56,950 nucleotides of DNA from an uncultured Chryseobacterium sp. (GTDB lineage: Bacteria > Bacteroidota > Bacteroidia > Flavobacteriales > Weeksellaceae). Positions 1 through 56,950 of this stretch are shown here, piece by piece. Each line of letters begins with the position of its first letter. Positions within the stretch are counted from its first letter, which is position 1. The stretch is taken from the NCBI GenBank assembly GCA_913775525.1, contig CAJYLH010000042.1:1-56950 (forward strand). The letters are read 5' to 3'. The translations under genes and the position numbers were made by a program. The notes below the pieces were generated by a model. The model did not search any database. It saw only the letters and a list, made by a program, of their open reading frames with translations, and had not been told where the DNA came from.

Positions 1-268
1 TAATATTAGCTGTTTTGCTGTCTGATGTGGTAACGGCCGCTGTAGCATAAAGGATAGTCCCTTTCTGGTCTGAGCCATATTGTGCATTCCCGGCTTTGAT
101 CTGATCTCCGGTCAGCTTTGGTACAAGAATTCCTTCCGGTTTGCTGCCATCTGTGGTTTTGGCCGTAATGTCAAGTGTAGCCTTAGGATTCTGATTATTA
201 ATCCCTACCTGGGAATAAGCATGAATAGAAAGCAATGAAATACTTGCAGTGAGTAGATGTCTCTTCAT
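1..268 (-). CDS. secreted surface protein, 5' part only
   Basis: Reading from the ATG at 268 toward the left edge gives 89 codons without a stop, so the gene runs out of the window. The first 20 or so residues form a signal peptide (MKRHLLTASI, hydrophobic core, ending near AYSQ). After it comes VGINNQNPKATLDI, the opening seen in many flavobacterial exported proteins that start with a 'VGINT..P.ATLDV' segment and carry repeats or a C-terminal sorting domain. The rest seen is rich in Thr, Ala, Lys and Gly. The function is unknown; cell-surface or secreted location is an inference from the signal peptide. A TAnnTTTG element lies upstream on the same strand at 321-328. Confidence 0.8.
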   Translation of the reverse strand, partial: MKRHLLTASISLLSIHAYSQVGINNQNPKATLDITAKTTDGSKPEGILVPKLTGDQIKAGNAQYGSDQKGTILYATAAVTTSDSKTANI

Positions 269-320
269 ATATAATTCTTTTATTTCACAATTTTCAGACT
301 TTTAATGAAAATTCTCCGTG

Positions 321-328
321 CAAAAGTA
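321..328 (-). promoter_or_regulatory. promoter -7 element for the surface protein
   Basis: On the minus strand this reads TACTTTTG, matching the Bacteroidota TAnnTTTG element, about 50 nt upstream of the ATG at 268. No clear TTG -33 box is seen at the usual distance. The surrounding 269-562 stretch is very AT-rich and holds no other gene I can support. Confidence 0.5.
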
Positions 329-562
329 AGATTAATTATTGATTAACTATATATCAGTACCTCTTTATATGTTAATTATTCATTAATAGCATATTATAAT
401 TTTTAATTGTACAGGTTGATACTAAATTCAGTATATGATTTCGAGTTTGCATGGCGGCTTGGTTTCAAAAAAAGGAATATGATTGCGGGAGCAGGGTTCA
501 AATGTCAGAAATAAAATGATAAACAGGTATTTATTTAATTCTGAAATCTTATTTTTGGTATC

Positions 563-1327
563 ATGGATTTTCCTGTCACCTTTCACATATTCGGTAAAAG
601 CATCCTGGCGCATCCCCTATTTGAAGCAATGGGTATGTTTGTAGGCATGCGGTATTATTTCTATCTTAAAAGGAAGTCGCCGGAAAAATTGTCTTTCAAT
701 ACTTCTGCTGCTGTACTGATCGGTGCTACGGCAGGGGCATTGATCGGATCAAAGCTGATCGGAAACCTGGAGAATCCCTTCACGCTGTTTTCTGAAAAGT
801 TCAGCCTGGCCCGGTTCTGGTCTAATAATACCATTGTAGGAGGATTAGCCTTCGGGCTGGTCGGGGTCGAGCTGGCTAAAAAAATGGTCGGTCACAGGGA
901 TAGCACGGGCGACTTGATTGTGTTTCCCCTGATGCTGGCGATGATCATTGGTAGGATCGGCTGTTTCCTGACCGGGATCTATGAAGAAACCTATGGAATC
1001 CCGACCCGATTTATTTTCGGTATGCATTTGGGAGACCAATACCTGAGGCATCCGGTGGCCTTATATGAAATTGCATTTTTAATTGTGCTCTGGATTTTCC
1101 TGAAGAAAATTCAGAACAGCAGGAAACATGCTTCCGGATTTGTTTTTCAGGTGTTTATGATGGCTTATTTCATGTTCAGGTTCTGCCTGGATTTTATTAA
1201 GCCGAGAGTAGAGCTTCTGTGGAGCCTGGGAACGATCCAGCTGGTGTGCCTGGGTGTGATTGCATATTATATTTTTAAAATAAAAGATACAAAATCCGTA
1301 CATTCACATCAAATATCCAATTTATGA
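563..1327 (+). CDS. Lgt-like (prolipoprotein diacylglyceryl transferase family) membrane protein
   Basis: A 254-residue polytopic membrane protein with the Lgt fold pattern: IVGGLAFG near residues 91-98, GRIGCFLTG at 130-138, HPVALYE at 163-169 and FRFCLDFIKP near 205-214. Lgt transfers diacylglycerol from phosphatidylglycerol to the lipobox cysteine of prolipoproteins. Several positions that are nearly invariant in Lgt differ: the usual GRIGNFxNxE reads GRIGCFLTGI, so both Asn and the Glu are lost, and the GGMSFHGG histidine segment is replaced. It may be a paralogue with another substrate, not the housekeeping enzyme. It overlaps the next gene by four bases (ATGA), and a radical SAM enzyme follows, suggesting a shared lipid-related task. 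The start is the first ATG of the frame. Confidence 0.75.
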   Translation: MDFPVTFHIFGKSILAHPLFEAMGMFVGMRYYFYLKRKSPEKLSFNTSAAVLIGATAGALIGSKLIGNLENPFTLFSEKFSLARFWSNNTIVGGLAFGLVGVELAKKMVGHRDSTGDLIVFPLMLAMIIGRIGCFLTGIYEETYGIPTRFIFGMHLGDQYLRHPVALYEIAFLIVLWIFLKKIQNSRKHASGFVFQVFMMAYFMFRFCLDFIKPRVELLWSLGTIQLVCLGVIAYYIFKIKDTKSVHSHQISNL

Positions 1328-1566
1328 AAACGCTGACGCTTCTGGAAGTTAACAACTTTGGTTTAGGAGGATTTTTACTGATCATCATTCTGATCATCCT
1401 TTTAGTCGCCTTGGTGGTATCAGTCATTATCACCCTGATTGTTAAGCTTATTTACGAATCAGGAAATAATAAAACTTTTTCAAAAAAACAGTTTATACAG
1501 ACCATGCTGATCTGCATGCTTATTTTCGGTCTGATCAGCGGCTACATCTGCGGCGGCGGATTTTAA
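1324..1566 (+). CDS. small two-helix membrane protein
   Basis: An 80-residue protein whose ATG overlaps the stop of the Lgt-like gene (ATGA), so the two are almost surely translated together. Residues about 16-44 form a very hydrophobic Ile/Leu/Val helix. A short polar loop with Asn and Lys follows, then a second helix near residues 57-75 and a glycine-rich tail ending CGGGF. I do not recognise a family. Its place between an Lgt-like protein and a radical SAM enzyme makes it a candidate partner or membrane anchor for them, which is inference from position only. Confidence 0.75.
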   Translation: MKTLTLLEVNNFGLGGFLLIIILIILLVALVVSVIITLIVKLIYESGNNKTFSKKQFIQTMLICMLIFGLISGYICGGGF

Positions 1567-1617
1567 AATATTAAATACAGGTATTTAACTGTTAAATTAT
1601 TATACCATTTCATTATT

Positions 1618-3021
1618 ATGCCGGTAAGAAATTATACCTATTACGATTATACCATCAGCCTTTGCCCCGAATGCCTGAAAAGGGTAGGCGCCAAGATCAT
1701 CATTGAGGAAGACAGTGTTTTCATGACGAAAAGATGTCCGGATCACGGTTTTTTCAAAACTAAAATTGCTTCTGATGTCCACTATTATAAGAACATCAGG
1801 AATTATAATAAAGCCTCGGAAATGCCGCTGCATTTCGGGACAGATGTAGAATACGGATGCCCGTACGACTGCGGCCTTTGTGTAGACCACGAACAGCACA
1901 GTTGTCTTTCTATTGTTGAAGTAACGGACCGCTGCAATTTGACCTGTCCAACCTGTTATGCCATGTCATCGCCTCATTATGGCAGCCACCGCAGCCTGGA
2001 AGAGATTGAAGCCATGTTTGATGTGATCGTGAAGAATGAAGGCGAACCGGATGTAGTGCAGATCAGCGGGGGAGAGCCTACGATACATCCTGAATTTTTC
2101 AGGATCATGGACATTGCGAAATCCAAGCCGATCAAGCACCTGATGCTGAACACCAACGGAATCAGGATTGCCAACGACCCAGGTTTTGCAGAAAAGCTGG
2201 CTACCTATGCCCCGGAATTTGAAATCTACCTGCAGTTTGATTCCTTTAAACCTGATGTATTGCAGGATTTCAGAGGGAAAGACCTTACGGATGTCAGGAT
2301 GAGAGCCTTGGAAAAACTGAATGATCTGAATCTTTCCACTACATTGGTCGTTGTGCTTCAGAAAGACAAAAATATTGACGAGATCGGAAAGATCATCGAG
2401 TTTGCCCTCAAGCAGAAATGTGTACGCGGCATCACCTTCCAGCCGGTAGAGATTGCCGGAAGGAACAGGGCAGATTCATCACATGAGAAAATAACGCTTA
2501 CCGAAGTCCGGCAGGAAATTTTAAACCAGTTCCCATTGCTTAACAGCGATGATATCATTCCGGTACCATGTAACCCGGATGCATTGGCGATGGGGTATAT
2601 CCTGAAACTGGAAGGGGAAACCATTCCGCTGACCCGGTATATTAATCCTGCGGATTTGCTGAATAACGAAACCCGTAATACCATTGTGTACGAACAGGAT
2701 ACCGGACTGCAGATGCAGCTGCTGGATATTTTCAGTACCGGAATTTCAGTGGATAAGGTACAGCCCAAAGTCAACCAGCTGCTATGCTGCCTGCCGGAAG
2801 TTTGTGCTCCCGATCTTGATTATGACAACCTGTTCAGGATCATCATTATGAATTTCATGGATGCCCATGATTTTGACGTGCGGGCCGTAAAGAAATCCTG
2901 CGTCCATATCGTGAATAAAGACCTGAAACTGATCCCTTTTGAAACAATGAATCTCTTTTACAGGGATGATAAAATCAAATACCTGGAAGAACTCAGAAAA
3001 GAAGATAAAGTATTATTCTGA
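1618..3021 (+). CDS. radical SAM enzyme resembling tetraether synthase (Tes/MJ0619) family
   Basis: A 467-residue radical SAM protein. Cysteine groups in order: CPEC at 16-19 with RCPDH at 39-43 (rubredoxin-like site), CPYDCGLC at 81-88 with C96 (extra cluster), the radical SAM motif CNLTCPTC at 106-113, and a C-terminal CCLPEVC group. The glycine motif SGGEPT follows the SAM motif. This layout matches the MJ0619 family, whose archaeal member Tes couples lipid tails by C-C bond formation; other members are uncharacterised radical SAM enzymes. The substrate here is unknown. It sits 51 bases after the small membrane protein and likely belongs to the same unit. An Lgt-like neighbour suggests a lipid or lipoprotein substrate, which is inference. 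Not a short anaerobic activase: the length and N-terminal cysteines argue against that. Confidence 0.8.
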   Translation: MPVRNYTYYDYTISLCPECLKRVGAKIIIEEDSVFMTKRCPDHGFFKTKIASDVHYYKNIRNYNKASEMPLHFGTDVEYGCPYDCGLCVDHEQHSCLSIVEVTDRCNLTCPTCYAMSSPHYGSHRSLEEIEAMFDVIVKNEGEPDVVQISGGEPTIHPEFFRIMDIAKSKPIKHLMLNTNGIRIANDPGFAEKLATYAPEFEIYLQFDSFKPDVLQDFRGKDLTDVRMRALEKLNDLNLSTTLVVVLQKDKNIDEIGKIIEFALKQKCVRGITFQPVEIAGRNRADSSHEKITLTEVRQEILNQFPLLNSDDIIPVPCNPDALAMGYILKLEGETIPLTRYINPADLLNNETRNTIVYEQDTGLQMQLLDIFSTGISVDKVQPKVNQLLCCLPEVCAPDLDYDNLFRIIIMNFMDAHDFDVRAVKKSCVHIVNKDLKLIPFETMNLFYRDDKIKYLEELRKEDKVLF

Positions 3022-3098
3022 AGGTTTTGGGGTAATTACTCGTGTAACCGTCCGGAAATTCTTTCCATGAAGGATAGGAAGGAAAGGAATTGTATTAA

Positions 3099-3755
3099 TT
3101 ATCTTTTAATACCCCAGACTTCTATTTTACCGCGGTGTCTGAACCCAAGCTTTTCATAAAGCTTTATGGCGCCTGCATTGCTTTCGGCAACATGCAGGAA
3201 AGGTGTTTTGTTATCTTCCTGTATTTTTCCTGAAACATGGGCTACAAGCTGCTTGGCATATCCCTGACCAAGATAATCGGTATCGGTGATTACGGCGCTC
3301 ACTTCCGTCATGTCATTCATCTGCATCCTTTCACCGGTAACGGCAACCAGCTTACCCTCATTGAAAATGCCAAAATACCTTCCTAGTTCAGGCGTCCTGT
3401 TTTTAAAATAATATGGGTAAAACTTCGCAATGAAAGCAAAAAGCTCTTCGTAATCTTTTTCCTTAAGCTGAATGATTTTTTCCGTGTAATCAAGCGCTAT
3501 GGTCTTTTCCAGGACATACTGGTCACAGACCAGACGGGAAAGGTCTTGCTCTGTCTTGGGTTTTGCCCCGAAGATGAGAAAGTCATCACAGGATTTTGCA
3601 TAAGCTGTGATGTCTTTCTCTCCTGAAACATGTGCCGAACCGCCAAAGGCGGCTACTTCAGGGGTATAGAATTGGGTATCCCCGAAGTGTAAGCAAAACT
3701 TTTCATGGAATTCATTAAGAGCATGATAGACAGGACTGTCTAATTTACTGTACAT
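3099..3755 (-). CDS. GNAT-family N-acetyltransferase
   Basis: A 218-residue protein with a C-terminal acetyltransferase domain. It has the acetyl-CoA loop GQGYAKQLV followed by a strand, then AIKLYEKLGFRHRG, the usual last motif of the FR47-like GNAT branch. The N-terminal half looks like a divergent half-domain and lacks an obvious motif. The acceptor is unknown. The start is the ATG at 3755; an upstream TTG two codons earlier is possible but less likely. It overlaps the end of surE by 11 bases, so the two are probably co-transcribed and translationally coupled. Confidence 0.85.
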   Translation of the reverse strand: MYSKLDSPVYHALNEFHEKFCLHFGDTQFYTPEVAAFGGSAHVSGEKDITAYAKSCDDFLIFGAKPKTEQDLSRLVCDQYVLEKTIALDYTEKIIQLKEKDYEELFAFIAKFYPYYFKNRTPELGRYFGIFNEGKLVAVTGERMQMNDMTEVSAVITDTDYLGQGYAKQLVAHVSGKIQEDNKTPFLHVAESNAGAIKLYEKLGFRHRGKIEVWGIKR

Positions 3756-4524
3756 GATCAAATTTCATTATTTCACTCAATGTATTCATATATTCATACG
3801 CAGTTAGGTCGAATTTCACCGGAACAATAGAAATATAGCCATTAGCCAATGCTGTTTCGTCGGCATCTTCAGATTCATCCATATTGTTAAAATATCCGGT
3901 AAGCCAGTAGTATTTTTTACCGTGTGGGTTGATCCTTTCATCAAAGCTTTCTTCCCATTTGGCATGGGCCTGCTTGCATACCTTAACGCCTTTGATCTCC
4001 TCTTTGGAAAGTTTGGGAATATTGACATTCAGGACAATTCCTTTCGGCATAGGCTGCTCAAGAACCCTTTTTACAATATTCTGTATATATTCCTTCGCCT
4101 GAGTAAAATCGGCTTCCCAGCTGAAATCCAGCAGAGAGAATCCAATGGAAGGAAGTCCTTCCACACCGCCTTCCACAGCCGCAGACATCGTCCCGGAATA
4201 GATGACATTGATAGAGGAGTTGGCTCCGTGGTTGATCCCGGAAACGACGATATCCGGTCTTCTCGGCAGGATTTTATCCAAAGCCATTTTTACACAGTCT
4301 ACAGGAGTTCCGCTGCATGAAAAGTCTTTTTGCGGACCATCCAGGTGAACCTCCTCATAGCTCAGCGTAGAATTGATGGTGATCGCATGGCCTTTTCCGC
4401 TCTGTGGCGAATTGGGAGCGACTACGATCACATCACCGATTTCGTTCATAAAACTCACAAGATTTCTGATGCCCGGTGCTGTAATGCCGTCATCATTTGT
4501 AACCAGAATTAGTGGTTTTTCCAT
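3745..4524 (-). CDS. surE: 5'/3'-nucleotidase SurE
   Basis: A 259-residue SurE, close to the family's usual length. The N-terminal metal site LVTNDDGITAPG (residues 7-18), the PNSPQSGKGHA loop and VSGINHGANSS are all present; these supply the Asp, Ser and Asn that bind the divalent metal. SurE removes phosphate from nucleoside monophosphates and is often tied to stationary-phase survival. The chosen start at 4524 places the metal motif at the usual N-terminal distance; an in-frame extension up to 4575 has no homologous look. A GNAT gene follows with an 11-base overlap. A TAnnTTTG promoter element lies at 4594-4601. Confidence 0.95.
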   Translation of the reverse strand: MEKPLILVTNDDGITAPGIRNLVSFMNEIGDVIVVAPNSPQSGKGHAITINSTLSYEEVHLDGPQKDFSCSGTPVDCVKMALDKILPRRPDIVVSGINHGANSSINVIYSGTMSAAVEGGVEGLPSIGFSLLDFSWEADFTQAKEYIQNIVKRVLEQPMPKGIVLNVNIPKLSKEEIKGVKVCKQAHAKWEESFDERINPHGKKYYWLTGYFNNMDESEDADETALANGYISIVPVKFDLTAYEYMNTLSEIMKFDHVQ

Positions 4525-4863
4525 ATAAAGATTGATTTTAAAAAAATAGAATGGTGCCTGTCCGGAGAGAAACAACGAACGGCATCCTCACTTCAAAAGT
4601 AACTAAAAGTTTTGATGCCATAAGGTATTTTGCCGTTAAATTTTCTTAAATGTGAAGGCTCATCAAGGACTGTTATTGCAGGGTAAGCAGAATTTATTTT
4701 TCAGAAACTTCATTATGGATGCAGAAAATAACCAATTGTGACAAAAAAAATCAAAACTGCCCGATATTTGTAAATAAGGTATTAAATTTGATCGTTTGTA
4801 ACAGTAATTCAATTATTGCTACCAATTACTATACTTTTAATTAATAAAAATACATGACCTTCT
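4525..4863. other. divergent intergenic region surE / prc
   Basis: This 339-base stretch separates surE (minus) and the Prc protease (plus). It holds the surE promoter element at 4594-4601 and, on the plus strand, a possible TAAATTTG at 4783-4790 that could serve prc although no TTG box sits at the right distance. The sequence is AT-rich and I see no small gene or strong hairpin in it. Confidence 0.5.
4594..4601 (-). promoter_or_regulatory. promoter -7 element for surE
   Basis: Minus strand reads TACTTTTG, a match to TAnnTTTG, 70 bases upstream of the surE ATG. Its position inside the longer in-frame extension supports the shorter surE start. Confidence 0.45.
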
Positions 4864-6993
4864 ATGTGGAAAAATTTTAAGCTGAATAAATTTTTACTCC
4901 TCATTCCTTTAACCAGTCTAATGTTTTGCTTCAACTCGCCTAAAAATGATGATGAAAAAATGCAGACAATCATGGTGAGCGTAAAAAATACCCTTTCCTA
5001 TTTACACTACAGTCCGAAACCTATCAATGATGCTTATGCAAGAGATGTGTATAAGCAGTATTTTGAAATGATAGATCCAGCCAAAAGATATTTCCTACAG
5101 TCGGATATGGATGAATTTGCCAAGCATGAAACCAAGCTGGACGATTACCTGAATACCGGTGATCTTACCTTTTACAAGCTTACGGTAGACAGGCTTTATC
5201 AGAGAGTAGATGAAATTGATAAGGTAACCCAGGATATTTTCAGCAAGCCGATCAATCTGAATGAAGACGAAACCCTGACGCTGGAGCCGAAACTGAAGAA
5301 AGTACCTTCTAATAAGCAGGAACAGTATAATGAATGGAAAAAATTCATCAAGTACAATATCCTGCAGGAGATAGAATCCATGAACAGCAAGGAAGAAGCT
5401 CAGAAAGAGAAGAAAGATTCCGTGCAGCAGTACAAGCTTAAAGATACCATTAAGCTTAAGATCCTTACTCCGGACGAGAAGATCAAAAAAGCGACCGATG
5501 AGGTAAAAGACCTGGTGAAAGAAACCTTTACCAGATTCAAGAAAAGAAAGAAGATGGATTGGTTTACGGTATATATGAATGCTTACACTGAAGTATTTGA
5601 TCCGCATACCAATTATTATTCACCAAAAGACAAAGAAGATTTCGATACCAGCTTTACAGGAAAGGTAATCGGGATCGGAGCGATCATTCAGGAGAAAAAA
5701 GGATACCTGTATCTGGGTGCGCTTACCATCGGGGCCCCAGCCTGGAAATCCAAGCAGCTTTCAGAAGGAGATAAAATCCTGAAAGTGAAATCCAAACCTA
5801 AAGAAGACCCAGTAAACGTTGTAGGAATGCTGTCCGATGAAGCAGTAAGGCTGATCCGAGGTGAAAAAGGAACTCCTGTAACGCTTACCGTACAGAAGAA
5901 AGACGGGACGATAAAAGATGTTACCATGATCCGGGAGGAAGTAGCCATTGAAGATACCTTCGCCAGAAGTATTGTGGTGAATACACCGAACGGTAAAAAA
6001 TACGGATTTATCAACCTGCCTAGCTTCAATGCGGATTTTGAAAATGAAAAGGGAAGAAATGCTTCTGATGACATTAAAAATGAAATCATTAAGCTTAAAG
6101 CCCAGAACATCCAGGGGATTATTCTGGATCTGAGAAACAACGGAGGCGGCTCGCTTACCGAAGTAGGAGATATTATGGGACTTTTCATGAAGTCAGGGCC
6201 TTACGTACAGGTAAAAGACAGTAACGGTAAAATCCAGACCCTTAAGAATAAGAATGAAACGCCGATCTGGACTGGTCCTTTAGTGATCATGCAGAATGAA
6301 CTTTCCGCTTCCGCTTCAGAAATCCTTGCCGGAGTCATGCAGGATTACGGAAGAGCGATTATCGTAGGATCGCCGCAGTCTTTTGGAAAAGGGACCGTAC
6401 AGTCTTTCGTAGACCTGAACAGGTTCCTGAATACGGAAGATGATTTCGGATCTTTAAAACTGACAATCCAGAAATTCTACAGGATTACCGGAGAATCTAC
6501 TCAGAGAAAAGGGATTGTATCCGATATCCAGATGAAAGACTTCTTTACCTATGCGGAAATCGGGGAAAGGTTTGATGATTATGCCCTTGCCTGGGATAAA
6601 ATTCCGGGAACCAGCTTCGAGAAACTGAATTATTTTGATATCAAAGCCCTGGAAAAAGCCAGTGCCGATAGAATGGCTAAGAATACCAACTACCAGCTAT
6701 TGCTGGAATCTGCTCAATGGAGGGAAAAACTGGATAAGGAAGAAACGATTACGCTTAACATCAATAAATTCAATGAGCTGATGAAGCAGAGAAAGGCGCA
6801 GATTGAAAAATTCAAGTCGCTGACTAAATTTGAGAACGGACTTCAGTTTATGATGTACCAAAATGAAATTGAACGGGAGAAAAAAGATGAAGCGTTCAAA
6901 AAGAAATCTGAACTGTGGATTAAAAACCTTAAAAAAGACCTTTATTTGCAGGAAGCAATGAATATCATAGCTGATATGAATGCTAAAGCTTAA
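4864..6993 (+). CDS. prc: C-terminal processing (tail-specific) protease Prc, family S41
   Basis: A 709-residue periplasmic protease with an N-terminal hydrophobic export signal, a long helical N-terminal region (to about 240), a PDZ domain near 255-345 and an S41 catalytic domain near 370-560. The motif SASASE around residues 481-486 carries the nucleophile, probably Ser483, and FGKGTVQ supplies Lys509, a spacing close to E. coli Prc. A Lys/Glu-rich helical C-terminal region follows, as in full-length Prc. Members trim or degrade envelope proteins from the C-terminus. The signal ends near LMFCFNS, so a lipoprotein anchor is conceivable but the residue before Cys is Phe, which is unfavourable. 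A bidirectional terminator follows at 7002-7031. Confidence 0.93.
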   Translation: MWKNFKLNKFLLLIPLTSLMFCFNSPKNDDEKMQTIMVSVKNTLSYLHYSPKPINDAYARDVYKQYFEMIDPAKRYFLQSDMDEFAKHETKLDDYLNTGDLTFYKLTVDRLYQRVDEIDKVTQDIFSKPINLNEDETLTLEPKLKKVPSNKQEQYNEWKKFIKYNILQEIESMNSKEEAQKEKKDSVQQYKLKDTIKLKILTPDEKIKKATDEVKDLVKETFTRFKKRKKMDWFTVYMNAYTEVFDPHTNYYSPKDKEDFDTSFTGKVIGIGAIIQEKKGYLYLGALTIGAPAWKSKQLSEGDKILKVKSKPKEDPVNVVGMLSDEAVRLIRGEKGTPVTLTVQKKDGTIKDVTMIREEVAIEDTFARSIVVNTPNGKKYGFINLPSFNADFENEKGRNASDDIKNEIIKLKAQNIQGIILDLRNNGGGSLTEVGDIMGLFMKSGPYVQVKDSNGKIQTLKNKNETPIWTGPLVIMQNELSASASEILAGVMQDYGRAIIVGSPQSFGKGTVQSFVDLNRFLNTEDDFGSLKLTIQKFYRITGESTQRKGIVSDIQMKDFFTYAEIGERFDDYALAWDKIPGTSFEKLNYFDIKALEKASADRMAKNTNYQLLLESAQWREKLDKEETITLNINKFNELMKQRKAQIEKFKSLTKFENGLQFMMYQNEIEREKKDEAFKKKSELWIKNLKKDLYLQEAMNIIADMNAKA

Positions 6994-7001
6994 TAAATAA
7001 A

Positions 7002-7031
7002 AAACCACTAATAAAATTTAGTGGTTTTTTT
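7002..7031. terminator. bidirectional terminator between prc and sodC
   Basis: Nine-base arms AAACCACTA and TAGTGGTTT with an 8-base AT loop, flanked by A and T runs, lie between two converging genes. It should stop transcription from both sides. Confidence 0.85.
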
Positions 7032-7044
7032 ATGCTTATTCAAT

Positions 7045-7548
7045 TTATCTGATCTCCACACAGCCCACTCTTCCGCCTGCATTTCCGGTGGGCTGGGTAT
7101 GGAAATCATCCTTATCTGCATGGATGATAATGCCTTTCCCCATAATATTCTTGGAAGCATCCTCGCATCCCAGACACCACTTATCCGTTTTGAACGTCAG
7201 TGTGGCAGTGCCGCTCTGATCTGCCGTAAGGTTTCCTATATCACCCATATGGAAGTGTTCCGCACCCCATTTTCCGTGGTCGTCCTTGGCAGGATTCCAG
7301 TGCCCTCCTGCTGAAGTTCCGTCAGGAGCTGAGCAGTCTCCCTTTTCATGGATGTGTACGGCATGGATGCCCGGTGTAAGGTTGGTTACATCCAGCTTCA
7401 TAATGACCTCATTCCCTTTTTGAGTGAATTTTGCCGTTCCGCCGGTCTGGGTATTGCTTTTAGACATCACCTGATAGGTGTGGCTGGTTCCGCAGGAAAC
7501 TGCAAATAAAGCGCTTCCGGCTAATAATGTTAATGTTTTAAGGTTCAT
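7045..7548 (-). CDS. sodC: Cu,Zn superoxide dismutase, lipoprotein
   Basis: A 167-residue SodC that dismutates superoxide in the periplasm. The lipobox AVSC puts the lipidated cysteine at residue 19. Metal ligands are visible: HIH at 65-67 (copper), GGHWNP with H83 (bridging), H91 and later His/Asp of HFHMGD (zinc), and H143 in IIHADKDD (copper). C72 and C163 form the expected disulfide and R160 sits in the GNAGGRVGC C-terminal motif. All catalytic residues appear present. The gene is divergent from the AraC-type regulator and converges on prc. Confidence 0.95.
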   Translation of the reverse strand: MNLKTLTLLAGSALFAVSCGTSHTYQVMSKSNTQTGGTAKFTQKGNEVIMKLDVTNLTPGIHAVHIHEKGDCSAPDGTSAGGHWNPAKDDHGKWGAEHFHMGDIGNLTADQSGTATLTFKTDKWCLGCEDASKNIMGKGIIIHADKDDFHTQPTGNAGGRVGCVEIR

Positions 7549-7697
7549 TATACTATGATTTAGTGATTACAATATAAATGTAAAGAAAGATTTTCCAAAA
7601 AAGGCATAACCAGGTCATGTTTTTCTGGCCGCTGCCTGAATTTTTCCATAAATCCATCATTAGCAAAAAAGGACCAGTTATTTTCGTTCCGGGTTAT

Positions 7698-7705
7698 TAA
7701 TTTTG
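7698..7705 (+). promoter_or_regulatory. promoter -7 element for the AraC-type regulator
   Basis: TAATTTTG fits TAnnTTTG and lies 22 bases before the ATG at 7728, implying a very short leader. This favours the ATG over the TTG two codons upstream. No good TTG box is seen 20 bases further up. Confidence 0.4.
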
Positions 7706-7727
7706 CAATAAATGACCAGAATTGTAT

Positions 7728-8624
7728 ATGCATAAACAGAGCATCATAAAAGCCATCCGGTACATAGAAGACCATCTGGATTCGGACCTTTCACTGGAAA
7801 ACGTTTCAGGGGCCGGCGCCTATTCTCCATTTCATTTTCACAGGATTTTCCGGCTGGTCACAGGAGAAACCCTGCAGAACTATATAGCCAGAAGACGGGC
7901 TGAAAAAGGGGCTCTTTATCTGGCAATGAGAAAAGAGATGAGTATTACGGATGTTTATCATCAGTCAGGCTTTTCCAGTCATTCCGCTTTTAATAAAGCC
8001 TTTAAAAAATATTACGGGACTTCCCCTTCGGGATTCCGCAGGGCAGCTCCGGAAAACTTTCACAGGATTGCTATTCAGGAAAGCAAGAAAGGACAGAGGG
8101 ATGCCATTTTCAGCCAGTACATTTGCAATACAGAAAACCTTTTAAACTGGATGAATATGAATTTAAAAATCGAAGTACACCATCTTCCGGAAATGCATCT
8201 GGCGGCCGTTATGAGCCTGGGTATTGCCCATGTTGAATCTTCTTTCAGCACTCTGATAAACTGGGCAAGAAGCAAAAACCTGTTTCCCCGAGATCAGGTG
8301 AAAATGCTTTCCGTATACCATGACAGCTTTAAGGTGACCCCACCGGATAAAGTCAGGATCCATGCCTGTATGCTTCTGGATGAACCCTTGCAGAAACAGG
8401 AAGGGGAAGTCTTTCCTGAGACCGTTGAAGCCGGAAAGTTCATCATCGGAAGCGGTGAAGTTACCCTGGATGATTTTGAACAGTGCTGGGTTTCCCTGTT
8501 TTTATGGATGAAGGAGCATAACTATTTGATAAGAAAAGCATTTCCTTTTGAAATCTACCATACGAATTTCCGGGAGCATCCCGAAGAAAAGATGACCGTT
8601 GATTTCTGCATCCCGATTCAATAA
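7728..8624 (+). CDS. AraC-family regulator with GyrI-like ligand domain
   Basis: A 298-residue regulator. Residues about 5-105 hold the two helix-turn-helix motifs of the AraC/XylS DNA-binding domain (AIRYIEDHLDSDLSLENV, then GFSSHSAFNKAFKKYYGTSP). Residues about 140-298 form a GyrI-like/SOUL-type effector-binding domain, as in the Rob and SoxS-related regulators that sense small hydrophobic molecules. The N-terminal position of the HTH is typical of this sub-type. The regulated genes are unknown; sodC is divergent next door. The start is the ATG at 7728, since the longer frame begins at TTG. Confidence 0.9.
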   Translation: MHKQSIIKAIRYIEDHLDSDLSLENVSGAGAYSPFHFHRIFRLVTGETLQNYIARRRAEKGALYLAMRKEMSITDVYHQSGFSSHSAFNKAFKKYYGTSPSGFRRAAPENFHRIAIQESKKGQRDAIFSQYICNTENLLNWMNMNLKIEVHHLPEMHLAAVMSLGIAHVESSFSTLINWARSKNLFPRDQVKMLSVYHDSFKVTPPDKVRIHACMLLDEPLQKQEGEVFPETVEAGKFIIGSGEVTLDDFEQCWVSLFLWMKEHNYLIRKAFPFEIYHTNFREHPEEKMTVDFCIPIQ

Positions 8625-8646
8625 CCGCTGATCTCATTCATCGTTA

Positions 8647-8680
8647 GCTAAAAATACCGCTCCTATGGAGGGGTATTTTA
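8647..8680 (+). terminator. hairpin terminator after the AraC-type regulator
   Basis: Arms AAAATACC and GGTATTTT with an inner CTCC/GGAG stem and a 3-base loop sit 25 bases after the stop codon. The T run is within the 3' arm, so efficiency is uncertain. Confidence 0.5.
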
Positions 8681-8752
8681 GTCTACAAATTGGATGTACC
8701 CTTTAATTTTCCCGTAAAAACCGGTATTTCTTCTGTACTAAAAATAAAATTA

Positions 8753-8823
8753 ACCGTTCAGGTTCGAAAAATGACCGTTCAGGAACAAAAATTTATCTGC
8801 ATTTAAATTTCACCTTACTTTTG
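8753..8823 (+). promoter_or_regulatory. LytTR-type operator and promoter of the TonB receptor unit
   Basis: Two identical 9-bp direct repeats ACCGTTCAG lie at 8753-8761 and 8774-8782, start-to-start distance 21 bp. This fits the LytTR consensus of two [TA][AC][CA]GTTN[AG][TG] half-sites with a 12-bp gap. A -7 element TACTTTTG follows at 8816-8823, 42 bp from the start of the second repeat, with no evident TTG box, as expected for an activator-dependent promoter. The same layout occurs at 11852-11922 and 15217-15288. The likely binder is the LytTR regulator encoded at 15974-16717. Confidence 0.8.
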
Positions 8824-8840
8824 AACCGTAATCAACAGGT

Positions 8841-11063
8841 ATGAAAACAAAACTATTATTTCTGATCTCTTTCTTATGCTCTATGCTGAGCCTTGCCCAG
8901 ACAAAAGTATCCGGTAGAGTAACCTATAAAAGCAAAGGTGTTGCAGATGTGAATATTACATTAAAAAATACGTATGACGGTGCGACTACTGATGCTGAAG
9001 GAAACTTTACCTTTGAAACCAATGAAAAAGGCAGCCGGGTCATCACCTTTACCCATCCCAAATACGATGATGTAGAGAAACCGGTGATGATCCAGGACCA
9101 GGCGATCACGGTAAATGCAGAACTGAAGGAGCAGATCAATGAAATAGATGCCGTAGTGGTATCCGCAGGATCTATTGAAGCAAGCGATAAAAAACGGGCT
9201 ACCGCTCTGCTGACGCCCATCGATATCTATACTACCGCAGGAGCAGACGGGCAGATTTCCTCAGCTTTAACCTATCTTCCCGGGGTACAGAAAGTAGGGG
9301 AGTCCGAAGGCCTTTTCATCCGCGGCGGAACCGGAGCCGAATCCAAAATATTTATGGACGGAAGCCTCATCAACAACTATTTTTCCAACTCCGTACCGGG
9401 CATTGCAGGAAGAGATCGTTTCAACACGTCTCTGTTCAAAGGGAATATATTTTCCAGCGGTGGTTATTCAGCATTGTACGGACAGGCTCTTTCCGGGGCA
9501 CTGATGCTGGAAAGCGTTGGCCTGCCGAATGAAAGCTCTTATGATATCGGAGTTTCACCGATATTCATTGATGCAGGCTTCCAGCGTTTAAGTAAGAATA
9601 AGAATTATTCTTATGGAGCTACAGCAGGCTATTCCAACCTGGAGCTGATGCAGAATGTACTGCATTTCAATACGGACTTTATACAATCTCCGCGCAGCAT
9701 GAATGGAGACCTGAATTTCAGGATCAGAACAAAATCCGGCGGATTTTTTAAATATTATGGAAAGTATGATATGAACAGGATGGCAGTAAAGACCGAAAGC
9801 CTCGAGCCGCAGTACGATGCTGCGCTGATACGGCTGAAAGGGGCAAATACTTATCATAACCTTTCTTTCAGGCAAAAATTCGGGAAGTACCTGCTGCACA
9901 TAGGAAGCTCGTATTCCTACAACCGTTCAGACCTTAACTTTTCAACGGAGAATGCAGGCCGGGAATCTGCCCGGACCCAATTGCTGACCGATGGGAATTA
10001 CATCAACCTCAAAGCGGTCCTGGAAAGGAAAATCAACAGGATCAGCGCACTGAGGGGCGGATTTGAATTCAACAACTCAGATGAACAGCTTCATTTCCAG
10101 CAGGTGAATAAAAAATACAATGACCTGATCTCTTCTGCATTTGTGGAATCAGATCTGGGATTCAGCAACCAGCTGTCTGCAAAAATAGGCGTACGGGCAG
10201 AGCATTCATCCTTTCTGGATAAAAGTAATATCGCACCCAGGCTTGCGCTTGCTTACCGACTGGATAAGAACTGGACGAGTTCCGTTGCCTACGGACTTTT
10301 CTACCAGAACCCTGAAAGCAGGTATATCAATGCACCTGCCAACCTCGGATTCCAGCAGTCACAGCATTATATTTTCCAGGTCCAGCGGGCATCAGAGGGG
10401 AGGAGCCTGAGACTGGAAGCATTTTACAAGAAATATGACCAGCTGATCAAAACCTTTATTCTAAACCCCGGTGAAACCCAGAACCAGCAGATCCAGACAG
10501 CCCTTAATAATGACGGTTATGGCTACGCCAAAGGGGCAGAATTTTTCTGGCGGGATAAGAAGACCTTCAAAAATATCGATTACTGGATCAGCTATTCCTA
10601 TCTGGATTCCAAAAGGGATTTTATGAATTATCCGGTAAGCCTGAAACCCAATTTTGCTGCGGAACACACACTCTCTGTGGTAGCCAAAAGGTTTATTACG
10701 GAGTGGAAACTGGGGGCCAACCTGTCTTATACATATGCTAAAGGAAGGCCGTATTATGACATCGTCAGCCAGCAGAACAGCAACATCATCCGGAATGAAG
10801 GAAGATTGAAGGATTACAGTTCCCTGAACCTGAGCTTCAACTACCTGCCGAACCTTGGGAAAAAGGATGCAAAAGCATTTACTATATTTGTGTTGAGCAT
10901 TTCCAATGTATTAGGGACGAAGAATATGTACGGATATAACTTTTCCGGTGACGGATCCAGGAGCTCTGCCGTTGTTCCGCCTTCCAATACTTTTGTCTTT
11001 GTGGGAGCCTTCATCAGCTTCGGGGTAGATAAAACGGAGGATGCCATTAATAATAATTTGTAA
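8841..11063 (+). CDS. TonB-dependent outer-membrane receptor
   Basis: A 740-residue receptor. A signal peptide (residues 1-20, ending SLAQ) precedes a carboxypeptidase-regulatory-like beta domain (about 22-100), a plug domain (about 105-225, with LFIRGGTGAESKIFMDG) and a long Tyr/Phe-rich beta barrel to the C-terminus. It lies in the outer membrane and imports a ligand using the TonB-ExbB-ExbD motor; such genes are present at 35951-38029. No SusD partner is encoded, so a glycan role is not indicated; siderophore, metal or peptide uptake are possible. The promoter carries a LytTR-type operator, which ties it to the sensor genes at 11940-16717. Confidence 0.93.
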   Translation: MKTKLLFLISFLCSMLSLAQTKVSGRVTYKSKGVADVNITLKNTYDGATTDAEGNFTFETNEKGSRVITFTHPKYDDVEKPVMIQDQAITVNAELKEQINEIDAVVVSAGSIEASDKKRATALLTPIDIYTTAGADGQISSALTYLPGVQKVGESEGLFIRGGTGAESKIFMDGSLINNYFSNSVPGIAGRDRFNTSLFKGNIFSSGGYSALYGQALSGALMLESVGLPNESSYDIGVSPIFIDAGFQRLSKNKNYSYGATAGYSNLELMQNVLHFNTDFIQSPRSMNGDLNFRIRTKSGGFFKYYGKYDMNRMAVKTESLEPQYDAALIRLKGANTYHNLSFRQKFGKYLLHIGSSYSYNRSDLNFSTENAGRESARTQLLTDGNYINLKAVLERKINRISALRGGFEFNNSDEQLHFQQVNKKYNDLISSAFVESDLGFSNQLSAKIGVRAEHSSFLDKSNIAPRLALAYRLDKNWTSSVAYGLFYQNPESRYINAPANLGFQQSQHYIFQVQRASEGRSLRLEAFYKKYDQLIKTFILNPGETQNQQIQTALNNDGYGYAKGAEFFWRDKKTFKNIDYWISYSYLDSKRDFMNYPVSLKPNFAAEHTLSVVAKRFITEWKLGANLSYTYAKGRPYYDIVSQQNSNIIRNEGRLKDYSSLNLSFNYLPNLGKKDAKAFTIFVLSISNVLGTKNMYGYNFSGDGSRSSAVVPPSNTFVFVGAFISFGVDKTEDAINNNL

Positions 11064-11156
11064 ATGATGAAGAATCAGTAGAGGTAATGATTTTATTATA
11101 TAAATTAAATATATATCTTTGAATAATTATACAGTAACCTTAAAAAAATTGAAAAA

Positions 11157-11804
11157 ATGAAGAAATATTTATTGAGTTTTGCGCTGGCTTTTGTAAGCTT
11201 AACAGCCTTTGCACAGACCGATTATGAAAAAGTAATGACTGAAAAAGTGGCCAAGATAGAAACGGCCAAAACAGCGGAAGATTTCCAGGCTCTTGCCAAT
11301 GATTTCCATAGGATTGCAGGAAAAGATGAAAACAACTGGCTTCCGTTTTACTATGCGGCGCTGGCGAACATCCAGAAAGGAAGGGTGCTGATGCAGCAGG
11401 GCAAAACCCAGGATCTTGATTTCATCGCAGGCCAGGCAGAGAAATACATTGGGGCAGCTTCCCATGTAGCGCCTACCGATAATGCTGAACTCCATTTGTT
11501 GAGCAAAATGGCTTACTCCTTAAAGATGATGGTTAACCCTCAGCAAAGATATATGACTGATGGGGCAAAAGCGACTGAAGAACTTAAAAAGGCTGAAAAG
11601 CTGGATCCGAATAATCCGAGAATCGCGCTGATCAAAGCTGAAGATGTTTATTTTATGCCGGAACAGTACGGAGGAAGCAAAGTAAAGGGAATGGAAATGT
11701 TTAAAGATGCTTTGAACAAGTTCAAGTCCTATACTCCGAAAACAGCATTGGATCCTAACTGGGGGAAATCTGAAGCGGAATATTTCGTAAGCCAGGCTAA
11801 ATAA
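11157..11804 (+). CDS. exported helical repeat protein
   Basis: A 215-residue protein with a clear signal peptide (MKKYLLSFALAFVSLTAFAQ). The mature part is helical and looks TPR-like: alternating Ala/Leu/Lys helices with the segments LKKAEKLDPNNPRIALIKAE and an N-terminal IETAKTAEDFQALANDFHRI. It resembles small bacteroidete periplasmic proteins found after outer-membrane receptors, with no assigned role. It starts 93 bases after the TonB receptor and ends at a strong terminator, so the two likely share the LytTR-type promoter. Function is unknown. Confidence 0.8.
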   Translation: MKKYLLSFALAFVSLTAFAQTDYEKVMTEKVAKIETAKTAEDFQALANDFHRIAGKDENNWLPFYYAALANIQKGRVLMQQGKTQDLDFIAGQAEKYIGAASHVAPTDNAELHLLSKMAYSLKMMVNPQQRYMTDGAKATEELKKAEKLDPNNPRIALIKAEDVYFMPEQYGGSKVKGMEMFKDALNKFKSYTPKTALDPNWGKSEAEYFVSQAK

Positions 11805-11823
11805 TTGAGTACGATATCCAACT

Positions 11824-11850
11824 AACCTTCCGTTAAGGAAGGTTTTTTTA
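11824..11850 (+). terminator. terminator of the TonB receptor unit
   Basis: Perfect 8-bp stem AACCTTCC / GGAAGGTT with a 5-base loop, followed by a run of seven T. It closes the unit just before the next operator. Confidence 0.9.
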
Positions 11851-11851
11851 T

Positions 11852-11922
11852 ACCGTTCAGTCTTCAAAAACGACTGTTCGGGAGAAAATAATTGGCGTAA
11901 ATATTCTAATAGATTAATTTTG
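11852..11922 (+). promoter_or_regulatory. LytTR-type operator and promoter of the kinase unit
   Basis: Half-sites ACCGTTCAG (11852-11860) and ACTGTTCGG (11873-11881) are 21 bp apart start to start. TAATTTTG at 11915-11922 begins 42 bp after the second half-site, exactly as upstream of the TonB receptor. A TTG at 11892-11894 gives a usable -33 box. This predicts autoregulation of the kinase. Confidence 0.8.
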
Positions 11923-11939
11923 AACCAGGAAAACCATTT

Positions 11940-13256
11940 ATGAAACGCAGGAACCTTATTACTTTATGCTGGATATCACTGGCAACATCCATGATTTTTT
12001 TCTTCGGGTTTACAGATGAGAAGACGCTGAGTAATTTCCTGCTTACCGTTATTGTATGTTTTATGTACTCTTTTGTGTTAGCCATGGGAAACAGCTATAT
12101 CAACGATTTCCTGAACAAAAGGTTTCCGTGGTCTGAGGCCACTACCAAGAGAGCCATGATCAGCATTGTGTCCATTCTCATCGCAAATACCATAATGGTG
12201 TACTTCTGCAACTACATGAATTTTGTCGTTTTTCAGAAGGCTGCGACTACCGAAGAATATTTTTCGGGAAAGTATAGCTTTATCAATTGGTTTACGATTA
12301 ATATTGCCCTGCTGATTTCAGCGTTCCTGCACGCCAAAGGGTTTATGGAAGAACTGAAAAAGTCTTCCCGCAAGGAAGTCGTAGAACAGAAGCTCATTGC
12401 CAAATCCGCTAATGCCCAGTTTGAAAGCTTAAAGAATCAGCTGGATCCGCATTTCCTGTTCAATTCCCTGAATGTTTTGAGTTCCCTGATCGACGAAAAC
12501 CCAAACCAGGCCCAGAAGTTTACAGCCTCAATGTCAAAGATTTACAGGTATGTCCTGGAGCAGAAAGATAAGGAACTGGTGACGGTGGAAGACGAGATTG
12601 AATTTGCCAGGACTTATTGTGACCTGCTGAAAACCAGGTTTGAAGACAGCGTAGATTTTATCTTTGAGGTAAGGAAAGAGGATTACCGCAGGTTTGTCGT
12701 TCCGCTTTCTTTACAGCTGTTGCTGGAAAACTGCATCAAGCATAATTTTGCCACCTCATCAAGGCCGCTCATCATTAAAATATTTTCTGAAAATGATACC
12801 CTCTGCATTGAAAACAACCTTCAGGTCCGGGAGCAGATCAAGGAAAGTTCCGGAATCGGCCTGGCCAATATTGTCCAGCGCTATTCACTGCTGACGAAAA
12901 GGAATGTATTCATTGAAAAATCAGAAGACTATTTTAAAGTAAAACTTCCGGTGCTGGTCAGTAAGCCTAATGAAATCAGTATTAAAACGGATACTTCGGA
13001 TAAAGCCTACGAAAGGGCACAGAAACGCGTAAAGGAACTGAAGAGTTTTTACGGCAACCTTACTTCCTATTGCATTGTAATCCCGTCCCTTGTTATCATT
13101 AACCTGATTACAAGCCCGGATGACCTTTGGTTTTATTATCCGATGCTGGGATGGGGAATTGGCATCGCCGCTCACGGAATCAGCGCTTTCGGAATCGGTA
13201 AAAGATGGGAGGAGAAAAAGATCCGGGAAATTTTAGAAAAACAGCATAAACGATAA
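11940..13256 (+). CDS. LytS-type sensor histidine kinase with C-terminal 2TM domain
   Basis: A 438-residue kinase of the LytS (His_kinase) branch. Four hydrophobic helices fill residues about 5-135. The phospho-acceptor motif NQLDPHFLFNSLN places the histidine at residue 171, and the ATP site has LLLENCIKHN with N264 and a GIGLANIVQRY glycine motif. After the catalytic domain an extra 2TM domain is fused (residues about 354-438: AYERAQKRVKELKSFYGN, two hydrophobic helices, KRWEEKKIREI). This fusion is unusual, and the extra domain is very similar to the stand-alone protein at 15326-15619. The ligand is unknown. The likely partner is the LytTR regulator at 15974-16717. A LytTR-type operator precedes it. 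Confidence 0.92.
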   Translation: MKRRNLITLCWISLATSMIFFFGFTDEKTLSNFLLTVIVCFMYSFVLAMGNSYINDFLNKRFPWSEATTKRAMISIVSILIANTIMVYFCNYMNFVVFQKAATTEEYFSGKYSFINWFTINIALLISAFLHAKGFMEELKKSSRKEVVEQKLIAKSANAQFESLKNQLDPHFLFNSLNVLSSLIDENPNQAQKFTASMSKIYRYVLEQKDKELVTVEDEIEFARTYCDLLKTRFEDSVDFIFEVRKEDYRRFVVPLSLQLLLENCIKHNFATSSRPLIIKIFSENDTLCIENNLQVREQIKESSGIGLANIVQRYSLLTKRNVFIEKSEDYFKVKLPVLVSKPNEISIKTDTSDKAYERAQKRVKELKSFYGNLTSYCIVIPSLVIINLITSPDDLWFYYPMLGWGIGIAAHGISAFGIGKRWEEKKIREILEKQHKR

Positions 13257-13274
13257 TCATTAAACAACAAATTT

Positions 13275-13598
13275 ATGGAAGAGATCAGCCAGGACGATAT
13301 CCGCTACAAACAGGCAGAAAAAAGAGTGAAACAAATCAAGAACTTCTACATGTTCCTCTTTGTGTATATTGTGGTGAATATATTTATCTTAATTACCAAT
13401 TACCGCGAACTGAAACCGGGCCAGACCCTCTGGCACCTTAAATACTTCAGCCTTCCGCTGTTCTGGGGAATAGGTCTTTTGGTATACGGATTGCGGGTAT
13501 TTGTCCCTAACTTTATCCTGGGGAACCATTGGGAAGAAAAGAAGATCCAACAGCTTATGGATGAGGAAATGAATTCCCGTAACAAATTAAAACAGTAA
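13275..13598 (+). CDS. 2TM-domain protein
   Basis: A 107-residue membrane protein of the 2TM domain type. It has an amphipathic N-terminal helix (YKQAEKRVKQIKNFYMFL), two membrane helices and a conserved NHWEEKKIQQLMDEE tail facing the cytoplasm. It lies 18 bases after the kinase and is surely in the same unit. The family often accompanies LytTR regulators in bacteroidetes; a role in modulating the kinase at the membrane is inference. It is one of four 2TM domains in this 4-kb region. Confidence 0.88.
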   Translation: MEEISQDDIRYKQAEKRVKQIKNFYMFLFVYIVVNIFILITNYRELKPGQTLWHLKYFSLPLFWGIGLLVYGLRVFVPNFILGNHWEEKKIQQLMDEEMNSRNKLKQ

Positions 13599-13602
13599 AC
13601 AA

Positions 13603-14172
13603 ATGAATGCTCTGGAGATTGTATTTGCCGTTTCTATGGTGGCCTGGTTCATCAGCGAATTCCTGTATAAGAACATATTAAAGTCCGGTGAAACAGACCG
13701 GAAAGGAAAAGACCGGTCTACCCTGAATGTCCTTTGGATCGCCATCCCGTTTTCCATTATCAGTGCAGTAACCTTGTCTTACTATACCAGGTTTCCAATT
13801 GCACACGATATCTGGATCCTATATCTGGGAGAAGCATTGATTCTGATTGGAATTATTGTCCGGTTCATCATCATCCGTTCATTGGGTAAATACTTTACCG
13901 TTGATGTGACGATCAGGAAAGACCACACCATCAAAAAGGAGGGTTTTTACAGGTATCTCAGGCATCCATCCTATACATTTTCCCTGCTTACTTCTTTAGG
14001 CCTTGGATTATACCTCAATAACTGGCTTTCATTGGCTTTAGCGTTTATTCCTCCGTTCATCGCTTTCAGCTACAGGATTAAAATTGAAGAAGCCGCGCTT
14101 ATTGAGCAGTTTGGCGAGGAGTATCTGGAATACCGGCGCAAAACCAGGAAGCTGATTCCGTTTATCTATTGA
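13603..14172 (+). CDS. isoprenylcysteine carboxyl methyltransferase-like membrane protein
   Basis: A 189-residue integral membrane protein with several hydrophobic helices and the ICMT/PEMT signature in the C-terminal half: YRYLRHPSY, then IEEAALIEQFGEEYLEYRRKT and a LIP ending. These residues bind S-adenosylmethionine and shape the membrane active site in that superfamily. The substrate in bacteria is not established and may be a lipid or other hydrophobic molecule. Four bases separate it from the 2TM gene, so it completes the kinase unit. A lipid-modifying product could be part of the response, which is inference. Confidence 0.85.
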   Translation: MNALEIVFAVSMVAWFISEFLYKNILKSGETDRKGKDRSTLNVLWIAIPFSIISAVTLSYYTRFPIAHDIWILYLGEALILIGIIVRFIIIRSLGKYFTVDVTIRKDHTIKKEGFYRYLRHPSYTFSLLTSLGLGLYLNNWLSLALAFIPPFIAFSYRIKIEEAALIEQFGEEYLEYRRKTRKLIPFIY

Positions 14173-14190
14173 AGATTAAAATCTGTTTTT

Positions 14191-14637
14191 TCAGCGGATT
14201 AATTTCTGCAGCTGTGCATTGAATGTTTTTTTATTGTCAGTCGCAGAGAAAAAATCACGGTCAAAGTTTTCCACCGTTACAACTGCCTGTTTTACAATAT
14301 CTGATCCTTTTTTAGTAAGTTGAATGGTTTTGGCCCTCGTATCGGTTACATGCTCTTTCCGCATGATGTATTGTTTTTTTTCCAGCGTTCTCAGTACGGT
14401 TGAAGTGGTCATCGGATCTATTTTGGTATGGGATGACAAAACAATCTGTGTTACTTCCTTTTCATGAAGTTCAAGCCAGTGGATACTGGCCATCAGGACA
14501 TATTGGGAATGGGTGAGATCATAAATTTCCAGAGCTTTTTTAATTTTCCTTTGCCAGAGATTGGTTACCTGCCACAGAAGAAACCCTGAACTGTCTTCTG
14601 CATGTTCAAAGCTAAAAATACTTTTTTTTTCGTTCAT
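14191..14637 (-). CDS. MarR-family transcriptional regulator
   Basis: A 148-residue regulator with the MarR winged-helix core: YDLTHSQYVLMASIHWL, EVTQIVLSSHTKIDPMTTSTVLRTLEK as the recognition region, then the wing with the Arg/Asp motif (DTRAKTIQLTKKG). It would bind DNA as a dimer and respond to small phenolic or other ligands. Its ATG overlaps the stop of the SRPBCC gene upstream (14634-14637), so the two form an operon. It converges on the ICMT-like gene with only 18 bases between them. Confidence 0.9.
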   Translation of the reverse strand: MNEKKSIFSFEHAEDSSGFLLWQVTNLWQRKIKKALEIYDLTHSQYVLMASIHWLELHEKEVTQIVLSSHTKIDPMTTSTVLRTLEKKQYIMRKEHVTDTRAKTIQLTKKGSDIVKQAVVTVENFDRDFFSATDNKKTFNAQLQKLIR

Positions 14638-15053
14638 AATTTTTTTGCCGACCGGATCTGATTAGCCACATCTTCCGGCCATGAATGTACAATATTTTTT
14701 GCAACCAGCCTTACCCATAGGAAACCCAGCACTCCTTTAACGGTTATGGTATTGGTTATTTTTAATCCTTCAGGAGTATCCTCAAATAGATGCTCGTCAT
14801 ACATTTTTGCCAACGGAAACTGCGTTAGATCCAGAAACATTCTGTTTTCAATGGTTTTAATCAGGGTAACTTTTACTTCTGGCCCGCCTTTCGGTTTTAA
14901 AACAAAGAAATTTCCCTGTTCAAACTTCCCAGAGATTATAGCATATTCAGTGCCTTCATCCCAGGTATGCCAATGATTGACATCCGCAAAAAGTTTCCAG
15001 ATCTGTTCTTTAGTGATTTCGTTAGTCGTTGTTGAAAAGGTTCTTGTCCACAT
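14634..15053 (-). CDS. SRPBCC (polyketide cyclase/START-like) protein
   Basis: A 139-residue protein of the SRPBCC ligand-binding fold: N-terminal strand and helix EITKEQIWKLFADVNHWHTWDEGTEYA, then alternating strands with a C-terminal helix. Such proteins enclose a hydrophobic cavity; enzymatic role here is unknown. It precedes and overlaps the MarR-type regulator, which may control it and sense the same ligand. The pair sits on the minus strand between two LytTR-type units and shares no operator with them. Confidence 0.85.
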   Translation of the reverse strand: MWTRTFSTTTNEITKEQIWKLFADVNHWHTWDEGTEYAIISGKFEQGNFFVLKPKGGPEVKVTLIKTIENRMFLDLTQFPLAKMYDEHLFEDTPEGLKITNTITVKGVLGFLWVRLVAKNIVHSWPEDVANQIRSAKKL

Positions 15054-15216
15054 GATACATTTTAAATTGTAATTACAAATATAATAAGTTTACTTATTAA
15101 TTCAACATTTTTTTTTGATTTTACATTTTAAGGCCTGTTTTTGAATCTGATACGTAACACTGTAGAGGTTTTCACAGTATTGTGGAAGTAAGTAATCCTG
15201 ATCAACATATATTTTC

Positions 15217-15288
15217 ACCGTTCGGTATTCATTTTCTACGGTTCGGTCAGTTAAAATTGATCCGGAGGTGAACATTGACCTACATTTG
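15217..15288 (+). promoter_or_regulatory. LytTR-type operator and promoter of the response regulator unit
   Basis: Half-sites ACCGTTCGG (15217-15225) and ACGGTTCGG (15238-15246) are 21 bp apart. The second has one mismatch to the LytTR half-site consensus. TACATTTG at 15281-15288 starts 43 bp after the second half-site and a TTG lies at 15257-15259. The three matching promoters of this region point to one regulon with autoregulation. Confidence 0.75.
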
Positions 15289-15325
15289 TCTCAACAAAAA
15301 CAAACAGTTTAATCTAAACAAAAAA

Positions 15326-15619
15326 ATGGATACATCATTCAACACAGAAAGCAGGGCATACGAGAAAGCAGCCCGAAGAGTGAAAGAAATCAAAGGCTTT
15401 TACAGCAACCTGACTTCGTACTGCCTGGTCATCCCTTTCCTGATCGTTTTAAACCTGCTGACTTCCCCTGAGAATCTCTGGTTTTTCTGGCCGATGCTGG
15501 GATGGGGAATAGGAATTGCTGCCCATGGAGTAAGTACTTTCGGGATCGGGAGAAACTGGGAAGAAAAAAAGATCAGGGAACTGATGGACGAAGAGCAAAA
15601 ACAGGCAAAAACTTTTTAA
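15326..15619 (+). CDS. 2TM-domain protein, near-copy of the kinase tail
   Basis: A 97-residue 2TM protein. Its sequence tracks the C-terminal domain of the kinase closely (AYEKAARRVKEIKGFY, LTSYCLVIP, GWGIGIAAHG, GIGRNWEEKKIREL), which suggests duplication within this locus or fission/fusion. Two membrane helices lie at about 30-50 and 57-75. The start at 15326 follows the -7 element and gives the family's normal N-terminus; an upstream in-frame alternative overlaps the promoter. It begins the unit that ends with the LytTR regulator. Confidence 0.88.
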   Translation: MDTSFNTESRAYEKAARRVKEIKGFYSNLTSYCLVIPFLIVLNLLTSPENLWFFWPMLGWGIGIAAHGVSTFGIGRNWEEKKIRELMDEEQKQAKTF

Positions 15620-15645
15620 TTATATCAACCGTAAAATAAATTACC

Positions 15646-15921
15646 ATGGATTATTATCACGCACAACAACGGGTAAAAGAGCTGACAAGGTTTTATAAAA
15701 GCCTTCTATGGTTCGGTATCGTCTCCATCGTTATTTTTTCCGATGACCTCTTTGAAAAAGGAATTTTCAGCATTTCACACTGGGATGGATCAATTCTTCT
15801 TTTGATCTGGGGAATTATTCTGACGGTAAAAGCCGTAAAGTTATTTATCTTTGATGCCGACTGGGAAAGAAGCATTGTAGAAAAAGAAATGGGTAAACAT
15901 AAGGACCCGGTTAAATTTTAA
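15646..15921 (+). CDS. divergent 2TM-domain protein
   Basis: A 91-residue membrane protein with the same layout as the other 2TM proteins: an N-terminal amphipathic helix (YYHAQQRVKELTRFYKSL), two hydrophobic segments and a charged tail (DADWERSIVEKEM). It is more diverged and lacks the GWGIGIAAHG core. It lies 26 bases after its neighbour and 52 bases before the regulator gene, in the same unit. The role is unknown beyond the association with the LytS/LytTR pair. Confidence 0.85.
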   Translation: MDYYHAQQRVKELTRFYKSLLWFGIVSIVIFSDDLFEKGIFSISHWDGSILLLIWGIILTVKAVKLFIFDADWERSIVEKEMGKHKDPVKF

Positions 15922-15973
15922 TATGCCGGAACTTTCAGTCGCTTTTAATTCGGAAATCAAACAGAGATAAACA

Positions 15974-16717
15974 ATGATCAAAACGGTTATTATTGAAGAT
16001 GAAAAACCTGCTTTAAGAAAGCTTGAACGGATGCTGGATACTTTTCCCGATATCGAAATCGTGGCCAGGATAGAATCTGTAGAGGAGGGCAAACAATGGT
16101 TCTCTGAAAACGACCATCCGCAGCTGATCTTTTCTGATATTGTCCTGGGAGACGGGCTATCCTTCGACATCTTTCAGGAATTTCCTACCAAAGCATTCAT
16201 TATCTACACCACCGCTTTTGATCAGTATACGCTGAAAGCCTTCAAGCTGAACAGCATCGATTATCTTCTGAAGCCGATCCTGGATGAAGACCTTGCCGGT
16301 GCAGTGGAAAAATTCAAATCCTTTATCCCATCCGGGAACGCAGTCAGCTCACAGGAAATCAAACAGCTGATCAAGGAGGATAAAAGCACGCTTTCCAGAA
16401 TCCTGGTAAAGATCGGGTACAACCTGAAGATTGTCCAGACCCATGAAGTCAGCTGTTTTTTCAGCGAAAATAAAATAGTCTACCTTCAGACTAAAGACCG
16501 CTCTTATCCTTCAGATTTTACCCTGGATGAGCTGGCCGATGTGCTGGATGAAAACAAATTTTTCAGAGTCAACCGGCAGTTTATCATCAATTCAGATTAC
16601 ATCAGCAATATCCATACGTCTCCGTATTATAAAGTTGAGCTTGAGTTTCAGCCTGAAGATGAAATCACGGTCAGCCGTGAACGCGTGAAGGATTTTAAGG
16701 ACTGGCTGGTGAGGTAG
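15974..16717 (+). CDS. LytTR-family response regulator
   Basis: A 247-residue response regulator. The receiver domain (1-115) has the acidic pocket E8/D9, the phospho-acceptor D55 in IFSDIVLGDG and the LLKPI lysine motif. The LytTR DNA-binding domain occupies about 145-247 (VKIGYNLKIVQTHEV, then FFRVNRQFIINSDYI). LytTR proteins bind paired 9-bp direct repeats; three such pairs occur in this region at 8753, 11852 and 15217, the last upstream of this unit. It is the probable partner of the LytS-type kinase at 11940. The signal and the whole regulon are unknown. Confidence 0.93.
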   Translation: MIKTVIIEDEKPALRKLERMLDTFPDIEIVARIESVEEGKQWFSENDHPQLIFSDIVLGDGLSFDIFQEFPTKAFIIYTTAFDQYTLKAFKLNSIDYLLKPILDEDLAGAVEKFKSFIPSGNAVSSQEIKQLIKEDKSTLSRILVKIGYNLKIVQTHEVSCFFSENKIVYLQTKDRSYPSDFTLDELADVLDENKFFRVNRQFIINSDYISNIHTSPYYKVELEFQPEDEITVSRERVKDFKDWLVR

Positions 16718-16725
16718 GAGATAAG

Positions 16726-16790
16726 AATTAAGAGCCGAGAGTCAAGAATCAAGAGCCAAGGATCAAGAGCCAGGAATCAGGAATCAAGAA
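16726..16790. repeat. degenerate short direct repeats
   Basis: About eight imperfect copies of an 8-9 base purine-rich word of the type AGAGCCAAG / AATCAAGA follow directly after the LytTR regulator. Such low-complexity words occur in intergenic DNA of this genus. No coding or structural function is evident. Confidence 0.7.
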
Positions 16791-17173
16791 AACCGTTCTA
16801 TGGGAGTTGTTGGACAATACTGATGGGCAAGACACGGATTTTGTTCCGAATGATTCATGGGTTTATGACCTATTTAAAGCCGGTTATGTTGGCTTCGGGA
16901 TCTGTAGGATGGATTTGGGATTTCATCACTGCTAATCGGGAAGTTCAGGGAATCCGGAATGAAGTTTTCCCCGTCTGATTTCCGGAAGATTTTAAACAGG
17001 GCGATCCTCTCTTGGGTTAAAACTGATACACATACTTATAAAATGCAATTCATGGAACTTATACTTTGGGTCTTTCAGCTTTTCATGGCTGTTTTTTACT
17101 CCTGAAACAAATGCCGCTGCCGGAAGTTGCTGTTTAGTAGATTAAATCTATTTAAAATCTCGGGAATAAAAAC

Positions 17174-17199
17174 AAAACCCGGAACAGTGACGTCCCGGG
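17174..17199 (-). terminator. terminator of the small membrane gene
   Basis: On the minus strand the arms CCCGGGA and TTCCGGG enclose a 10-base loop and are followed by TTTTGTTTTT, 21 bases past the stop of the small membrane protein gene. Confidence 0.8.
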
Positions 17200-17220
17200 C
17201 TTATGATGTTATCTTAATGA

Positions 17221-17424
17221 TTATTTTTTATCATTCCTTACAGGCTTTGCTCCGTATTTGTTGATCAAACCATAGGTAACGGCCAGTAATATAACGCTTA
17301 GGGTAAGCTGTGATTTTTCAGGGCTTACTATTTCCTGATACAGGTTGTATCCGAAAAAAGTGGATACAATAGCAATGATCAGTTGATTAAGAAATGAATA
17401 GTTGTTTTCCAGGATCGTTTTCAT
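17221..17424 (-). CDS. small membrane protein, unknown
   Basis: A 67-residue protein with two probable membrane helices (about 14-28 and 40-55) separated by a polar loop with SPEKSQ, and a basic tail ending VRNDKK. I do not recognise a family. It has its own terminator immediately downstream, which supports it being expressed as a single gene. It lies downstream of mnmA but 76 bases away. Confidence 0.65.
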   Translation of the reverse strand: MKTILENNYSFLNQLIIAIVSTFFGYNLYQEIVSPEKSQLTLSVILLAVTYGLINKYGAKPVRNDKK

Positions 17425-17500
17425 AATGATATTTTTTATTGTTATATACAGAGTAAGTATGACAATTCAAAATATGTTACAAAAAAACGAAATCATACGC

Positions 17501-18688
17501 TTATGAAATCACTCCGCTTCCCAGCAGCTTATCATCGTGGTACCACGCAGCAAACTGTCCTTCTGCAATGGCAGACTGAGGTTCTTCAAATTCAATATAC
17601 AGCCCTTCTTCAAACTGGTACAGCACCGCTTTCTGTAAAGGTTGCCTGTAGCGGATTCTGGCCATCACTTCTCTGGACCCGCCATTTTCAAGCGCAAGAT
17701 CTTCCCGTACCCAATGTATTTCCGAAGGATCAACCTTCAGCGCCTTCCTGTATAATCCCGGGAAGCTATGCCCTTCTCCTACAAACAGGATATTATTTTC
17801 CATGTCTCTGGAGATGATAAAACAGCTTTCTTTGTGCCCGCCGATACCAAGGCCCTTGCTTTGTCCGATCGTAAAGAATTGAGCACCCTGATGCTTTCCG
17901 ATGACTTTCCCATCAGACTTCTGGTAGTGGATTTTGGTACTCAGGAAAACCAGTTCTTCCTGTTTTGAAGAAAACGAAGGAGTCTCCTGTGCAAAAAGCG
18001 GCGAATCCCTGAAAATTTCTACAATCTCACCTTCTTTCGGAACCAATTGCTGCTGCAGGAACTGGGGAAGGCTTACTTTTCCGATAAAGCATAATCCCTG
18101 GGAATCTTTTTTATCAGCCGTTACCAAACCGATTTCTTTTGCAATTTCTCTTACCTGGGGTTTCGTCAGTTCACCGATGGGAAACAATGCTTTAGACAGT
18201 TGATCCTGGCTTAGCTGACATAAGAAATACGACTGGTCCTTGTTATTGTCCTTTCCGGCGAGCAGATGGAATATTTCCTTTCCATTTTCATCAGATGTAG
18301 AAGTAACCCGTGCGTAATGCCCGGTGGCTACTTTATCCGCTCCCAGTGACATTGCCGTTTTCATGAATACGTCAAATTTCACCTCCCGGTTGCAGAGGAC
18401 ATCCGGATTCGGAGTCCTTCCTTTTTCATATTCAGCGAACATATAATCTACAATGCGCTCTTTATACAGGTCGCTCATATCAATGACCTGGAACGGGATC
18501 CCCAGTTTCTGGGCCACCATCAGTGCATCATTGCTGTCCTCAATCCAGGGACATTCATCCTCCAGCGTTACTGAAGCATCATTCCAGTTTCTCATAAACA
18601 GAGCCACCACCTCGTGGCCCTGCTGCTGGAGCAGGTAGGCGGTCACACTGGAATCCACCCCTCCTGATAATCCTACGACTACTTTCAT
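17501..18688 (-). CDS. mnmA: tRNA-specific 2-thiouridylase MnmA
   Basis: A 395-residue enzyme that places sulfur on uridine 34 of Lys, Glu and Gln tRNAs. The PP-loop GLSGGVDSS is at residues 6-14, the catalytic cysteine C99 lies in [10 protein letters not shown] and the second, C200, in DSQGLCFIG. The C-terminal beta region ends with [11 protein letters not shown], as in the family. The start at 18688 puts the PP-loop near the N-terminus; the frame can be extended 20 codons upstream, but that would cross the promoter element at 18738-18745. Length matches bacterial MnmA with a small C-terminal variation. Confidence 0.95.
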
Positions 18689-18737
18689 CTTATTCAATTT
18701 TACGGAACTCTTAACGGGAGTCCTTAGTTTGATGCCG

Positions 18738-18745
18738 CAAAAATA
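18738..18745 (-). promoter_or_regulatory. promoter -7 element for mnmA
   Basis: Minus strand TATTTTTG, about 50 bases before the mnmA ATG, with a TTG 16 bases further upstream (18762-18764), slightly closer than usual. Confidence 0.45.
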
Positions 18746-18863
18746 CAATTAAATAGACTCGCAAAAAAGCGGTGATGGTAAACATCGATAAAAACGATAA
18801 ATCTTAACAGAATATGATGATTGAAGTACAGGTTAAAATTATTTGATAACCTCATGGAACAGC

Positions 18864-18889
18864 AAAGCACCGGAAATTTCCGGTGCTTT
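18864..18889. terminator. terminator of clpC
   Basis: The palindrome AAAGCACCGG / CCGGTGCTTT with a 6-base AT centre, 30 bases beyond the clpC stop, is a strong intrinsic terminator. T and A runs outside the stem are short. Confidence 0.8.
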
Positions 18890-18918
18890 CTTATTTAGAG
18901 TTAAAATTAATCTTTTAA

Positions 18919-21450
18919 TTAAGATGATTTTTCCGCTGTAGATTTCTTAGACTTGGACGATTTTCCGGCTAATCCGTCTTTAGCTTCATTAAGGTCAAGA
19001 ATAACTGTTTCGCCCTCATTCAGCTGTTTGTTTACCAGCATTTCAGCCAACAGGTCTTCAATGTATTTCTGAATGGCACGCTTCAGCGGTCTTGCTCCAA
19101 AATCCTTATCCCAGCCTTTTTCCGAGATAAAGTCTTTGGCTTCTTCAGTCAGTTCTACTTTATAACCTAGTTTTTCCAGTCTGCTGTACAGTTTATTGAG
19201 TTCAAGATCGATAATCTTCTTGATATCATCCTTTTCAAGAGAATTGAAGATCACGATATCATCAATCCTGTTCAGGAATTCCGGAGAGAATGCTTTTTTA
19301 AGGGCATTTTCAATCGTACTTCTCGCTCTGGAATCAGATGTTGTTTTCTTGGCACTGGTTCCGAATCCTACACCATCCCCGAAATCTTTAAGATCCCTCG
19401 TTCCGATGTTAGACGTCAGGATAATAATCGTATTTCTGAAGTCGATCTTCCTACCGAGGCTGTCTGTAACGTGGCCCTCATCAAGGATCTGCAACAGGAT
19501 GTTAAATACATCCGGGTGGGCTTTCTCGATCTCATCCAGAAGCACTACAGCATAAGGTTTTCTTCTTACGGCTTCTGTAAGCTGTCCTCCTTCTTCATAT
19601 CCTACATATCCCGGAGGCGCACCTACCAATCTGGATACAGCGAATTTTTCCATGTATTCACTCATATCGATCCTGATCAGTGATTCATCGGATTCAAATA
19701 ATTCCCTGGCCATTACTTTAGCAAGTTCAGTCTTACCGACACCGGTAGTTCCCAGGAATATAAAGGTACCGATCGGACGGTTCGGATCTTTAAGCCCGGC
19801 CCGGTTCCTCTGGATTGCCTTAACGACTTTCTTCACCGCATCTTCCTGGCCGATTACTTTTCCATTCAGGTTTCCGTCCATTCCGGCTAGCTTATCCAAT
19901 TCGTTTTTACCTACTTTGGTTACCGGAACACCACTCATCATAGAAACCACTTCCGCTACATTTTCTTCGCTTACGGTTTCTTTTTTCTCCTTCACATCTT
20001 TGTCCCACTTATCCTGGGCAGAGTTCAGTTCCATCTGTAAGCGCTCTTCTTCGTCCTTCAGCTTTCTGGCTTCCAGATAATCCTGAGCTTTTACAGCTTT
20101 CTGTTTCAGTTCCTTAATTTCTTCGATTTTCTTCTCAAAATCAATGATCTCCGTAGGAACTTTCATATTCTTGATGTATACCCGTGAACCCGCCTCGTCC
20201 ATGGCATCGATAGCCTTGTCCGGTAAAAAGCGGTCCGTAATATATCTTGAAGTCAGGTTGACGCACGCGGCAATAGCTTCCGGAGTATAGATTACATTAT
20301 GATGCTCTTCATACTTATCTTTGATCTGGTTCAGAATCTGAATCGTTTCATCAATGGAAGTCGGTTCAACCATTACTTTCTGGAACCTTCTTTCCAATGC
20401 ACCGTCTTTCTCGATATACTGTCGGTATTCATCCAGTGTGGTAGCCCCGATGCATTGGATTTCTCCCCGTGCTAATGCCGGTTTGAACATATTGGAGGCA
20501 TCCAGGCTTCCGGTAGAGCTACCAGCTCCCACAATGGTGTGAAGCTCATCGATGAAAAGGATCACATCACGGTTCTTTTCAAGTTCCGTCATGATCGCTT
20601 TCATCCTTTCCTCAAACTGGCCCCTGTATTTTGTTCCTGCTACCAGGCTGGCAAGGTCAAGGGTAATTACCCTTTTCCCGTACAGTACTCTGGATACTTT
20701 TTTCTGCTGAATCCTTAAAGCAAGTCCTTCTGCAATGGCAGATTTACCTACTCCGGGCTCACCAATAAGCAGCGGGTTGTTTTTCTTTCTTCTCGAAAGG
20801 ATCTGTGAAACCCTTTCGATTTCCTTCTCACGACCGATAACCGGATCCAGCTTTCCGTCTCTGGCTAAGGAAGTTAAATCCCTCCCGAAATTATCCAGCG
20901 TAGGAGTTTTGCTTTTTCCTGCACCCAGGTTTCCGGCAGGTTTTCTCATCTGCTCAAAATCTTCCCTTTCATCGTCATCGTCATAAGCACTCATTTTCGG
21001 TGCCTGCCCGGAATTCTTGAGCATCGTCTGATACTCTCTTGAAACGCCTTCATAGTCAACATCGTAAGCTCCCAGGATGCTGGAGGTTGGGTCCTCATAT
21101 TTATACAGAATACCGAGAAGCAAATGAACGGTATTGATTTCATTGCTTTTATATTGCCGGCATTCAAGTTCTGCACGTTTAACGGCATGATCTGCCATTT
21201 TAGTGAAGGAAATATTGCTCACCTCCTCCGAAACAGGGTTAAGACTTGCTGTATTTAGAGTTTCAATTTTTCTTCTGATCTGTGTTAAGTCCGCATTAAG
21301 GCCCTGAAGGATTTCTTTTGCAGAGTTTTCTGTTTTTATAATCCCCAAAAGCAGATGTTCTGTATTAAGAAATTCACTTTTCAGCCTCTTCGCTTCGCTC
21401 TTGCTTTGTTTGAACACCTGGCTCAAACCTTGTGAAAACTTATAATCCAT
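18919..21450 (-). CDS. clpC: ATP-dependent Clp protease ATPase subunit ClpC
   Basis: An 843-residue AAA+ unfoldase. It has the Clp N-domain repeats (about 1-145), a first ATPase domain with Walker A GEPGVGKS around K236, a short middle region with a UVR-like helix ([13 protein letters not shown]) and a second ATPase domain with GTTGVGKT around K573 and [11 protein letters not shown]. The C-terminal D2-small domain ends with a Lys/Ser-rich tail. The short middle region separates it from ClpB. It feeds substrates to ClpP in the cytoplasm. The start at 21450 is chosen because the longer frame begins at TTG. Confidence 0.93.
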
Positions 21451-21601
21451 AGTATATCTCAATTAGGATAAAGGTAGAGGTACCGTTTATCCGTTATCTA
21501 AATTACAAATATTCTACCAAAAACCAATTAATGACTTTATGGCAGAAAAAATTTTATTATCTTGCTGAAAATGATTAAGTTTGTGGCCCTAAATTTTGAT
21601 T

Positions 21602-21832
21602 ATGAATCCTGAAACGGCAACCTATATCGGATATTCAGCTTCGCTGTTCATCGTACTGAGTTTTATCCTGAAAGATGTTAGGAAAATCAGGGTCGTTAAT
21701 CTCATAGGATGCATCTGTTTTGTGATCTACGGGCTATTCAGCGGAATGCTCTGGCCTGTAATCATCCCCAACGGACTGATCTGCTTCATTCAGCTGTACC
21801 ATCTCATGGCAGGAAAGAAAGCCGATGCGTAG
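21602..21832 (+). CDS. small membrane protein, YgjV/SemiSWEET-like
   Basis: A 76-residue protein with three hydrophobic helices (IGYSASLFIVLSFIL, VVNLIGCICFVIYGLF, IIPNGLICFIQLYHL) and a short polar loop with KDVRKIR. The pattern looks like YgjV-type or SemiSWEET-like half transporters, but at this length the assignment is weak. The frame starts at ATG 21602; a TTG is two codons earlier. Its last eight bases overlap the start of the glycosyltransferase gene (ATGCGTAG), so the two are co-translated. Confidence 0.75.
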   Translation: MNPETATYIGYSASLFIVLSFILKDVRKIRVVNLIGCICFVIYGLFSGMLWPVIIPNGLICFIQLYHLMAGKKADA

Positions 21833-22916
21833 GAAACTGATCATTTCAGCATTCAGCAACCTGTATACGGACCAACGTATAGAAAAGGTCTGCAGGACGC
21901 TCTATGAAAACGGCTATGATATTGACCTGATCGGCAATACGTGGAACGGTGCCGAGGAAATGTCCCGCCCATATCCTTTCTCAAGGATACAACTGGCTTC
22001 AAGAAGCCTTAAAACGGCCTATTTTGAATTCAACTGGAAGTTGTACCGCAGCCTGAAAAAAAAAGCCGACAAGGATACCATCCTTTACGCCAATGATCTG
22101 GATGCCCTGGTCCCCAATTATATCCTTGCCAGAAAACTGGATATACCCCTGGTTTTTGACAGTCATGAAATATTTTCCGAAATGCCTGCCATACAGGGCA
22201 AAATGTCACAGAAATTATGGCGGTTCACAGAAAAATCCATTCTTCCTGAGATTACATTCATGATCACCGCCAGCGGAAGCTACGCCCAGTGGTTCCAGAA
22301 GAAATATGGTGTGCATCCTGTAGTCATCCAGAATGCTCCCAGGAAAGCAGATTTTAATTCTGAAATTCCTGATAATAATCCCAAAATTGTACTGTATCAG
22401 GGTGCGATCAATCCGTTCCGTGGTATTGACAAGGCCATACTCGCCATGCATCACCTCGAAAATGTTATCTTTAAAATTGCAGGGGATGGGCCCAGGAAAG
22501 AGGAATACGAACAACTGGTCATCCGGGAAGGCCTTCAGGATAAAGTAGAATTTTTAGGTAAGCTGAAACCTGAAGACCTCCGTTTGGTAACCCTCACCGC
22601 AGACTGTGGAATGAGCATCGAAGAGAACGGGGGCGAAAGCTATTTTTATTCCCTGCCGAATAAGGTCCTCGATTGTATTCAGGCGCGCGTGCCTCTGATC
22701 CTGTCAGATATGCCTGAAATGAAGAAGATTAAAAAGCAGTTTGATGTAGGTGAAATTATTGAAGACCACCGTCCGGAAAATATAGCCAAAGCCATCCGAC
22801 ACATACTGGATAAAGGTCGCCAAAACTTTCAGGATGAACTGGAAAAAGCAGCCGGAGCATTGTGCTGGGAAAATGAAGAACCGAAACTGCTGCAGGTTTT
22901 TGAAAAAATACGGTAA
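21825..22916 (+). CDS. glycosyltransferase, GT4-type
   Basis: A 363-residue GT-B glycosyltransferase. The N-terminal domain opens with the SAFSNLYTDQRIEKV segment and the C-terminal donor domain has VLYQGAINPFRGID, IAGDGPRKEEYEQL, EFLGKLKPEDL and a GMSIEENGGESYFYSLPNK nucleotide-sugar-binding stretch. It probably adds a sugar to a cell-envelope glycan in the cytoplasm; acceptor and sugar are unknown. It is coupled to the small membrane protein before it, and GT9 and GT2 genes follow within 2 kb. Confidence 0.88.
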   Translation: MRRKLIISAFSNLYTDQRIEKVCRTLYENGYDIDLIGNTWNGAEEMSRPYPFSRIQLASRSLKTAYFEFNWKLYRSLKKKADKDTILYANDLDALVPNYILARKLDIPLVFDSHEIFSEMPAIQGKMSQKLWRFTEKSILPEITFMITASGSYAQWFQKKYGVHPVVIQNAPRKADFNSEIPDNNPKIVLYQGAINPFRGIDKAILAMHHLENVIFKIAGDGPRKEEYEQLVIREGLQDKVEFLGKLKPEDLRLVTLTADCGMSIEENGGESYFYSLPNKVLDCIQARVPLILSDMPEMKKIKKQFDVGEIIEDHRPENIAKAIRHILDKGRQNFQDELEKAAGALCWENEEPKLLQVFEKIR

Positions 22917-23014
22917 CCGGGTTAATGACTCAAATCCCTTTAAAGGGATGATTCAGGGAGGGTTAACTCTGTATTTATGTTAAATGGTTTCCGGAATATC
23001 TTCCTAAAATTGGT

Positions 23015-23022
23015 TATCTTTG
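23015..23022 (+). promoter_or_regulatory. promoter -7 element for sufE
   Basis: TATCTTTG, a good TAnnTTTG match, lies 17 bases before the sufE ATG at 23039. The leader would be very short. Confidence 0.5.
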
Positions 23023-23038
23023 CATTAGAAATAAATTT

Positions 23039-23461
23039 ATGAAAAGCATCAAAGAAAAACAGCAGGAAATAATTGATGAATTTGCCTTTCTTGAAGACTG
23101 GGAACAGAAATATGAATATATCATTGATCTTGGGAAAGAGCTGAAAGGCTTACCTGAGGATAAAAAGTCTGATGAAAACTTGATCAAAGGCTGCCAGAGC
23201 AAAGTATGGATCGATGCTGAATTCAGGGACGGAAAGCTGTATTTTGATGCAGATTCAGACGGGATCCTTCCAAAAGGTATCGTTTCACTGCTTACCAGCA
23301 TTTACAGCGGCCATTCCACTCAGGAAATCCTGGATTCTGATTTTGATTTCATTTCTGAGATCGGATTACAGGAATTTCTTTCTCCGTCCAGAGCCAACGG
23401 ACTGATGGCCATGACCAAACAGATTAAATTTTACGCTGTTGCGTATCAGCTGAAGGCATAA
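23039..23461 (+). CDS. sufE: SufE, sulfur acceptor for Fe-S cluster assembly
   Basis: A 140-residue SufE that takes persulfide sulfur from the cysteine desulfurase SufS and hands it to the SufBCD scaffold. The active-site cysteine is C52 in IKGCQSKVW, the family's hallmark, and the core segments FLEDWEQKYEYIIDLG and LTSIYSGHSTQEIL fit. Length is normal. It has its own promoter element at 23015-23022 and is followed six bases later by the GT9 gene, so it may be co-transcribed with it. No other suf gene is in the window. Confidence 0.95.
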   Translation: MKSIKEKQQEIIDEFAFLEDWEQKYEYIIDLGKELKGLPEDKKSDENLIKGCQSKVWIDAEFRDGKLYFDADSDGILPKGIVSLLTSIYSGHSTQEILDSDFDFISEIGLQEFLSPSRANGLMAMTKQIKFYAVAYQLKA

Positions 23462-23467
23462 TCAACC

Positions 23468-24442
23468 GTGACAAGAATTTTAGCATACCGTTTTTCAGCA
23501 TTTGGCGACGTCGCTATGACCGCCCCGGTTTTCCGTGATTTCCTGGAACAGAATCCGGATGTGGAAATTGTTATGGTGTCCAGGAAAAATTTCGAAAGCC
23601 TGTTCTCCGGGATTCCCAATATTATTTTTAAAGGGATTGACCTGGATGATTACAAAGGGTTTTTCGGGCTGAGAAGGCTGGCGCACGAACTGATCAAAGA
23701 GTTTCAGCCGGATATTATAGCCAACCTCCATGATGTTATCCGGACGAAGGTCCTGGATAAGATTTACGGCAGGAGAGGGCTGAAAGTATTTAAAATCGAT
23801 AAAGGGAAAGAAGAAAAAGAACATTTAACGGATATCTGGAACCTGGATAAAGCGCAGCTGAAAAAGACAGTGGAACGGTATGCCGATGTATTTCGGAGAA
23901 TGGGGTTCACTGTAGAGCTTTCACACGCATTACGTCCACAGGCAGGTCCTAAATCAGGGATCGGTTTCGCTCCTTTTGCCCAGCATAAAGGCAAAATGCT
24001 GCCGCTTGAAAAGTCGTATGAACTGGCCCGGATCCTGGCTCAGAAGAAAAAAATTTATTTTTTCGGAGGTGGTCCCAAAGAAACCGAAACCCTCAGCCAG
24101 TGGGAAAAAGAAATTCCCAATACCGTAAGCCTGGCCGGAAAGCTGAGCCTTTCCGAAGAACTTCAGACCATTGCAGGACTGGAACTTATGATTTCCATGG
24201 ATTCTGCCAATATGCATCTCGCCAGTCTCGCAGGGACCCGGTGTATCTCCGTTTGGGGACAGACGCATCCTTATGCCGGATTTTTAGGGTTCGGACAGAG
24301 TGAAGATGATGTGGTTGAGGTTAAAGATCTTACCTGCAGGCCATGCTCTGTTTTTGGCGATAAAGAATGCTTCAGGGGAGACTGGGCATGCCTGGGAGAG
24401 CTCAATATTCAGAAAATTATCAATAAAATTTCTGCGGAATGA
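23468..24442 (+). CDS. heptosyltransferase-like glycosyltransferase, GT9
   Basis: A 324-residue GT-B protein of the ADP-heptose:LPS heptosyltransferase family. It opens with ILAYRFSAFGDVAMTAPV, has a central GIGFAPFAQHKGKMLPLEKS, FFGGGPKETETLSQWEK and LISMDSANMHLASLAG, the donor-binding motif. It likely builds the LPS inner core in the cytoplasm. A cysteine-rich stretch near the end (CRPCSVFGDKECF) occurs in many members of this family. The start is GTG at 23468. It overlaps the next gene by four bases (ATGA). Confidence 0.9.
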   Translation: MTRILAYRFSAFGDVAMTAPVFRDFLEQNPDVEIVMVSRKNFESLFSGIPNIIFKGIDLDDYKGFFGLRRLAHELIKEFQPDIIANLHDVIRTKVLDKIYGRRGLKVFKIDKGKEEKEHLTDIWNLDKAQLKKTVERYADVFRRMGFTVELSHALRPQAGPKSGIGFAPFAQHKGKMLPLEKSYELARILAQKKKIYFFGGGPKETETLSQWEKEIPNTVSLAGKLSLSEELQTIAGLELMISMDSANMHLASLAGTRCISVWGQTHPYAGFLGFGQSEDDVVEVKDLTCRPCSVFGDKECFRGDWACLGELNIQKIINKISAE

Positions 24443-25326
24443 AAATTTCCGTCTGTATTCCGGTATATAATTTCGATGTCCGGGGGCTGGTTACAGCGCT
24501 GAACAGGGAAATTCATACCTATGCGCTGGATGCAGAGATCATCCTGATTGATGATGCGTCAGCAGGATGTGCTTTCAGGAAAATCAATACAGAAATTGAA
24601 CATCAGGTGCATCAACTGATTTTCCTGAAAGAGAATATCGGTCGTTCCAGGATCAGGAATCTTTTCATAAAGTATGCCGATGGAGATTACTTTTTATTCC
24701 TTGACTGCGATGCCGTGATAGACCATCCTGATTTCCTGCGCAAGTACATCGCTGAGATAGAGCATAACCCAGCATTGGATCTTCTTTATGGAAATTTCAG
24801 GATCGCTGAACAGTATTCCAAAAGCCTTAGAAACCGCTATTCTGTGGCCAGGGAAATTTTCTCCGGAGAGCGGTCTTCTGATATTTCAGTTTTTAAAACC
24901 GTCAATTTTGCCATTAAAAAAGATGTTCTGATAGAGTTTCCGTTCAATGAGGAGCTCACTCAGTACGGATATGAAGATTACGTCTTTGCTAAACTTCTGG
25001 AAAGAAACGGAATCCGCTTTCTGGCTTTCAACAATCCTGTTATTCATGTGGATAATACGGATAATGCTGTTTTCCTGAGGAAAACACAGGTGGGTATGGA
25101 TACGCTGTATGGGTTGATCATCAGTTCTCATAACAATCCTTTGATCAAGGATATCCGCGTCTATAAGGCCGCAATAATGCTGAAAAAGTTTAAACTTGAT
25201 GGTGTATTTCTTTTTGTGTATAAGCTGGCTGAGAAAAAGATATACTCTAACCTGGTTTCAGAGCAACCCGAAATCAGGCTTTTGGATGTTTATAAGCTCG
25301 CCTGGCTCCTGAGAAAAATGCAATAA
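24439..25326 (+). CDS. glycosyltransferase family 2
   Basis: A 295-residue GT-A glycosyltransferase. The N-terminal SVCIPVYNFDVRGL and EIILIDDASAGC form the nucleotide site, NIGRSRIRNLF and the DxD-like FLDCDAVID form the metal site, and YGYEDYVFAKLLERNG gives the catalytic ED. Acceptor and sugar are unknown. It is translationally coupled to the GT9 gene, so both should act on the same envelope glycan. A bidirectional terminator follows, ending this run of genes. Confidence 0.92.
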   Translation: MKISVCIPVYNFDVRGLVTALNREIHTYALDAEIILIDDASAGCAFRKINTEIEHQVHQLIFLKENIGRSRIRNLFIKYADGDYFLFLDCDAVIDHPDFLRKYIAEIEHNPALDLLYGNFRIAEQYSKSLRNRYSVAREIFSGERSSDISVFKTVNFAIKKDVLIEFPFNEELTQYGYEDYVFAKLLERNGIRFLAFNNPVIHVDNTDNAVFLRKTQVGMDTLYGLIISSHNNPLIKDIRVYKAAIMLKKFKLDGVFLFVYKLAEKKIYSNLVSEQPEIRLLDVYKLAWLLRKMQ

Positions 25327-25357
25327 AAAAATCTCCCAGAAATCTGAGAGATTTTTT
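25326..25357. terminator. bidirectional terminator between GT2 and the tRNA genes
   Basis: Arms AAAAAATCTC and GAGATTTTTT with a 12-base loop, right after the GT2 stop and just beyond the 3' end of the first tRNA-Val on the minus strand. It can stop both. Confidence 0.8.
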
Positions 25358-25358
25358 G

Positions 25359-25433
25359 TGGGCCCTGAGGGATTCGAACCCCCGACCCTCTGGGTGTAAA
25401 CCAGATGCTCTGAACCAACTGAGCTAAGAGCCC
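25359..25433 (-). tRNA. tRNA-Val (anticodon UAC)
   Basis: Read on the minus strand, GGGCTCT opens a 7-bp acceptor stem that pairs with AGGGCCC at the 3' end. The anticodon stem TCTGG/CCAGA encloses loop TTTACAC, giving anticodon UAC, hence valine. The T-arm carries GTTCGAATC and the D-arm TAGCTCAGTTGG. The discriminator is A. The CCA end is not encoded. All four stems pair with at most G-U wobbles. It is the second of two tandem copies from the shared promoter. Confidence 0.95.
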
Positions 25434-25465
25434 GACTTTTTTTGAAAGGTTTCGTTTCCTTTTTG

Positions 25466-25540
25466 TGGGTCCTGAGGGATTCGAACCCCCGACCCTCTGG
25501 GTGTAAACCAGATGCTCTGAACCAACTGAGCTAAGAACCC
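25466..25540 (-). tRNA. tRNA-Val (anticodon UAC), second copy
   Basis: Almost identical to its neighbour: same anticodon arm (loop TTTACAC), D-arm and T-arm. It differs only in the acceptor pairs, GGGTTCT pairing with AGGACCC in place of GGGCTCT with AGGGCCC, a compensatory change that supports both being functional. It is the promoter-proximal copy, with 32 bases between the two genes. Confidence 0.95.
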
Positions 25541-25570
25541 TCTATACTTGTTTTCTCGTTTAGAGTGGTG

Positions 25571-25600
25571 CAAATATACGACTTATTCGGAAATCTCCAA
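25571..25600 (-). promoter_or_regulatory. promoter of the tandem tRNA-Val genes
   Basis: On the minus strand TTG (25598-25600), a 19-base gap, then TATATTTG (25571-25578): an exact fit to the Bacteroidota promoter, 30 bases upstream of the first tRNA. It overlaps the 3' end of folC. Confidence 0.8.
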
Positions 25601-26827
25601 ATTTTTTTCCAAAAATTCTCCCACTACAAAATTACTTCCCCCGATAAAAATCATCTCATTTTTCATACATCCCTGTTTAGCAGAAAGATATGCTTCCTGC
25701 ACAGAATTAAAAATGGTATAATTTATTTTCGCCTTTTTCAGCAGATTTTCATATTCTTCCGGATGCCTGCCCCGGTGAATGGCCGGTTTTGCAAAATAGA
25801 ATACGGCATTTTCCGGAAGAAGCCGCATAACGTCATCAATCTTTTTGTCATTTACAAACCCAAGAATGACATGCTTACGGCGGTTGATCGAATTCAGCTG
25901 GGCAAAAACCTGCTCCAGGCCGGCCTGGTTGTGGGCCGTATCACAGATGGTCAGCGGATCTTTGGAAAACTCAAACCATCGCCCGATAAACCCGGTATTG
26001 AGGTGCACATGCATCAGGCCGCGTTCTATATGTTCCTCTGAAATGTTCACCTCCTGTTTCTGCAGTTCGCGGATAATTCCCAAAACGACCCGGATGTTTT
26101 TTTTCTGATAGTTTCCTTTAAGGTCGGATTGCAGATCGGTTTCTGTTCCGGTAACATCTGAAAAAGGGGCATTTTCCTCCTGTGCTTTTTTCTTCAGGAT
26201 TTTTTTAACAGGCTCCTCCTCATCTCCGGAGATCACAGGAATTCCCGGTTTAATAATGCCTGCCTTTTCAGCAGCGATTTTCTCAATGGTGTCTCCAAGG
26301 ATATCCTGATGGTCAAGCTGCACGTTCGTAATGGCTGAAACCATTGGTGTGATGATATTGGTGGAATCCAGCCTGCCGCCAAGGCCTACCTCAATAACGG
26401 CGAAATCCACCTGCTGCTGATAGAAGTATTCAAAAGCCATAATGGTGGTGAACTCAAAAAAAGAGGGCTGGATGTCTTCCGGAAGCTGTTTCAGCTTCAT
26501 GATAAAATCATACACGAAACCCGTATCGCAGTTCTTACCGTTTACCTTGATCCGCTCCGTAAAATCGATGAGGTGAGGGGAGTTGTACAGCCCTACGGTA
26601 TAGCCTGCCTCCTGAAGTACGGAAGCCAGCATATTGCTCGTAGATCCTTTCCCGTTGGTTCCCCCGATATGGATGCAGCGTATTTTTTCCTGGGGATTTC
26701 CAAAAAACCTACACAGGCGGATGATATTGTCCAGTCCGGGCTTATAAGCCTTCTGTCCGTCAACCTGGTAATTAGGCGCCTGTACAAATAGCCATTCAAC
26801 GGCTTCGCGGTATTGTTCTGCTGTCAT
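25583..26827 (-). CDS. folC: bifunctional folylpolyglutamate / dihydrofolate synthase FolC
   Basis: A 414-residue Mur-ligase-type enzyme that adds glutamate to folates (and may join dihydropteroate to glutamate). The P-loop GGTNGKGS is at residues 55-62. The family motif VGLGGRLDSTN, the metal-binding QLDHQDILGDT segment and CDTAHNQAGLEQV in the C-terminal domain are present. Length is normal. Near the 3' end the gene overlaps a tRNA promoter. It is divergent from the tolC operon with about 100 bases between them. Confidence 0.95.
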   Translation of the reverse strand: MTAEQYREAVEWLFVQAPNYQVDGQKAYKPGLDNIIRLCRFFGNPQEKIRCIHIGGTNGKGSTSNMLASVLQEAGYTVGLYNSPHLIDFTERIKVNGKNCDTGFVYDFIMKLKQLPEDIQPSFFEFTTIMAFEYFYQQQVDFAVIEVGLGGRLDSTNIITPMVSAITNVQLDHQDILGDTIEKIAAEKAGIIKPGIPVISGDEEEPVKKILKKKAQEENAPFSDVTGTETDLQSDLKGNYQKKNIRVVLGIIRELQKQEVNISEEHIERGLMHVHLNTGFIGRWFEFSKDPLTICDTAHNQAGLEQVFAQLNSINRRKHVILGFVNDKKIDDVMRLLPENAVFYFAKPAIHRGRHPEEYENLLKKAKINYTIFNSVQEAYLSAKQGCMKNEMIFIGGSNFVVGEFLEKNLEISE

Positions 26828-26869
26828 GATGCAAAATTCTCAAAAGTTTTTTTAAAAAGGAATATTTAA

Positions 26870-26899
26870 TTGTCCTGAACTGTAACTTTTTTATATTTG
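26870..26899 (+). promoter_or_regulatory. promoter of the tolC operon
   Basis: TTG at 26870-26872, a 19-base gap and TATATTTG at 26892-26899 match the Bacteroidota consensus. It lies 28 bases before the tolC ATG at 26927. Confidence 0.75.
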
Positions 26900-26926
26900 A
26901 CACGTCTAATAAGGTAAAAATTCAGC

Positions 26927-28273
26927 ATGAAAAAAGTTTTGATTATTATTCTGGGACTGTCTTATCTGGGAGCCAATGCCCAGAAAAAGTGGTCTTTGAG
27001 AGAATGTGTGGACTATGCGGTACAGCATAACCTGCAGGTAATCCAAAATGAATATTCAAAACAGATTCAGGATGCGAACCTTAAAATGGCCAAAAGGGAA
27101 TACCTGCCTTCGGTATCCGGAAGCATCAGCAATTCGGCCAGTTTCGGGCAGACCCAGTTCATCAATACCAGTATCAGGAATGATAACTTCAGCAACAGTG
27201 CCAATGTAGGGGCCAATATCACTGTGTTTAATAACGGGAGGATCGAAAAGAATATCCGTAAAACCGAATATGATGTACAGGCCAGCCAGTATGATATAGA
27301 AACGGTAAAAAATGATATATCGCTTCAGATCGCCCAGCAGTACCTGACGACTTTGCTAAATAAGGAAATCGTTAAAATCTCAGAGGCAGCTGTTGAAAAT
27401 GCACAGAAACAGTACGACAGGGCGAAAATTACCACCCAGGTAGGAACGACTGCCCAGACGGTACTTGCAGAAGCAGAATCCGGACTGGCGAGAGAAAAAC
27501 AAAACCTTAAGACTGCTGAAATCAATGTCGGAAGGAGCTTATTTGCCCTGGCCCAGCTTTTACAGCTTAAGGAATACAGGGACTTCGATGTGGAAGATGT
27601 GAGTGTCCAGGATCAGCTGGCTCCTCAGCTTCAGCCTGTGGAAGAAGTGCTGGAAACGGCTTACCAGACGCAGCCACAGATCAAAGCTGCGGAAAGCAGG
27701 ATACGATCGGCAGAAGCACAGACGGAAATTACCAGGACGTCATTCTGGCCTACCTTAACGGCAAGTGCGGGGTTAGGGAGTTTTTACAATAACCGGTTGA
27801 ATACCAATATCACGGGAGTTGATATCAACGGGATCCCGGTGGTTGAGCGCAGTTTCTTCCAGCAGTATAAAGATAATTTCGGTCAGCAGTTGTCACTTTC
27901 TCTGAACGTTCCGTTATTTAACAAAGGAATTACGAAACTGCAGGTAGAACAATCCAGAATCAATGAAAACATTGCTAAGAATTCACTGGAACAACAGAAG
28001 CAGGCCGTAAGGCAGAATGTCCAGAAAGCCCAGTTTGATGTGGATGCCAATTATGAGGCTTATCTTGCCGCAGTGGAGGCTGAGAAAAGTACCCGCTTAT
28101 CGCTGGATTTTGCAGATAAAAGCTATGCAGCAGGGAGATCAACCATTTATGATGTCAATGTTGCCCGTAATAATTATGCCAACGCGCAGGGCTCTGTGGC
28201 GCAGGCAAAGTTCAATTATCTATTCAGCCTGAAATTGCTGAATTTCTATGCGGGAATTCCGCTGAGCCTGTAA
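26927..28273 (+). CDS. TolC-family outer-membrane efflux protein
   Basis: A 448-residue outer-membrane efflux protein. A signal peptide (about 1-18, ending ANAQ) is followed by the repeated TolC layout, two halves with long coiled helices rich in Gln, Ala and Glu (KYSKQIQDANLKMAKREYLP type, then VQKAQFDVDANYEAYL) and barrel strands. As a trimer it would form the exit duct for an inner-membrane pump. No periplasmic adaptor or pump gene is next to it, which is unusual; the partners must be elsewhere. It heads an operon with sprT-like, guanylyltransferase and two further genes. Confidence 0.9.
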   Translation: MKKVLIIILGLSYLGANAQKKWSLRECVDYAVQHNLQVIQNEYSKQIQDANLKMAKREYLPSVSGSISNSASFGQTQFINTSIRNDNFSNSANVGANITVFNNGRIEKNIRKTEYDVQASQYDIETVKNDISLQIAQQYLTTLLNKEIVKISEAAVENAQKQYDRAKITTQVGTTAQTVLAEAESGLAREKQNLKTAEINVGRSLFALAQLLQLKEYRDFDVEDVSVQDQLAPQLQPVEEVLETAYQTQPQIKAAESRIRSAEAQTEITRTSFWPTLTASAGLGSFYNNRLNTNITGVDINGIPVVERSFFQQYKDNFGQQLSLSLNVPLFNKGITKLQVEQSRINENIAKNSLEQQKQAVRQNVQKAQFDVDANYEAYLAAVEAEKSTRLSLDFADKSYAAGRSTIYDVNVARNNYANAQGSVAQAKFNYLFSLKLLNFYAGIPLSL

Positions 28274-28275
28274 AA

Positions 28276-28866
28276 ATGTCTATACAGAACCTTGAAAAAT
28301 ACCTGCCTGACAATACCCTTCCGTATCTGAAAAACTGGTTTTCAGAGTATTATATCCATATTAAAATTACCCGTGACCGGCATTCCAAACTCGGGGATTA
28401 CAGGAAACTGCCGGACCGGTCGCATGAAATTACCATCAATTCTACACTGGCCCCCCAGCTTTTCTTCTTTGTTCTGACACATGAGCTTGCTCATCTTATT
28501 GCTTTTGAACAGTACGGCCGTAGGATTTCCCCGCACGGAGCGGAATGGAAAGACACCTTCCGGAAAATGCTCCTGGAAAGCCTGGAGGTGTATGAGCAGG
28601 ATCTGAGACCGATCATTTTCCGGTTTTCCAGATCTCCCAAAGCTAATTTTATGTCCAGTCCGGAGCTGGTACGGTATTTCCATATCAGAAAGGACGGAGA
28701 TGACCTCCAGTTTATGGAAGAGCTTAAAAAGGGGGATTCCTTTATCTACCGCGATGAGAAGTATTTGTTGGAAGGTCTGATCAAAAAAAACTATCTTTGC
28801 AGGAACCTGGTTACCGGCAGGCAGTACTCTTTTAAGCCGCTGGCCAGAGTGAAAAAATGTAGTTAA
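28276..28866 (+). CDS. SprT-like zinc metalloprotease domain protein
   Basis: A 196-residue protein. The zinc site THELAHL places H69, E70 and H73 in an HExxH, with H87 in RISPHGAEW as the likely third ligand. The C-terminal half, with RYFHIRKDGDDLQ and LCRNLVTGRQYSF, resembles the SprT-like zinc-ribbon or a fold in its place, but no CxxC pair is seen. Members are linked to DNA-protein crosslink repair or unknown functions in bacteria. It is two bases after tolC and two bases before the guanylyltransferase gene. Confidence 0.85.
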   Translation: MSIQNLEKYLPDNTLPYLKNWFSEYYIHIKITRDRHSKLGDYRKLPDRSHEITINSTLAPQLFFFVLTHELAHLIAFEQYGRRISPHGAEWKDTFRKMLLESLEVYEQDLRPIIFRFSRSPKANFMSSPELVRYFHIRKDGDDLQFMEELKKGDSFIYRDEKYLLEGLIKKNYLCRNLVTGRQYSFKPLARVKKCS

Positions 28867-28868
28867 AC

Positions 28869-29951
28869 ATGGTAAGATCAGATCAATACTGTGTCATCAT
28901 GGCAGGCGGAATAGGAAGCCGGTTCTGGCCGATGAGCACGCAGAAGTTTCCCAAGCAGTTTCAGGACATCCTGGGTGTAGGCCGTACGATGATTCAGCAG
29001 ACCTATGACAGAATCCGTAAAATTGTTCCGGATGAGAATATATTTGTCATTACCAATAAAGAATATGTAAGCCTGTCCCATCAGCAGCTGCCGGAAATTC
29101 CGGAGCAGAACATCGTAGGAGAGCCTTTAGCCAAAAATACGGCTGCGTGCAACCTGTATATGGCCAATAAAATTGCCGAACTCAATCCTGATGCGAAGAT
29201 GATTATCTTACCGGCAGATCACCTGATCCTGCGTGAAGAAATATTTCTTGAAAAGGTAAGGCTGGCTTTTGAGATCGCTTCAGAAAACGATTACCTTATC
29301 ACCCTGGGTATTACCCCTACAAGGCCCGATACGGGATACGGATACATCCAGTTCGTTGATAAAAAAGGATCCGATTATTTTAAAATAAAAACATTCACGG
29401 AAAAGCCTATCCTGGAAATCGCCAAAACGTTCCTGGAAAGCGGTGATTTTCTTTGGAACGCCGGTATTTTTGTGTGGAGCGTACAAAGCATCCATGCCGC
29501 CTTTGAGAAATACCTCCCTGAAATGACACAGCAGTTCATGGCCTGTGAATATAATGCCGATGGTGAAGAGGGATGCATAGAACTTATTTATCCTAAGCTG
29601 CAGAAAATCTCCATAGACAACGGAATCCTGGAAAAAGCCAAAAATGTATATGTCATTCCTTCCGACCTGGGATGGAGCGATTTAGGGACGTGGACGTCCG
29701 TTTATGAAAACACGGAAAAAGATGAAAATCAAAATGCTGTAAAACAAAAGCATGTGCTCACATACCATTCCAGCGGAAATATCGTTCATATAAAGAACAG
29801 CAATAAAGCAGTGGTCATAGACGGGCTTAAAGATTATATCGTAGTGGATACCGATAAGGTCCTGATGATCTGCCCGAGAGAACATGACCAGCTGATCAAG
29901 GATTATGTGCTGGATCTAAAAAACCTCAAAAAAGGGGATAAATTCATTTAA
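28869..29951 (+). CDS. manC: mannose-1-phosphate guanylyltransferase
   Basis: A 360-residue nucleotidyltransferase that makes GDP-mannose from mannose-1-phosphate and GTP for glycans. The N-terminal signature MAGGIGSRFWPMSTQKFPKQF starts at residue 11. FTEKP, WNAGIFVW and SDLGWSDLGTW complete the active site. At 360 residues it is the guanylyltransferase without the isomerase domain of longer ManC/AlgA enzymes. It lies two bases after the sprT-like gene. The glycosyltransferases at 21825-25326 could use its product, but that is inference. Confidence 0.9.
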   Translation: MVRSDQYCVIMAGGIGSRFWPMSTQKFPKQFQDILGVGRTMIQQTYDRIRKIVPDENIFVITNKEYVSLSHQQLPEIPEQNIVGEPLAKNTAACNLYMANKIAELNPDAKMIILPADHLILREEIFLEKVRLAFEIASENDYLITLGITPTRPDTGYGYIQFVDKKGSDYFKIKTFTEKPILEIAKTFLESGDFLWNAGIFVWSVQSIHAAFEKYLPEMTQQFMACEYNADGEEGCIELIYPKLQKISIDNGILEKAKNVYVIPSDLGWSDLGTWTSVYENTEKDENQNAVKQKHVLTYHSSGNIVHIKNSNKAVVIDGLKDYIVVDTDKVLMICPREHDQLIKDYVLDLKNLKKGDKFI

Positions 29952-29979
29952 CGGTACAGGTTTGCAGCCTGTTTAAAGC

Positions 29980-30651
29980 ATGAGCGAAACCATCAGGAAA
30001 AATATCATCTTTATCTTCTTATTGCTGGGCGTCTGCATGACGGCCCAGGAAAAAAAACAGCTGGGCAGCATTCCGCAGGTCCTCAAATCGATCATTCCCG
30101 ATGACCGGATAGATTTCTGGGTGCTGGTACATAATCATTACGGGAAAAACGAGGAGCTGAAAATTTCCGGAGCGAAAAAAGACTACGTCCCGCAGTCTTC
30201 CGGATTCAACCTTTTCCCGGAAGAAGACAGCTTTTACTATATCGCTTATTCCAAAGCAGGAAAGGTTGATTATATAACGGATCTTTCAGGCCTGAAAACC
30301 TTTATAGGGACCATTGATAATGTCGAAGAGGCAGTAATTGATGCTACGGCGGAAGGCTACTTTATCGATGAAGAATTTAAAAATGTAGCCGGGAATTACT
30401 ATCAGGATGCATCAAACTATTACATTGACCTGGGAAAGCTGACCTCAAAGGAGTGCCCGTACCAGAAAACCCATTTTACGCTTACGGTAAACAAATCCAG
30501 CGGAAAGGTAACCGGCGCAAAGAATAACGGAACGTACATCGAACTGTATAATAAGAAGTGTACGAACAATCCAAGGCTTTTAAAAATAGAAAAAAAAGAA
30601 GTGCCGGCAGATGAACCCCAAAAAACAAAACAACCCGTCCGAAGAAAATAG
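29980..30651 (+). CDS. exported protein of unknown function
   Basis: A 223-residue protein with an N-terminal signal (MSETIRKNIIFIFLLLGVCM, ending near TAQ). The mature part mixes strands and short helices with many Tyr, Asp and Lys; a KKCTNNPRLLKIEKKE stretch and a basic tail (PVRRK) close it. I recognise no family. It is 28 bases after manC and its end overlaps the start of the GNAT gene by 41 bases in another frame, so translation of the latter may depend on it. Confidence 0.75.
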   Translation: MSETIRKNIIFIFLLLGVCMTAQEKKQLGSIPQVLKSIIPDDRIDFWVLVHNHYGKNEELKISGAKKDYVPQSSGFNLFPEEDSFYYIAYSKAGKVDYITDLSGLKTFIGTIDNVEEAVIDATAEGYFIDEEFKNVAGNYYQDASNYYIDLGKLTSKECPYQKTHFTLTVNKSSGKVTGAKNNGTYIELYNKKCTNNPRLLKIEKKEVPADEPQKTKQPVRRK

Positions 30652-31153
30652 CTTTTACGAAACCGAACGGCTGACCTTACATCCAGTGTCATTGGATGAT
30701 GCCGCTTTTATGCTGGAATTATACAACAGCCCGAACTTCATCCGGTACATCGGCGACCGCGGACTGAGAAGCATTCATGATGCAGAGCGGTACATCAGCG
30801 AAAAATTCATTCCCCAGTTTAAAAGATCAGGTTTCGGCAACTACGTGATCGTGAAAAAATCCGGAGGTAAAAAAATAGGTGCAGCAGGCATCTTTGAGCG
30901 TGCAGGACTGGATGTTGCCGATATCGGATTTTCCTTCCTGGAAGAATTTGAAGGCCAAGGATATGGTTTTGAGGCAGCCACAAAGGTGAAATCTATTGGC
31001 ATGGATCATTTCGGGCTAACCAGGCTATCTGCGATTACGACAAAAGATAATTTTGCTTCCCAGAAATTAATCGGGAAGCTGGGGTTGAAATTCAGAAAAT
31101 ATGTCACCATCCCTAATGATGATGATGAACTGATGTATTTTGAAACCGAGTAG
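30611..31153 (+). CDS. GNAT acetyltransferase, RimJ/RimL type
   Basis: A 180-residue acetyltransferase. It opens with YETERLTLHPVSLDDAAFML, the RimJ/RimL start, has GIFERAGLDVADIGFSFLEE, a GQGYGFEA acetyl-CoA loop and a final NFASQKLIGKLGLKF motif. It may acetylate ribosomal-protein N-termini or small amines; the substrate is unknown. The start chosen overlaps the previous gene by 41 bases. It ends the tolC operon; bcp follows on the other strand. Confidence 0.88.
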   Translation: MNPKKQNNPSEENSFYETERLTLHPVSLDDAAFMLELYNSPNFIRYIGDRGLRSIHDAERYISEKFIPQFKRSGFGNYVIVKKSGGKKIGAAGIFERAGLDVADIGFSFLEEFEGQGYGFEAATKVKSIGMDHFGLTRLSAITTKDNFASQKLIGKLGLKFRKYVTIPNDDDELMYFETE

Positions 31154-31176
31154 AACTCTAATCCCGGCCCGCCTGT

Positions 31177-31626
31177 TTACCCTTCCAGGATCTGCGCTGC
31201 TGCAGTTTTTGAAGTCACTTTGTCAATGACCCTTACACAGATTCCCTTTTCATCAAAGATAAAAGTAGTCCTTACAATTCCCATATAGGTTTTTCCAAAA
31301 TTGTTTTTCTCCTGCCAAACCCCGAATTTTTCGACGATGTCATGGTTTTCATCAGCAATCAGGTCATAAGGGAATGCAAATTTACTGTGGAAGTTTTTTT
31401 GCTTTTTCACGGAGTCTGCACTGATTCCCAATAATGCATATCCTGCCTTTTCCAGCTCTGAATAATGGTCGCTGAGGTTGCATGCTTCTACCGTACAGGT
31501 TGGTGTGTTGGCCTGAGGATAAAAGAATACCACCAGTTTCTTACCGATCAGTTCAGATGAAACTATGGTTTTGCCGTCCTGATTGGTGCCTTTAAATTCC
31601 GGTAAATGATCTCCGATTTTCAACAT
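31177..31626 (-). CDS. bcp: peroxiredoxin, Bcp/PrxQ type
   Basis: A 149-residue thiol peroxidase that reduces hydroperoxides using thioredoxin. The active site TPTCTVEACNLSD holds the peroxidatic C44 and the likely resolving C49 in the Bcp CxxxxC spacing. The usual glycine before the first Cys reads Thr, a small variation. Other core segments (GKKLVVFFYPQAN and TFIFDEKGICVRV) fit. It is divergent from the endonuclease III gene with 33 bases between the ATGs, so the promoters overlap. Confidence 0.93.
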   Translation of the reverse strand: MLKIGDHLPEFKGTNQDGKTIVSSELIGKKLVVFFYPQANTPTCTVEACNLSDHYSELEKAGYALLGISADSVKKQKNFHSKFAFPYDLIADENHDIVEKFGVWQEKNNFGKTYMGIVRTTFIFDEKGICVRVIDKVTSKTAAAQILEG

Positions 31627-31659
31627 AATATTTTAATTTTGTTCAAATTTAACAGTTAC

Positions 31660-32280
31660 ATGACAAAAAAGCAAAGAGCCGAGCTCGTTCAGCGCGAATT
31701 AGAAAAACTATACCCTCAGGTCCCTGTTCCCCTGGATCATACCGATCCTTTTACCCTGCTTGTAGCCGTAGCCCTTTCTGCACAGACCACAGATAAGAAA
31801 GTCAATCAGGTAACGCCTGATCTTTTCAGTGTAGCCGGGACACCACAGAGGATGGCACGGCTGGAAGTCCACGAAATCAAAGAACTGATCAAGGAAATAG
31901 GACTGTCTAACCAGAAAGCCAAAAACCTGAAAAGAATGGCCGAACTGCTGATTGAAAAACACAATGGCCAGGTTCCTGCTACCTACGAAGAGCTGGAAGC
32001 CTTGCCGGGAGTGGGGCATAAAACGGCTTCTGTGGTGATGAGCCAGGCCTTCGGATTTCCTGCCTTTCCGGTAGATACCCATATCCACCGCCTGATGACC
32101 TTATGGAAGCTGACCTCCGGAAAAAACGTAGTGGAAACAGAAAAAGATGCCAAGAAAATTTTTCCTGAAAGCGCCTGGAATAAACTTCACCTCCAGATCA
32201 TTTATTACGGAAGGGAATATTCTCCGGCACGTGGAAAAGGTGAAAAGGATTTTATTACGAAGATGCTGTTTGAAAAATAA
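31660..32280 (+). CDS. nth: endonuclease III without iron-sulfur cysteines
   Basis: A 206-residue DNA glycosylase/AP lyase that removes oxidised pyrimidines. The helix-hairpin-helix LPGVGHKTASVV carries the nucleophile K121, and D139 in FPVDTHIHRL is the catalytic acid, equal in position to E. coli K120 and D138. The C-terminal four-Cys loop that holds a [4Fe-4S] cluster in E. coli Nth is absent: after YYGREYSPARGKG the protein has no cysteine and ends at LFEK. The start at 31660 follows the N-terminus of the family; the frame extends upstream only into the bcp start. Confidence 0.9.
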   Translation: MTKKQRAELVQRELEKLYPQVPVPLDHTDPFTLLVAVALSAQTTDKKVNQVTPDLFSVAGTPQRMARLEVHEIKELIKEIGLSNQKAKNLKRMAELLIEKHNGQVPATYEELEALPGVGHKTASVVMSQAFGFPAFPVDTHIHRLMTLWKLTSGKNVVETEKDAKKIFPESAWNKLHLQIIYYGREYSPARGKGEKDFITKMLFEK

Positions 32281-32497
32281 GTCATTATTTTAGTGCTATG
32301 CTTATTTATGCTTATTAAGGTTATAAAAACTACTTTGAAACAACTAGTACAGGCACTTCATTTAGCAAAGGCAATATTTCCCTAAATGAATGAAACACCT
32401 TCGAACTAATAAAAAAGCAATAATCACTTTGTAATCGTTGCATTTATTCTATAATCATATCAAGGATCAAAACCTTGATGTGGTTACATAATAGGTC
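32281..32497. other. AT-rich intergenic region
   Basis: About 217 bases of very AT-rich sequence between nth and the AT-rich pair of minus-strand genes. I see no gene or clear hairpin. Its composition resembles the next two genes more than nth. Confidence 0.35.
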
Positions 32498-32854
32498 TTA
32501 TTCTTTAATCTTATCTAAAAAGTTTCTGTTACGGATCTGTATAGAAAGTTCACTAAATAAAATGGAAGCCAATTCAATACTAATATCTTTATTTTTGTCT
32601 TTATATTTTAGAAAAAGAGATTGATAGCCATTTATTATAATGCATATTTGATATAGGGTTTCCAGATTAAAAGATTGATAATAAATATGATACTCATGGC
32701 AAAGCAGGATAAAAGACTTATAGATATTTTGATTCTGAATTTTTGCTTGGATGGTATTTATAACAAGGGTATTGCCACCTTCGTTTTCCAGAAGTTTGAG
32801 AATTTTATTTTCAAAATTAATTGTGTTGATATGAGGCGTGAATAAGTCGCTCAT
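32498..32854 (-). CDS. hypothetical protein, AT-rich gene
   Basis: A 118-residue protein rich in Asn, Ile, Lys and Gln with a helical outlook and no recognised motif. Segments such as KILKLLENEGGNTLVINTIQ and ICIIINGYQSLFLKYKDK suggest a small alpha-helical cytoplasmic protein. The codon choice is much more AT-rich than in most of the window. It lies two bases after the DinB-like gene and is likely co-transcribed. The start is ATG at 32854; the longer frame begins at TTG. Confidence 0.6.
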   Translation of the reverse strand: MSDLFTPHINTINFENKILKLLENEGGNTLVINTIQAKIQNQNIYKSFILLCHEYHIYYQSFNLETLYQICIIINGYQSLFLKYKDKNKDISIELASILFSELSIQIRNRNFLDKIKE

Positions 32855-32856
32855 AA

Positions 32857-33303
32857 TCAATGATCCAATAGTCTTCTGTGATAATTGATCTGCCCCAGAT
32901 GATAGCCCAGATGAGTAAGCAGATGGATCAGGAAGTAATCAGTTGTCATTGCACTTTCAAAAACAACCAATGGATATTCTTTTTCCAAGTCTTCATCGGA
33001 CAATTGAGAAAGTACTGAATCTATCATTGCAGCAGTCGCTTTCACCTTTTCAATAAGCTCCGCTTTGGGAATATCCTTTAACGAAAATTCAAGGTCACGC
33101 TGTCTTACATATCCTGTGTTTCCAAGGTGTGCTCCGATAAAATGATTAAGATTTCCGACCAGATGAAGGGCGAGGTTACCCGTAGAGTTGGCAATATCTT
33201 TATCAGATTTCCAAAGATTTTCTTCGTTTTGATAAGCTTCCAGCTCTGTTTTTAATTGATCTAAATCTCTGTTGTAAAGAGGTCTTAGGCTTTTTGTGAT
33301 CAT
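32857..33303 (-). CDS. DinB/DUF1572-like protein
   Basis: A 148-residue four-helix-bundle protein of the DinB/DUF1572 type. A histidine in NLNHFIGAHLG and two in HLLTHLGYHLGQI match the metal-binding triad of the family. Such proteins bind a divalent metal and some use thiols such as bacillithiol; the actual reaction here is unknown. The gene is AT-rich compared with its flanks. It is followed closely by the hypothetical gene at 32498. A terminator for the next operon lies just upstream at 33336-33367. Confidence 0.85.
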   Translation of the reverse strand: MITKSLRPLYNRDLDQLKTELEAYQNEENLWKSDKDIANSTGNLALHLVGNLNHFIGAHLGNTGYVRQRDLEFSLKDIPKAELIEKVKATAAMIDSVLSQLSDEDLEKEYPLVVFESAMTTDYFLIHLLTHLGYHLGQINYHRRLLDH

Positions 33304-33335
33304 ATCAATTTTGATTATTTCTAAGAATAAAAGTA

Positions 33336-33367
33336 AAAAGGGTACTTCGCTTAGTAGATACCCTTTT
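33336..33367 (-). terminator. terminator of the DUF885 gene
   Basis: AAAAGGGTA / TACCCTTTT pair across a 14-base loop, followed on the minus strand by TTTTTACTTTTATT, close to the DUF885 stop at 33384. Confidence 0.8.
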
Positions 33368-33383
33368 CATTAATGTATATTTA

Positions 33384-35177
33384 TTACTGCTTTTTTGCCC
33401 AAAGCGCCATCTTTCTGTTGAGGACATCCAGCGGGAGGCATCCCTGATTCAGTATTTCATCATGGAACTTGGCGAGGCTGAATTTTTTCCCTAATTCTTT
33501 CTGATACTGTTCCCTCAGTTCCCGGATGCGTAAAGATCCTATTTTATATCCCAGGGCCTGTCCGGGCATGGCCATATAACGTTCCACTTCTGCTGTTGCG
33601 CCGGCTTCATCGTAGGCAATATTGCTGAGGAAATATTTGATGGCGTCCTCGCGGTTCATTTTTCCGGTATGCAGTCCGGTATCTACCACCAGCCTTACAG
33701 CTCTCAGCATTTGGTCGCTCAGGTAACCCATTTTCTGGTACGGATCTGTGTACAGTCCGAATTCAGGGCCTAAAGTTTCACAGTAATGCGCCCAGCCTTC
33801 GCCATACGCACCAAACCATCCGAACCGCATGAATTTGGGAAGCTTCGTATTTTCCTGCTGAAGCGAAACCTGGTAATGGTGGCCCGGAATTGCTTCATGA
33901 AGGAAAAGCGATTCCATACCGGATGTAACATTGAACTTGGACGGATCGGGAAGCGGGACATAAAAAACACCCGGTCTTTTTCCATCTGCGGTGCCCTGGA
34001 TGTATTCCGCACTTGCACTGGCTTCCCTGAATTTTTCGGTCTGCCTGATTTCAAATTTTGTTTTCGGGGTTACGCTGAACATCGTTTTCAGCTTAGGCGT
34101 AATTTTGGTTAAGATCCCGTTGAAGGCATCCAGCACTTCCTCTGAGGTCTTATACGGCATGGCCTTCGGATCTGTCTTTACGTAACTGATGAATTCTTCA
34201 AGGGTTCCCGTAAAGCCTACCTGCTGTTTTACTTTTTCCATTTCAGCACGGAGCATGGCGACCTGCTGAAGGCCTGTTTTGTTGATTTCTTCAGGCGTAT
34301 ATTTAGTAGTCGTCCAGCTTTTCACATAATACCGGTAGATGTCATTGCCATTGGGAAGGCTGTTATAACCGTCCGTATCTCGGGCTTTAGGCAGATATTC
34401 CTTCTCCAGGAAATCGCCCATTTTGGTATACGCAGGAATGATATTTTTAGTGACAGATTCTTTATAGAGCGCAGTATACTGATCTTTCTGTGCCTTCGTA
34501 AAACTTTTCGGAAAACTATTGATCGGTCCGTAGAAAATATTGGTCTTTAAATCGGTACTGATGATTTCCGGAGCCCTCATCTGGGGGATCATCTTAATCA
34601 CCAGTTTCTTAGGCAGTACCATTTTGCTGCTGATTCCTTCCCGGAAATTTTCCGTGGCGGCACTCATCCATTGCGGAAACTTTTCCATCCTCTTCAGCCA
34701 GTTATCGTAGTCCTGAGTCGTTTTAAACGGTTGAGGACCCTGTCCGCTCCCGTACAGCGGGAATGTAAGCGGCAGTCCTGAAAACTGGGTGAAAGGAATA
34801 TATTCAGGGTGGTAGGCATAGGCTTCTATCTTATCCTGCAGGGTATAATCCAGTACGTCATAGACTGTTTTGCTTTCATCAGAAAGCTTTTCGTAATCCA
34901 CATTTTCCAGCTGTTTCTGGACCGAGCTGTAAAAAGCGACCTCTCCGGAAATAAAATCTTTGTCGATGTTGATCGGGAGCTGGTCATTGTACCGGGTATC
35001 TCCCTGTGAAGTGGCATCCAGGGGGTACAGCTTTAGGTATTGCTCATAGTAATTGGAAGCAATAGAGTCCAGGTTGGATGGTGTTACCTTCGTTAAAGGA
35101 GAGTCAGATTTCTTACAGGCAGTGATCCCCGCCAGCAGGCCCAGGCTGAAGATGCTTTTTAAGATGATGTTTTTCAT
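33384..35177 (-). CDS. DUF885-family lipoprotein, probable metallopeptidase
   Basis: A 597-residue lipoprotein. The signal ends with GITACKK, so C21 is the lipidated residue. The C-terminal part has LFLHEAIPGHHYQ, a DUF885 HExxxxxHH-like zinc motif, within the large helical domain of this family, plus GWFGAYGEGWAHYCETLG. Members look like zinc peptidases of the periplasm with unknown substrates. It stands alone between two minus-strand terminators or promoters. Promoter element at 35194-35201, terminator at 33336-33367. Confidence 0.88.
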   Translation of the reverse strand: MKNIILKSIFSLGLLAGITACKKSDSPLTKVTPSNLDSIASNYYEQYLKLYPLDATSQGDTRYNDQLPINIDKDFISGEVAFYSSVQKQLENVDYEKLSDESKTVYDVLDYTLQDKIEAYAYHPEYIPFTQFSGLPLTFPLYGSGQGPQPFKTTQDYDNWLKRMEKFPQWMSAATENFREGISSKMVLPKKLVIKMIPQMRAPEIISTDLKTNIFYGPINSFPKSFTKAQKDQYTALYKESVTKNIIPAYTKMGDFLEKEYLPKARDTDGYNSLPNGNDIYRYYVKSWTTTKYTPEEINKTGLQQVAMLRAEMEKVKQQVGFTGTLEEFISYVKTDPKAMPYKTSEEVLDAFNGILTKITPKLKTMFSVTPKTKFEIRQTEKFREASASAEYIQGTADGKRPGVFYVPLPDPSKFNVTSGMESLFLHEAIPGHHYQVSLQQENTKLPKFMRFGWFGAYGEGWAHYCETLGPEFGLYTDPYQKMGYLSDQMLRAVRLVVDTGLHTGKMNREDAIKYFLSNIAYDEAGATAEVERYMAMPGQALGYKIGSLRIRELREQYQKELGKKFSLAKFHDEILNQGCLPLDVLNRKMALWAKKQ

Positions 35178-35193
35178 TTCCGGATCTTTAACG

Positions 35194-35201
35194 CAAAAAT
35201 A
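35194..35201 (-). promoter_or_regulatory. promoter -7 element for the DUF885 gene
   Basis: Minus strand TATTTTTG fits TAnnTTTG, 17 bases before the ATG at 35177. Confidence 0.5.
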
Positions 35202-35288
35202 AGTATTATTAAGATATGACAGGATTCCGGAAAAGGTTGATTTTTAAAAAATAATTTTTAAAACATGTTACACATTCAGCCAATTTTC

Positions 35289-35296
35289 TATCTTTG
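35289..35296 (+). promoter_or_regulatory. promoter -7 element for the acidic protein
   Basis: TATCTTTG fits TAnnTTTG and lies 49 bases upstream of the ATG at 35345. No TTG box is seen at the right distance. Confidence 0.45.
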
Positions 35297-35344
35297 TTAA
35301 AAACATTTAGCAATCATATTATTACCGCTCTTTTTTAAGAAAAA

Positions 35345-35806
35345 ATGAAAGGGATTTTAAAAATTTACCATCCGGAAGAAACGCTGAAATACAATATCAG
35401 AAACACATATTGTAAAGCGGTCTACAGCAACCAGCAACATTTTTTAGAGGTTGAAATCATTACGGATGACGGCCTGGATCATGTAGAAGATGATTCTTTG
35501 CAATACAATTTTCCGCAGTTATCACTTGAGATTATCGATTTTCCCATAGAATCCGCAGAGATCGAAGGGAAAACCTTCACCATCACAGATTCTGATGAGG
35601 AAACTTATACGGAAGTAGACCTTTACGATGATGAAGACGCCTACATCTATGATAACGAGCTTTTATTTGAAAAAAATGAAGAGGGCGAACTGCAGGTGAT
35701 CTGGAAAGGAACTATTGATGATTTCTACACCGGCTCCGATACGCCTATTCCTTTCAGGCTGAAATGCGAGTTTAAGCAGGACCAGATTGAGATAGACGAG
35801 GACTAA
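35345..35806 (+). CDS. acidic hypothetical protein
   Basis: A 153-residue, strongly acidic protein with many Asp and Glu and several beta strands (TITDSDEETYTEVDLYDDED, then FRLKCEFKQDQIEIDED). It has no signal peptide or membrane helix, so it should be cytoplasmic. I recognise no family. It has its own promoter element and lies between the DUF885 gene and the ExbB operon with no coupling to either. Confidence 0.7.
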   Translation: MKGILKIYHPEETLKYNIRNTYCKAVYSNQQHFLEVEIITDDGLDHVEDDSLQYNFPQLSLEIIDFPIESAEIEGKTFTITDSDEETYTEVDLYDDEDAYIYDNELLFEKNEEGELQVIWKGTIDDFYTGSDTPIPFRLKCEFKQDQIEIDED

Positions 35807-35912
35807 AGATCTTTCGCCATTATAGCATCCATAAATTTCTTTTCAAATCTTTTTTGAGAGGAAATTTCCTGTTTTTAAGCAAATTTTAAGAGAACGATTC
35901 ATAATATTCCAC

Positions 35913-35920
35913 TACATTTG
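35913..35920 (+). promoter_or_regulatory. promoter -7 element for the exbB operon
   Basis: TACATTTG, 31 bases before the exbB ATG at 35951. A -33 box is not obvious. Confidence 0.5.
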
Positions 35921-35950
35921 TCGTTACAACTTTTATAAAAATACACATTA

Positions 35951-36658
35951 ATGCTGTTAACGGAACTTACTCAGATTTTATTCGCACAGGTTACAACATC
36001 TGCAGTGGCAGAAGCACCTAAAAAAGTATTTTCATTTTGGGAAATCATGTTTCACGGAGGCGTATTCGCAAAAATTGTAATGGTTACCGTGTTACTGCTC
36101 GGGATATTTTCTGTATACCTGTTCTTTGAGCGCTTTTTCTTTATCAAAAGAATGGTCTCCAAGACAGATCCCGACTTTATGAATAACATTGAGGATTTTA
36201 TCCGGGAAGGAAAGATTGAGTCTGCAGCAGATTACTGTAAAAGACAGCACTCCCCGGAAGGAAGGATCCTTGAAAAAGGAATTTCAAGGCTGGGGCGCCC
36301 GGTTTCGGATATCGTAAGTGCGATGGAATCCCAGGCACAGGTGGAAGTAGCCAATATGGAAAAGAACCTGAACCTTCTGGCAGTCGTGCCGAGTATCGCT
36401 CCGATGCTGGGACTTTTGGGAACGGTCATCGGGATGATCATTGCATTCTTTGACCTTTCCAATATGGAAGGTGCTTTCTCCCCGAAAACCCTATCAGAAG
36501 GTATTTATACTGCGCTGGGACAAACTGCGGTAGGTCTTGCAGTAGCCATTCCGGCCAACTTTTTCTATAATATCTTACTGACAAGGATCGACAAGTTCGT
36601 CCTGAGGGCACAGAATATGTCCGGAGAATTTTTAGATATCATCAATAAACCTTTATAA
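35951..36658 (+). CDS. exbB: ExbB/TolQ/MotA proton channel subunit
   Basis: A 235-residue inner-membrane protein with three membrane helices (about 37-60, 133-157 and 176-205) and a cytoplasmic loop between the first two. The TolQ/ExbB signature VVPSIAPMLGLLGTVIGMI and the third-helix GIYTALGQTAVGLAVAIPA are present. With ExbD it forms the proton-driven motor for TonB. It heads an operon with exbD and a TonB-like gene. The TonB receptor at 8841 is one probable client. Confidence 0.9.
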   Translation: MLLTELTQILFAQVTTSAVAEAPKKVFSFWEIMFHGGVFAKIVMVTVLLLGIFSVYLFFERFFFIKRMVSKTDPDFMNNIEDFIREGKIESAADYCKRQHSPEGRILEKGISRLGRPVSDIVSAMESQAQVEVANMEKNLNLLAVVPSIAPMLGLLGTVIGMIIAFFDLSNMEGAFSPKTLSEGIYTALGQTAVGLAVAIPANFFYNILLTRIDKFVLRAQNMSGEFLDIINKPL

Positions 36659-36716
36659 ATCTTTGGTATGAAGCCGCAAGGTTCCGTCTGATTATTTAAA
36701 TAATACCAGTCAACAG

Positions 36717-37115
36717 ATGAAAATTCAGAGAAAAAATAAAGCACGCCCGGAATTCAGTTTAGCTGCGATGACAGACGTTATCCTTCTGATGCTGATCTTC
36801 TTCATGATCACTTCCTCCGCAGCCAATCAGAGCGCTATTGATGTGAAGCTGCCGAAAACGGGGGCGGTGGATGATAATATTCCTAATCCGCTGACCGTAA
36901 GCATCAAGCCGGACGGATCCTATTTTGTGGATGATGTTCCTGTCAATAGGGCAGAGCTTGAACAGGCTATCGTAAACAAATTAGCCTCGCAAACCAATAA
37001 ATCATTTACCATACGTGCCGATGAAAGCACACTGCATAAAGATGTGGTTTTTGCCATGGAAATTGCCGAGAAGCATAAATTTAACATTGCCATTGCAACC
37101 GTTAAGGATAAATAG
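36717..37115 (+). CDS. exbD: ExbD/TolR motor subunit
   Basis: A 132-residue protein with one N-terminal membrane helix holding the functional aspartate (FSLAAMTDVILLMLIFFMIT) and a periplasmic ExbD/TolR domain (KLPKTGAVDDN, VSIKPDGSYFVDD, FTIRADESTLHKDVVFAME). It works with ExbB to use the proton gradient. It lies 58 bases after exbB and 29 before the TonB-like gene, clearly in the same operon. Confidence 0.92.
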   Translation: MKIQRKNKARPEFSLAAMTDVILLMLIFFMITSSAANQSAIDVKLPKTGAVDDNIPNPLTVSIKPDGSYFVDDVPVNRAELEQAIVNKLASQTNKSFTIRADESTLHKDVVFAMEIAEKHKFNIAIATVKDK

Positions 37116-37144
37116 CGGCCCAGGGCCGGAAAATTGAAGACTAT

Positions 37145-38029
37145 ATGAAAAGCCATACCATAGACAGGAAAGAGGAAAACAAGGACAGGATTAAGAGCGC
37201 ATTGCTTTCACTCCTGATCTGGTCTGCCATCCTGCTGTTTGTTTTTTTATATAAACTCACCCCTAAACCTGCTGAACCGGAAAAAGAAGTGGTAACCACC
37301 ATGCTCGTCAATTTCGGGGATAACAGAAACGGTAGTGGGGAAGAAGAACCTGCCGACCAGCCGGGAAGCTTGGCTGCCGCAACAGAGGACGTCACCGCTG
37401 ATCCTTTGGAAACGGCGGTTCCTGAAACGAAAACGACCATCGAACCGCAACCGCAGTCGGAAACAAAGAAATCCGAAGCAAAGGAAAAAATCATTATCGG
37501 AAATAATACTAAGGTTACGGTACCGAAGAAAGAAGAATCAAAAGAGAATAAAAAATCTTCATCCAGCACCAGCGCTTCTAAAAATACCAAAAAATCCGGA
37601 GCCACCACAGCCAATTCCAAAACCGGAAACGGTGACGGCAAAGGAACCGCAGCCATCGGGAATCTGATCCGTGGGAGAGGGACCAAAGCAGGCAGCCAGG
37701 GAGACGGAGACGGCATAGGCAATGCAGGAGACCCTTTAGGAGGCGATGGAAATGGTGACAGCAAAGTGGGGATCGACAGGAAGCTTGTTGGGTTCATTCC
37801 CGGAACTATGGGAAGGGGAGGAGCGCAACCGGCGAATAACTGCACTGCCAGCGGAACCATTACCATTGCTTACACGGTAGATAAAGCCGGAAATGTAGTT
37901 TCAGCGAGGAGGTCCGGGGGTACTTCAGACCCCTGCATCAGTTCTACAGCGGTTTCCTGGGTACGGAAATATGTTAAAGCTGAAAAATCCAGTGTTTCTT
38001 CGACAGGATCCTATAAAATTACCTTTTAA
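37145..38029 (+). CDS. TonB-type energy transducer
   Basis: A 294-residue TonB-type protein. A single N-terminal membrane helix (about 20-37, LLSLLIWSAILLFVFLYKL) is followed by a long low-complexity periplasmic spacer rich in Glu, Lys, Ser, Thr and Gly. The folded C-terminal part starts near CTASGTITIAYTVDKAGNVV, with one Cys pair (C239, C264 region) that may be a disulfide, and resembles the TonB C-terminal domain. It ends the exbB-exbD operon and would couple the motor to outer-membrane receptors. A bidirectional terminator follows at 38037-38059. Confidence 0.88.
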   Translation: MKSHTIDRKEENKDRIKSALLSLLIWSAILLFVFLYKLTPKPAEPEKEVVTTMLVNFGDNRNGSGEEEPADQPGSLAAATEDVTADPLETAVPETKTTIEPQPQSETKKSEAKEKIIIGNNTKVTVPKKEESKENKKSSSSTSASKNTKKSGATTANSKTGNGDGKGTAAIGNLIRGRGTKAGSQGDGDGIGNAGDPLGGDGNGDSKVGIDRKLVGFIPGTMGRGGAQPANNCTASGTITIAYTVDKAGNVVSARRSGGTSDPCISSTAVSWVRKYVKAEKSSVSSTGSYKITF

Positions 38030-38036
38030 ACAAGAT

Positions 38037-38059
38037 AAAGCACTTTATTCAAGTGCTTT
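38037..38059. terminator. bidirectional terminator tonB / hypothetical gene
   Basis: AAAGCACTT / AAGTGCTTT with a 5-base loop between two converging genes, flanked by T and A runs. It overlaps the 3' end of the minus-strand gene (stop at 38045). Confidence 0.8.
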
Positions 38060-38437
38060 TTTTATTTCATTGATCCTGTTGATGATTGGCAGGGCAAAAA
38101 TACCGCTGGTCTGCAGGTACAGTTCATAGAATGTTTTGGCCTTATCCAGAAAATCATTGTTGTGCTGTGATTTTCCTTTGAAGTAGAACAGGTTGCCCAG
38201 CATTTCATGATAATCTTTATGGTCTCTTTCCTGCCTTTCATTAACGATCCCTATAAGATCTTCTTTGGTCTTGGAAGAAATCTCCGTGAAGCTCATTTTA
38301 AAAATGTCCCGCATCAAAGAATCAAAATCCAGTTCTTTCTGCATCAGGCTTTCTTCCGGTTTGTCCAGGATCAGTTTTTCCAGTGCCTGGGAAAGCTGAC
38401 GGATGAGTCGCAGTGTAAATTCTTTATCGGTAATCAT
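38045..38437 (-). CDS. hypothetical helical protein
   Basis: A 130-residue, fully helical, charged protein with heptad-like patterns (LIRQLSQALEKLILDK, then MLGNLFYFKGKSQHNNDF). The last part, AKTFYELYLQTSGIFALPIINRI, looks like a TPR-like helix pair. I do not recognise the family with any confidence (a DUF6483-like protein is possible). It follows the ATP-grasp gene with 11 bases between them, so they are likely in one unit. Confidence 0.65.
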   Translation of the reverse strand: MITDKEFTLRLIRQLSQALEKLILDKPEESLMQKELDFDSLMRDIFKMSFTEISSKTKEDLIGIVNERQERDHKDYHEMLGNLFYFKGKSQHNNDFLDKAKTFYELYLQTSGIFALPIINRINEIKKALE

Positions 38438-38448
38438 AAGTTTTTTCT

Positions 38449-39186
38449 TTAAAAGTTTAAATAATCTTCCGTAGAAGTCAGTTCACTCCATCTCGCGGAA
38501 AGGAATTTGGCATAATTCAGAGCCGAGATCCCGTAAGTACCTAATGAGTGGCCATCATTTACTTCAACCAATACCGTTTCGTTGTTATTATTCAGTCCGA
38601 AATCCATCGCAAAGGCTCTGGGTCTGGAAGTGAATGCTTCTAATGCTGACTGAACGGTTTTTACATCCAATGCCGTATCCCATGCTCCTTTGTACCTCCT
38701 GATATCCAGAATCTCTCCGTAACGGATAAAACAGCGCCATTCTGTTTTGAAGTTCATCAGCTCGGAACACCATATTTCAGTATCACGATCATCGCTGATG
38801 ATTCCAAGAAAGTCTTTTTCATCAGCAACAATTTTGCCTGCAAATAATTTGGTTTCTGTTTTTGGTTTGATAAAGATATTCCATTTATCCTTATTTTCAA
38901 ACAAGGTATTGATGGTTGAGGACCATATTTTCCTTTTTAAAAAAGGCTTCAGTTCTTCAGGGTAGTCAATTTCCTTTTCCGGATGAAAAATCTTTAGATG
39001 GCGTAATCTCTTTCTTACATTTCCAATACCGCCGACAACAATGTCTTCCGGATGGAAATCGGTAAGATCATCAGCATCAATATACTTTTCAGTCTCAAAT
39101 CCAAAATGACTCAATCCTTCATAGGCAATAAAAGCATTGACATTGTAAAATTCTCCGTTTTCAGAAGTCTGTATATATGCTTTCAT
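38449..39186 (-). CDS. ATP-grasp domain protein
   Basis: A 245-residue ATP-grasp protein, of the DUF4343-like type. Lys/Glu motifs of the fold are visible: the NIFIKPKTETKLFAGKIV stretch (nucleotide-binding Lys) and the C-terminal ETVLVEVNDGHSLGTYG, which supplies the metal-binding Glu and Asn. Such enzymes join a carboxylate to an amine with ATP; the substrates are unknown. The start at 39186 is chosen because the longer frame reads into the Gate-domain gene. It is one base after that gene's stop at 39188, so the two are operonic. Confidence 0.8.
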   Translation of the reverse strand: MKAYIQTSENGEFYNVNAFIAYEGLSHFGFETEKYIDADDLTDFHPEDIVVGGIGNVRKRLRHLKIFHPEKEIDYPEELKPFLKRKIWSSTINTLFENKDKWNIFIKPKTETKLFAGKIVADEKDFLGIISDDRDTEIWCSELMNFKTEWRCFIRYGEILDIRRYKGAWDTALDVKTVQSALEAFTSRPRAFAMDFGLNNNNETVLVEVNDGHSLGTYGISALNYAKFLSARWSELTSTEDYLNF

Positions 39187-39187
39187 A

Positions 39188-40591
39188 TCATGCAAAAAAT
39201 AAATAAGCCAGCGCAATGGAAGTGATAATCCCAACGAGATCGGCCAATAGCATGGCAACAACCGTATATCGGGTATTCTTTACGGCTACGGCCCCAAAAT
39301 AGACGGCAATCACATAAAACGTCGTATCTGAGCTTCCCTGGAGAACGGCTGCCAGTTTCCCTTGGAAGCTGTCGGCACCGAAAGTACTCATGGTATCCAC
39401 CATCATTCCCCGGGCTCCTGAACCTGATAACGGCTTAATCAGGGCAGTTGGTAGTCCGTCAACAAACCTTGGATCTACATTGGCTGCATTGGCCACCCAT
39501 TTCATCCCGTCAATGATCACATCAAAAACGCCGGAAGTCCTCAGCAGGGAAATTGCAATCAGCATTCCGACCAGGTACGGGATGATTTTAACGCAGGTCC
39601 AGAACCCTTCTTTTGCGCCATCGATAAAAGCATCAAAAATATTGATCTTCTTGTACGTGGCGCCCAGTACAATGGCCAGGAAAATAAACAGGATCAGGCC
39701 ATTGCTCACCACTTTGCTGAAACCATCAAGCTCGTCTTTACTTAGCTGCACCAAATACAGCACGAGCAGGGCAATAATTGCAGAAATACCTCCCACATAG
39801 GCAATGACAACGGGCCTTAAGAGGTTGATTTTCTGGTATGCAGAAACAATCACCATAGCAGCAAGTGTTGCCGTAAAAGTGGCGATCATGCACGGCAGGA
39901 ATATATCTGTAGGGGTTTTGGAGCCCATGGATGCCCTGATGGCAATAATAGAAACGGGAATAAGGGTCATACCGCCTGCATGCAGGCAGAGGAACATGAT
40001 CTGGGAATTGCTGGCCGTCTCTTTGTTGGTATTCAGCGACTGGAGGCTCTCCATAGCCTTTAATCCGAAAGGAGTAGCCGCATTGTCCAACCCAAGAAGA
40101 TTGGCACTGAAGTTCATCAGCATGTGCCCGAAGGCAGGGTGGTTTTTGGGGATTTCAGGAAAAAGCTTCGAAAAGAATGGCTGAATCAGCCGGCTGAGAA
40201 GATTAATCCCTCCTGCCTTTTCCGCAATGCTCATAAAACCCATAAACAAGGTCATGATACCAACCAGCCCAAGGCATATTTTTACGGCTGTTTCAGAGGT
40301 GCCGATCACACCATCCGCTTCCTGTATCCGGTAGACTTTTACATCCTGTTGCAGGGAATCGGTCTTATAATGGATCCTGCTGTCCGCAAAATCCGGCTTT
40401 CTCATCAGGCTGTCGCGAACAATAGGGGACAGGGCAGTCATTTTCTGTGTGGCAATCTGTACCGTATCGCCGCCTTTTCCTACCACCATATCATTAAAAA
40501 TAGTTTGATAGTGGTCTGATGAAATATATTTTATACTTGCGATAGCAATGGCCACTATGATAAATGCGGACCAAATTCTGCTGAGAACCAT
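39188..40591 (-). CDS. SpmA/SpmB-like Gate (nucleoside recognition) membrane protein
   Basis: A 467-residue membrane protein with two Gate domains in one chain, equal to SpmA and SpmB of Bacillus. The N-terminal half has GIMTLFMGFMSIAEKAGGINLL and LGLDNAATPFGLKAMESL; the C-terminal half has IPYLVGMLIAISLLRTSGVF and SGSGARGMMVDTMSTFG. About ten hydrophobic helices fill the protein. The name comes from spores, but this organism type does not form them; a role in moving nucleosides or other small molecules is a family guess. It starts after the tandem repeat block at 40675-41597. Confidence 0.85.
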   Translation of the reverse strand: MVLSRIWSAFIIVAIAIASIKYISSDHYQTIFNDMVVGKGGDTVQIATQKMTALSPIVRDSLMRKPDFADSRIHYKTDSLQQDVKVYRIQEADGVIGTSETAVKICLGLVGIMTLFMGFMSIAEKAGGINLLSRLIQPFFSKLFPEIPKNHPAFGHMLMNFSANLLGLDNAATPFGLKAMESLQSLNTNKETASNSQIMFLCLHAGGMTLIPVSIIAIRASMGSKTPTDIFLPCMIATFTATLAAMVIVSAYQKINLLRPVVIAYVGGISAIIALLVLYLVQLSKDELDGFSKVVSNGLILFIFLAIVLGATYKKINIFDAFIDGAKEGFWTCVKIIPYLVGMLIAISLLRTSGVFDVIIDGMKWVANAANVDPRFVDGLPTALIKPLSGSGARGMMVDTMSTFGADSFQGKLAAVLQGSSDTTFYVIAVYFGAVAVKNTRYTVVAMLLADLVGIITSIALAYLFFA

Positions 40592-40674
40592 CGGATTGAA
40601 TTATGTTGGGTTAAACTTATCAAAAAAACTCCAGATTACAAAGGATGCAGAAGGTTTTGACGAGAATAATGTAA
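40592..40674. other. leader region upstream of the Gate gene
   Basis: An AT-rich 83-base leader between the Gate-domain gene and the first tandem repeat copy. The gene's promoter should lie here or inside the first repeat. No strong TAnnTTTG match stood out by eye. Confidence 0.35.
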
Positions 40675-41597
40675 GGTCAATTCCTGCGGGTCAATGGTCA
40701 ATTTTTGCCTGCTATTAAAATTCACTTGCGGAGCAAATTGACTGCTGGTGAAGATTCACGATTTACTATCGTCAAGGGTCAATTCCTGCGGGTCAATGGT
40801 CAATTTTTTAAATGCTGTGAAAATTCACTTGCGGAGCAAATTGACTGCTGGTGCAGATTCACGATTCACCATCGTCAATGATCAATTCCTGCGGGGTCAA
40901 TGGTCATTTTTGCCTGCTATCAAAATTCACTTGCGAAGTAAATTAACTAGCAGTTGAAATTCACGATTCATCACTAGTCAATGGTCAATTCCTGCGGGTC
41001 AATGGTCAATTTTTTAAATGCTATCAAAATTCACTTGCGAAGCAAATTGACTGCTGGTGCAGATTCACGATTCACTATCGTCAATGGTCAATTCCTGCGG
41101 GTCAATGGTCAATTTTTTAAATGTTGTGAAAATTCACTTGCGAAGCAAATTGGCTGCTGGTGCAGATTCACGATTTACTATCGTCAAGGGTCAATTCCTG
41201 CGGGTCAATGGTCAATTTTTTAAATGCTGTGAAAATTCACTTGCGGAGTAAATTGACTAGCAGTGTGAAATTCACGATTCATCACTCGTCAATGGTCAAT
41301 TCCTATGGGTCAATGGTCATTTTTGCCTGCTATTAAAATTCACTTGCGGAGTAAATTGACTGCTGATGCAGATTCACGATTCACTATCGTCAAGGGTCAA
41401 TTCCTGCGGGTCAATGGTCAATTTTTAAAATGCTATCAAAATTCACTTTCGGAGCAAATTGACTGCTGGTGCAGATTCACGATTCACTATCGTCAATGGT
41501 CAATTCCTGCGGGTCAATGGTCAATTTTTTAAATGCTGTGAAAATTCACTTGCGGAGCAAATTGACTGGCAGCGCGAATTAACCATTCACAATTCAC
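40675..41597. repeat. tandem array of nine ~103-bp repeats
   Basis: Nine imperfect copies start at 40675, 40777, 40880, 40983, 41086, 41189, 41294, 41395 and 41498; steps are 102, 103, 103, 103, 103, 105, 101 and 103 bp. Each begins GGTCAATTCCTGCGGGTCAA and has a conserved centre, AAAATTCACTTGCGGAGCAA, and a GATTCACGATTCAC segment. Most carry an inverted pair GTCAATTT...AAATTGAC with an inner GTGAAAATTCAC. Variants at the 45-55 bp zone (GCTGTGA or GCTATCA) alternate. Frames shift from copy to copy, so the array is not coding. It fills the space between two minus-strand genes. Confidence 0.92.
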
Positions 41598-41601
41598 CAA
41601 C

Positions 41602-42114
41602 CTACTGTTCATCCAGATACACCAGGAAGCCATCAAATTCGTCATCCAGGTTTTTCAGGACTTTGGCCTCTTTCATTTTCTTTTCCAGGCCGTTTATGAA
41701 AAAGCTTTTTTCAAAAAACTGGCGGTGGGTTCCCGGGAGCAGTTCCATAAAGTAATCCATCCCGATTTTGTTGTTATGAAGGTCCATTTTGGTCTCCAGA
41801 GGTTTATTCGGGAAGAGCTCTTCATGCAGGTCGGTAATTCTTTTGCAGAATTTCAGGGCTTTTTCCGGAGAAGATATTTTACAGCAGTACATCATGATCA
41901 GGCAGCACCATAATGCATGCCTGAAAGAATTCCCAATGCCGTTATTGGATGCCGTTTTCGGAAACTTTTTCTGGGCAATGCGATACGCTTTAATAGTAGC
42001 ATAAAAGCTGAGTACGGAGAATAAAGGATGGGGCAGCACAAGAGACAAAAGACGGAAAATCTTTTTCAGGCTCATGCTCCGGATGGTATTGAAAAATATC
42101 TTGAATGTCCTCAT
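41602..42114 (-). CDS. DUF6973-like protein
   Basis: A 170-residue protein. The central segment NGIGNSFRHALWCCLIMMYC, then KRITDLHEELFPNKPLETKMDLHNNKIGMDYFME, matches the DUF6973 type, with conserved His and Asn that suggest a metal site. The N-terminus is hydrophobic and basic (LSLVLPHPLFSVLSFYA) and may be membrane-associated. The biochemical function is unknown. A terminator separates it from accD upstream. The end is five bases from the repeat array. Confidence 0.75.
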   Translation of the reverse strand: MRTFKIFFNTIRSMSLKKIFRLLSLVLPHPLFSVLSFYATIKAYRIAQKKFPKTASNNGIGNSFRHALWCCLIMMYCCKISSPEKALKFCKRITDLHEELFPNKPLETKMDLHNNKIGMDYFMELLPGTHRQFFEKSFFINGLEKKMKEAKVLKNLDDEFDGFLVYLDEQ

Positions 42115-42121
42115 AAATAAA

Positions 42122-42148
42122 GAATCTCTCCCGGTATGAGAGAGATTC
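42122..42148 (-). terminator. terminator of accD
   Basis: Nine-base perfect arms GAATCTCTC / GAGAGATTC with a 9-base loop, followed on the minus strand by TTTATTTAT. It lies 21 bases beyond the accD stop. Confidence 0.65.
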
Positions 42149-42168
42149 GAAAATATCTTAATTAATGG

Positions 42169-43023
42169 TTATGCGTGTACCGTTAGCAGGTTAACTGTTT
42201 TGGCCACGACATCTTTAATTTCTGTTCTCTTCACGATGAAATCAACGAAACCTTTCTCCTGAAGGAATTCCGAAGTCTGGAAGCCTTCCGGAAGGTCTCT
42301 TCCGATGGTCTCACGGATAACCCGTGGTCCGGCAAACCCGATCAGTGCACCTGGCTCAGCCATAATAATATCAGCTGTCATGGCGAATGATGCGGTAATT
42401 CCTCCGAAGGTAGGGTCACAAAGGTAAGCGATGTATAAAAGCCCGGCTTCCGAAAGCTGCGCAAGTTTAGCCTGCACTTTCGCCAGCTGCATCAGGGAAT
42501 AGGTAGCTTCCTGCATCCTGGCTCCTCCGGACTGGCAGATGATCATATACGGAAGCTTCTTTTCAATACAGTAATCAACCGCTCTCCTGATTTTTTCACC
42601 CATTACGGACCCTAAAGATCCTCCGATGAAGGCGAAATCCATACAGGAAACCACCATTTCAGTCCCTTTTACGGTTCCTACGGCATTTCTGATGGAATCG
42701 GTAAGCTTTGTTTTGGCTTTTACCTCTTTCAGCCGGTCTGCGTAGGGTTTGGTATCTTTAAAGTTCAGGATATCAATACTCTCAACATTTGCATCAAGTT
42801 CAGTAAATTTTCCTTCATCAAAAAGAATATCGAAAAATTCCGCACTGCCGATCCTTACATGGAATCCGTCTTCCGGGGAAACGTAATTGTTTCTTCTCAG
42901 CTCGTCATGCTCCACAACCTTTCCGGATGGTGTCTGATGCCAGAGGCCTTTGGGAACATCCTTCTTTTCATCTGTAGAAGTAGTAATATTCTGTGCTTTT
43001 CTTTTAAACCAGTCGAATGCCAT
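42169..43023 (-). CDS. accD: acetyl-CoA carboxylase carboxyltransferase beta subunit, without zinc ribbon cysteines
   Basis: A 284-residue AccD, which with AccA transfers the carboxyl from biotin to acetyl-CoA. The carboxyltransferase core is intact: [36 protein letters not shown] and [20 protein letters not shown]. The N-terminal ribbon that in E. coli AccD holds four zinc cysteines (CxxC...CxxC) is there in outline but reads [10 protein letters not shown] and [14 protein letters not shown], with none of the cysteines. The zinc site must be lost. The start at 43023 gives the expected N-terminus. Confidence 0.93.
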
Positions 43024-43101
43024 TGTGCTTGTATTAATGTATAATGATACACTGTATTCATACAGGATATGGTTCCTTTGCATGAATATAGTATACCGTT
43101 C

Positions 43102-44172
43102 TTATTTTAAAGTGTTGACGTTATTTAAATCTTCAAATGCCCTAACCAGTCTTGCAGAGAATGTTTCTTCCCCTTTTCTTACCCATACCCTAGGGTCGTA
43201 GAACTTCTTGTTAGGTTTTTCTTCTCCTTCTGGATTTCCGATCTGTGCTCTCAGGTAATCGATATGGTCTACCATATAATCTCTGATGCCTTCTGTATAC
43301 GCAAACTGAAGGTCAGTATCAATATTCATTTTGATTACTCCGTAGTCGATGGCTTCCCTGATCTCTTCAATAGTGGAGCCTGATCCTCCGTGGAATACGA
43401 AATTCACCGGCTTGTCGGCAGTTCCGAATTTTTCCTGAACATATTTCTGGGAATTGTCAAGGATTTTTGGAGTCAGTACCACGTTACCCGGCTTATATAC
43501 CCCGTGTACGTTTCCGAAAGCTGCTGCAATCGTGAAATTATCGGAAATAGACTTCAGCTTTTCATAAGTGTAGGCTACATCTTCCGGCTGGGTATACAGC
43601 TTGGAGTTGTCTACGTCAGAATTGTCTACGCCGTCTTCTTCTCCTCCGGTTACACCGATCTCCACTTCCAGGGTCATCTGCATTTTGGCCATTCTTTCAA
43701 AATATTCAGACGAAATCTCAAGGTTTTCCTCTAAAGATTCTTCTGAAAGGTCAAGCATGTGCGATGAATACAGTGATTTTCCGGTCTGTTTGAAAAATTC
43801 TTCATTGGCATCCATCAGTCCGTCGATCCACGGAAGCAATTTCTTCGCACAGTGGTCCGTATGCAAAATAACAGTTGCTCCGTAAGCTTCCGCCAAAGTG
43901 TGTATATGCTTTGCTCCGGCAATGGCACCCAGGATGGCTGCTTTCTGCCCTTCATTGCTTAATCCTTTTCCTGCATTAAAAGCAGCTCCTCCGTTCGAAA
44001 ACTGGATGATAACAGGAGAGTTCAGTCTGGCAGCTGTTTCCATAACTGCGTTTACGTTGCTGGATCCGATAACGTTCACCGCAGGCAAAGCAAATCTGTT
44101 TTCTTTAGCGTGCTGGAAAATATCGGTAACTAACTGTCCTGTGGCAACTCCTGCCGGGAAAATTCTGCTCAT
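43102..44172 (-). CDS. fba: class II fructose-bisphosphate aldolase
   Basis: A 356-residue class II aldolase of the long FbaA branch, which splits fructose-1,6-bisphosphate. The zinc-binding motif HTDHC is at residues 104-108 (with D106 and H107 the catalytic acid and ligand), then VEIGVTGGEEDGVDN, GNVHGVYKPGNV and a phosphate-binding FHGGSGST. All are intact. It lies between nadK and accD with gaps of about 75 bases, so it may have its own promoter. Confidence 0.95.
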   Translation of the reverse strand: MSRIFPAGVATGQLVTDIFQHAKENRFALPAVNVIGSSNVNAVMETAARLNSPVIIQFSNGGAAFNAGKGLSNEGQKAAILGAIAGAKHIHTLAEAYGATVILHTDHCAKKLLPWIDGLMDANEEFFKQTGKSLYSSHMLDLSEESLEENLEISSEYFERMAKMQMTLEVEIGVTGGEEDGVDNSDVDNSKLYTQPEDVAYTYEKLKSISDNFTIAAAFGNVHGVYKPGNVVLTPKILDNSQKYVQEKFGTADKPVNFVFHGGSGSTIEEIREAIDYGVIKMNIDTDLQFAYTEGIRDYMVDHIDYLRAQIGNPEGEEKPNKKFYDPRVWVRKGEETFSARLVRAFEDLNNVNTLK

Positions 44173-44243
44173 ATCTTAATTTTTAATGAATGTATTGTAT
44201 ATTATAAATAAACCTTGTAAAGGTACTAAATTTTGATGAATTA

Positions 44244-45110
44244 CTAATTTCTTTTATCTTTCCCCCACAGCAGCTTCTGCCGGATGGTTTCATAGAAGCT
44301 CAGGTTGTTGGGCTGTACCAGAAGGATCTGGAACGCTGCTTTTTTAATGATGATTTCCTTATCCGTTTCTATATGGATCAGTCTGGAATCCAGTGAAAGG
44401 GAGTATTGCGGTACCCGGCTTTCCACCCTGAATTTGATTTCCACCTTATCATTGACAATTAATGGCCTTACATTCAGGTTATGGGGGGCAATAGGAGTGA
44501 TGACGAAATTTTCGTTGTTGGGCGAAATAATCGGTCCGCCACAGCTCAGGGAATATGCAGTAGAACCTGTTGGTGTTGAAATGATAACGCCGTCGCCCCA
44601 GAACACATTGAGGAATTCATTGTTGATGTAAGAATCCACGGTGATCATGGAAGTGGTTTCCTTCCTGGAAATAGTGACATCATTCAGTGCATACGGGAAA
44701 ATCCCTTCAAGGCCTTCTGAGATCACCTCAATAACGGCTCTTCTGCTGGTCTTTACATTGCCTTTCAGGATGGAATCCAGTTCATTGAATGCCTCCTCTT
44801 TGGTAAAACTTGCCAGGAAACCGAGCCGGCCGGTATTGACCCCGACAATCGGAATCTCCAGGTCTTCCACGAAAATAAGGGAGTTCACAATGGTCCCGTC
44901 GCCTCCGAAAGTAAAGAAAAGGTCCACTTCCTTATCAATAAGGTCCTGTTTGCCTGTAAAAGTCTCAAAGATTTTCGAGAACTGAAGCGCTTCAGCCATT
45001 TCATCATATAGAACTGATTTTACTCCTCTGTTTTCAAGTTCTGAAATAAACTTGCTCAGATATAAAAAGGTGTCGAGATCTTTTTTCTGAGAGTATATGG
45101 CTGCCTTCAT
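44244..45110 (-). CDS. nadK: NAD kinase
   Basis: A 288-residue NAD kinase that makes NADP. The ATP site FFTFGGDGTIVNSL holds the GGDG motif, and the second motif STPTGSTAYSLSCGGPII is complete; LNDVTISR and NVRPLIVNDKVEIKF support the fold. The ATG is one base past the CBS-protein stop at 45112, so the two are co-transcribed. Length is normal for bacteria. Confidence 0.95.
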   Translation of the reverse strand: MKAAIYSQKKDLDTFLYLSKFISELENRGVKSVLYDEMAEALQFSKIFETFTGKQDLIDKEVDLFFTFGGDGTIVNSLIFVEDLEIPIVGVNTGRLGFLASFTKEEAFNELDSILKGNVKTSRRAVIEVISEGLEGIFPYALNDVTISRKETTSMITVDSYINNEFLNVFWGDGVIISTPTGSTAYSLSCGGPIISPNNENFVITPIAPHNLNVRPLIVNDKVEIKFRVESRVPQYSLSLDSRLIHIETDKEIIIKKAAFQILLVQPNNLSFYETIRQKLLWGKDKRN

Positions 45111-45111
45111 G

Positions 45112-45762
45112 CTATATTTCTATAAATTTTTGGAAAAATCCGAACCGGTCTTTAAAAAGATCCGATTTATCGTCGGAATAATACTTTTCTACGATCCTGT
45201 AATCATACCGGTCAAAAGTGGCATCTACCGATGACAGGTTTTCATTGCTGATCTTAATGGTGACATGAATGACCTCGTCAGACATGAAGCTGATAAATCC
45301 GCCATAAAACTTGGAATTATTGCTTTCCACAATATTGGCAATTTCCGTCATGGAATACTTCCTGGCCGGGGTTTCTACGGTGAGAATAGCTCCCGATTCA
45401 GAAAACAGAGGATATTTGGACAGGTCCTGGAAAATATCGTCACAGCAGATATAACCCAGGTATTTTTCATTCTTGTTGATCACCGGGATCACGTTGGCAC
45501 TGAACGTATGGAACAGCCGGATGCTGTCCATGATATTATGATCCTCCAGGATCGCGAACCGTTCGATCTGGTGCTCGAGGTCTTTCAGGAGGCCGTCTTC
45601 CTCATACAGGAAATCCTTGGCAATAGCTCCGTAAAAAAGATTGGATTTTTTAATGAAAATATGGGAATATCCGAAGTCCTCTAATGTATTTCTTGCTGAT
45701 TCTATGGAATCAGTGAGGTTAAAACACGGGAAATCTTTTGAGATATAATCCTTGATAAACAT
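45112..45762 (-). CDS. CBS-domain protein
   Basis: A 216-residue protein with a CBS pair at residues about 5-130 (LTDSIESARNTLEDFGYSHI and ANVIPVINKNEKYLGYICCDDI). The rest, with KYSMTEIANIVESNNSKFYGG, resembles a small ACT-like or regulatory segment. CBS pairs bind adenosine nucleotides. It lies next to nadK and is likely expressed with it; a role in sensing the energy state for NADP formation is inference. Confidence 0.85.
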   Translation of the reverse strand: MFIKDYISKDFPCFNLTDSIESARNTLEDFGYSHIFIKKSNLFYGAIAKDFLYEEDGLLKDLEHQIERFAILEDHNIMDSIRLFHTFSANVIPVINKNEKYLGYICCDDIFQDLSKYPLFSESGAILTVETPARKYSMTEIANIVESNNSKFYGGFISFMSDEVIHVTIKISNENLSSVDATFDRYDYRIVEKYYSDDKSDLFKDRFGFFQKFIEI

Positions 45763-45803
45763 AACGCTAATTTATAAAAAATAAAATAAAATTATTTCCG
45801 GAG

Positions 45804-45843
45804 ACCGTACTTTTTTTTCTTTACAAGGAAAAAAAAGTACGGT
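45804..45843. other. large perfect hairpin with A8/T8 arms
   Basis: ACCGTAC plus T8 plus C on one side and G plus A8 plus GTACGGT on the other give 16 perfect pairs with an 8-base loop, in the gap between the CBS gene and the RNA methyltransferase. On neither strand does it end in a long T run outside the stem, so a plain terminator is not certain; it could end transcription from the methyltransferase or act as an RNA-processing site or a barrier element. Confidence 0.7.
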
Positions 45844-45848
45844 TAAAA

Positions 45849-45879
45849 TTGGTTTGTGATGTAAAAAGAATTACCTTTG
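45849..45879 (+). promoter_or_regulatory. plus-strand promoter for a possible small RNA
   Basis: TTG at 45849-45851, a 20-base gap and TACCTTTG at 45872-45879 match the Bacteroidota promoter. No gene starts downstream on this strand; a terminator follows within 80 bases. Confidence 0.5.
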
Positions 45880-45884
45880 TAGCC

Positions 45885-45953
45885 TTTCATTTTTACTTTT
45901 TATTAGATTTATTTCAAACTGCACTGTCTCACAAAGACATATGCAGTTTTTTT
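45885..45953 (+). ncRNA. candidate small RNA
   Basis: From the predicted start near 45885 the plus strand runs about 30 pyrimidine-rich bases, then a hairpin (outer AAACTGCA / TGCAGTTT, inner TGTCT / AGACA) at 45916-45949 and a T run at 45947-45953: a terminator in plus orientation. Its 3' end touches the stop codon of the minus-strand methyltransferase gene. Promoter plus terminator over about 70 bases without a reading frame suggests a small RNA. It could instead be only a terminator of the opposite gene. Confidence 0.4.
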
Positions 45954-46482
45954 ATTTCAGGGCTTTGGCAAATTCCCACATCACAATTCCCCCGCACACA
46001 CTTACATTAAGTGAATGCTTTGTTCCCAGCTGAGGAATCTCAATAAACACATCCATGTGCTGAAGGGCTTCATCACTGATGCCGTCTACTTCGTTTCCTA
46101 GAACTACCGCATATTTTCGGCTTTTATCGATCTCAAAATCAGAAATCATCCTGCTGTTGGTGGTCTGTTCCACGCCGATTATGCTGTAGCCAGAGCTTTT
46201 CAGATCGTTAACTGCGGTTACGATATCCTTTTCATATCCCCAGTCTACACTTTCCGTAGCACCCAGCGCAGCCTTATGGATTTCCCGGTGAGGCGGCTGC
46301 GGGGTAATGCCGCAGAGGATGATTTTTTCAATAAGGAAAGCATCAGCCGTCCTGAATGTAGCTCCTACATTGTGCATGCTTCGGATATTATCTAGGATAA
46401 CGGTCAACGGAATCTTATCCGTCTTTTTGAAGGTCTCTACATCGATCCTGTTCAGTTCCTCCAGCTTTAATTTCTGTACCAA
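45952..46482 (-). CDS. SpoU/TrmH-family RNA methyltransferase
   Basis: A 176-residue SPOUT methyltransferase. The knot motifs are present: ILDNIRSMHNVGATFRTADA (motif 1), VVLGNEVDGISDEAL (motif 2) and LGTKHSLNVSVCGGIVMWEF (motif 3, SAM loop). It would add a 2'-O-methyl group to tRNA or rRNA; the target is unknown. No ATG precedes the conserved region in frame: the likely start is TTG at 46482, which gives MVQKLKLEELNRID. In-frame codons reach further up to a TAA. The minus-strand gene ends in the region of a candidate small RNA. Confidence 0.85.
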   Translation of the reverse strand: MVQKLKLEELNRIDVETFKKTDKIPLTVILDNIRSMHNVGATFRTADAFLIEKIILCGITPQPPHREIHKAALGATESVDWGYEKDIVTAVNDLKSSGYSIIGVEQTTNSRMISDFEIDKSRKYAVVLGNEVDGISDEALQHMDVFIEIPQLGTKHSLNVSVCGGIVMWEFAKALK

Positions 46483-46555
46483 AATACTTGTCTTTTGATT
46501 TATGCGTGGTTATAATTATGTACGATCCTATTAGTCAATCGGATTTTACAGCAGA

Positions 46556-47434
46556 TTATTTTGTATCCATAATCTGATGGACGTTTTTTTCTATATTCTG
46601 TGCGATAGTTTCCATCGGGATGTCATTTTCATCATTGTTAAAAGGATCTTCAATTTCTTCTGCAATCAGCTCAAGGCTCATCAGTACGTAATATACGAAA
46701 ACCGTCAGCGGAATCATAAAAAGCCCAATATTGATAACGTACGCTACCGGCAAGGCCATTACGTAAAGGATGATGAATTTTTTCACAAAAGATGAATAGG
46801 AATAGGGGATAGGAGTATTTTTAATCCGTTCGCAGGCACCGCAGACATCCAGGAAGCCGGAAAGCTGGGTGTCCAGATAGATCATTTCCACATCCGAGAT
46901 CTTGCCTCCTTTTTTCAGCTGATTCAGTTGATGAGAAAGCAGCATAATGATTTCGCTGGGGCCATGCTGCTTTAAAGATTTTTCGATTTCGGAATAATCT
47001 TCATCAAGGGCGAGCCTGGTAGATTCCTTTGACAGGTGTTTGGCCAGGAAGTGAGGGAAAAACTTCAGGTACCGTGCAATCTGTTGAATATCTTTAGGGT
47101 ATCCTTCAAGGAGGATTGTTATTTTAATAGCGAAATTCCTGGAATCATTAACCAGTTTTCCCCATAACTTACGGCCTTCCCACCAACGGTCATACGCCGT
47201 ATTGGTCCGGAATACCAGTAACAGGGAAAGCACAAATCCTAATAAGGAATGGATCAGGCCCACATTGCTCACTTTGGATTTTGAGTTAAGGTGAAGGTAT
47301 TCCAGTTCCAGATAGGCAATTCCGTAAGAATACAGTCCTACCAGAATCATCGTAGGAAACAGGATTTTCAGGGTGTCGCTTTTATGTAAGCTGAACAGGA
47401 TTTTCAGGAAATTCTTGGTATTATAAGCCCTCAT
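46556..47434 (-). CDS. bestrophin-family channel-like protein
   Basis: A 292-residue membrane protein of the bestrophin (UPF0187) family. The N-terminal MRAYNTKNFLKIL, the first helix pair, FRTNTAYDRWWEGRKLWGKL (the signature), and the C-terminal LELIAEEIEDPFNNDENDIP (with the acidic cluster that binds calcium in animal channels) are all present. Members form pentameric ion channels. The start at 47434 is preferred because a promoter element lies at 47451-47458 in the longer frame. It stands alone between the methyltransferase and a frameshifted small gene. Confidence 0.9.
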   Translation of the reverse strand: MRAYNTKNFLKILFSLHKSDTLKILFPTMILVGLYSYGIAYLELEYLHLNSKSKVSNVGLIHSLLGFVLSLLLVFRTNTAYDRWWEGRKLWGKLVNDSRNFAIKITILLEGYPKDIQQIARYLKFFPHFLAKHLSKESTRLALDEDYSEIEKSLKQHGPSEIIMLLSHQLNQLKKGGKISDVEMIYLDTQLSGFLDVCGACERIKNTPIPYSYSSFVKKFIILYVMALPVAYVINIGLFMIPLTVFVYYVLMSLELIAEEIEDPFNNDENDIPMETIAQNIEKNVHQIMDTK

Positions 47435-47450
47435 ATTAGTAATTGGTGTA

Positions 47451-47458
47451 CAAATATA
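47451..47458 (-). promoter_or_regulatory. promoter -7 element for the bestrophin gene
   Basis: Minus strand TATATTTG, 16 bases upstream of the ATG at 47434. The leader would be very short. Confidence 0.5.
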
Positions 47459-47535
47459 AATGTTTTCATCATATATCTGCTTTACGGTAAATCGCAAAAC
47501 AGCCTGTAGATTATTCTTTTCCTTTACAGAAAAAT

Positions 47536-47699
47536 ATGGGATATTACAGAAAAGGCCATATCAGAAAAGATGGAAAATGGGTGAGCGGATATCATATACA
47601 GTCATGGAGCAGGCAAAAAAGAAGTATAAAAGTCCACAGGGTTGTGCACTCCTGTTTTTTGGCGGAATCATCATGGCTTTATGGAGTGTTTTTCATTGA
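47536..47699 (+). pseudogene. small gene with a probable frameshift in an A run
   Basis: In the first frame from ATG 47536 the product starts MGYYRKGHIRKDGKWVSGY, the opening of small bacteroidete proteins with 'RKGHxRKDGTxV'. Near 47615-47620 (six A) a -1 change of frame, or one missing base, would join it to the second frame, which reads KKYKSPQGCALLFFGGIIMA and ends at a TGA (47697-47699). The joined protein of about 55 residues is basic with a C-terminal membrane segment. Without the shift both frames give unlikely tails. It may be a true pseudogene, a sequencing error or a programmed slip. Confidence 0.55.
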
Positions 47700-47801
47700 G
47701 GTTCATACGGTATGGTGAAAGATGATAAGTGATTTCGGAGTGAAAATTTTTCTGAAATTCAGAAAAACTGTATTTTTATTCGCAGTAAAAAATAACACCA
47801 A

Positions 47802-48671
47802 ATGATCCTTGAAAACGTAGATACTGTAACGGATATCAGTAAAGAAGATTTTCAGAAAAATTATTTTAAAAAGCACAGGCCGCTCCTGATCAGGAATTTT
47901 GCCAGCCGGTGGGAGGCGTTCGATCAGTGGAACTTCGATTTTATTCGGGAAAAAGCGGGTGATCAGGAAGTTCCTCTATATGATAATAAACCCGCAGATG
48001 CTTCCAAAAGCTCCGATGCACCGGTTACACATATGAAAATGCGTGATTATATAGACACCATTACAAGTAAACCATCAGACCTGCGTATCTTCTTTTATAT
48101 CATTACAGACCGCCTGCCGGAACTGCTCAAGAACTTTACGTATCCCGATCTCGGAATGAAATTTTTTAAGCGTCTGCCGACCCTGTTCTTCGGAGGAAGC
48201 GAAGCCCATGTGCTCATGCATTATGATGTAGATCTTGGAGATTTTATCCATATTCATTTTCAGGGAAAGAAGAGGATCCTTCTGTTTGACCAGAAACAGT
48301 CTGCGTTTTTATATAAGGTACCGCTTTCCGTACATACCGTCTACGATATCGATTACGAAAATCCGGATTATCAGAAATTTCCCGCCCTGAAACAGGCGAA
48401 AGGATTTGAGATTTTTATGGAACACGGAGATGCCTTATTCATTCCAGGAGGATTCTGGCACTTCAACAGGTATCTGGAGCCCGGTTTTTCAATGTCGCTC
48501 AGGGCACTCCCGAATCAGCCGGGTGTTTTCCTGAATATGCTCTACCACGTTTTCATCATGAGGTATACGGATAAGCTGATGCGCCGGATTTTCAAGGCCA
48601 GGTGGGTAAATTATAAACAGCAGTGGGCACATCAGAAAAGTTCCGAGGCCCTGAAGAAACATATGGCATAA
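47802..48671 (+). CDS. cupin-8 / JmjC-like dioxygenase
   Basis: A 289-residue protein of the cupin-8 (JmjC-like) type, a 2-oxoglutarate- and iron-dependent oxygenase. Iron ligands: H140 and D142 in LMHYDVD and H220 in IPGGFWHFNRY, in the normal spacing. IHIHFQGKKRILLFD gives the core strand with the 2OG-binding Lys. The N-terminal part has the usual segment RPLLIRNFASRW. Substrates in bacteria are mostly unknown, proteins being likely. It is the first of two plus-strand genes before mutS and stands alone. Confidence 0.9.
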   Translation: MILENVDTVTDISKEDFQKNYFKKHRPLLIRNFASRWEAFDQWNFDFIREKAGDQEVPLYDNKPADASKSSDAPVTHMKMRDYIDTITSKPSDLRIFFYIITDRLPELLKNFTYPDLGMKFFKRLPTLFFGGSEAHVLMHYDVDLGDFIHIHFQGKKRILLFDQKQSAFLYKVPLSVHTVYDIDYENPDYQKFPALKQAKGFEIFMEHGDALFIPGGFWHFNRYLEPGFSMSLRALPNQPGVFLNMLYHVFIMRYTDKLMRRIFKARWVNYKQQWAHQKSSEALKKHMA

Positions 48672-48817
48672 ATTCCTGCGGATACCTTTGTATCCGGTTA
48701 CAATCAATATATTGCTAAAGGCCTGTTCATTCGGGAGGCTGAACTAGTTTGCGCAAAGCCTTTACTGCTTTTATTTTATTTCATACTTTTACCGTCCCAA
48801 TTTTAAGACAGATTTTA

Positions 48818-51409
48818 ATGGCAAAAACGAAGAAAGAGACCCCGCTCATGACGCAGTACAACACCATCAAGGCAAAATATCCTGATGCGCTTCTGCTTTT
48901 CAGGGTAGGGGATTTCTATGAAACTTTCGGGCAGGATGCCGTTAAAACCTCCCAGATCCTGGGCATTGTACTCACCAAAAGAAATAATGGTGAAGGACAT
49001 GTGGAGCTGGCCGGATTCCCTCATCATTCCATAGATTCCTACCTTCCGAAACTCGTGCGGGCAGGAATGCGGGTAGCCATCTGTGATCAGCTGGAAGATC
49101 CGAAAATGGTGAAAGGGATCGTAAAAAGAGGCGTAACGGAACTGGTGACGCCCGGCGTTACGTTCAATGACCAGGTCCTGAATTCCAAAAAGAATAATTT
49201 CCTGCTTTCCCTTCACAAAGAAAAAGAAAAATACGGGATTGCCCTTGTGGATGTCTCTACGGGAGAATTCCTGGTGAGCGAAGGCAACCTGGAAAAATTG
49301 CTGCATATCGTCAATACATTCGATCCCAGCGAGATTATTTATCAGCGCAGTGTCCAGATGCCGGACCAGCTGAAAAACAGGAGTGCGTTTAAGCTTGAGG
49401 ACTGGGCCTATCAGCATACATTCGCTTACGAAAAGCTGACCGGTCATTTTAAAACACAATCACTGAAAGGGTTCGGAGTGGATCACCTGCCGCTTGCCAT
49501 CACGGCTGCCGGAGCGATATTCGCCTATCTGGTAGAAGATACCCACCACAAACTGCTTTCGCATATTACTAAAATCTGCATCATTCCTCAGGATGATTAC
49601 CTGATGATGGACCATTTTACGCTGAGGAATCTTGAAATCGTATATCCGAGCCACCCTCAGGGAAAATCCCTTTTAGATATTATAGATAAAACCTGTACTC
49701 CCATGGGAGGAAGGCTGCTCAGGAGAAGGATCATCCTTCCTCTGAAATCTGTGCATGAGATCGGCAGAAGGCTTGCGCTGATCGACTTCCTGAATGAGCA
49801 TGACCAGCTCAAATATGACATAGGGCAATTGCTGAAGTCGATTTCTGATCTGGACCGGCTTATGGGAAAGCTGGCCGCTGAAAAGCTGTCTCCCAAAGAA
49901 TTGGGGTATCTCCGCCAGAGCCTGATTAATATTCATAAGATCAAAGGGCTGCTGCATCCGCATGCTGATGTACTGGCGTGGCTAGAACCCCTATATGACC
50001 TGGAGCAACTGATTACTTTCCTGCAGGATAACCTTAACGAAGAATTGCCGGTAAGCATTGCGAAAGGGAATATCCTGAAGGAAGGTATTTCTGAGGAGCT
50101 AGACCACCTGAGGAACCTTCAGAGTAAGGGGCGCGGCTTCCTGGATGAAATGTGCCAGCGCGAAGTGGAACGAACAGGGATTACCAGCCTTAAAATCGAT
50201 TTCAACAATGTTTTCGGATATTATATTGAAGTACGGAATACCCATAAGGACAAAGTTCCGGATGATTGGGTAAGAAAACAGACGCTGGTGAATGCAGAAC
50301 GGTATATTACCGAAGAGCTGAAAGAATATGAAAACCAGATCCTCGGGGCAGAAGAAAAGATAGGAGTCCTTGAAAATGAACTGTACAGAAAAGTGTGCTC
50401 TGAGACGATGGTATACATTGACCAGATTCAGGGGAACTCAGGGATCATCGCACAGCTCGATGTAGCCGTAGGTTTTTCGGAACTGGCTGTTTCTGAAAGC
50501 TATACGAGGCCGGTGCTGAACGAAAGCTTTGCCATCGATCTGAAAGAAGCCCGGCACCCGATTATTGAAAATGCACTTCCTCTGGGTGAAAAATATATTC
50601 CGAACGATATATTCCTGGACAAGGATACCCAGCAGATCATCATGGTGACCGGTCCGAATATGGCCGGTAAATCGGCTATCCTCCGCCAGACGGCTATTGT
50701 CTGCTTACTGGCCCAGATCGGAAGCTTTGTTCCGGCAAAATATGCTGAGATCGGGGTTCTGGATAAAATTTTTACCAGAGTGGGAGCTACGGATAATATT
50801 TCTGCCGGGGAATCGACGTTCATGGTGGAGATGAATGAAGCCGCCAATATCCTCAACAACATTTCCGAAAGAAGTCTGATCCTTCTGGACGAAATAGGAC
50901 GCGGAACCTCTACTTATGACGGTGTTTCCATTGCATGGGCCATCGCAGAATACCTCCATCAGCACCCTACGCAGGCTAAAACCTTATTTGCCACGCATTA
51001 CCATGAACTGAATGAAATGACGGTGAATTTCGAGCGGGTAAAAAATTTCCATGTTTCCATCCAGGAGAATAAAGGGAATATCATTTTCCTAAGAAAACTG
51101 GTTCCGGGAGGCAGTGAGCACAGTTTTGGTATTCACGTCGCCAAACTCGCCGGGATGCCATCCAAAGTGGTGAACCGGGCCAACGAGATTTTAAAAACCC
51201 TGGAATCAAGCCGGAGCCAGGGCGGAAGTTCTTCTTCAGATACCATTAAAAGAGTTACGGAAGAAAATATGCAGCTCTCGTTTTTCCAGCTGGATGACCC
51301 GGTGCTGGAAAATATCCGTGAAGAGCTGACAAAAATAGACATCAATACCTTGACCCCGATTGAGGCTTTGATGAAACTGAATTCAATCAAGAAAATGATC
51401 GGAGGATAA
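48818..51409 (+). CDS. mutS: DNA mismatch repair protein MutS
   Basis: An 863-residue MutS. The mismatch-reading FYE motif at residues 33-35 (RVGDFYETFGQDA), the connector and core domains, the Walker A GPNMAGKSA near residue 612, then LLDEIGRGTSTYDG (Walker B) and ATHYHEL are all present. It binds mismatched bases as a dimer. A helical C-terminal tail ends with the usual short dimerisation segment. The start is the ATG at 48818; an upstream TTG frame (48749) would add 23 residues that look like leader. No mutL is in the window. Confidence 0.95.
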   Translation: MAKTKKETPLMTQYNTIKAKYPDALLLFRVGDFYETFGQDAVKTSQILGIVLTKRNNGEGHVELAGFPHHSIDSYLPKLVRAGMRVAICDQLEDPKMVKGIVKRGVTELVTPGVTFNDQVLNSKKNNFLLSLHKEKEKYGIALVDVSTGEFLVSEGNLEKLLHIVNTFDPSEIIYQRSVQMPDQLKNRSAFKLEDWAYQHTFAYEKLTGHFKTQSLKGFGVDHLPLAITAAGAIFAYLVEDTHHKLLSHITKICIIPQDDYLMMDHFTLRNLEIVYPSHPQGKSLLDIIDKTCTPMGGRLLRRRIILPLKSVHEIGRRLALIDFLNEHDQLKYDIGQLLKSISDLDRLMGKLAAEKLSPKELGYLRQSLINIHKIKGLLHPHADVLAWLEPLYDLEQLITFLQDNLNEELPVSIAKGNILKEGISEELDHLRNLQSKGRGFLDEMCQREVERTGITSLKIDFNNVFGYYIEVRNTHKDKVPDDWVRKQTLVNAERYITEELKEYENQILGAEEKIGVLENELYRKVCSETMVYIDQIQGNSGIIAQLDVAVGFSELAVSESYTRPVLNESFAIDLKEARHPIIENALPLGEKYIPNDIFLDKDTQQIIMVTGPNMAGKSAILRQTAIVCLLAQIGSFVPAKYAEIGVLDKIFTRVGATDNISAGESTFMVEMNEAANILNNISERSLILLDEIGRGTSTYDGVSIAWAIAEYLHQHPTQAKTLFATHYHELNEMTVNFERVKNFHVSIQENKGNIIFLRKLVPGGSEHSFGIHVAKLAGMPSKVVNRANEILKTLESSRSQGGSSSSDTIKRVTEENMQLSFFQLDDPVLENIREELTKIDINTLTPIEALMKLNSIKKMIGG

Positions 51410-51427
51410 ACCGGTAAGCACTTGATC

Positions 51428-51799
51428 ATGTCTGTACAATTCAATTACCGCTATGGTATAGCCACCATCCTGATTTTTCTGGTTGAGGTACTCATTGCCA
51501 CTGTATTAAAAGACATTTTCTTTATCAGGGCCTACCTGGGAGATGTACTGGTGGTTATACTTTTGTATGCATTCGTTCGCAGCTTTATATGGATACATGA
51601 AGTCAGGTTGATCTTAGGTATTTTTATATTTTCATGCATCATTGAAACAGCACAATATTTCCATATGGCTGAACGCCTCGGATTCAGACCCGGCAGCATA
51701 CTATATACTGTCATCGGCAATTCATTTTCGTGGATTGATATGGCCTGCTATGCTGCCGGATGTATGATCCTGTATGGTTTTGTAAGACTGAAAAGATAG
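51428..51799 (+). CDS. DUF2809 membrane protein
   Basis: A 123-residue protein with four hydrophobic helices and the typical DUF2809 pattern: FNYRYGIATILIFLVEVLIA, then FIRAYLGDVLVVILLYAFVR, ETAQYFHMAERLGFRPGS and the small ending IDMACYAAGCMILYG. The function is unknown. It begins 18 bases after mutS, so it may be co-transcribed, though no functional tie is known. A start at TTG (51422) would add only two residues. Confidence 0.85.
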   Translation: MSVQFNYRYGIATILIFLVEVLIATVLKDIFFIRAYLGDVLVVILLYAFVRSFIWIHEVRLILGIFIFSCIIETAQYFHMAERLGFRPGSILYTVIGNSFSWIDMACYAAGCMILYGFVRLKR

Positions 51800-51804
51800 C
51801 CCCG

Positions 51805-52722
51805 TTACCTTCCGAAGCTGCCGTATTTGTCTTCTGCATATTTGATGAAGCGGTTCAGGAGCGCTACATTTTCTTTTTCCATGGGCGAAAGGTCATTGTC
51901 TACATTGTCTGAGACCGGGATATACCACTGGGTTTGCTCAAAAAAGTGCCTGTAGGTAGGTTTTTTGAAAGCATACCCATGCCGCGCGAAAATAGAATTT
52001 TTGATGATTTCAAGATCCAGCTTACGGAGGTTCTTCAGTTCACTTTCACTCAGCTTTTGCTTGGATCCGTTCAGGGTAAAGACGGCATCAGAGGCAATCC
52101 TGTTTTTCTGAGTGGTATAGCTTTCTGTTTTACCGGTGGATTCATTCGTGTATTTTTCAACAAACTCCTTCGGATTGTCCCAGTCGATTAGCTCAGAATT
52201 TTTGTCCAGCATAAAGTTCGGGTTGTAGACAAATTCTTTTTTGGCCAGCTTGACGGCTTTCACAGGGGATTTTACGGCTTTGGTATTAAAGGCATCCCAT
52301 TTTCCGGTCAGGCTGTCTTTACTGAGCTTCACCTCAAACCTTCCGTCCGTTTTATCATTCCCCGGCTCATCCAGGACAAATGATTCGGAACTGCTGTTGA
52401 AAACCCCTCTGAACGGGCGCTGGTTCCCGTCTACGATACTCTGTCCGTATACGCTGTCTTTGGTAATGCGGTTGATCTTCAGGGAAATCCTTTTGTATAC
52501 TTCGCCTTCATATTCCGTACCGTCGGTTTCATCCAGCATCTTCTCTCTTCCGATAAAGTCCCCGCTGTACACCCCGTAGTATTCTTTGTGTATTTCCTCA
52601 ACTTCAGGAGATTTTGCTGCAGACAGGCTATCTTTTTGTTTAGTGGTGCTTTCGGATTCTTTTTTACATCCGGTTGCCAGTATGGCAAGAATAGCGAGGA
52701 GCGCAGGTTTTGAATTTTTCAT
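51805..52722 (-). CDS. lipoprotein with C-terminal YARHG domain
   Basis: A 305-residue lipoprotein. The signal ends in ATGCKKE, so C19 is lipidated. The middle part with strands and the segment YYGVYSGDFIGREKMLD is unlike known domains. Near the end is a YARHG domain: SESELKNLRKLDLEIIKNSI, FARHGYAFKKP and the WY ending (FFEQTQWY). YARHG domains are extracytoplasmic and of unknown function. Its start overlaps the end of the DUF2306 gene by four bases, so the two form an operon. Confidence 0.85.
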   Translation of the reverse strand: MKNSKPALLAILAILATGCKKESESTTKQKDSLSAAKSPEVEEIHKEYYGVYSGDFIGREKMLDETDGTEYEGEVYKRISLKINRITKDSVYGQSIVDGNQRPFRGVFNSSSESFVLDEPGNDKTDGRFEVKLSKDSLTGKWDAFNTKAVKSPVKAVKLAKKEFVYNPNFMLDKNSELIDWDNPKEFVEKYTNESTGKTESYTTQKNRIASDAVFTLNGSKQKLSESELKNLRKLDLEIIKNSIFARHGYAFKKPTYRHFFEQTQWYIPVSDNVDNDLSPMEKENVALLNRFIKYAEDKYGSFGR

Positions 52723-53366
52723 ATCTGTTTTTTTGCGATTAAATATTCAATTAATAGGATATTGGGTACCCAGCCTAGCCATGCGATGATATGGTACACA
52801 TCCATGGGATTCGGGTGACATAAATATACGATAATTACCTTCCACATTCTAAGGGTTACGGCAGATAATGTTAAGGCAAAGCTGCGCCACATCCACTGTT
52901 TATGTTCCCTGAACTTTTTCTGTACAGCAAGACGATAGGCTTTGTACGTGAAAAACCACCACAGGCAGCCTAAAATGACAAATGAAATTTTAGAAAAAAA
53001 ACCTCCGTTGGCGAAAATGCCCATATAAATTCCTGAAGGAGCAGCAAGAAGGAGGATCAGGAAAATATATATTTTTCCTGTATTTTTATGGAAGTTCCTG
53101 ATCCCGAAATCCTTTCTGATGATCCCTAAAAACCCAGACAGGAGCACGAAAATGCTGGTATAAACATGGGTATAGAAAAAGTACAGGTATTCCGGCCGGT
53201 GGTCAACTTCCGTCTGTTTGATCATCAGGAAACTGACGTCGGTTCTCAGCGGAACATATTCCAGGGTAATTTGCAGCATCAGCCAAAAGAAATATCCGAA
53301 TCCCAGGATCAAAAGGATTTTAAGGATATCCGAAGTCTTTTTTCTGACGGTATGCATGGTTAACAT
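52719..53366 (-). CDS. DUF2306 membrane protein
   Basis: A 215-residue membrane protein with several helices (ILLILGFGYFFWLMLQ, SIFVLLSGFLGI, IYIFLILLLAAPSGIYMGI, SFVILGCLWWFFTY, LSAVTLRMWKVIIVYL) and the family segments RNFHKNTGKIY and FREHKQWMWRSFALT, with His residues that may bind heme as in related b-type cytochromes. The function is unknown. It heads a pair with the YARHG lipoprotein. The start is ATG at 53366 or 53357; upstream frame is not protein-like. Confidence 0.85.
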   Translation of the reverse strand: MLTMHTVRKKTSDILKILLILGFGYFFWLMLQITLEYVPLRTDVSFLMIKQTEVDHRPEYLYFFYTHVYTSIFVLLSGFLGIIRKDFGIRNFHKNTGKIYIFLILLLAAPSGIYMGIFANGGFFSKISFVILGCLWWFFTYKAYRLAVQKKFREHKQWMWRSFALTLSAVTLRMWKVIIVYLCHPNPMDVYHIIAWLGWVPNILLIEYLIAKKQI

Positions 53367-53729
53367 TCTTGGGCAGCACTTCAGGCTGTTTTTATATACA
53401 GAAATGTAAGCAAAAATATGAAGCAAAATAAATCAGGAATAAAAAAAGTGATTACTGACCGAATTCTCCCGAAGGAAGGGATGGCGAAAATTTACAGAGG
53501 AATTGACGGTATATTTTGCATAAAAGCGGCCTTGCCATCAGTTTCCATTTCATCCGGATAACATCCTTAATCCAGAGCGCCTGTAAGAAGCATTAAAATA
53601 GATCAGTTCAGAGGTCAAACATCAATAAAAACCAGAAATTTAACTCTCATTAAATACCATTTTTCTCAATCTCCAATCTATTATCTATCTGTCTATCATC
53701 TATCCGTCTATTACCTATCCATCCATCCT
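53367..53729. other. intergenic region with CTAT-type repeats
   Basis: About 360 bases between the DUF2306 gene and the flavoprotein gene. The left part should hold the promoter for the minus-strand pair. I see no gene. From 53671 on the sequence becomes a low-complexity block of short CTAT/CCAT words. Confidence 0.5.
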
Positions 53730-53740
53730 CTATTTATCTC
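53671..53740. repeat. degenerate CTATC-type microsatellite
   Basis: Repeated words of the type TCTATC, CTATCCGTCTAT and CTATCCATCCAT run just past the 3' end of the flavoprotein gene. Like the purine repeats at 16726 and the ATTAC-type words at 55653, it lies directly after a gene. Confidence 0.65.
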
Positions 53741-54941
53741 TTTTCAAATTCAAATCCTGCGCAATCAGCCATGCCTCGCTCCAGCACGCCTGGAAATTGA
53801 ACCCTCCGGTTACGGCATCGATATTCAGCACTTCTCCGGCAATGTACAATTGAGGCAACAGTTTTGAGGCCATGGTTTTGAAGTTAATTTCCTTTAAATC
53901 AATGCCTCCGGCAGTTACGAACTCGTCTTTAAATGTTGATTTACCGGTTACTTTCAGCTTCTTTCTGCACAGATTTTCAAGGACAGCCTGTATTTCTTTC
54001 CCGGAGAGATGGGCCACCTGCTTATGAAGGTCGATTTTTGAAACTTCTAAAACCCTTTGCCAGAAACGGTTGGTGATATCAAAAATTTTTGACTGCCCGA
54101 TGGTCTTTTTAGGATTGGAGTGCTTAAAATCCAGGAACATTTCTTCTGCTTCATCCATCGGTTTTGAAATGAAATTGACTTCAATTTCAAAATTATAGTT
54201 CATTTTGGCCAGGCTGATCGCTTCCCAGGCAGATATTTTAAGGATAGCAGGCCCGGAAAGTCCCCAGTGTGTAATCAAAAGAGGTCCGCTTTCTTCAGTT
54301 TTCAGCTGCGGGATTGAGGTTTCTGCCATTTCAAAGCTGGTTCCGGCAAGATCTTTCAACAGGTCATCTTTAATGTTGAAGGTAAAAAGGGAAGGAACAG
54401 GATCAATGATCTTATGACCGAGGTTTTCAATGATTTTTAGTGATTTAGGTGAGCTGCCGGTTGTGTAAATGACAATATCGGCTATAAAATCGCCTAAACT
54501 GGTCCTGATCAGGTAATTATCGTCCTGCCTTTCAATTTCTTTTACTGAACATTTTGTCTTTACCTCAATGTTTTTATGCTGTATTTCCTGCACCATGGCG
54601 TTAATGATGCTCTGGGAAGAATTACTTTCCGGGAAAACCCGGTTATCCTGTTCAATTTTCAATGGTACGTTCCTGCGTTCAAACCAATCCATGGTATCTC
54701 CCGGCTGGAATTTCGTAAAAACGCTCAGCAGTTCCTTATTCCCGCGGGGATAAAACTGTACCAGCTCCCTGGGATCAAAGCAGGCGTGGGTAACATTGCA
54801 GCGTCCGCCTCCGGAAACCTTTACTTTCTGGAGCACATCCGAATTCTGCTCCAGGATGGTGATGTGGTATTGGGTTTCGTCCAGGTTGGCGGCACAGAAA
54901 AATCCGGCTGCCCCTCCTCCGATAATAATAATTTTCTTCAT
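53730..54941 (-). CDS. HI0933/YhiN-type flavoprotein
   Basis: A 403-residue FAD-dependent oxidoreductase of the HI0933/BaiN family. The dinucleotide motif IIGGGAAGFFCAANL is at the N-terminus, VKVSGGGRCNVTH follows at about 42-54, then YTTGSSPKS, LLITHWGLSGPAIL and the C-terminal GEVLNIDAVTGGFNFQACW. The substrate is unknown (the family covers several reductases). A promoter -7 element at 54975-54982 lies upstream. It stands alone with a repeat at its end. Confidence 0.92.
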   Translation of the reverse strand: MKKIIIIGGGAAGFFCAANLDETQYHITILEQNSDVLQKVKVSGGGRCNVTHACFDPRELVQFYPRGNKELLSVFTKFQPGDTMDWFERRNVPLKIEQDNRVFPESNSSQSIINAMVQEIQHKNIEVKTKCSVKEIERQDDNYLIRTSLGDFIADIVIYTTGSSPKSLKIIENLGHKIIDPVPSLFTFNIKDDLLKDLAGTSFEMAETSIPQLKTEESGPLLITHWGLSGPAILKISAWEAISLAKMNYNFEIEVNFISKPMDEAEEMFLDFKHSNPKKTIGQSKIFDITNRFWQRVLEVSKIDLHKQVAHLSGKEIQAVLENLCRKKLKVTGKSTFKDEFVTAGGIDLKEINFKTMASKLLPQLYIAGEVLNIDAVTGGFNFQACWSEAWLIAQDLNLKRDK

Positions 54942-54974
54942 GATTCCTTAATCTTATGCTCAAGATTACTTTTG

Positions 54975-54982
54975 CAAAACTA
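54975..54982 (-). promoter_or_regulatory. promoter -7 element for the flavoprotein
   Basis: Minus strand TAGTTTTG, 33 bases upstream of the ATG at 54941. The neighbouring plus-strand bases 54967-54974 read TACTTTTG, so two opposite -7-like boxes are back to back. Confidence 0.45.
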
Positions 54983-55153
54983 CAATTTTTATAAACCATC
55001 TTATTTGAGTAATTTTGATGAATATAATTTTTTGATTTTAATCGAAAAAAGACGCCGCAAATCATACGGGTTTCAGTTGTTTCAATAAGTAAGGCAATTG
55101 GCTCCATATCTTTTGTGGACGATAAACTGAATTCATATTTAAATACATCTTAA

Positions 55154-55645
55154 ATGATTTACTACCATACCTTTGAAGTACGCTGGAGCGACCTCGATGC
55201 CAATAAACATTTAGCCAATTCATCCTACGTGCAGTACTGCGCACAGGCCAGGATGGCTTTCATGACCAAAGAAAAAATGGGGGTTACCCAGCTCAGCAGG
55301 TGGGGAATAGGGCCTGTCATCCTTCATGAACGGTATTCTTTCTTCAAGGAAATCTATGCGGACCAAACCGTTATCGTGAGTGTGGAAATCGACGGATGTT
55401 CAGACGATTCTTCCATCTACAGGTTTGTGCATAAATTTTACACTCCGGATGGAATACACTGCGCCACAGCAGAAGCTACCGGCGTATGGATCGATATGAT
55501 GCTGAGAAAAATGACGACTCCGCCGGATGATGTGGTAGAAGCCATGAACAAGTACAAGTCCCCGGAAACCGTTGTATTAACGAGAGAGGATTTCAAGAAA
55601 TTCCCTTTCCATCCCCATAATATTGATCCGGAGGTATTCAAATGA
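55154..55645 (+). CDS. acyl-CoA thioesterase, hotdog fold
   Basis: A 163-residue hotdog-fold enzyme of the 4-hydroxybenzoyl-CoA thioesterase type. The N-terminal motif HTFEVRWSDLDANKHL has the catalytic Asp in the WSDLDANKH spacing; SSIYRFVHKFY and ATGVWIDM follow. It should split acyl-CoA or act on acyl-ACP in the cytoplasm; chain preference is unknown. It precedes thiL with about 95 bases of repeat-like DNA between them. Confidence 0.88.
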   Translation: MIYYHTFEVRWSDLDANKHLANSSYVQYCAQARMAFMTKEKMGVTQLSRWGIGPVILHERYSFFKEIYADQTVIVSVEIDGCSDDSSIYRFVHKFYTPDGIHCATAEATGVWIDMMLRKMTTPPDDVVEAMNKYKSPETVVLTREDFKKFPFHPHNIDPEVFK

Positions 55646-55652
55646 ATACATA

Positions 55653-55733
55653 ATGATTGATTAATGATCATTGATGAATCAAATCGCAATAATATTACTT
55701 ATTGCTCATTACTCATTACCCATTACTTATAAA
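55653..55733. repeat. ATTAC/ATTGATG short-word repeats
   Basis: A low-complexity stretch with repeated ATTGATxA and CATTACTxATTACC words fills the gap between the thioesterase and thiL. It is of the same general kind as the repeats at 16726 and 53671. Confidence 0.6.
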
Positions 55734-55740
55734 TAAACAT

Positions 55741-56802
55741 ATGTTTGAAGATAAAGATCCTGAACTGACACCGATTTCCAAATTAGGCGAATTCGGCCTT
55801 ATTAAACATTTAACACAATATTTCCCTGTATCCAACGAGTCTTCCGAGCTTGGCGTGGGAGATGATGCCGCGATTGTTAATCCGGGCACAAAAAAAGTAG
55901 TCCTTACCACAGATATGCTTGCAGAAGGCATTCATTTTAATCTGGGGTATGTTCCGCTGAAGCATTTGGGTTATAAGGCTGTAGTGGTAAACCTCAGCGA
56001 TATTGCGGCAATGAATGCAACGCCTACACAGATCCTGGTTTCCCTTGCTGTTTCCAACCGTTTTCCGGTAGAAGCGCTGGAAGAAATATATGCCGGAATT
56101 CAGGCGGCCTGCGGAAGATATAAGGTAGACCTGATCGGCGGCGATACCACGAGTTCCAATGCAGGGCTTGTAATGAGCATTACGGCGGTTGGCATCGAGA
56201 ACGAACAAAAGATTGTCAGAAGAAGCACGGCAAAACCCAATGACCTGCTGGTGGTAACCGGAGATTTAGGAGGGGCCTATATGGGGCTGCAAATCCTGGA
56301 GCGGGAACATGCCGTGTACCTGGCTGATCCCAATATGCAGCCTGAAATGGAAGGATATGACTATATTCTTGAACGCCAGCTGAAGCCGGAAGCCAGGACA
56401 GATGTCAAAGGAATCCTGGAGCAGCTGGATATCCGGCCGACTTCCATGATCGATGTGTCTGACGGCCTGGCTTCGGAGATTTTGCACCTTTCAGATCAGT
56501 CGGGAGTAGGGTTCAGGCTGTATGAGGAAAAAATCCCGATGGATAACCTCACGATTACCACAGCAGATGAATTTAACCTGAACCCTGTGATGGCCGCCTT
56601 AAGCGGAGGTGAAGATTACGAATTGCTGTTTACCATTTCCGCGGCTGATTTTGACAAGATTAAAAACCACCCGGATTTTACCATCATCGGCCACGCTGTT
56701 GAGAAAGAAGAAGGAAACTTCATGGTAGCACGGGGATCCAACCAATTGGTGGCACTGACAGCGCAGGGTTGGGATGCTTTTCTGGGAAACCGGCAGGAAT
56801 AA
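55741..56802 (+). CDS. thiL: thiamine-monophosphate kinase
   Basis: A 353-residue ThiL, which makes thiamine pyrophosphate from the monophosphate. The N-terminal GVGDDAAIV, TTDMLAEGIHFN with YVPLKHLGYKAVVVNLSDIAAM (metal-binding Asp cluster) and LIGGDTTSS (second Asp pair) are complete, and the C-terminal IDVSDGLASEI and LSGGEDYELLFT finish the ATP site. Start at 55741 fits the family; the longer frame reads into the repeat. A strong terminator follows. No other thiamine gene is in the window. Confidence 0.95.
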   Translation: MFEDKDPELTPISKLGEFGLIKHLTQYFPVSNESSELGVGDDAAIVNPGTKKVVLTTDMLAEGIHFNLGYVPLKHLGYKAVVVNLSDIAAMNATPTQILVSLAVSNRFPVEALEEIYAGIQAACGRYKVDLIGGDTTSSNAGLVMSITAVGIENEQKIVRRSTAKPNDLLVVTGDLGGAYMGLQILEREHAVYLADPNMQPEMEGYDYILERQLKPEARTDVKGILEQLDIRPTSMIDVSDGLASEILHLSDQSGVGFRLYEEKIPMDNLTITTADEFNLNPVMAALSGGEDYELLFTISAADFDKIKNHPDFTIIGHAVEKEEGNFMVARGSNQLVALTAQGWDAFLGNRQE

Positions 56803-56828
56803 GAACTGATCGTTTTACAAAATAAAAG

Positions 56829-56868
56829 AATCCGTCTCACAACTAAAAAGTGGGACGGATTTTTATTT
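56829..56868 (+). terminator. terminator of thiL
   Basis: AATCCGTCTCAC / GTGGGACGGATT pair with an 11-12 bp stem and a 9-base loop, followed by TTTTTATTT. Confidence 0.85.
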
Positions 56869-56914
56869 GAATAGATTTTAGTGTGTTATTAAAAAAAGAG
56901 AAAAAGTTGTCTTC

Positions 56915-56950
56915 TCAGGCAACTTTCTTTCTTAGGTTGTGTGCTAAAGC
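56915..56950 (-). CDS. possible C-terminal end of a transposase
   Basis: At the right edge the minus strand has an 11-codon open end reading ALAHNLRKKVA and a TGA at 56915-56917. Similar endings (AHNLRK) occur in DDE transposases of several IS families, so the edge may be the 3' end of an insertion sequence. A small inverted pair AAAGTTG / CAACTTT spans the stop. With so little sequence the call is weak. Confidence 0.35.
   Translation of the reverse strand, partial: ALAHNLRKKVA

Follow-up and report, generated by a model that had tools for sequence, protein, structure and literature searches.

A Predicted LytTR Regulon with Twin Promoter Sites for a HusA-like Protein and a TonB-Dependent Receptor in an Uncultured Chryseobacterium sp.

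Organization of the Locus

The window analyzed here comprises positions 1 to 56,950 (forward strand) of contig CAJYLH010000042.1 of an uncultured Chryseobacterium sp. (assembly GCA_913775525.1). It carries three units, each headed by a pair of directly repeated half-sites (twin site). The first unit encodes a TonB-dependent receptor and a HusA-like exported protein, the second a histidine kinase, a free 2TM protein and an ICMT-like protein, and the third two free 2TM proteins and a LytTR response regulator. The sites, their geometry and conservation, the gene content, the HusA homology and the co-occurrence of free and fused 2TM domains were computed directly. The features are as follows.

8753..8782, + strand: twin site of the receptor unit (half-sites 8753-8761 and 8774-8782)
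8816..8823, + strand: -7 element of the receptor unit, TACTTTTG (TT of the -33 element at 8793-8794)
8841..11063, + strand: TonB-dependent receptor, 740 aa (CarbopepD_reg_2, Plug; HusB-like by position)
11157..11804, + strand: HusA-like exported protein, 215 aa (phmmer, profile search, structure model)
11852..11881, + strand: twin site of the kinase unit
11915..11922, + strand: -7 element of the kinase unit, TAATTTTG
11940..13256, + strand: histidine kinase, 438 aa (His_kinase core, PF06580; 2TM domain, PF13239)
13275..13598, + strand: free 2TM protein a, 107 aa (domain scan)
13603..14172, + strand: ICMT-like membrane protein, 189 aa (Pfam and NCBIfam matches)
15217..15246, + strand: twin site of the regulator unit
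15281..15288, + strand: -7 element of the regulator unit, TACATTTG
15326..15619, + strand: free 2TM protein b, 97 aa (2TM domain)
15646..15921, + strand: free 2TM protein c, 91 aa (2TM domain)
15974..16717, + strand: LytTR response regulator, 247 aa (Response_reg and LytTR domains)

The membrane protein of the kinase unit scored 67.4 bits with the Pfam ICMT model (cut-off 24) and 98.7 bits with the NCBIfam isoprenylcysteine methyltransferase equivalog (cut-off 160). Since only the Pfam score exceeds its cut-off, the protein is called ICMT-like.

Sequence and Rarity of the Twin Sites

The half-sites are ACCGTTCAG and ACCGTTCAG in the receptor unit (8753/8774), ACCGTTCAG and ACTGTTCGG in the kinase unit (11852/11873), and ACCGTTCGG and ACGGTTCGG in the regulator unit (15217/15238). 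The first-pass annotation of this DNA had placed the pairs at these coordinates, with half-sites 21 bp apart and a -7 element 42-43 bp further on. Our measurements agree: the spacing is exactly 21 bp in all three pairs, and TAnnTTTG begins 42, 42 and 43 bp past the start of the second half-site. It had also counted five of the six half-sites as fitting the LytTR consensus [TA][AC][CA]GTTN[AG][TG], which a recount corrects to four; ACTGTTCGG and ACGGTTCGG break the consensus at position 3. The pair at 8753 is the only one with both half-sites in this consensus at a spacing of 21.

A search of the 4,110,424 bases of the host genome with ACCGTTCRG-N12-ACCGTTCRG and at most one mismatch returned three matches, which are the three locus sites. 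At up to three mismatches, 24 matches were found versus 4 for the reversed-pattern control; 12 of the 21 matches outside the locus were examined, and all 12 lie within open frames of at least 186 codons. When the half-sites were combined with the -33 and -7 elements, there were three matches in the host genome and no control match. The half-site pairs thus do not occur at a random genome-wide frequency: at up to one mismatch only the three sites match, and control matches are few.

Conservation and Promoter Geometry in the Host's Family

The 61 loci compared were the host window and 60 from the 101 other regulator-bearing family genomes, these 60 being chosen for spread or for the question and not at random. 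They contain 99 sites (up to four mismatches) located 75-135 bp before a gene. Inner genes have no such sites in front of them (ICMT, 0/24; 2TM protein c, 0/32; the regulator gene itself, 0/61), and a single minus-strand match was seen in each of five of the 61 loci. The -7 element begins at +42 or +43 in 82 of the 99 sites. Across the family, the twin sites head the same units and keep a fixed distance from the promoter elements. In a scan of the same genus at up to one mismatch, 35 of 98 genomes had a match and one had a control match; some of the matches are unplaced relative to genes.

Relocated genes were surveyed in 38 genomes, again chosen for spread or for the question and not at random. 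Receptor and/or HusA-like genes that have moved elsewhere keep the site in 10 of 16 loci, from several genera. The strict pattern is absent in 6 of the 16 receptor loci, which counts against the regulon model.

LytTR response regulators as a class recognize imperfect 9-bp direct repeats about 21 bp apart. The direct repeat of the locus has a 9-12-9 structure, with its end 10 bp before the -33 element, and this offset is constant. Tested LytTR activators have their sites in this place, as described in the available part of PMC6193735. By this analogy, it is unlikely that the regulator represses the three units instead of activating them.

The Regulator, the Kinase, and Their Link to the Site

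The regulator contains Response_reg (35.4 bits; cut-off 30.2) and LytTR (75.2 bits; cut-off 22.6) domains in Pfam, and its residues E8, D9, D55 and K100 are invariant in 18 orthologues. Its best NCBIfam match is BtsR, with 105.5 bits, which is below the BtsR equivalog cut-off of 246. The kinase consists of four hydrophobic N-terminal segments, a His_kinase core (PF06580, 88.2 bits; cut-off 25.2) and a C-terminal 2TM domain (residues 358-432). H171, N264 and G307 are invariant in 29 kinases, so the phospho-acceptor histidine and the ATP-binding residues are in place. A Pfam scan at E <= 0.001 found only the His_kinase and 2TM domains in the kinase and no 5TMR_LYT sensor domain. Of the LytS/LytTR pair described in the first-pass annotation, the LytS-type His_kinase core and the LytTR regulator stand, and no LytS-type sensor domain was found.

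Of the 102 family genomes that carry the regulator, 74 have the strict site, compared with 1 of the 46 without it (Fisher p 2e-17, kinship ignored), where "without" means no match at E <= 1e-60. In a retest of eight genomes at E <= 1e-20, a match was obtained for six, of which two (G001 and G040) had already scored regulator-positive. The control for the strict pattern gave no match in the 148 family genomes. The 28 of 102 regulator-bearing genomes that lack the strict pattern were counted against the regulon model.

A looser repeat, ACNRTTCRK with a 21-bp period, is found at the same operon in Flavobacteriaceae and in some Bacteroidota that are more distant. Of 64 upstream regions from outside the family, 45 contain the repeat at period 21, versus 0-2 at each of the periods 17-20 and 22-25. 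In a phylum sample of 40 loci, chosen for spread or for the question and not at random, it was found in 14 of 30 regions followed by a kinase/LytTR pair versus 3 of 42 regions without one, kinship being ignored here as in all other counts by genome or locus.

These data bear on two other explanations of the repeats. The spacer and flanks of the twin sites are AT-rich, as might be expected if the repeats were due to chance or formed part of an ordinary core promoter. This is hardly credible in view of the rarity of the pattern in the genome, the zero control matches, and the specificity for period 21 and for the heads of units, and it is already contradicted by the conservation. The second explanation is that a different LytTR protein binds the sites, the neighboring LytTR gene being just one among the targets. 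The host genome has nine LytTR domains, i.e., eight besides that of the locus regulator, so another LytTR protein could bind there, and sequence alone cannot reveal self-regulation. We regard this as very unlikely because the site tracks the orthologue of the locus regulator in the family, the repeat in the phylum sample goes with a following kinase/LytTR pair, and none of the 24 genome matches at up to three mismatches lies within 30 kb of another LytTR place on the same contig.

The presence of sites at the heads of units and their absence before inner genes, their retention at relocated targets, and their co-occurrence with the regulator support the regulon reading. Sequence comparison supports the proposal of the first-pass annotation, in which a kinase/LytTR pair would control its own genes and, with them, those for the receptor, the exported protein and the ICMT-like enzyme.

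The HusA-like Protein, the Receptor, and the Likely Cargo

The small exported protein matched PG_2227 (HusA; 6bqs, 6crl) over residues 21-210 with a phmmer E of 1.4e-25, and a profile search for the HusA homology gave an E of 2.4e-38. By these comparisons, its homology to HusA extends along the mature protein, and the receptor and exported protein consequently resemble HusB/HusA. The fold expected of the HusA family is TPR-like and all-helical; the structure model of the window protein is all-helical (pLDDT 92.5). The residues L123, V124, W130 and Y164 of the hydrophobic porphyrin groove of HusA correspond to M125, V126, Y132 and F166 in the window protein, a change in kind that was weighed against the porphyrin reading. 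Among family members, the W130 place is aromatic in 39/41 and the Y164 place is F or Y in 39/41. Outside the family, the alignment-dependent counts are glycine at the W130 place in 31/33 members and at the Y164 place in 30/33; many members of the wide alignment have an aromatic residue one column beside the W130 place, so a one-column shift is possible there.

The receptor gene adjoins the HusA-like gene in the host locus, and among the 40 loci of the phylum sample, 32 have a TonB receptor gene near the HusA-like gene. The receptor has no PDB match by sequence, which was also weighed against the uptake model. Its His509 and His609 are invariant in 42 of 42 aligned receptors; they were considered as haem ligands and set aside, since such residues can be structural.

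In other genomes, an exported alpha/beta hydrolase is a further target that bears the site, with a twin site in front of its gene in 30 of 30 loci (29 by script and the thirtieth by separate inspection). The hydrolase has no obvious role in haem uptake, a point that was counted against the proposed uptake model.

It is quite possible, if somewhat short of probable, that the same regulon handles another cargo, an ester-containing or lipid-like compound processed by the exported hydrolase where this is present. The hydrolase under the same site, the ICMT-like membrane enzyme in the kinase unit, and the mostly glycine groove places outside the family would fit such a cargo. Against it stand the extent of the HusA homology, which spans the mature protein, and the retention of aromatic or F/Y residues at both groove places in the family.

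Free and Fused 2TM Domains

Four 2TM domains were found in the genome, and all of them belong to this locus: one is fused to the kinase, and the other three are free-standing proteins. In 2TM protein b, 54 of 81 residues are identical to the 2TM domain of the kinase. Among 133 loci, 102 had both fused and free 2TM domains, 22 had neither, 6 had only the fused and 3 only the free form; in this count, L114 and L163 apparently come from a single organism, and L174 has a truncated kinase. The co-occurrence suggests that the free 2TM proteins belong to the kinase/LytTR system. Neither PMC11237479, in its available part, nor the accessible literature on "2TM domain-containing protein" described this system.

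Discussion

We propose that the locus is probably a positively autoregulated LytTR regulon for HusAB-type uptake, with porphyrin or haem as the most likely cargo. The membrane kinase would sense an envelope or ligand cue and phosphorylate the LytTR regulator. Two subunits of the regulator would then bind the 9-12-9 direct repeat upstream of the -33 element and activate the three units, including its own and that of the kinase. The compound taken up would be hydrophobic and planar, most likely porphyrin or haem; the HusA-like protein may capture it and hand it on for passage through the TonB receptor. As for the free 2TM proteins, they might pair with the kinase's own 2TM domain or compete at it, and thereby tune the kinase. 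In this scheme, we infer the binding, the activation over repression, the phosphotransfer, the ligand and the 2TM role.

A more tentative and rather doubtful suggestion is that the free 2TM proteins represent a novel type of kinase tuner, i.e., copies of the kinase membrane domain that are made by the regulon, dock, and set the gain. Together with the dedicated LytTR regulator, they would make up a control module, widespread among Bacteroidota, for uptake of the HusAB type.

Our literature search found no description of this Bacteroidota two-component system. For this system, the analysis predicts a class of ligand, defines a DNA site and names a small set of targets, and it connects capture proteins of the HusA type with a dedicated regulator. 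The idea that a sensor may be tuned by extra copies of one of its domains can be put to the test with the fused and free 2TM domains, and two copies of ACNRTTCRK with a 21-bp period and a fixed promoter offset can be used to find the regulon in other genomes. The HusA homology, the clustering and co-occurrence of 2TM domains, the hydrolase target, and the match to the geometry of LytTR autoregulators are additions to the first-pass annotation.

Several known systems can be compared, as far as the available parts of the cited papers describe them. In Porphyromonas gingivalis, HusA is a porphyrin-binding haemophore-like protein of the HusB/HusA system (PMC6173696, PMC10100897). The HusA homologue of our locus likewise adjoins a TonB-dependent receptor gene, its likeness to HusB being by position only. 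The locus differs in that these genes stand under a LytTR twin site with their own kinase, 2TM proteins and ICMT-like gene. P. gingivalis HaeSR is another case of two-component control of haem acquisition in Bacteroidota (PMC3764172); the accessible text of that paper contains neither LytTR nor words starting with hus. For Flavobacterium, the available part of PMC5395568 only counts LytTR proteins. Escherichia coli BtsSR and YpdAB also combine a PF06580 kinase with a LytTR response regulator (PMC5552118), whereas our regulator is below the BtsR cut-off, no 5TMR_LYT domain was found in our kinase, and the targets are different.

A matching geometry is that of the LytTR Regulatory Systems HdrRM and BrsRM of Streptococcus mutans, whose 9-bp direct repeats are separated by 12 bp and commonly lie 10 bp before the -35 element, and for which autoregulation and small membrane proteins in the operon are described (PMC6193735). 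The repeat geometry of our locus equals that of autoregulating LytTR regulators for which that paper describes measured binding, with the repeats just upstream of the -35/-33 region of the operon's own promoter. In the S. mutans systems, however, the LytTR protein is paired with a membrane inhibitor, and they are distinguished from phosphosignalling, whereas our locus has a kinase and a receiver domain, and its membrane proteins are of the 2TM type (PF13239).

Twin Sites in Front of Three Units

The locus consists of the following genes, arranged in three units around two genes of opposite strand:

TonB receptor, with CarbopepD_reg_2 and Plug domains
HusA-like exported protein, 215 aa
kinase, PF06580 with a C-terminal 2TM (PF13239) domain
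free 2TM protein (2TMa) and ICMT-like gene, 3' of the kinase
14191-15053, minus strand, MarR-like gene and gene with a weak Polyketide_cyc2 match (below its cut-off), between the ICMT-like gene and 2TMb
two free 2TM proteins (2TMb, 2TMc) and LytTR regulator (15974..16717), last in order, after the two minus-strand genes

The MarR-like and Polyketide_cyc2-like genes were named in none of the loci of 60 relatives. A superoxide-dismutase-like lipoprotein gene lies divergently upstream of the receptor gene (7045-7548, minus strand); such a gene was found within 2.5 kb of the receptor, also divergent, in 35 of 45 receptor loci, relocated receptors included.

The first-pass annotation had described pairs of 9-bp half-sites, 21 bp apart, before the receptor (8753/8774), the kinase (11852/11873) and the regulator unit (15217/15238). 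The three-repeat observation is real: places and spacing were confirmed in the sequence, and the distance from the second half-site to the start of the -7 element is 42, 42 and 43 bp, in agreement with the claimed 42-43 bp. The half-site sequences fit the quoted LytTR consensus, [TA][AC][CA]GTTN[AG][TG], in four of six cases and not in five. A genome-wide search had been proposed as a check. With up to one mismatch, ACCGTTCRG-N12-ACCGTTCRG gave three matches in 4,110,424 bases, exactly the three sites of the window. With up to three mismatches, 24 matches were obtained vs. 4 for the reversed control pattern; 12 of the 21 matches outside the window were fetched, and all 12 lie within open frames.

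2TM Proteins

The genome contains nine LytTR domains, and all four of its 2TM matches fall within the locus. Aligned with the kinase 2TM domain over 81 residues, free protein 2TMb is identical at 54. Among 133 kinase and regulator loci, 102 carried the fused domain with at least one free 2TM protein, 22 neither, 6 the fused form only and 3 the free form only. This co-occurrence, observed in mutually related loci, ties the free 2TM proteins to the 2TM domain of the kinase.

Conservation of the Sites and Promoter Geometry

A regulator orthologue (E <= 1e-60) is present in 102 of 148 family genomes. Loci were fetched from 60 of the 101 other regulator-bearing genomes and the gene order was read, which with the window gave 61 loci; before each gene, the best-matching pair with up to 4 mismatches was counted. 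Conservation in relatives, another of the proposed checks, was borne out, as the sites recur before the corresponding genes. They precede the receptor in 30/34 cases, the kinase in 31/39 with an upstream gap of more than 120 bp and 0/22 without, and 2TMb in 18/20 with such a gap and 0/3 without. The values were lower for 2TMa (9/40 with the gap, 0/28 without) and the HusA-like gene (12/38; 9/13 with the gap, 3/25 without). At the same threshold, no site was found before the ICMT (0/24), 2TMc (0/32) or regulator (0/61) genes.

The consensus is about ACCRTTCRG-N5-AAAA-N3-ACCGTTCRG, and 99 of 100 sites lie 75-135 bp before the gene. TAnnTTTG starts at +42 or +43 in 82 of 99 sites. In the -33 element, the T at position 11 past the repeat (the first gap base being 1) is conserved in 97% and the T at position 12 in 95%, which puts 10 bp between the repeat and this element.

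Sites and the Regulator

The strict pattern (half-sites with -33 and -7 elements) was found in 75 of 148 family genomes, and the control in none of the 148. It occurs in 74 of 102 genomes with the regulator vs. 1 of 46 without (Fisher p 2e-17, uncorrected for kinship). The 28 regulator-bearing genomes lacking the strict pattern count against the model. The sole regulator-less genome with the pattern, G076, has a diverged LytTR relative elsewhere, and its site (locus L150) lies where the nearest frames are short. This site, at L150:3527, adjoins about 4 kb of short frames only, apparently an eroded operon copy. Another genome, G142, has three ACCGTTC half-sites in 21-bp steps (L151:1495-1545); no frame of at least 70 codons starts just downstream on the same strand.

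Relocated and Further Targets

Other genera have the receptor and HusA-like genes separated from the kinase. In G008 the kinase site and the receptor are about 45 kb apart, and in G141 they are on separate contigs. Sixteen receptors found in 38 genomes were checked for the strict pattern, which precedes the receptor and/or HusA-like gene in ten loci (L120-L123, L125, L126, L128, L130-L132) and is absent from six (L124, L127, L129, L133-L135). L134 has a perfect loose site; in L124, whose genome lacks the regulator orthologue, the loose count gave no site either. The sites appear to follow their targets.

Extra strict sites in other genomes precede the gene for an alpha/beta hydrolase, 261-265 aa long and exported, which is a putative further target there. 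At E <= 1e-50 the hydrolase occurs in 32 of 148 family genomes, all 32 of which have the regulator, and is absent from the window's genome. We examined 30 loci of 33 matches, and 29 have a site in front (up to 4 mismatches). In the thirtieth (L137) the gene start is misplaced in the annotation used here, and the site is visible among the strict-pattern matches. Immediately upstream of the hydrolase, the g9 genomes carry a phosphatidylserine decarboxylase gene on the same strand (L136:4650-5300, minus strand).

Beyond the Family

A regulator-profile scan was extended beyond the family, and the best 80 loci were kept. Among these, the order receptor, HusA-like gene, kinase, 2TM, regulator recurs in, e.g., Flavobacterium and Aquimarina. 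Tenacibaculum loci have kinase, 2TM and regulator without the HusA-like gene; a Sphingobacterium (L221) and a Cytophagales record (L222) have receptor, HusA-like gene, kinase and regulator without 2TM. The loose repeat (ACNRTTCRK twice, period 21, up to 2 mismatches) was found in 45 of 64 upstream regions from 48 loci vs. 0-2 of the same regions at periods 17-20 and 22-25 (shuffling expectation 0.05). One record, named Bifidobacterium breve (L205), holds a regulator relative 45% identical to the query and is possibly mislabelled or a mixed bin.

In a phylum sample, the HusA-like protein was present in 109 of 395 genomes. Of 40 loci from such genomes, 32 have a receptor nearby and 17 a kinase/LytTR pair downstream. 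The loose repeat occurs in 14 of 30 regions with a following pair (9/17 loci) vs. 3 of 42 without (2/23 loci). These counts indicate that the HusA-LytTR link is common, not universal, and that about half of the distant pair-bearing loci have no such repeat. ICMT-like genes lie inside receptor, HusA-like and kinase loci of one Bacteroidales record and one other distant genome (L234 and L296).

HusA Likeness and Predicted Ligand

The exported protein matches Porphyromonas gingivalis PG_2227 (6bqs, 6crl) over residues 21-210 (E 1.4e-25), and a profile built from 40 members also matches PG_2227 (E 2.4e-38). PMC10100897 identifies 6CRL as HusA. HusA is described in PMC6173696 as a TPR-like helical protein whose hydrophobic groove binds haem and porphyrins with no coordination of the iron. 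A structure model (pLDDT 92.5) shows the window's protein as helical. As read from the alignment, HusA residues L123, V124, W130 and Y164 correspond to M125, V126, Y132 and F166. Among 41 family members, 39 have an aromatic residue at the W130 place and 39 have F or Y at the Y164 place; 33 members outside the family have G at these places in 31 and 30 cases. Since these two places are mostly aromatic in the family and mostly G outside, porphyrin is a fair prediction for the ligand in the window's family and a less sure one elsewhere.

Comparison with Known Systems

The first-pass interpretation, an autoregulated kinase/LytTR pair driving the three units, is well supported by these comparisons, short of experiment. 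The present analysis adds the HusA link, the 2TM set, a further candidate target and site conservation beyond the family. A literature search returned no account of this system and no HusA-LytTR tie, which is weak evidence of absence as subscription papers were mostly outside its coverage. According to PMC6193735, Streptococcus mutans HdrR and other LytTR autoregulators have the same repeat geometry as the window's sites, with binding and positive feedback measured. HdrR-type systems have no kinase whereas the window's system has one, and it is therefore not one of them. It would work like LytS/LytTR pairs, but with a kinase in which no LytS sensor domain was detected.
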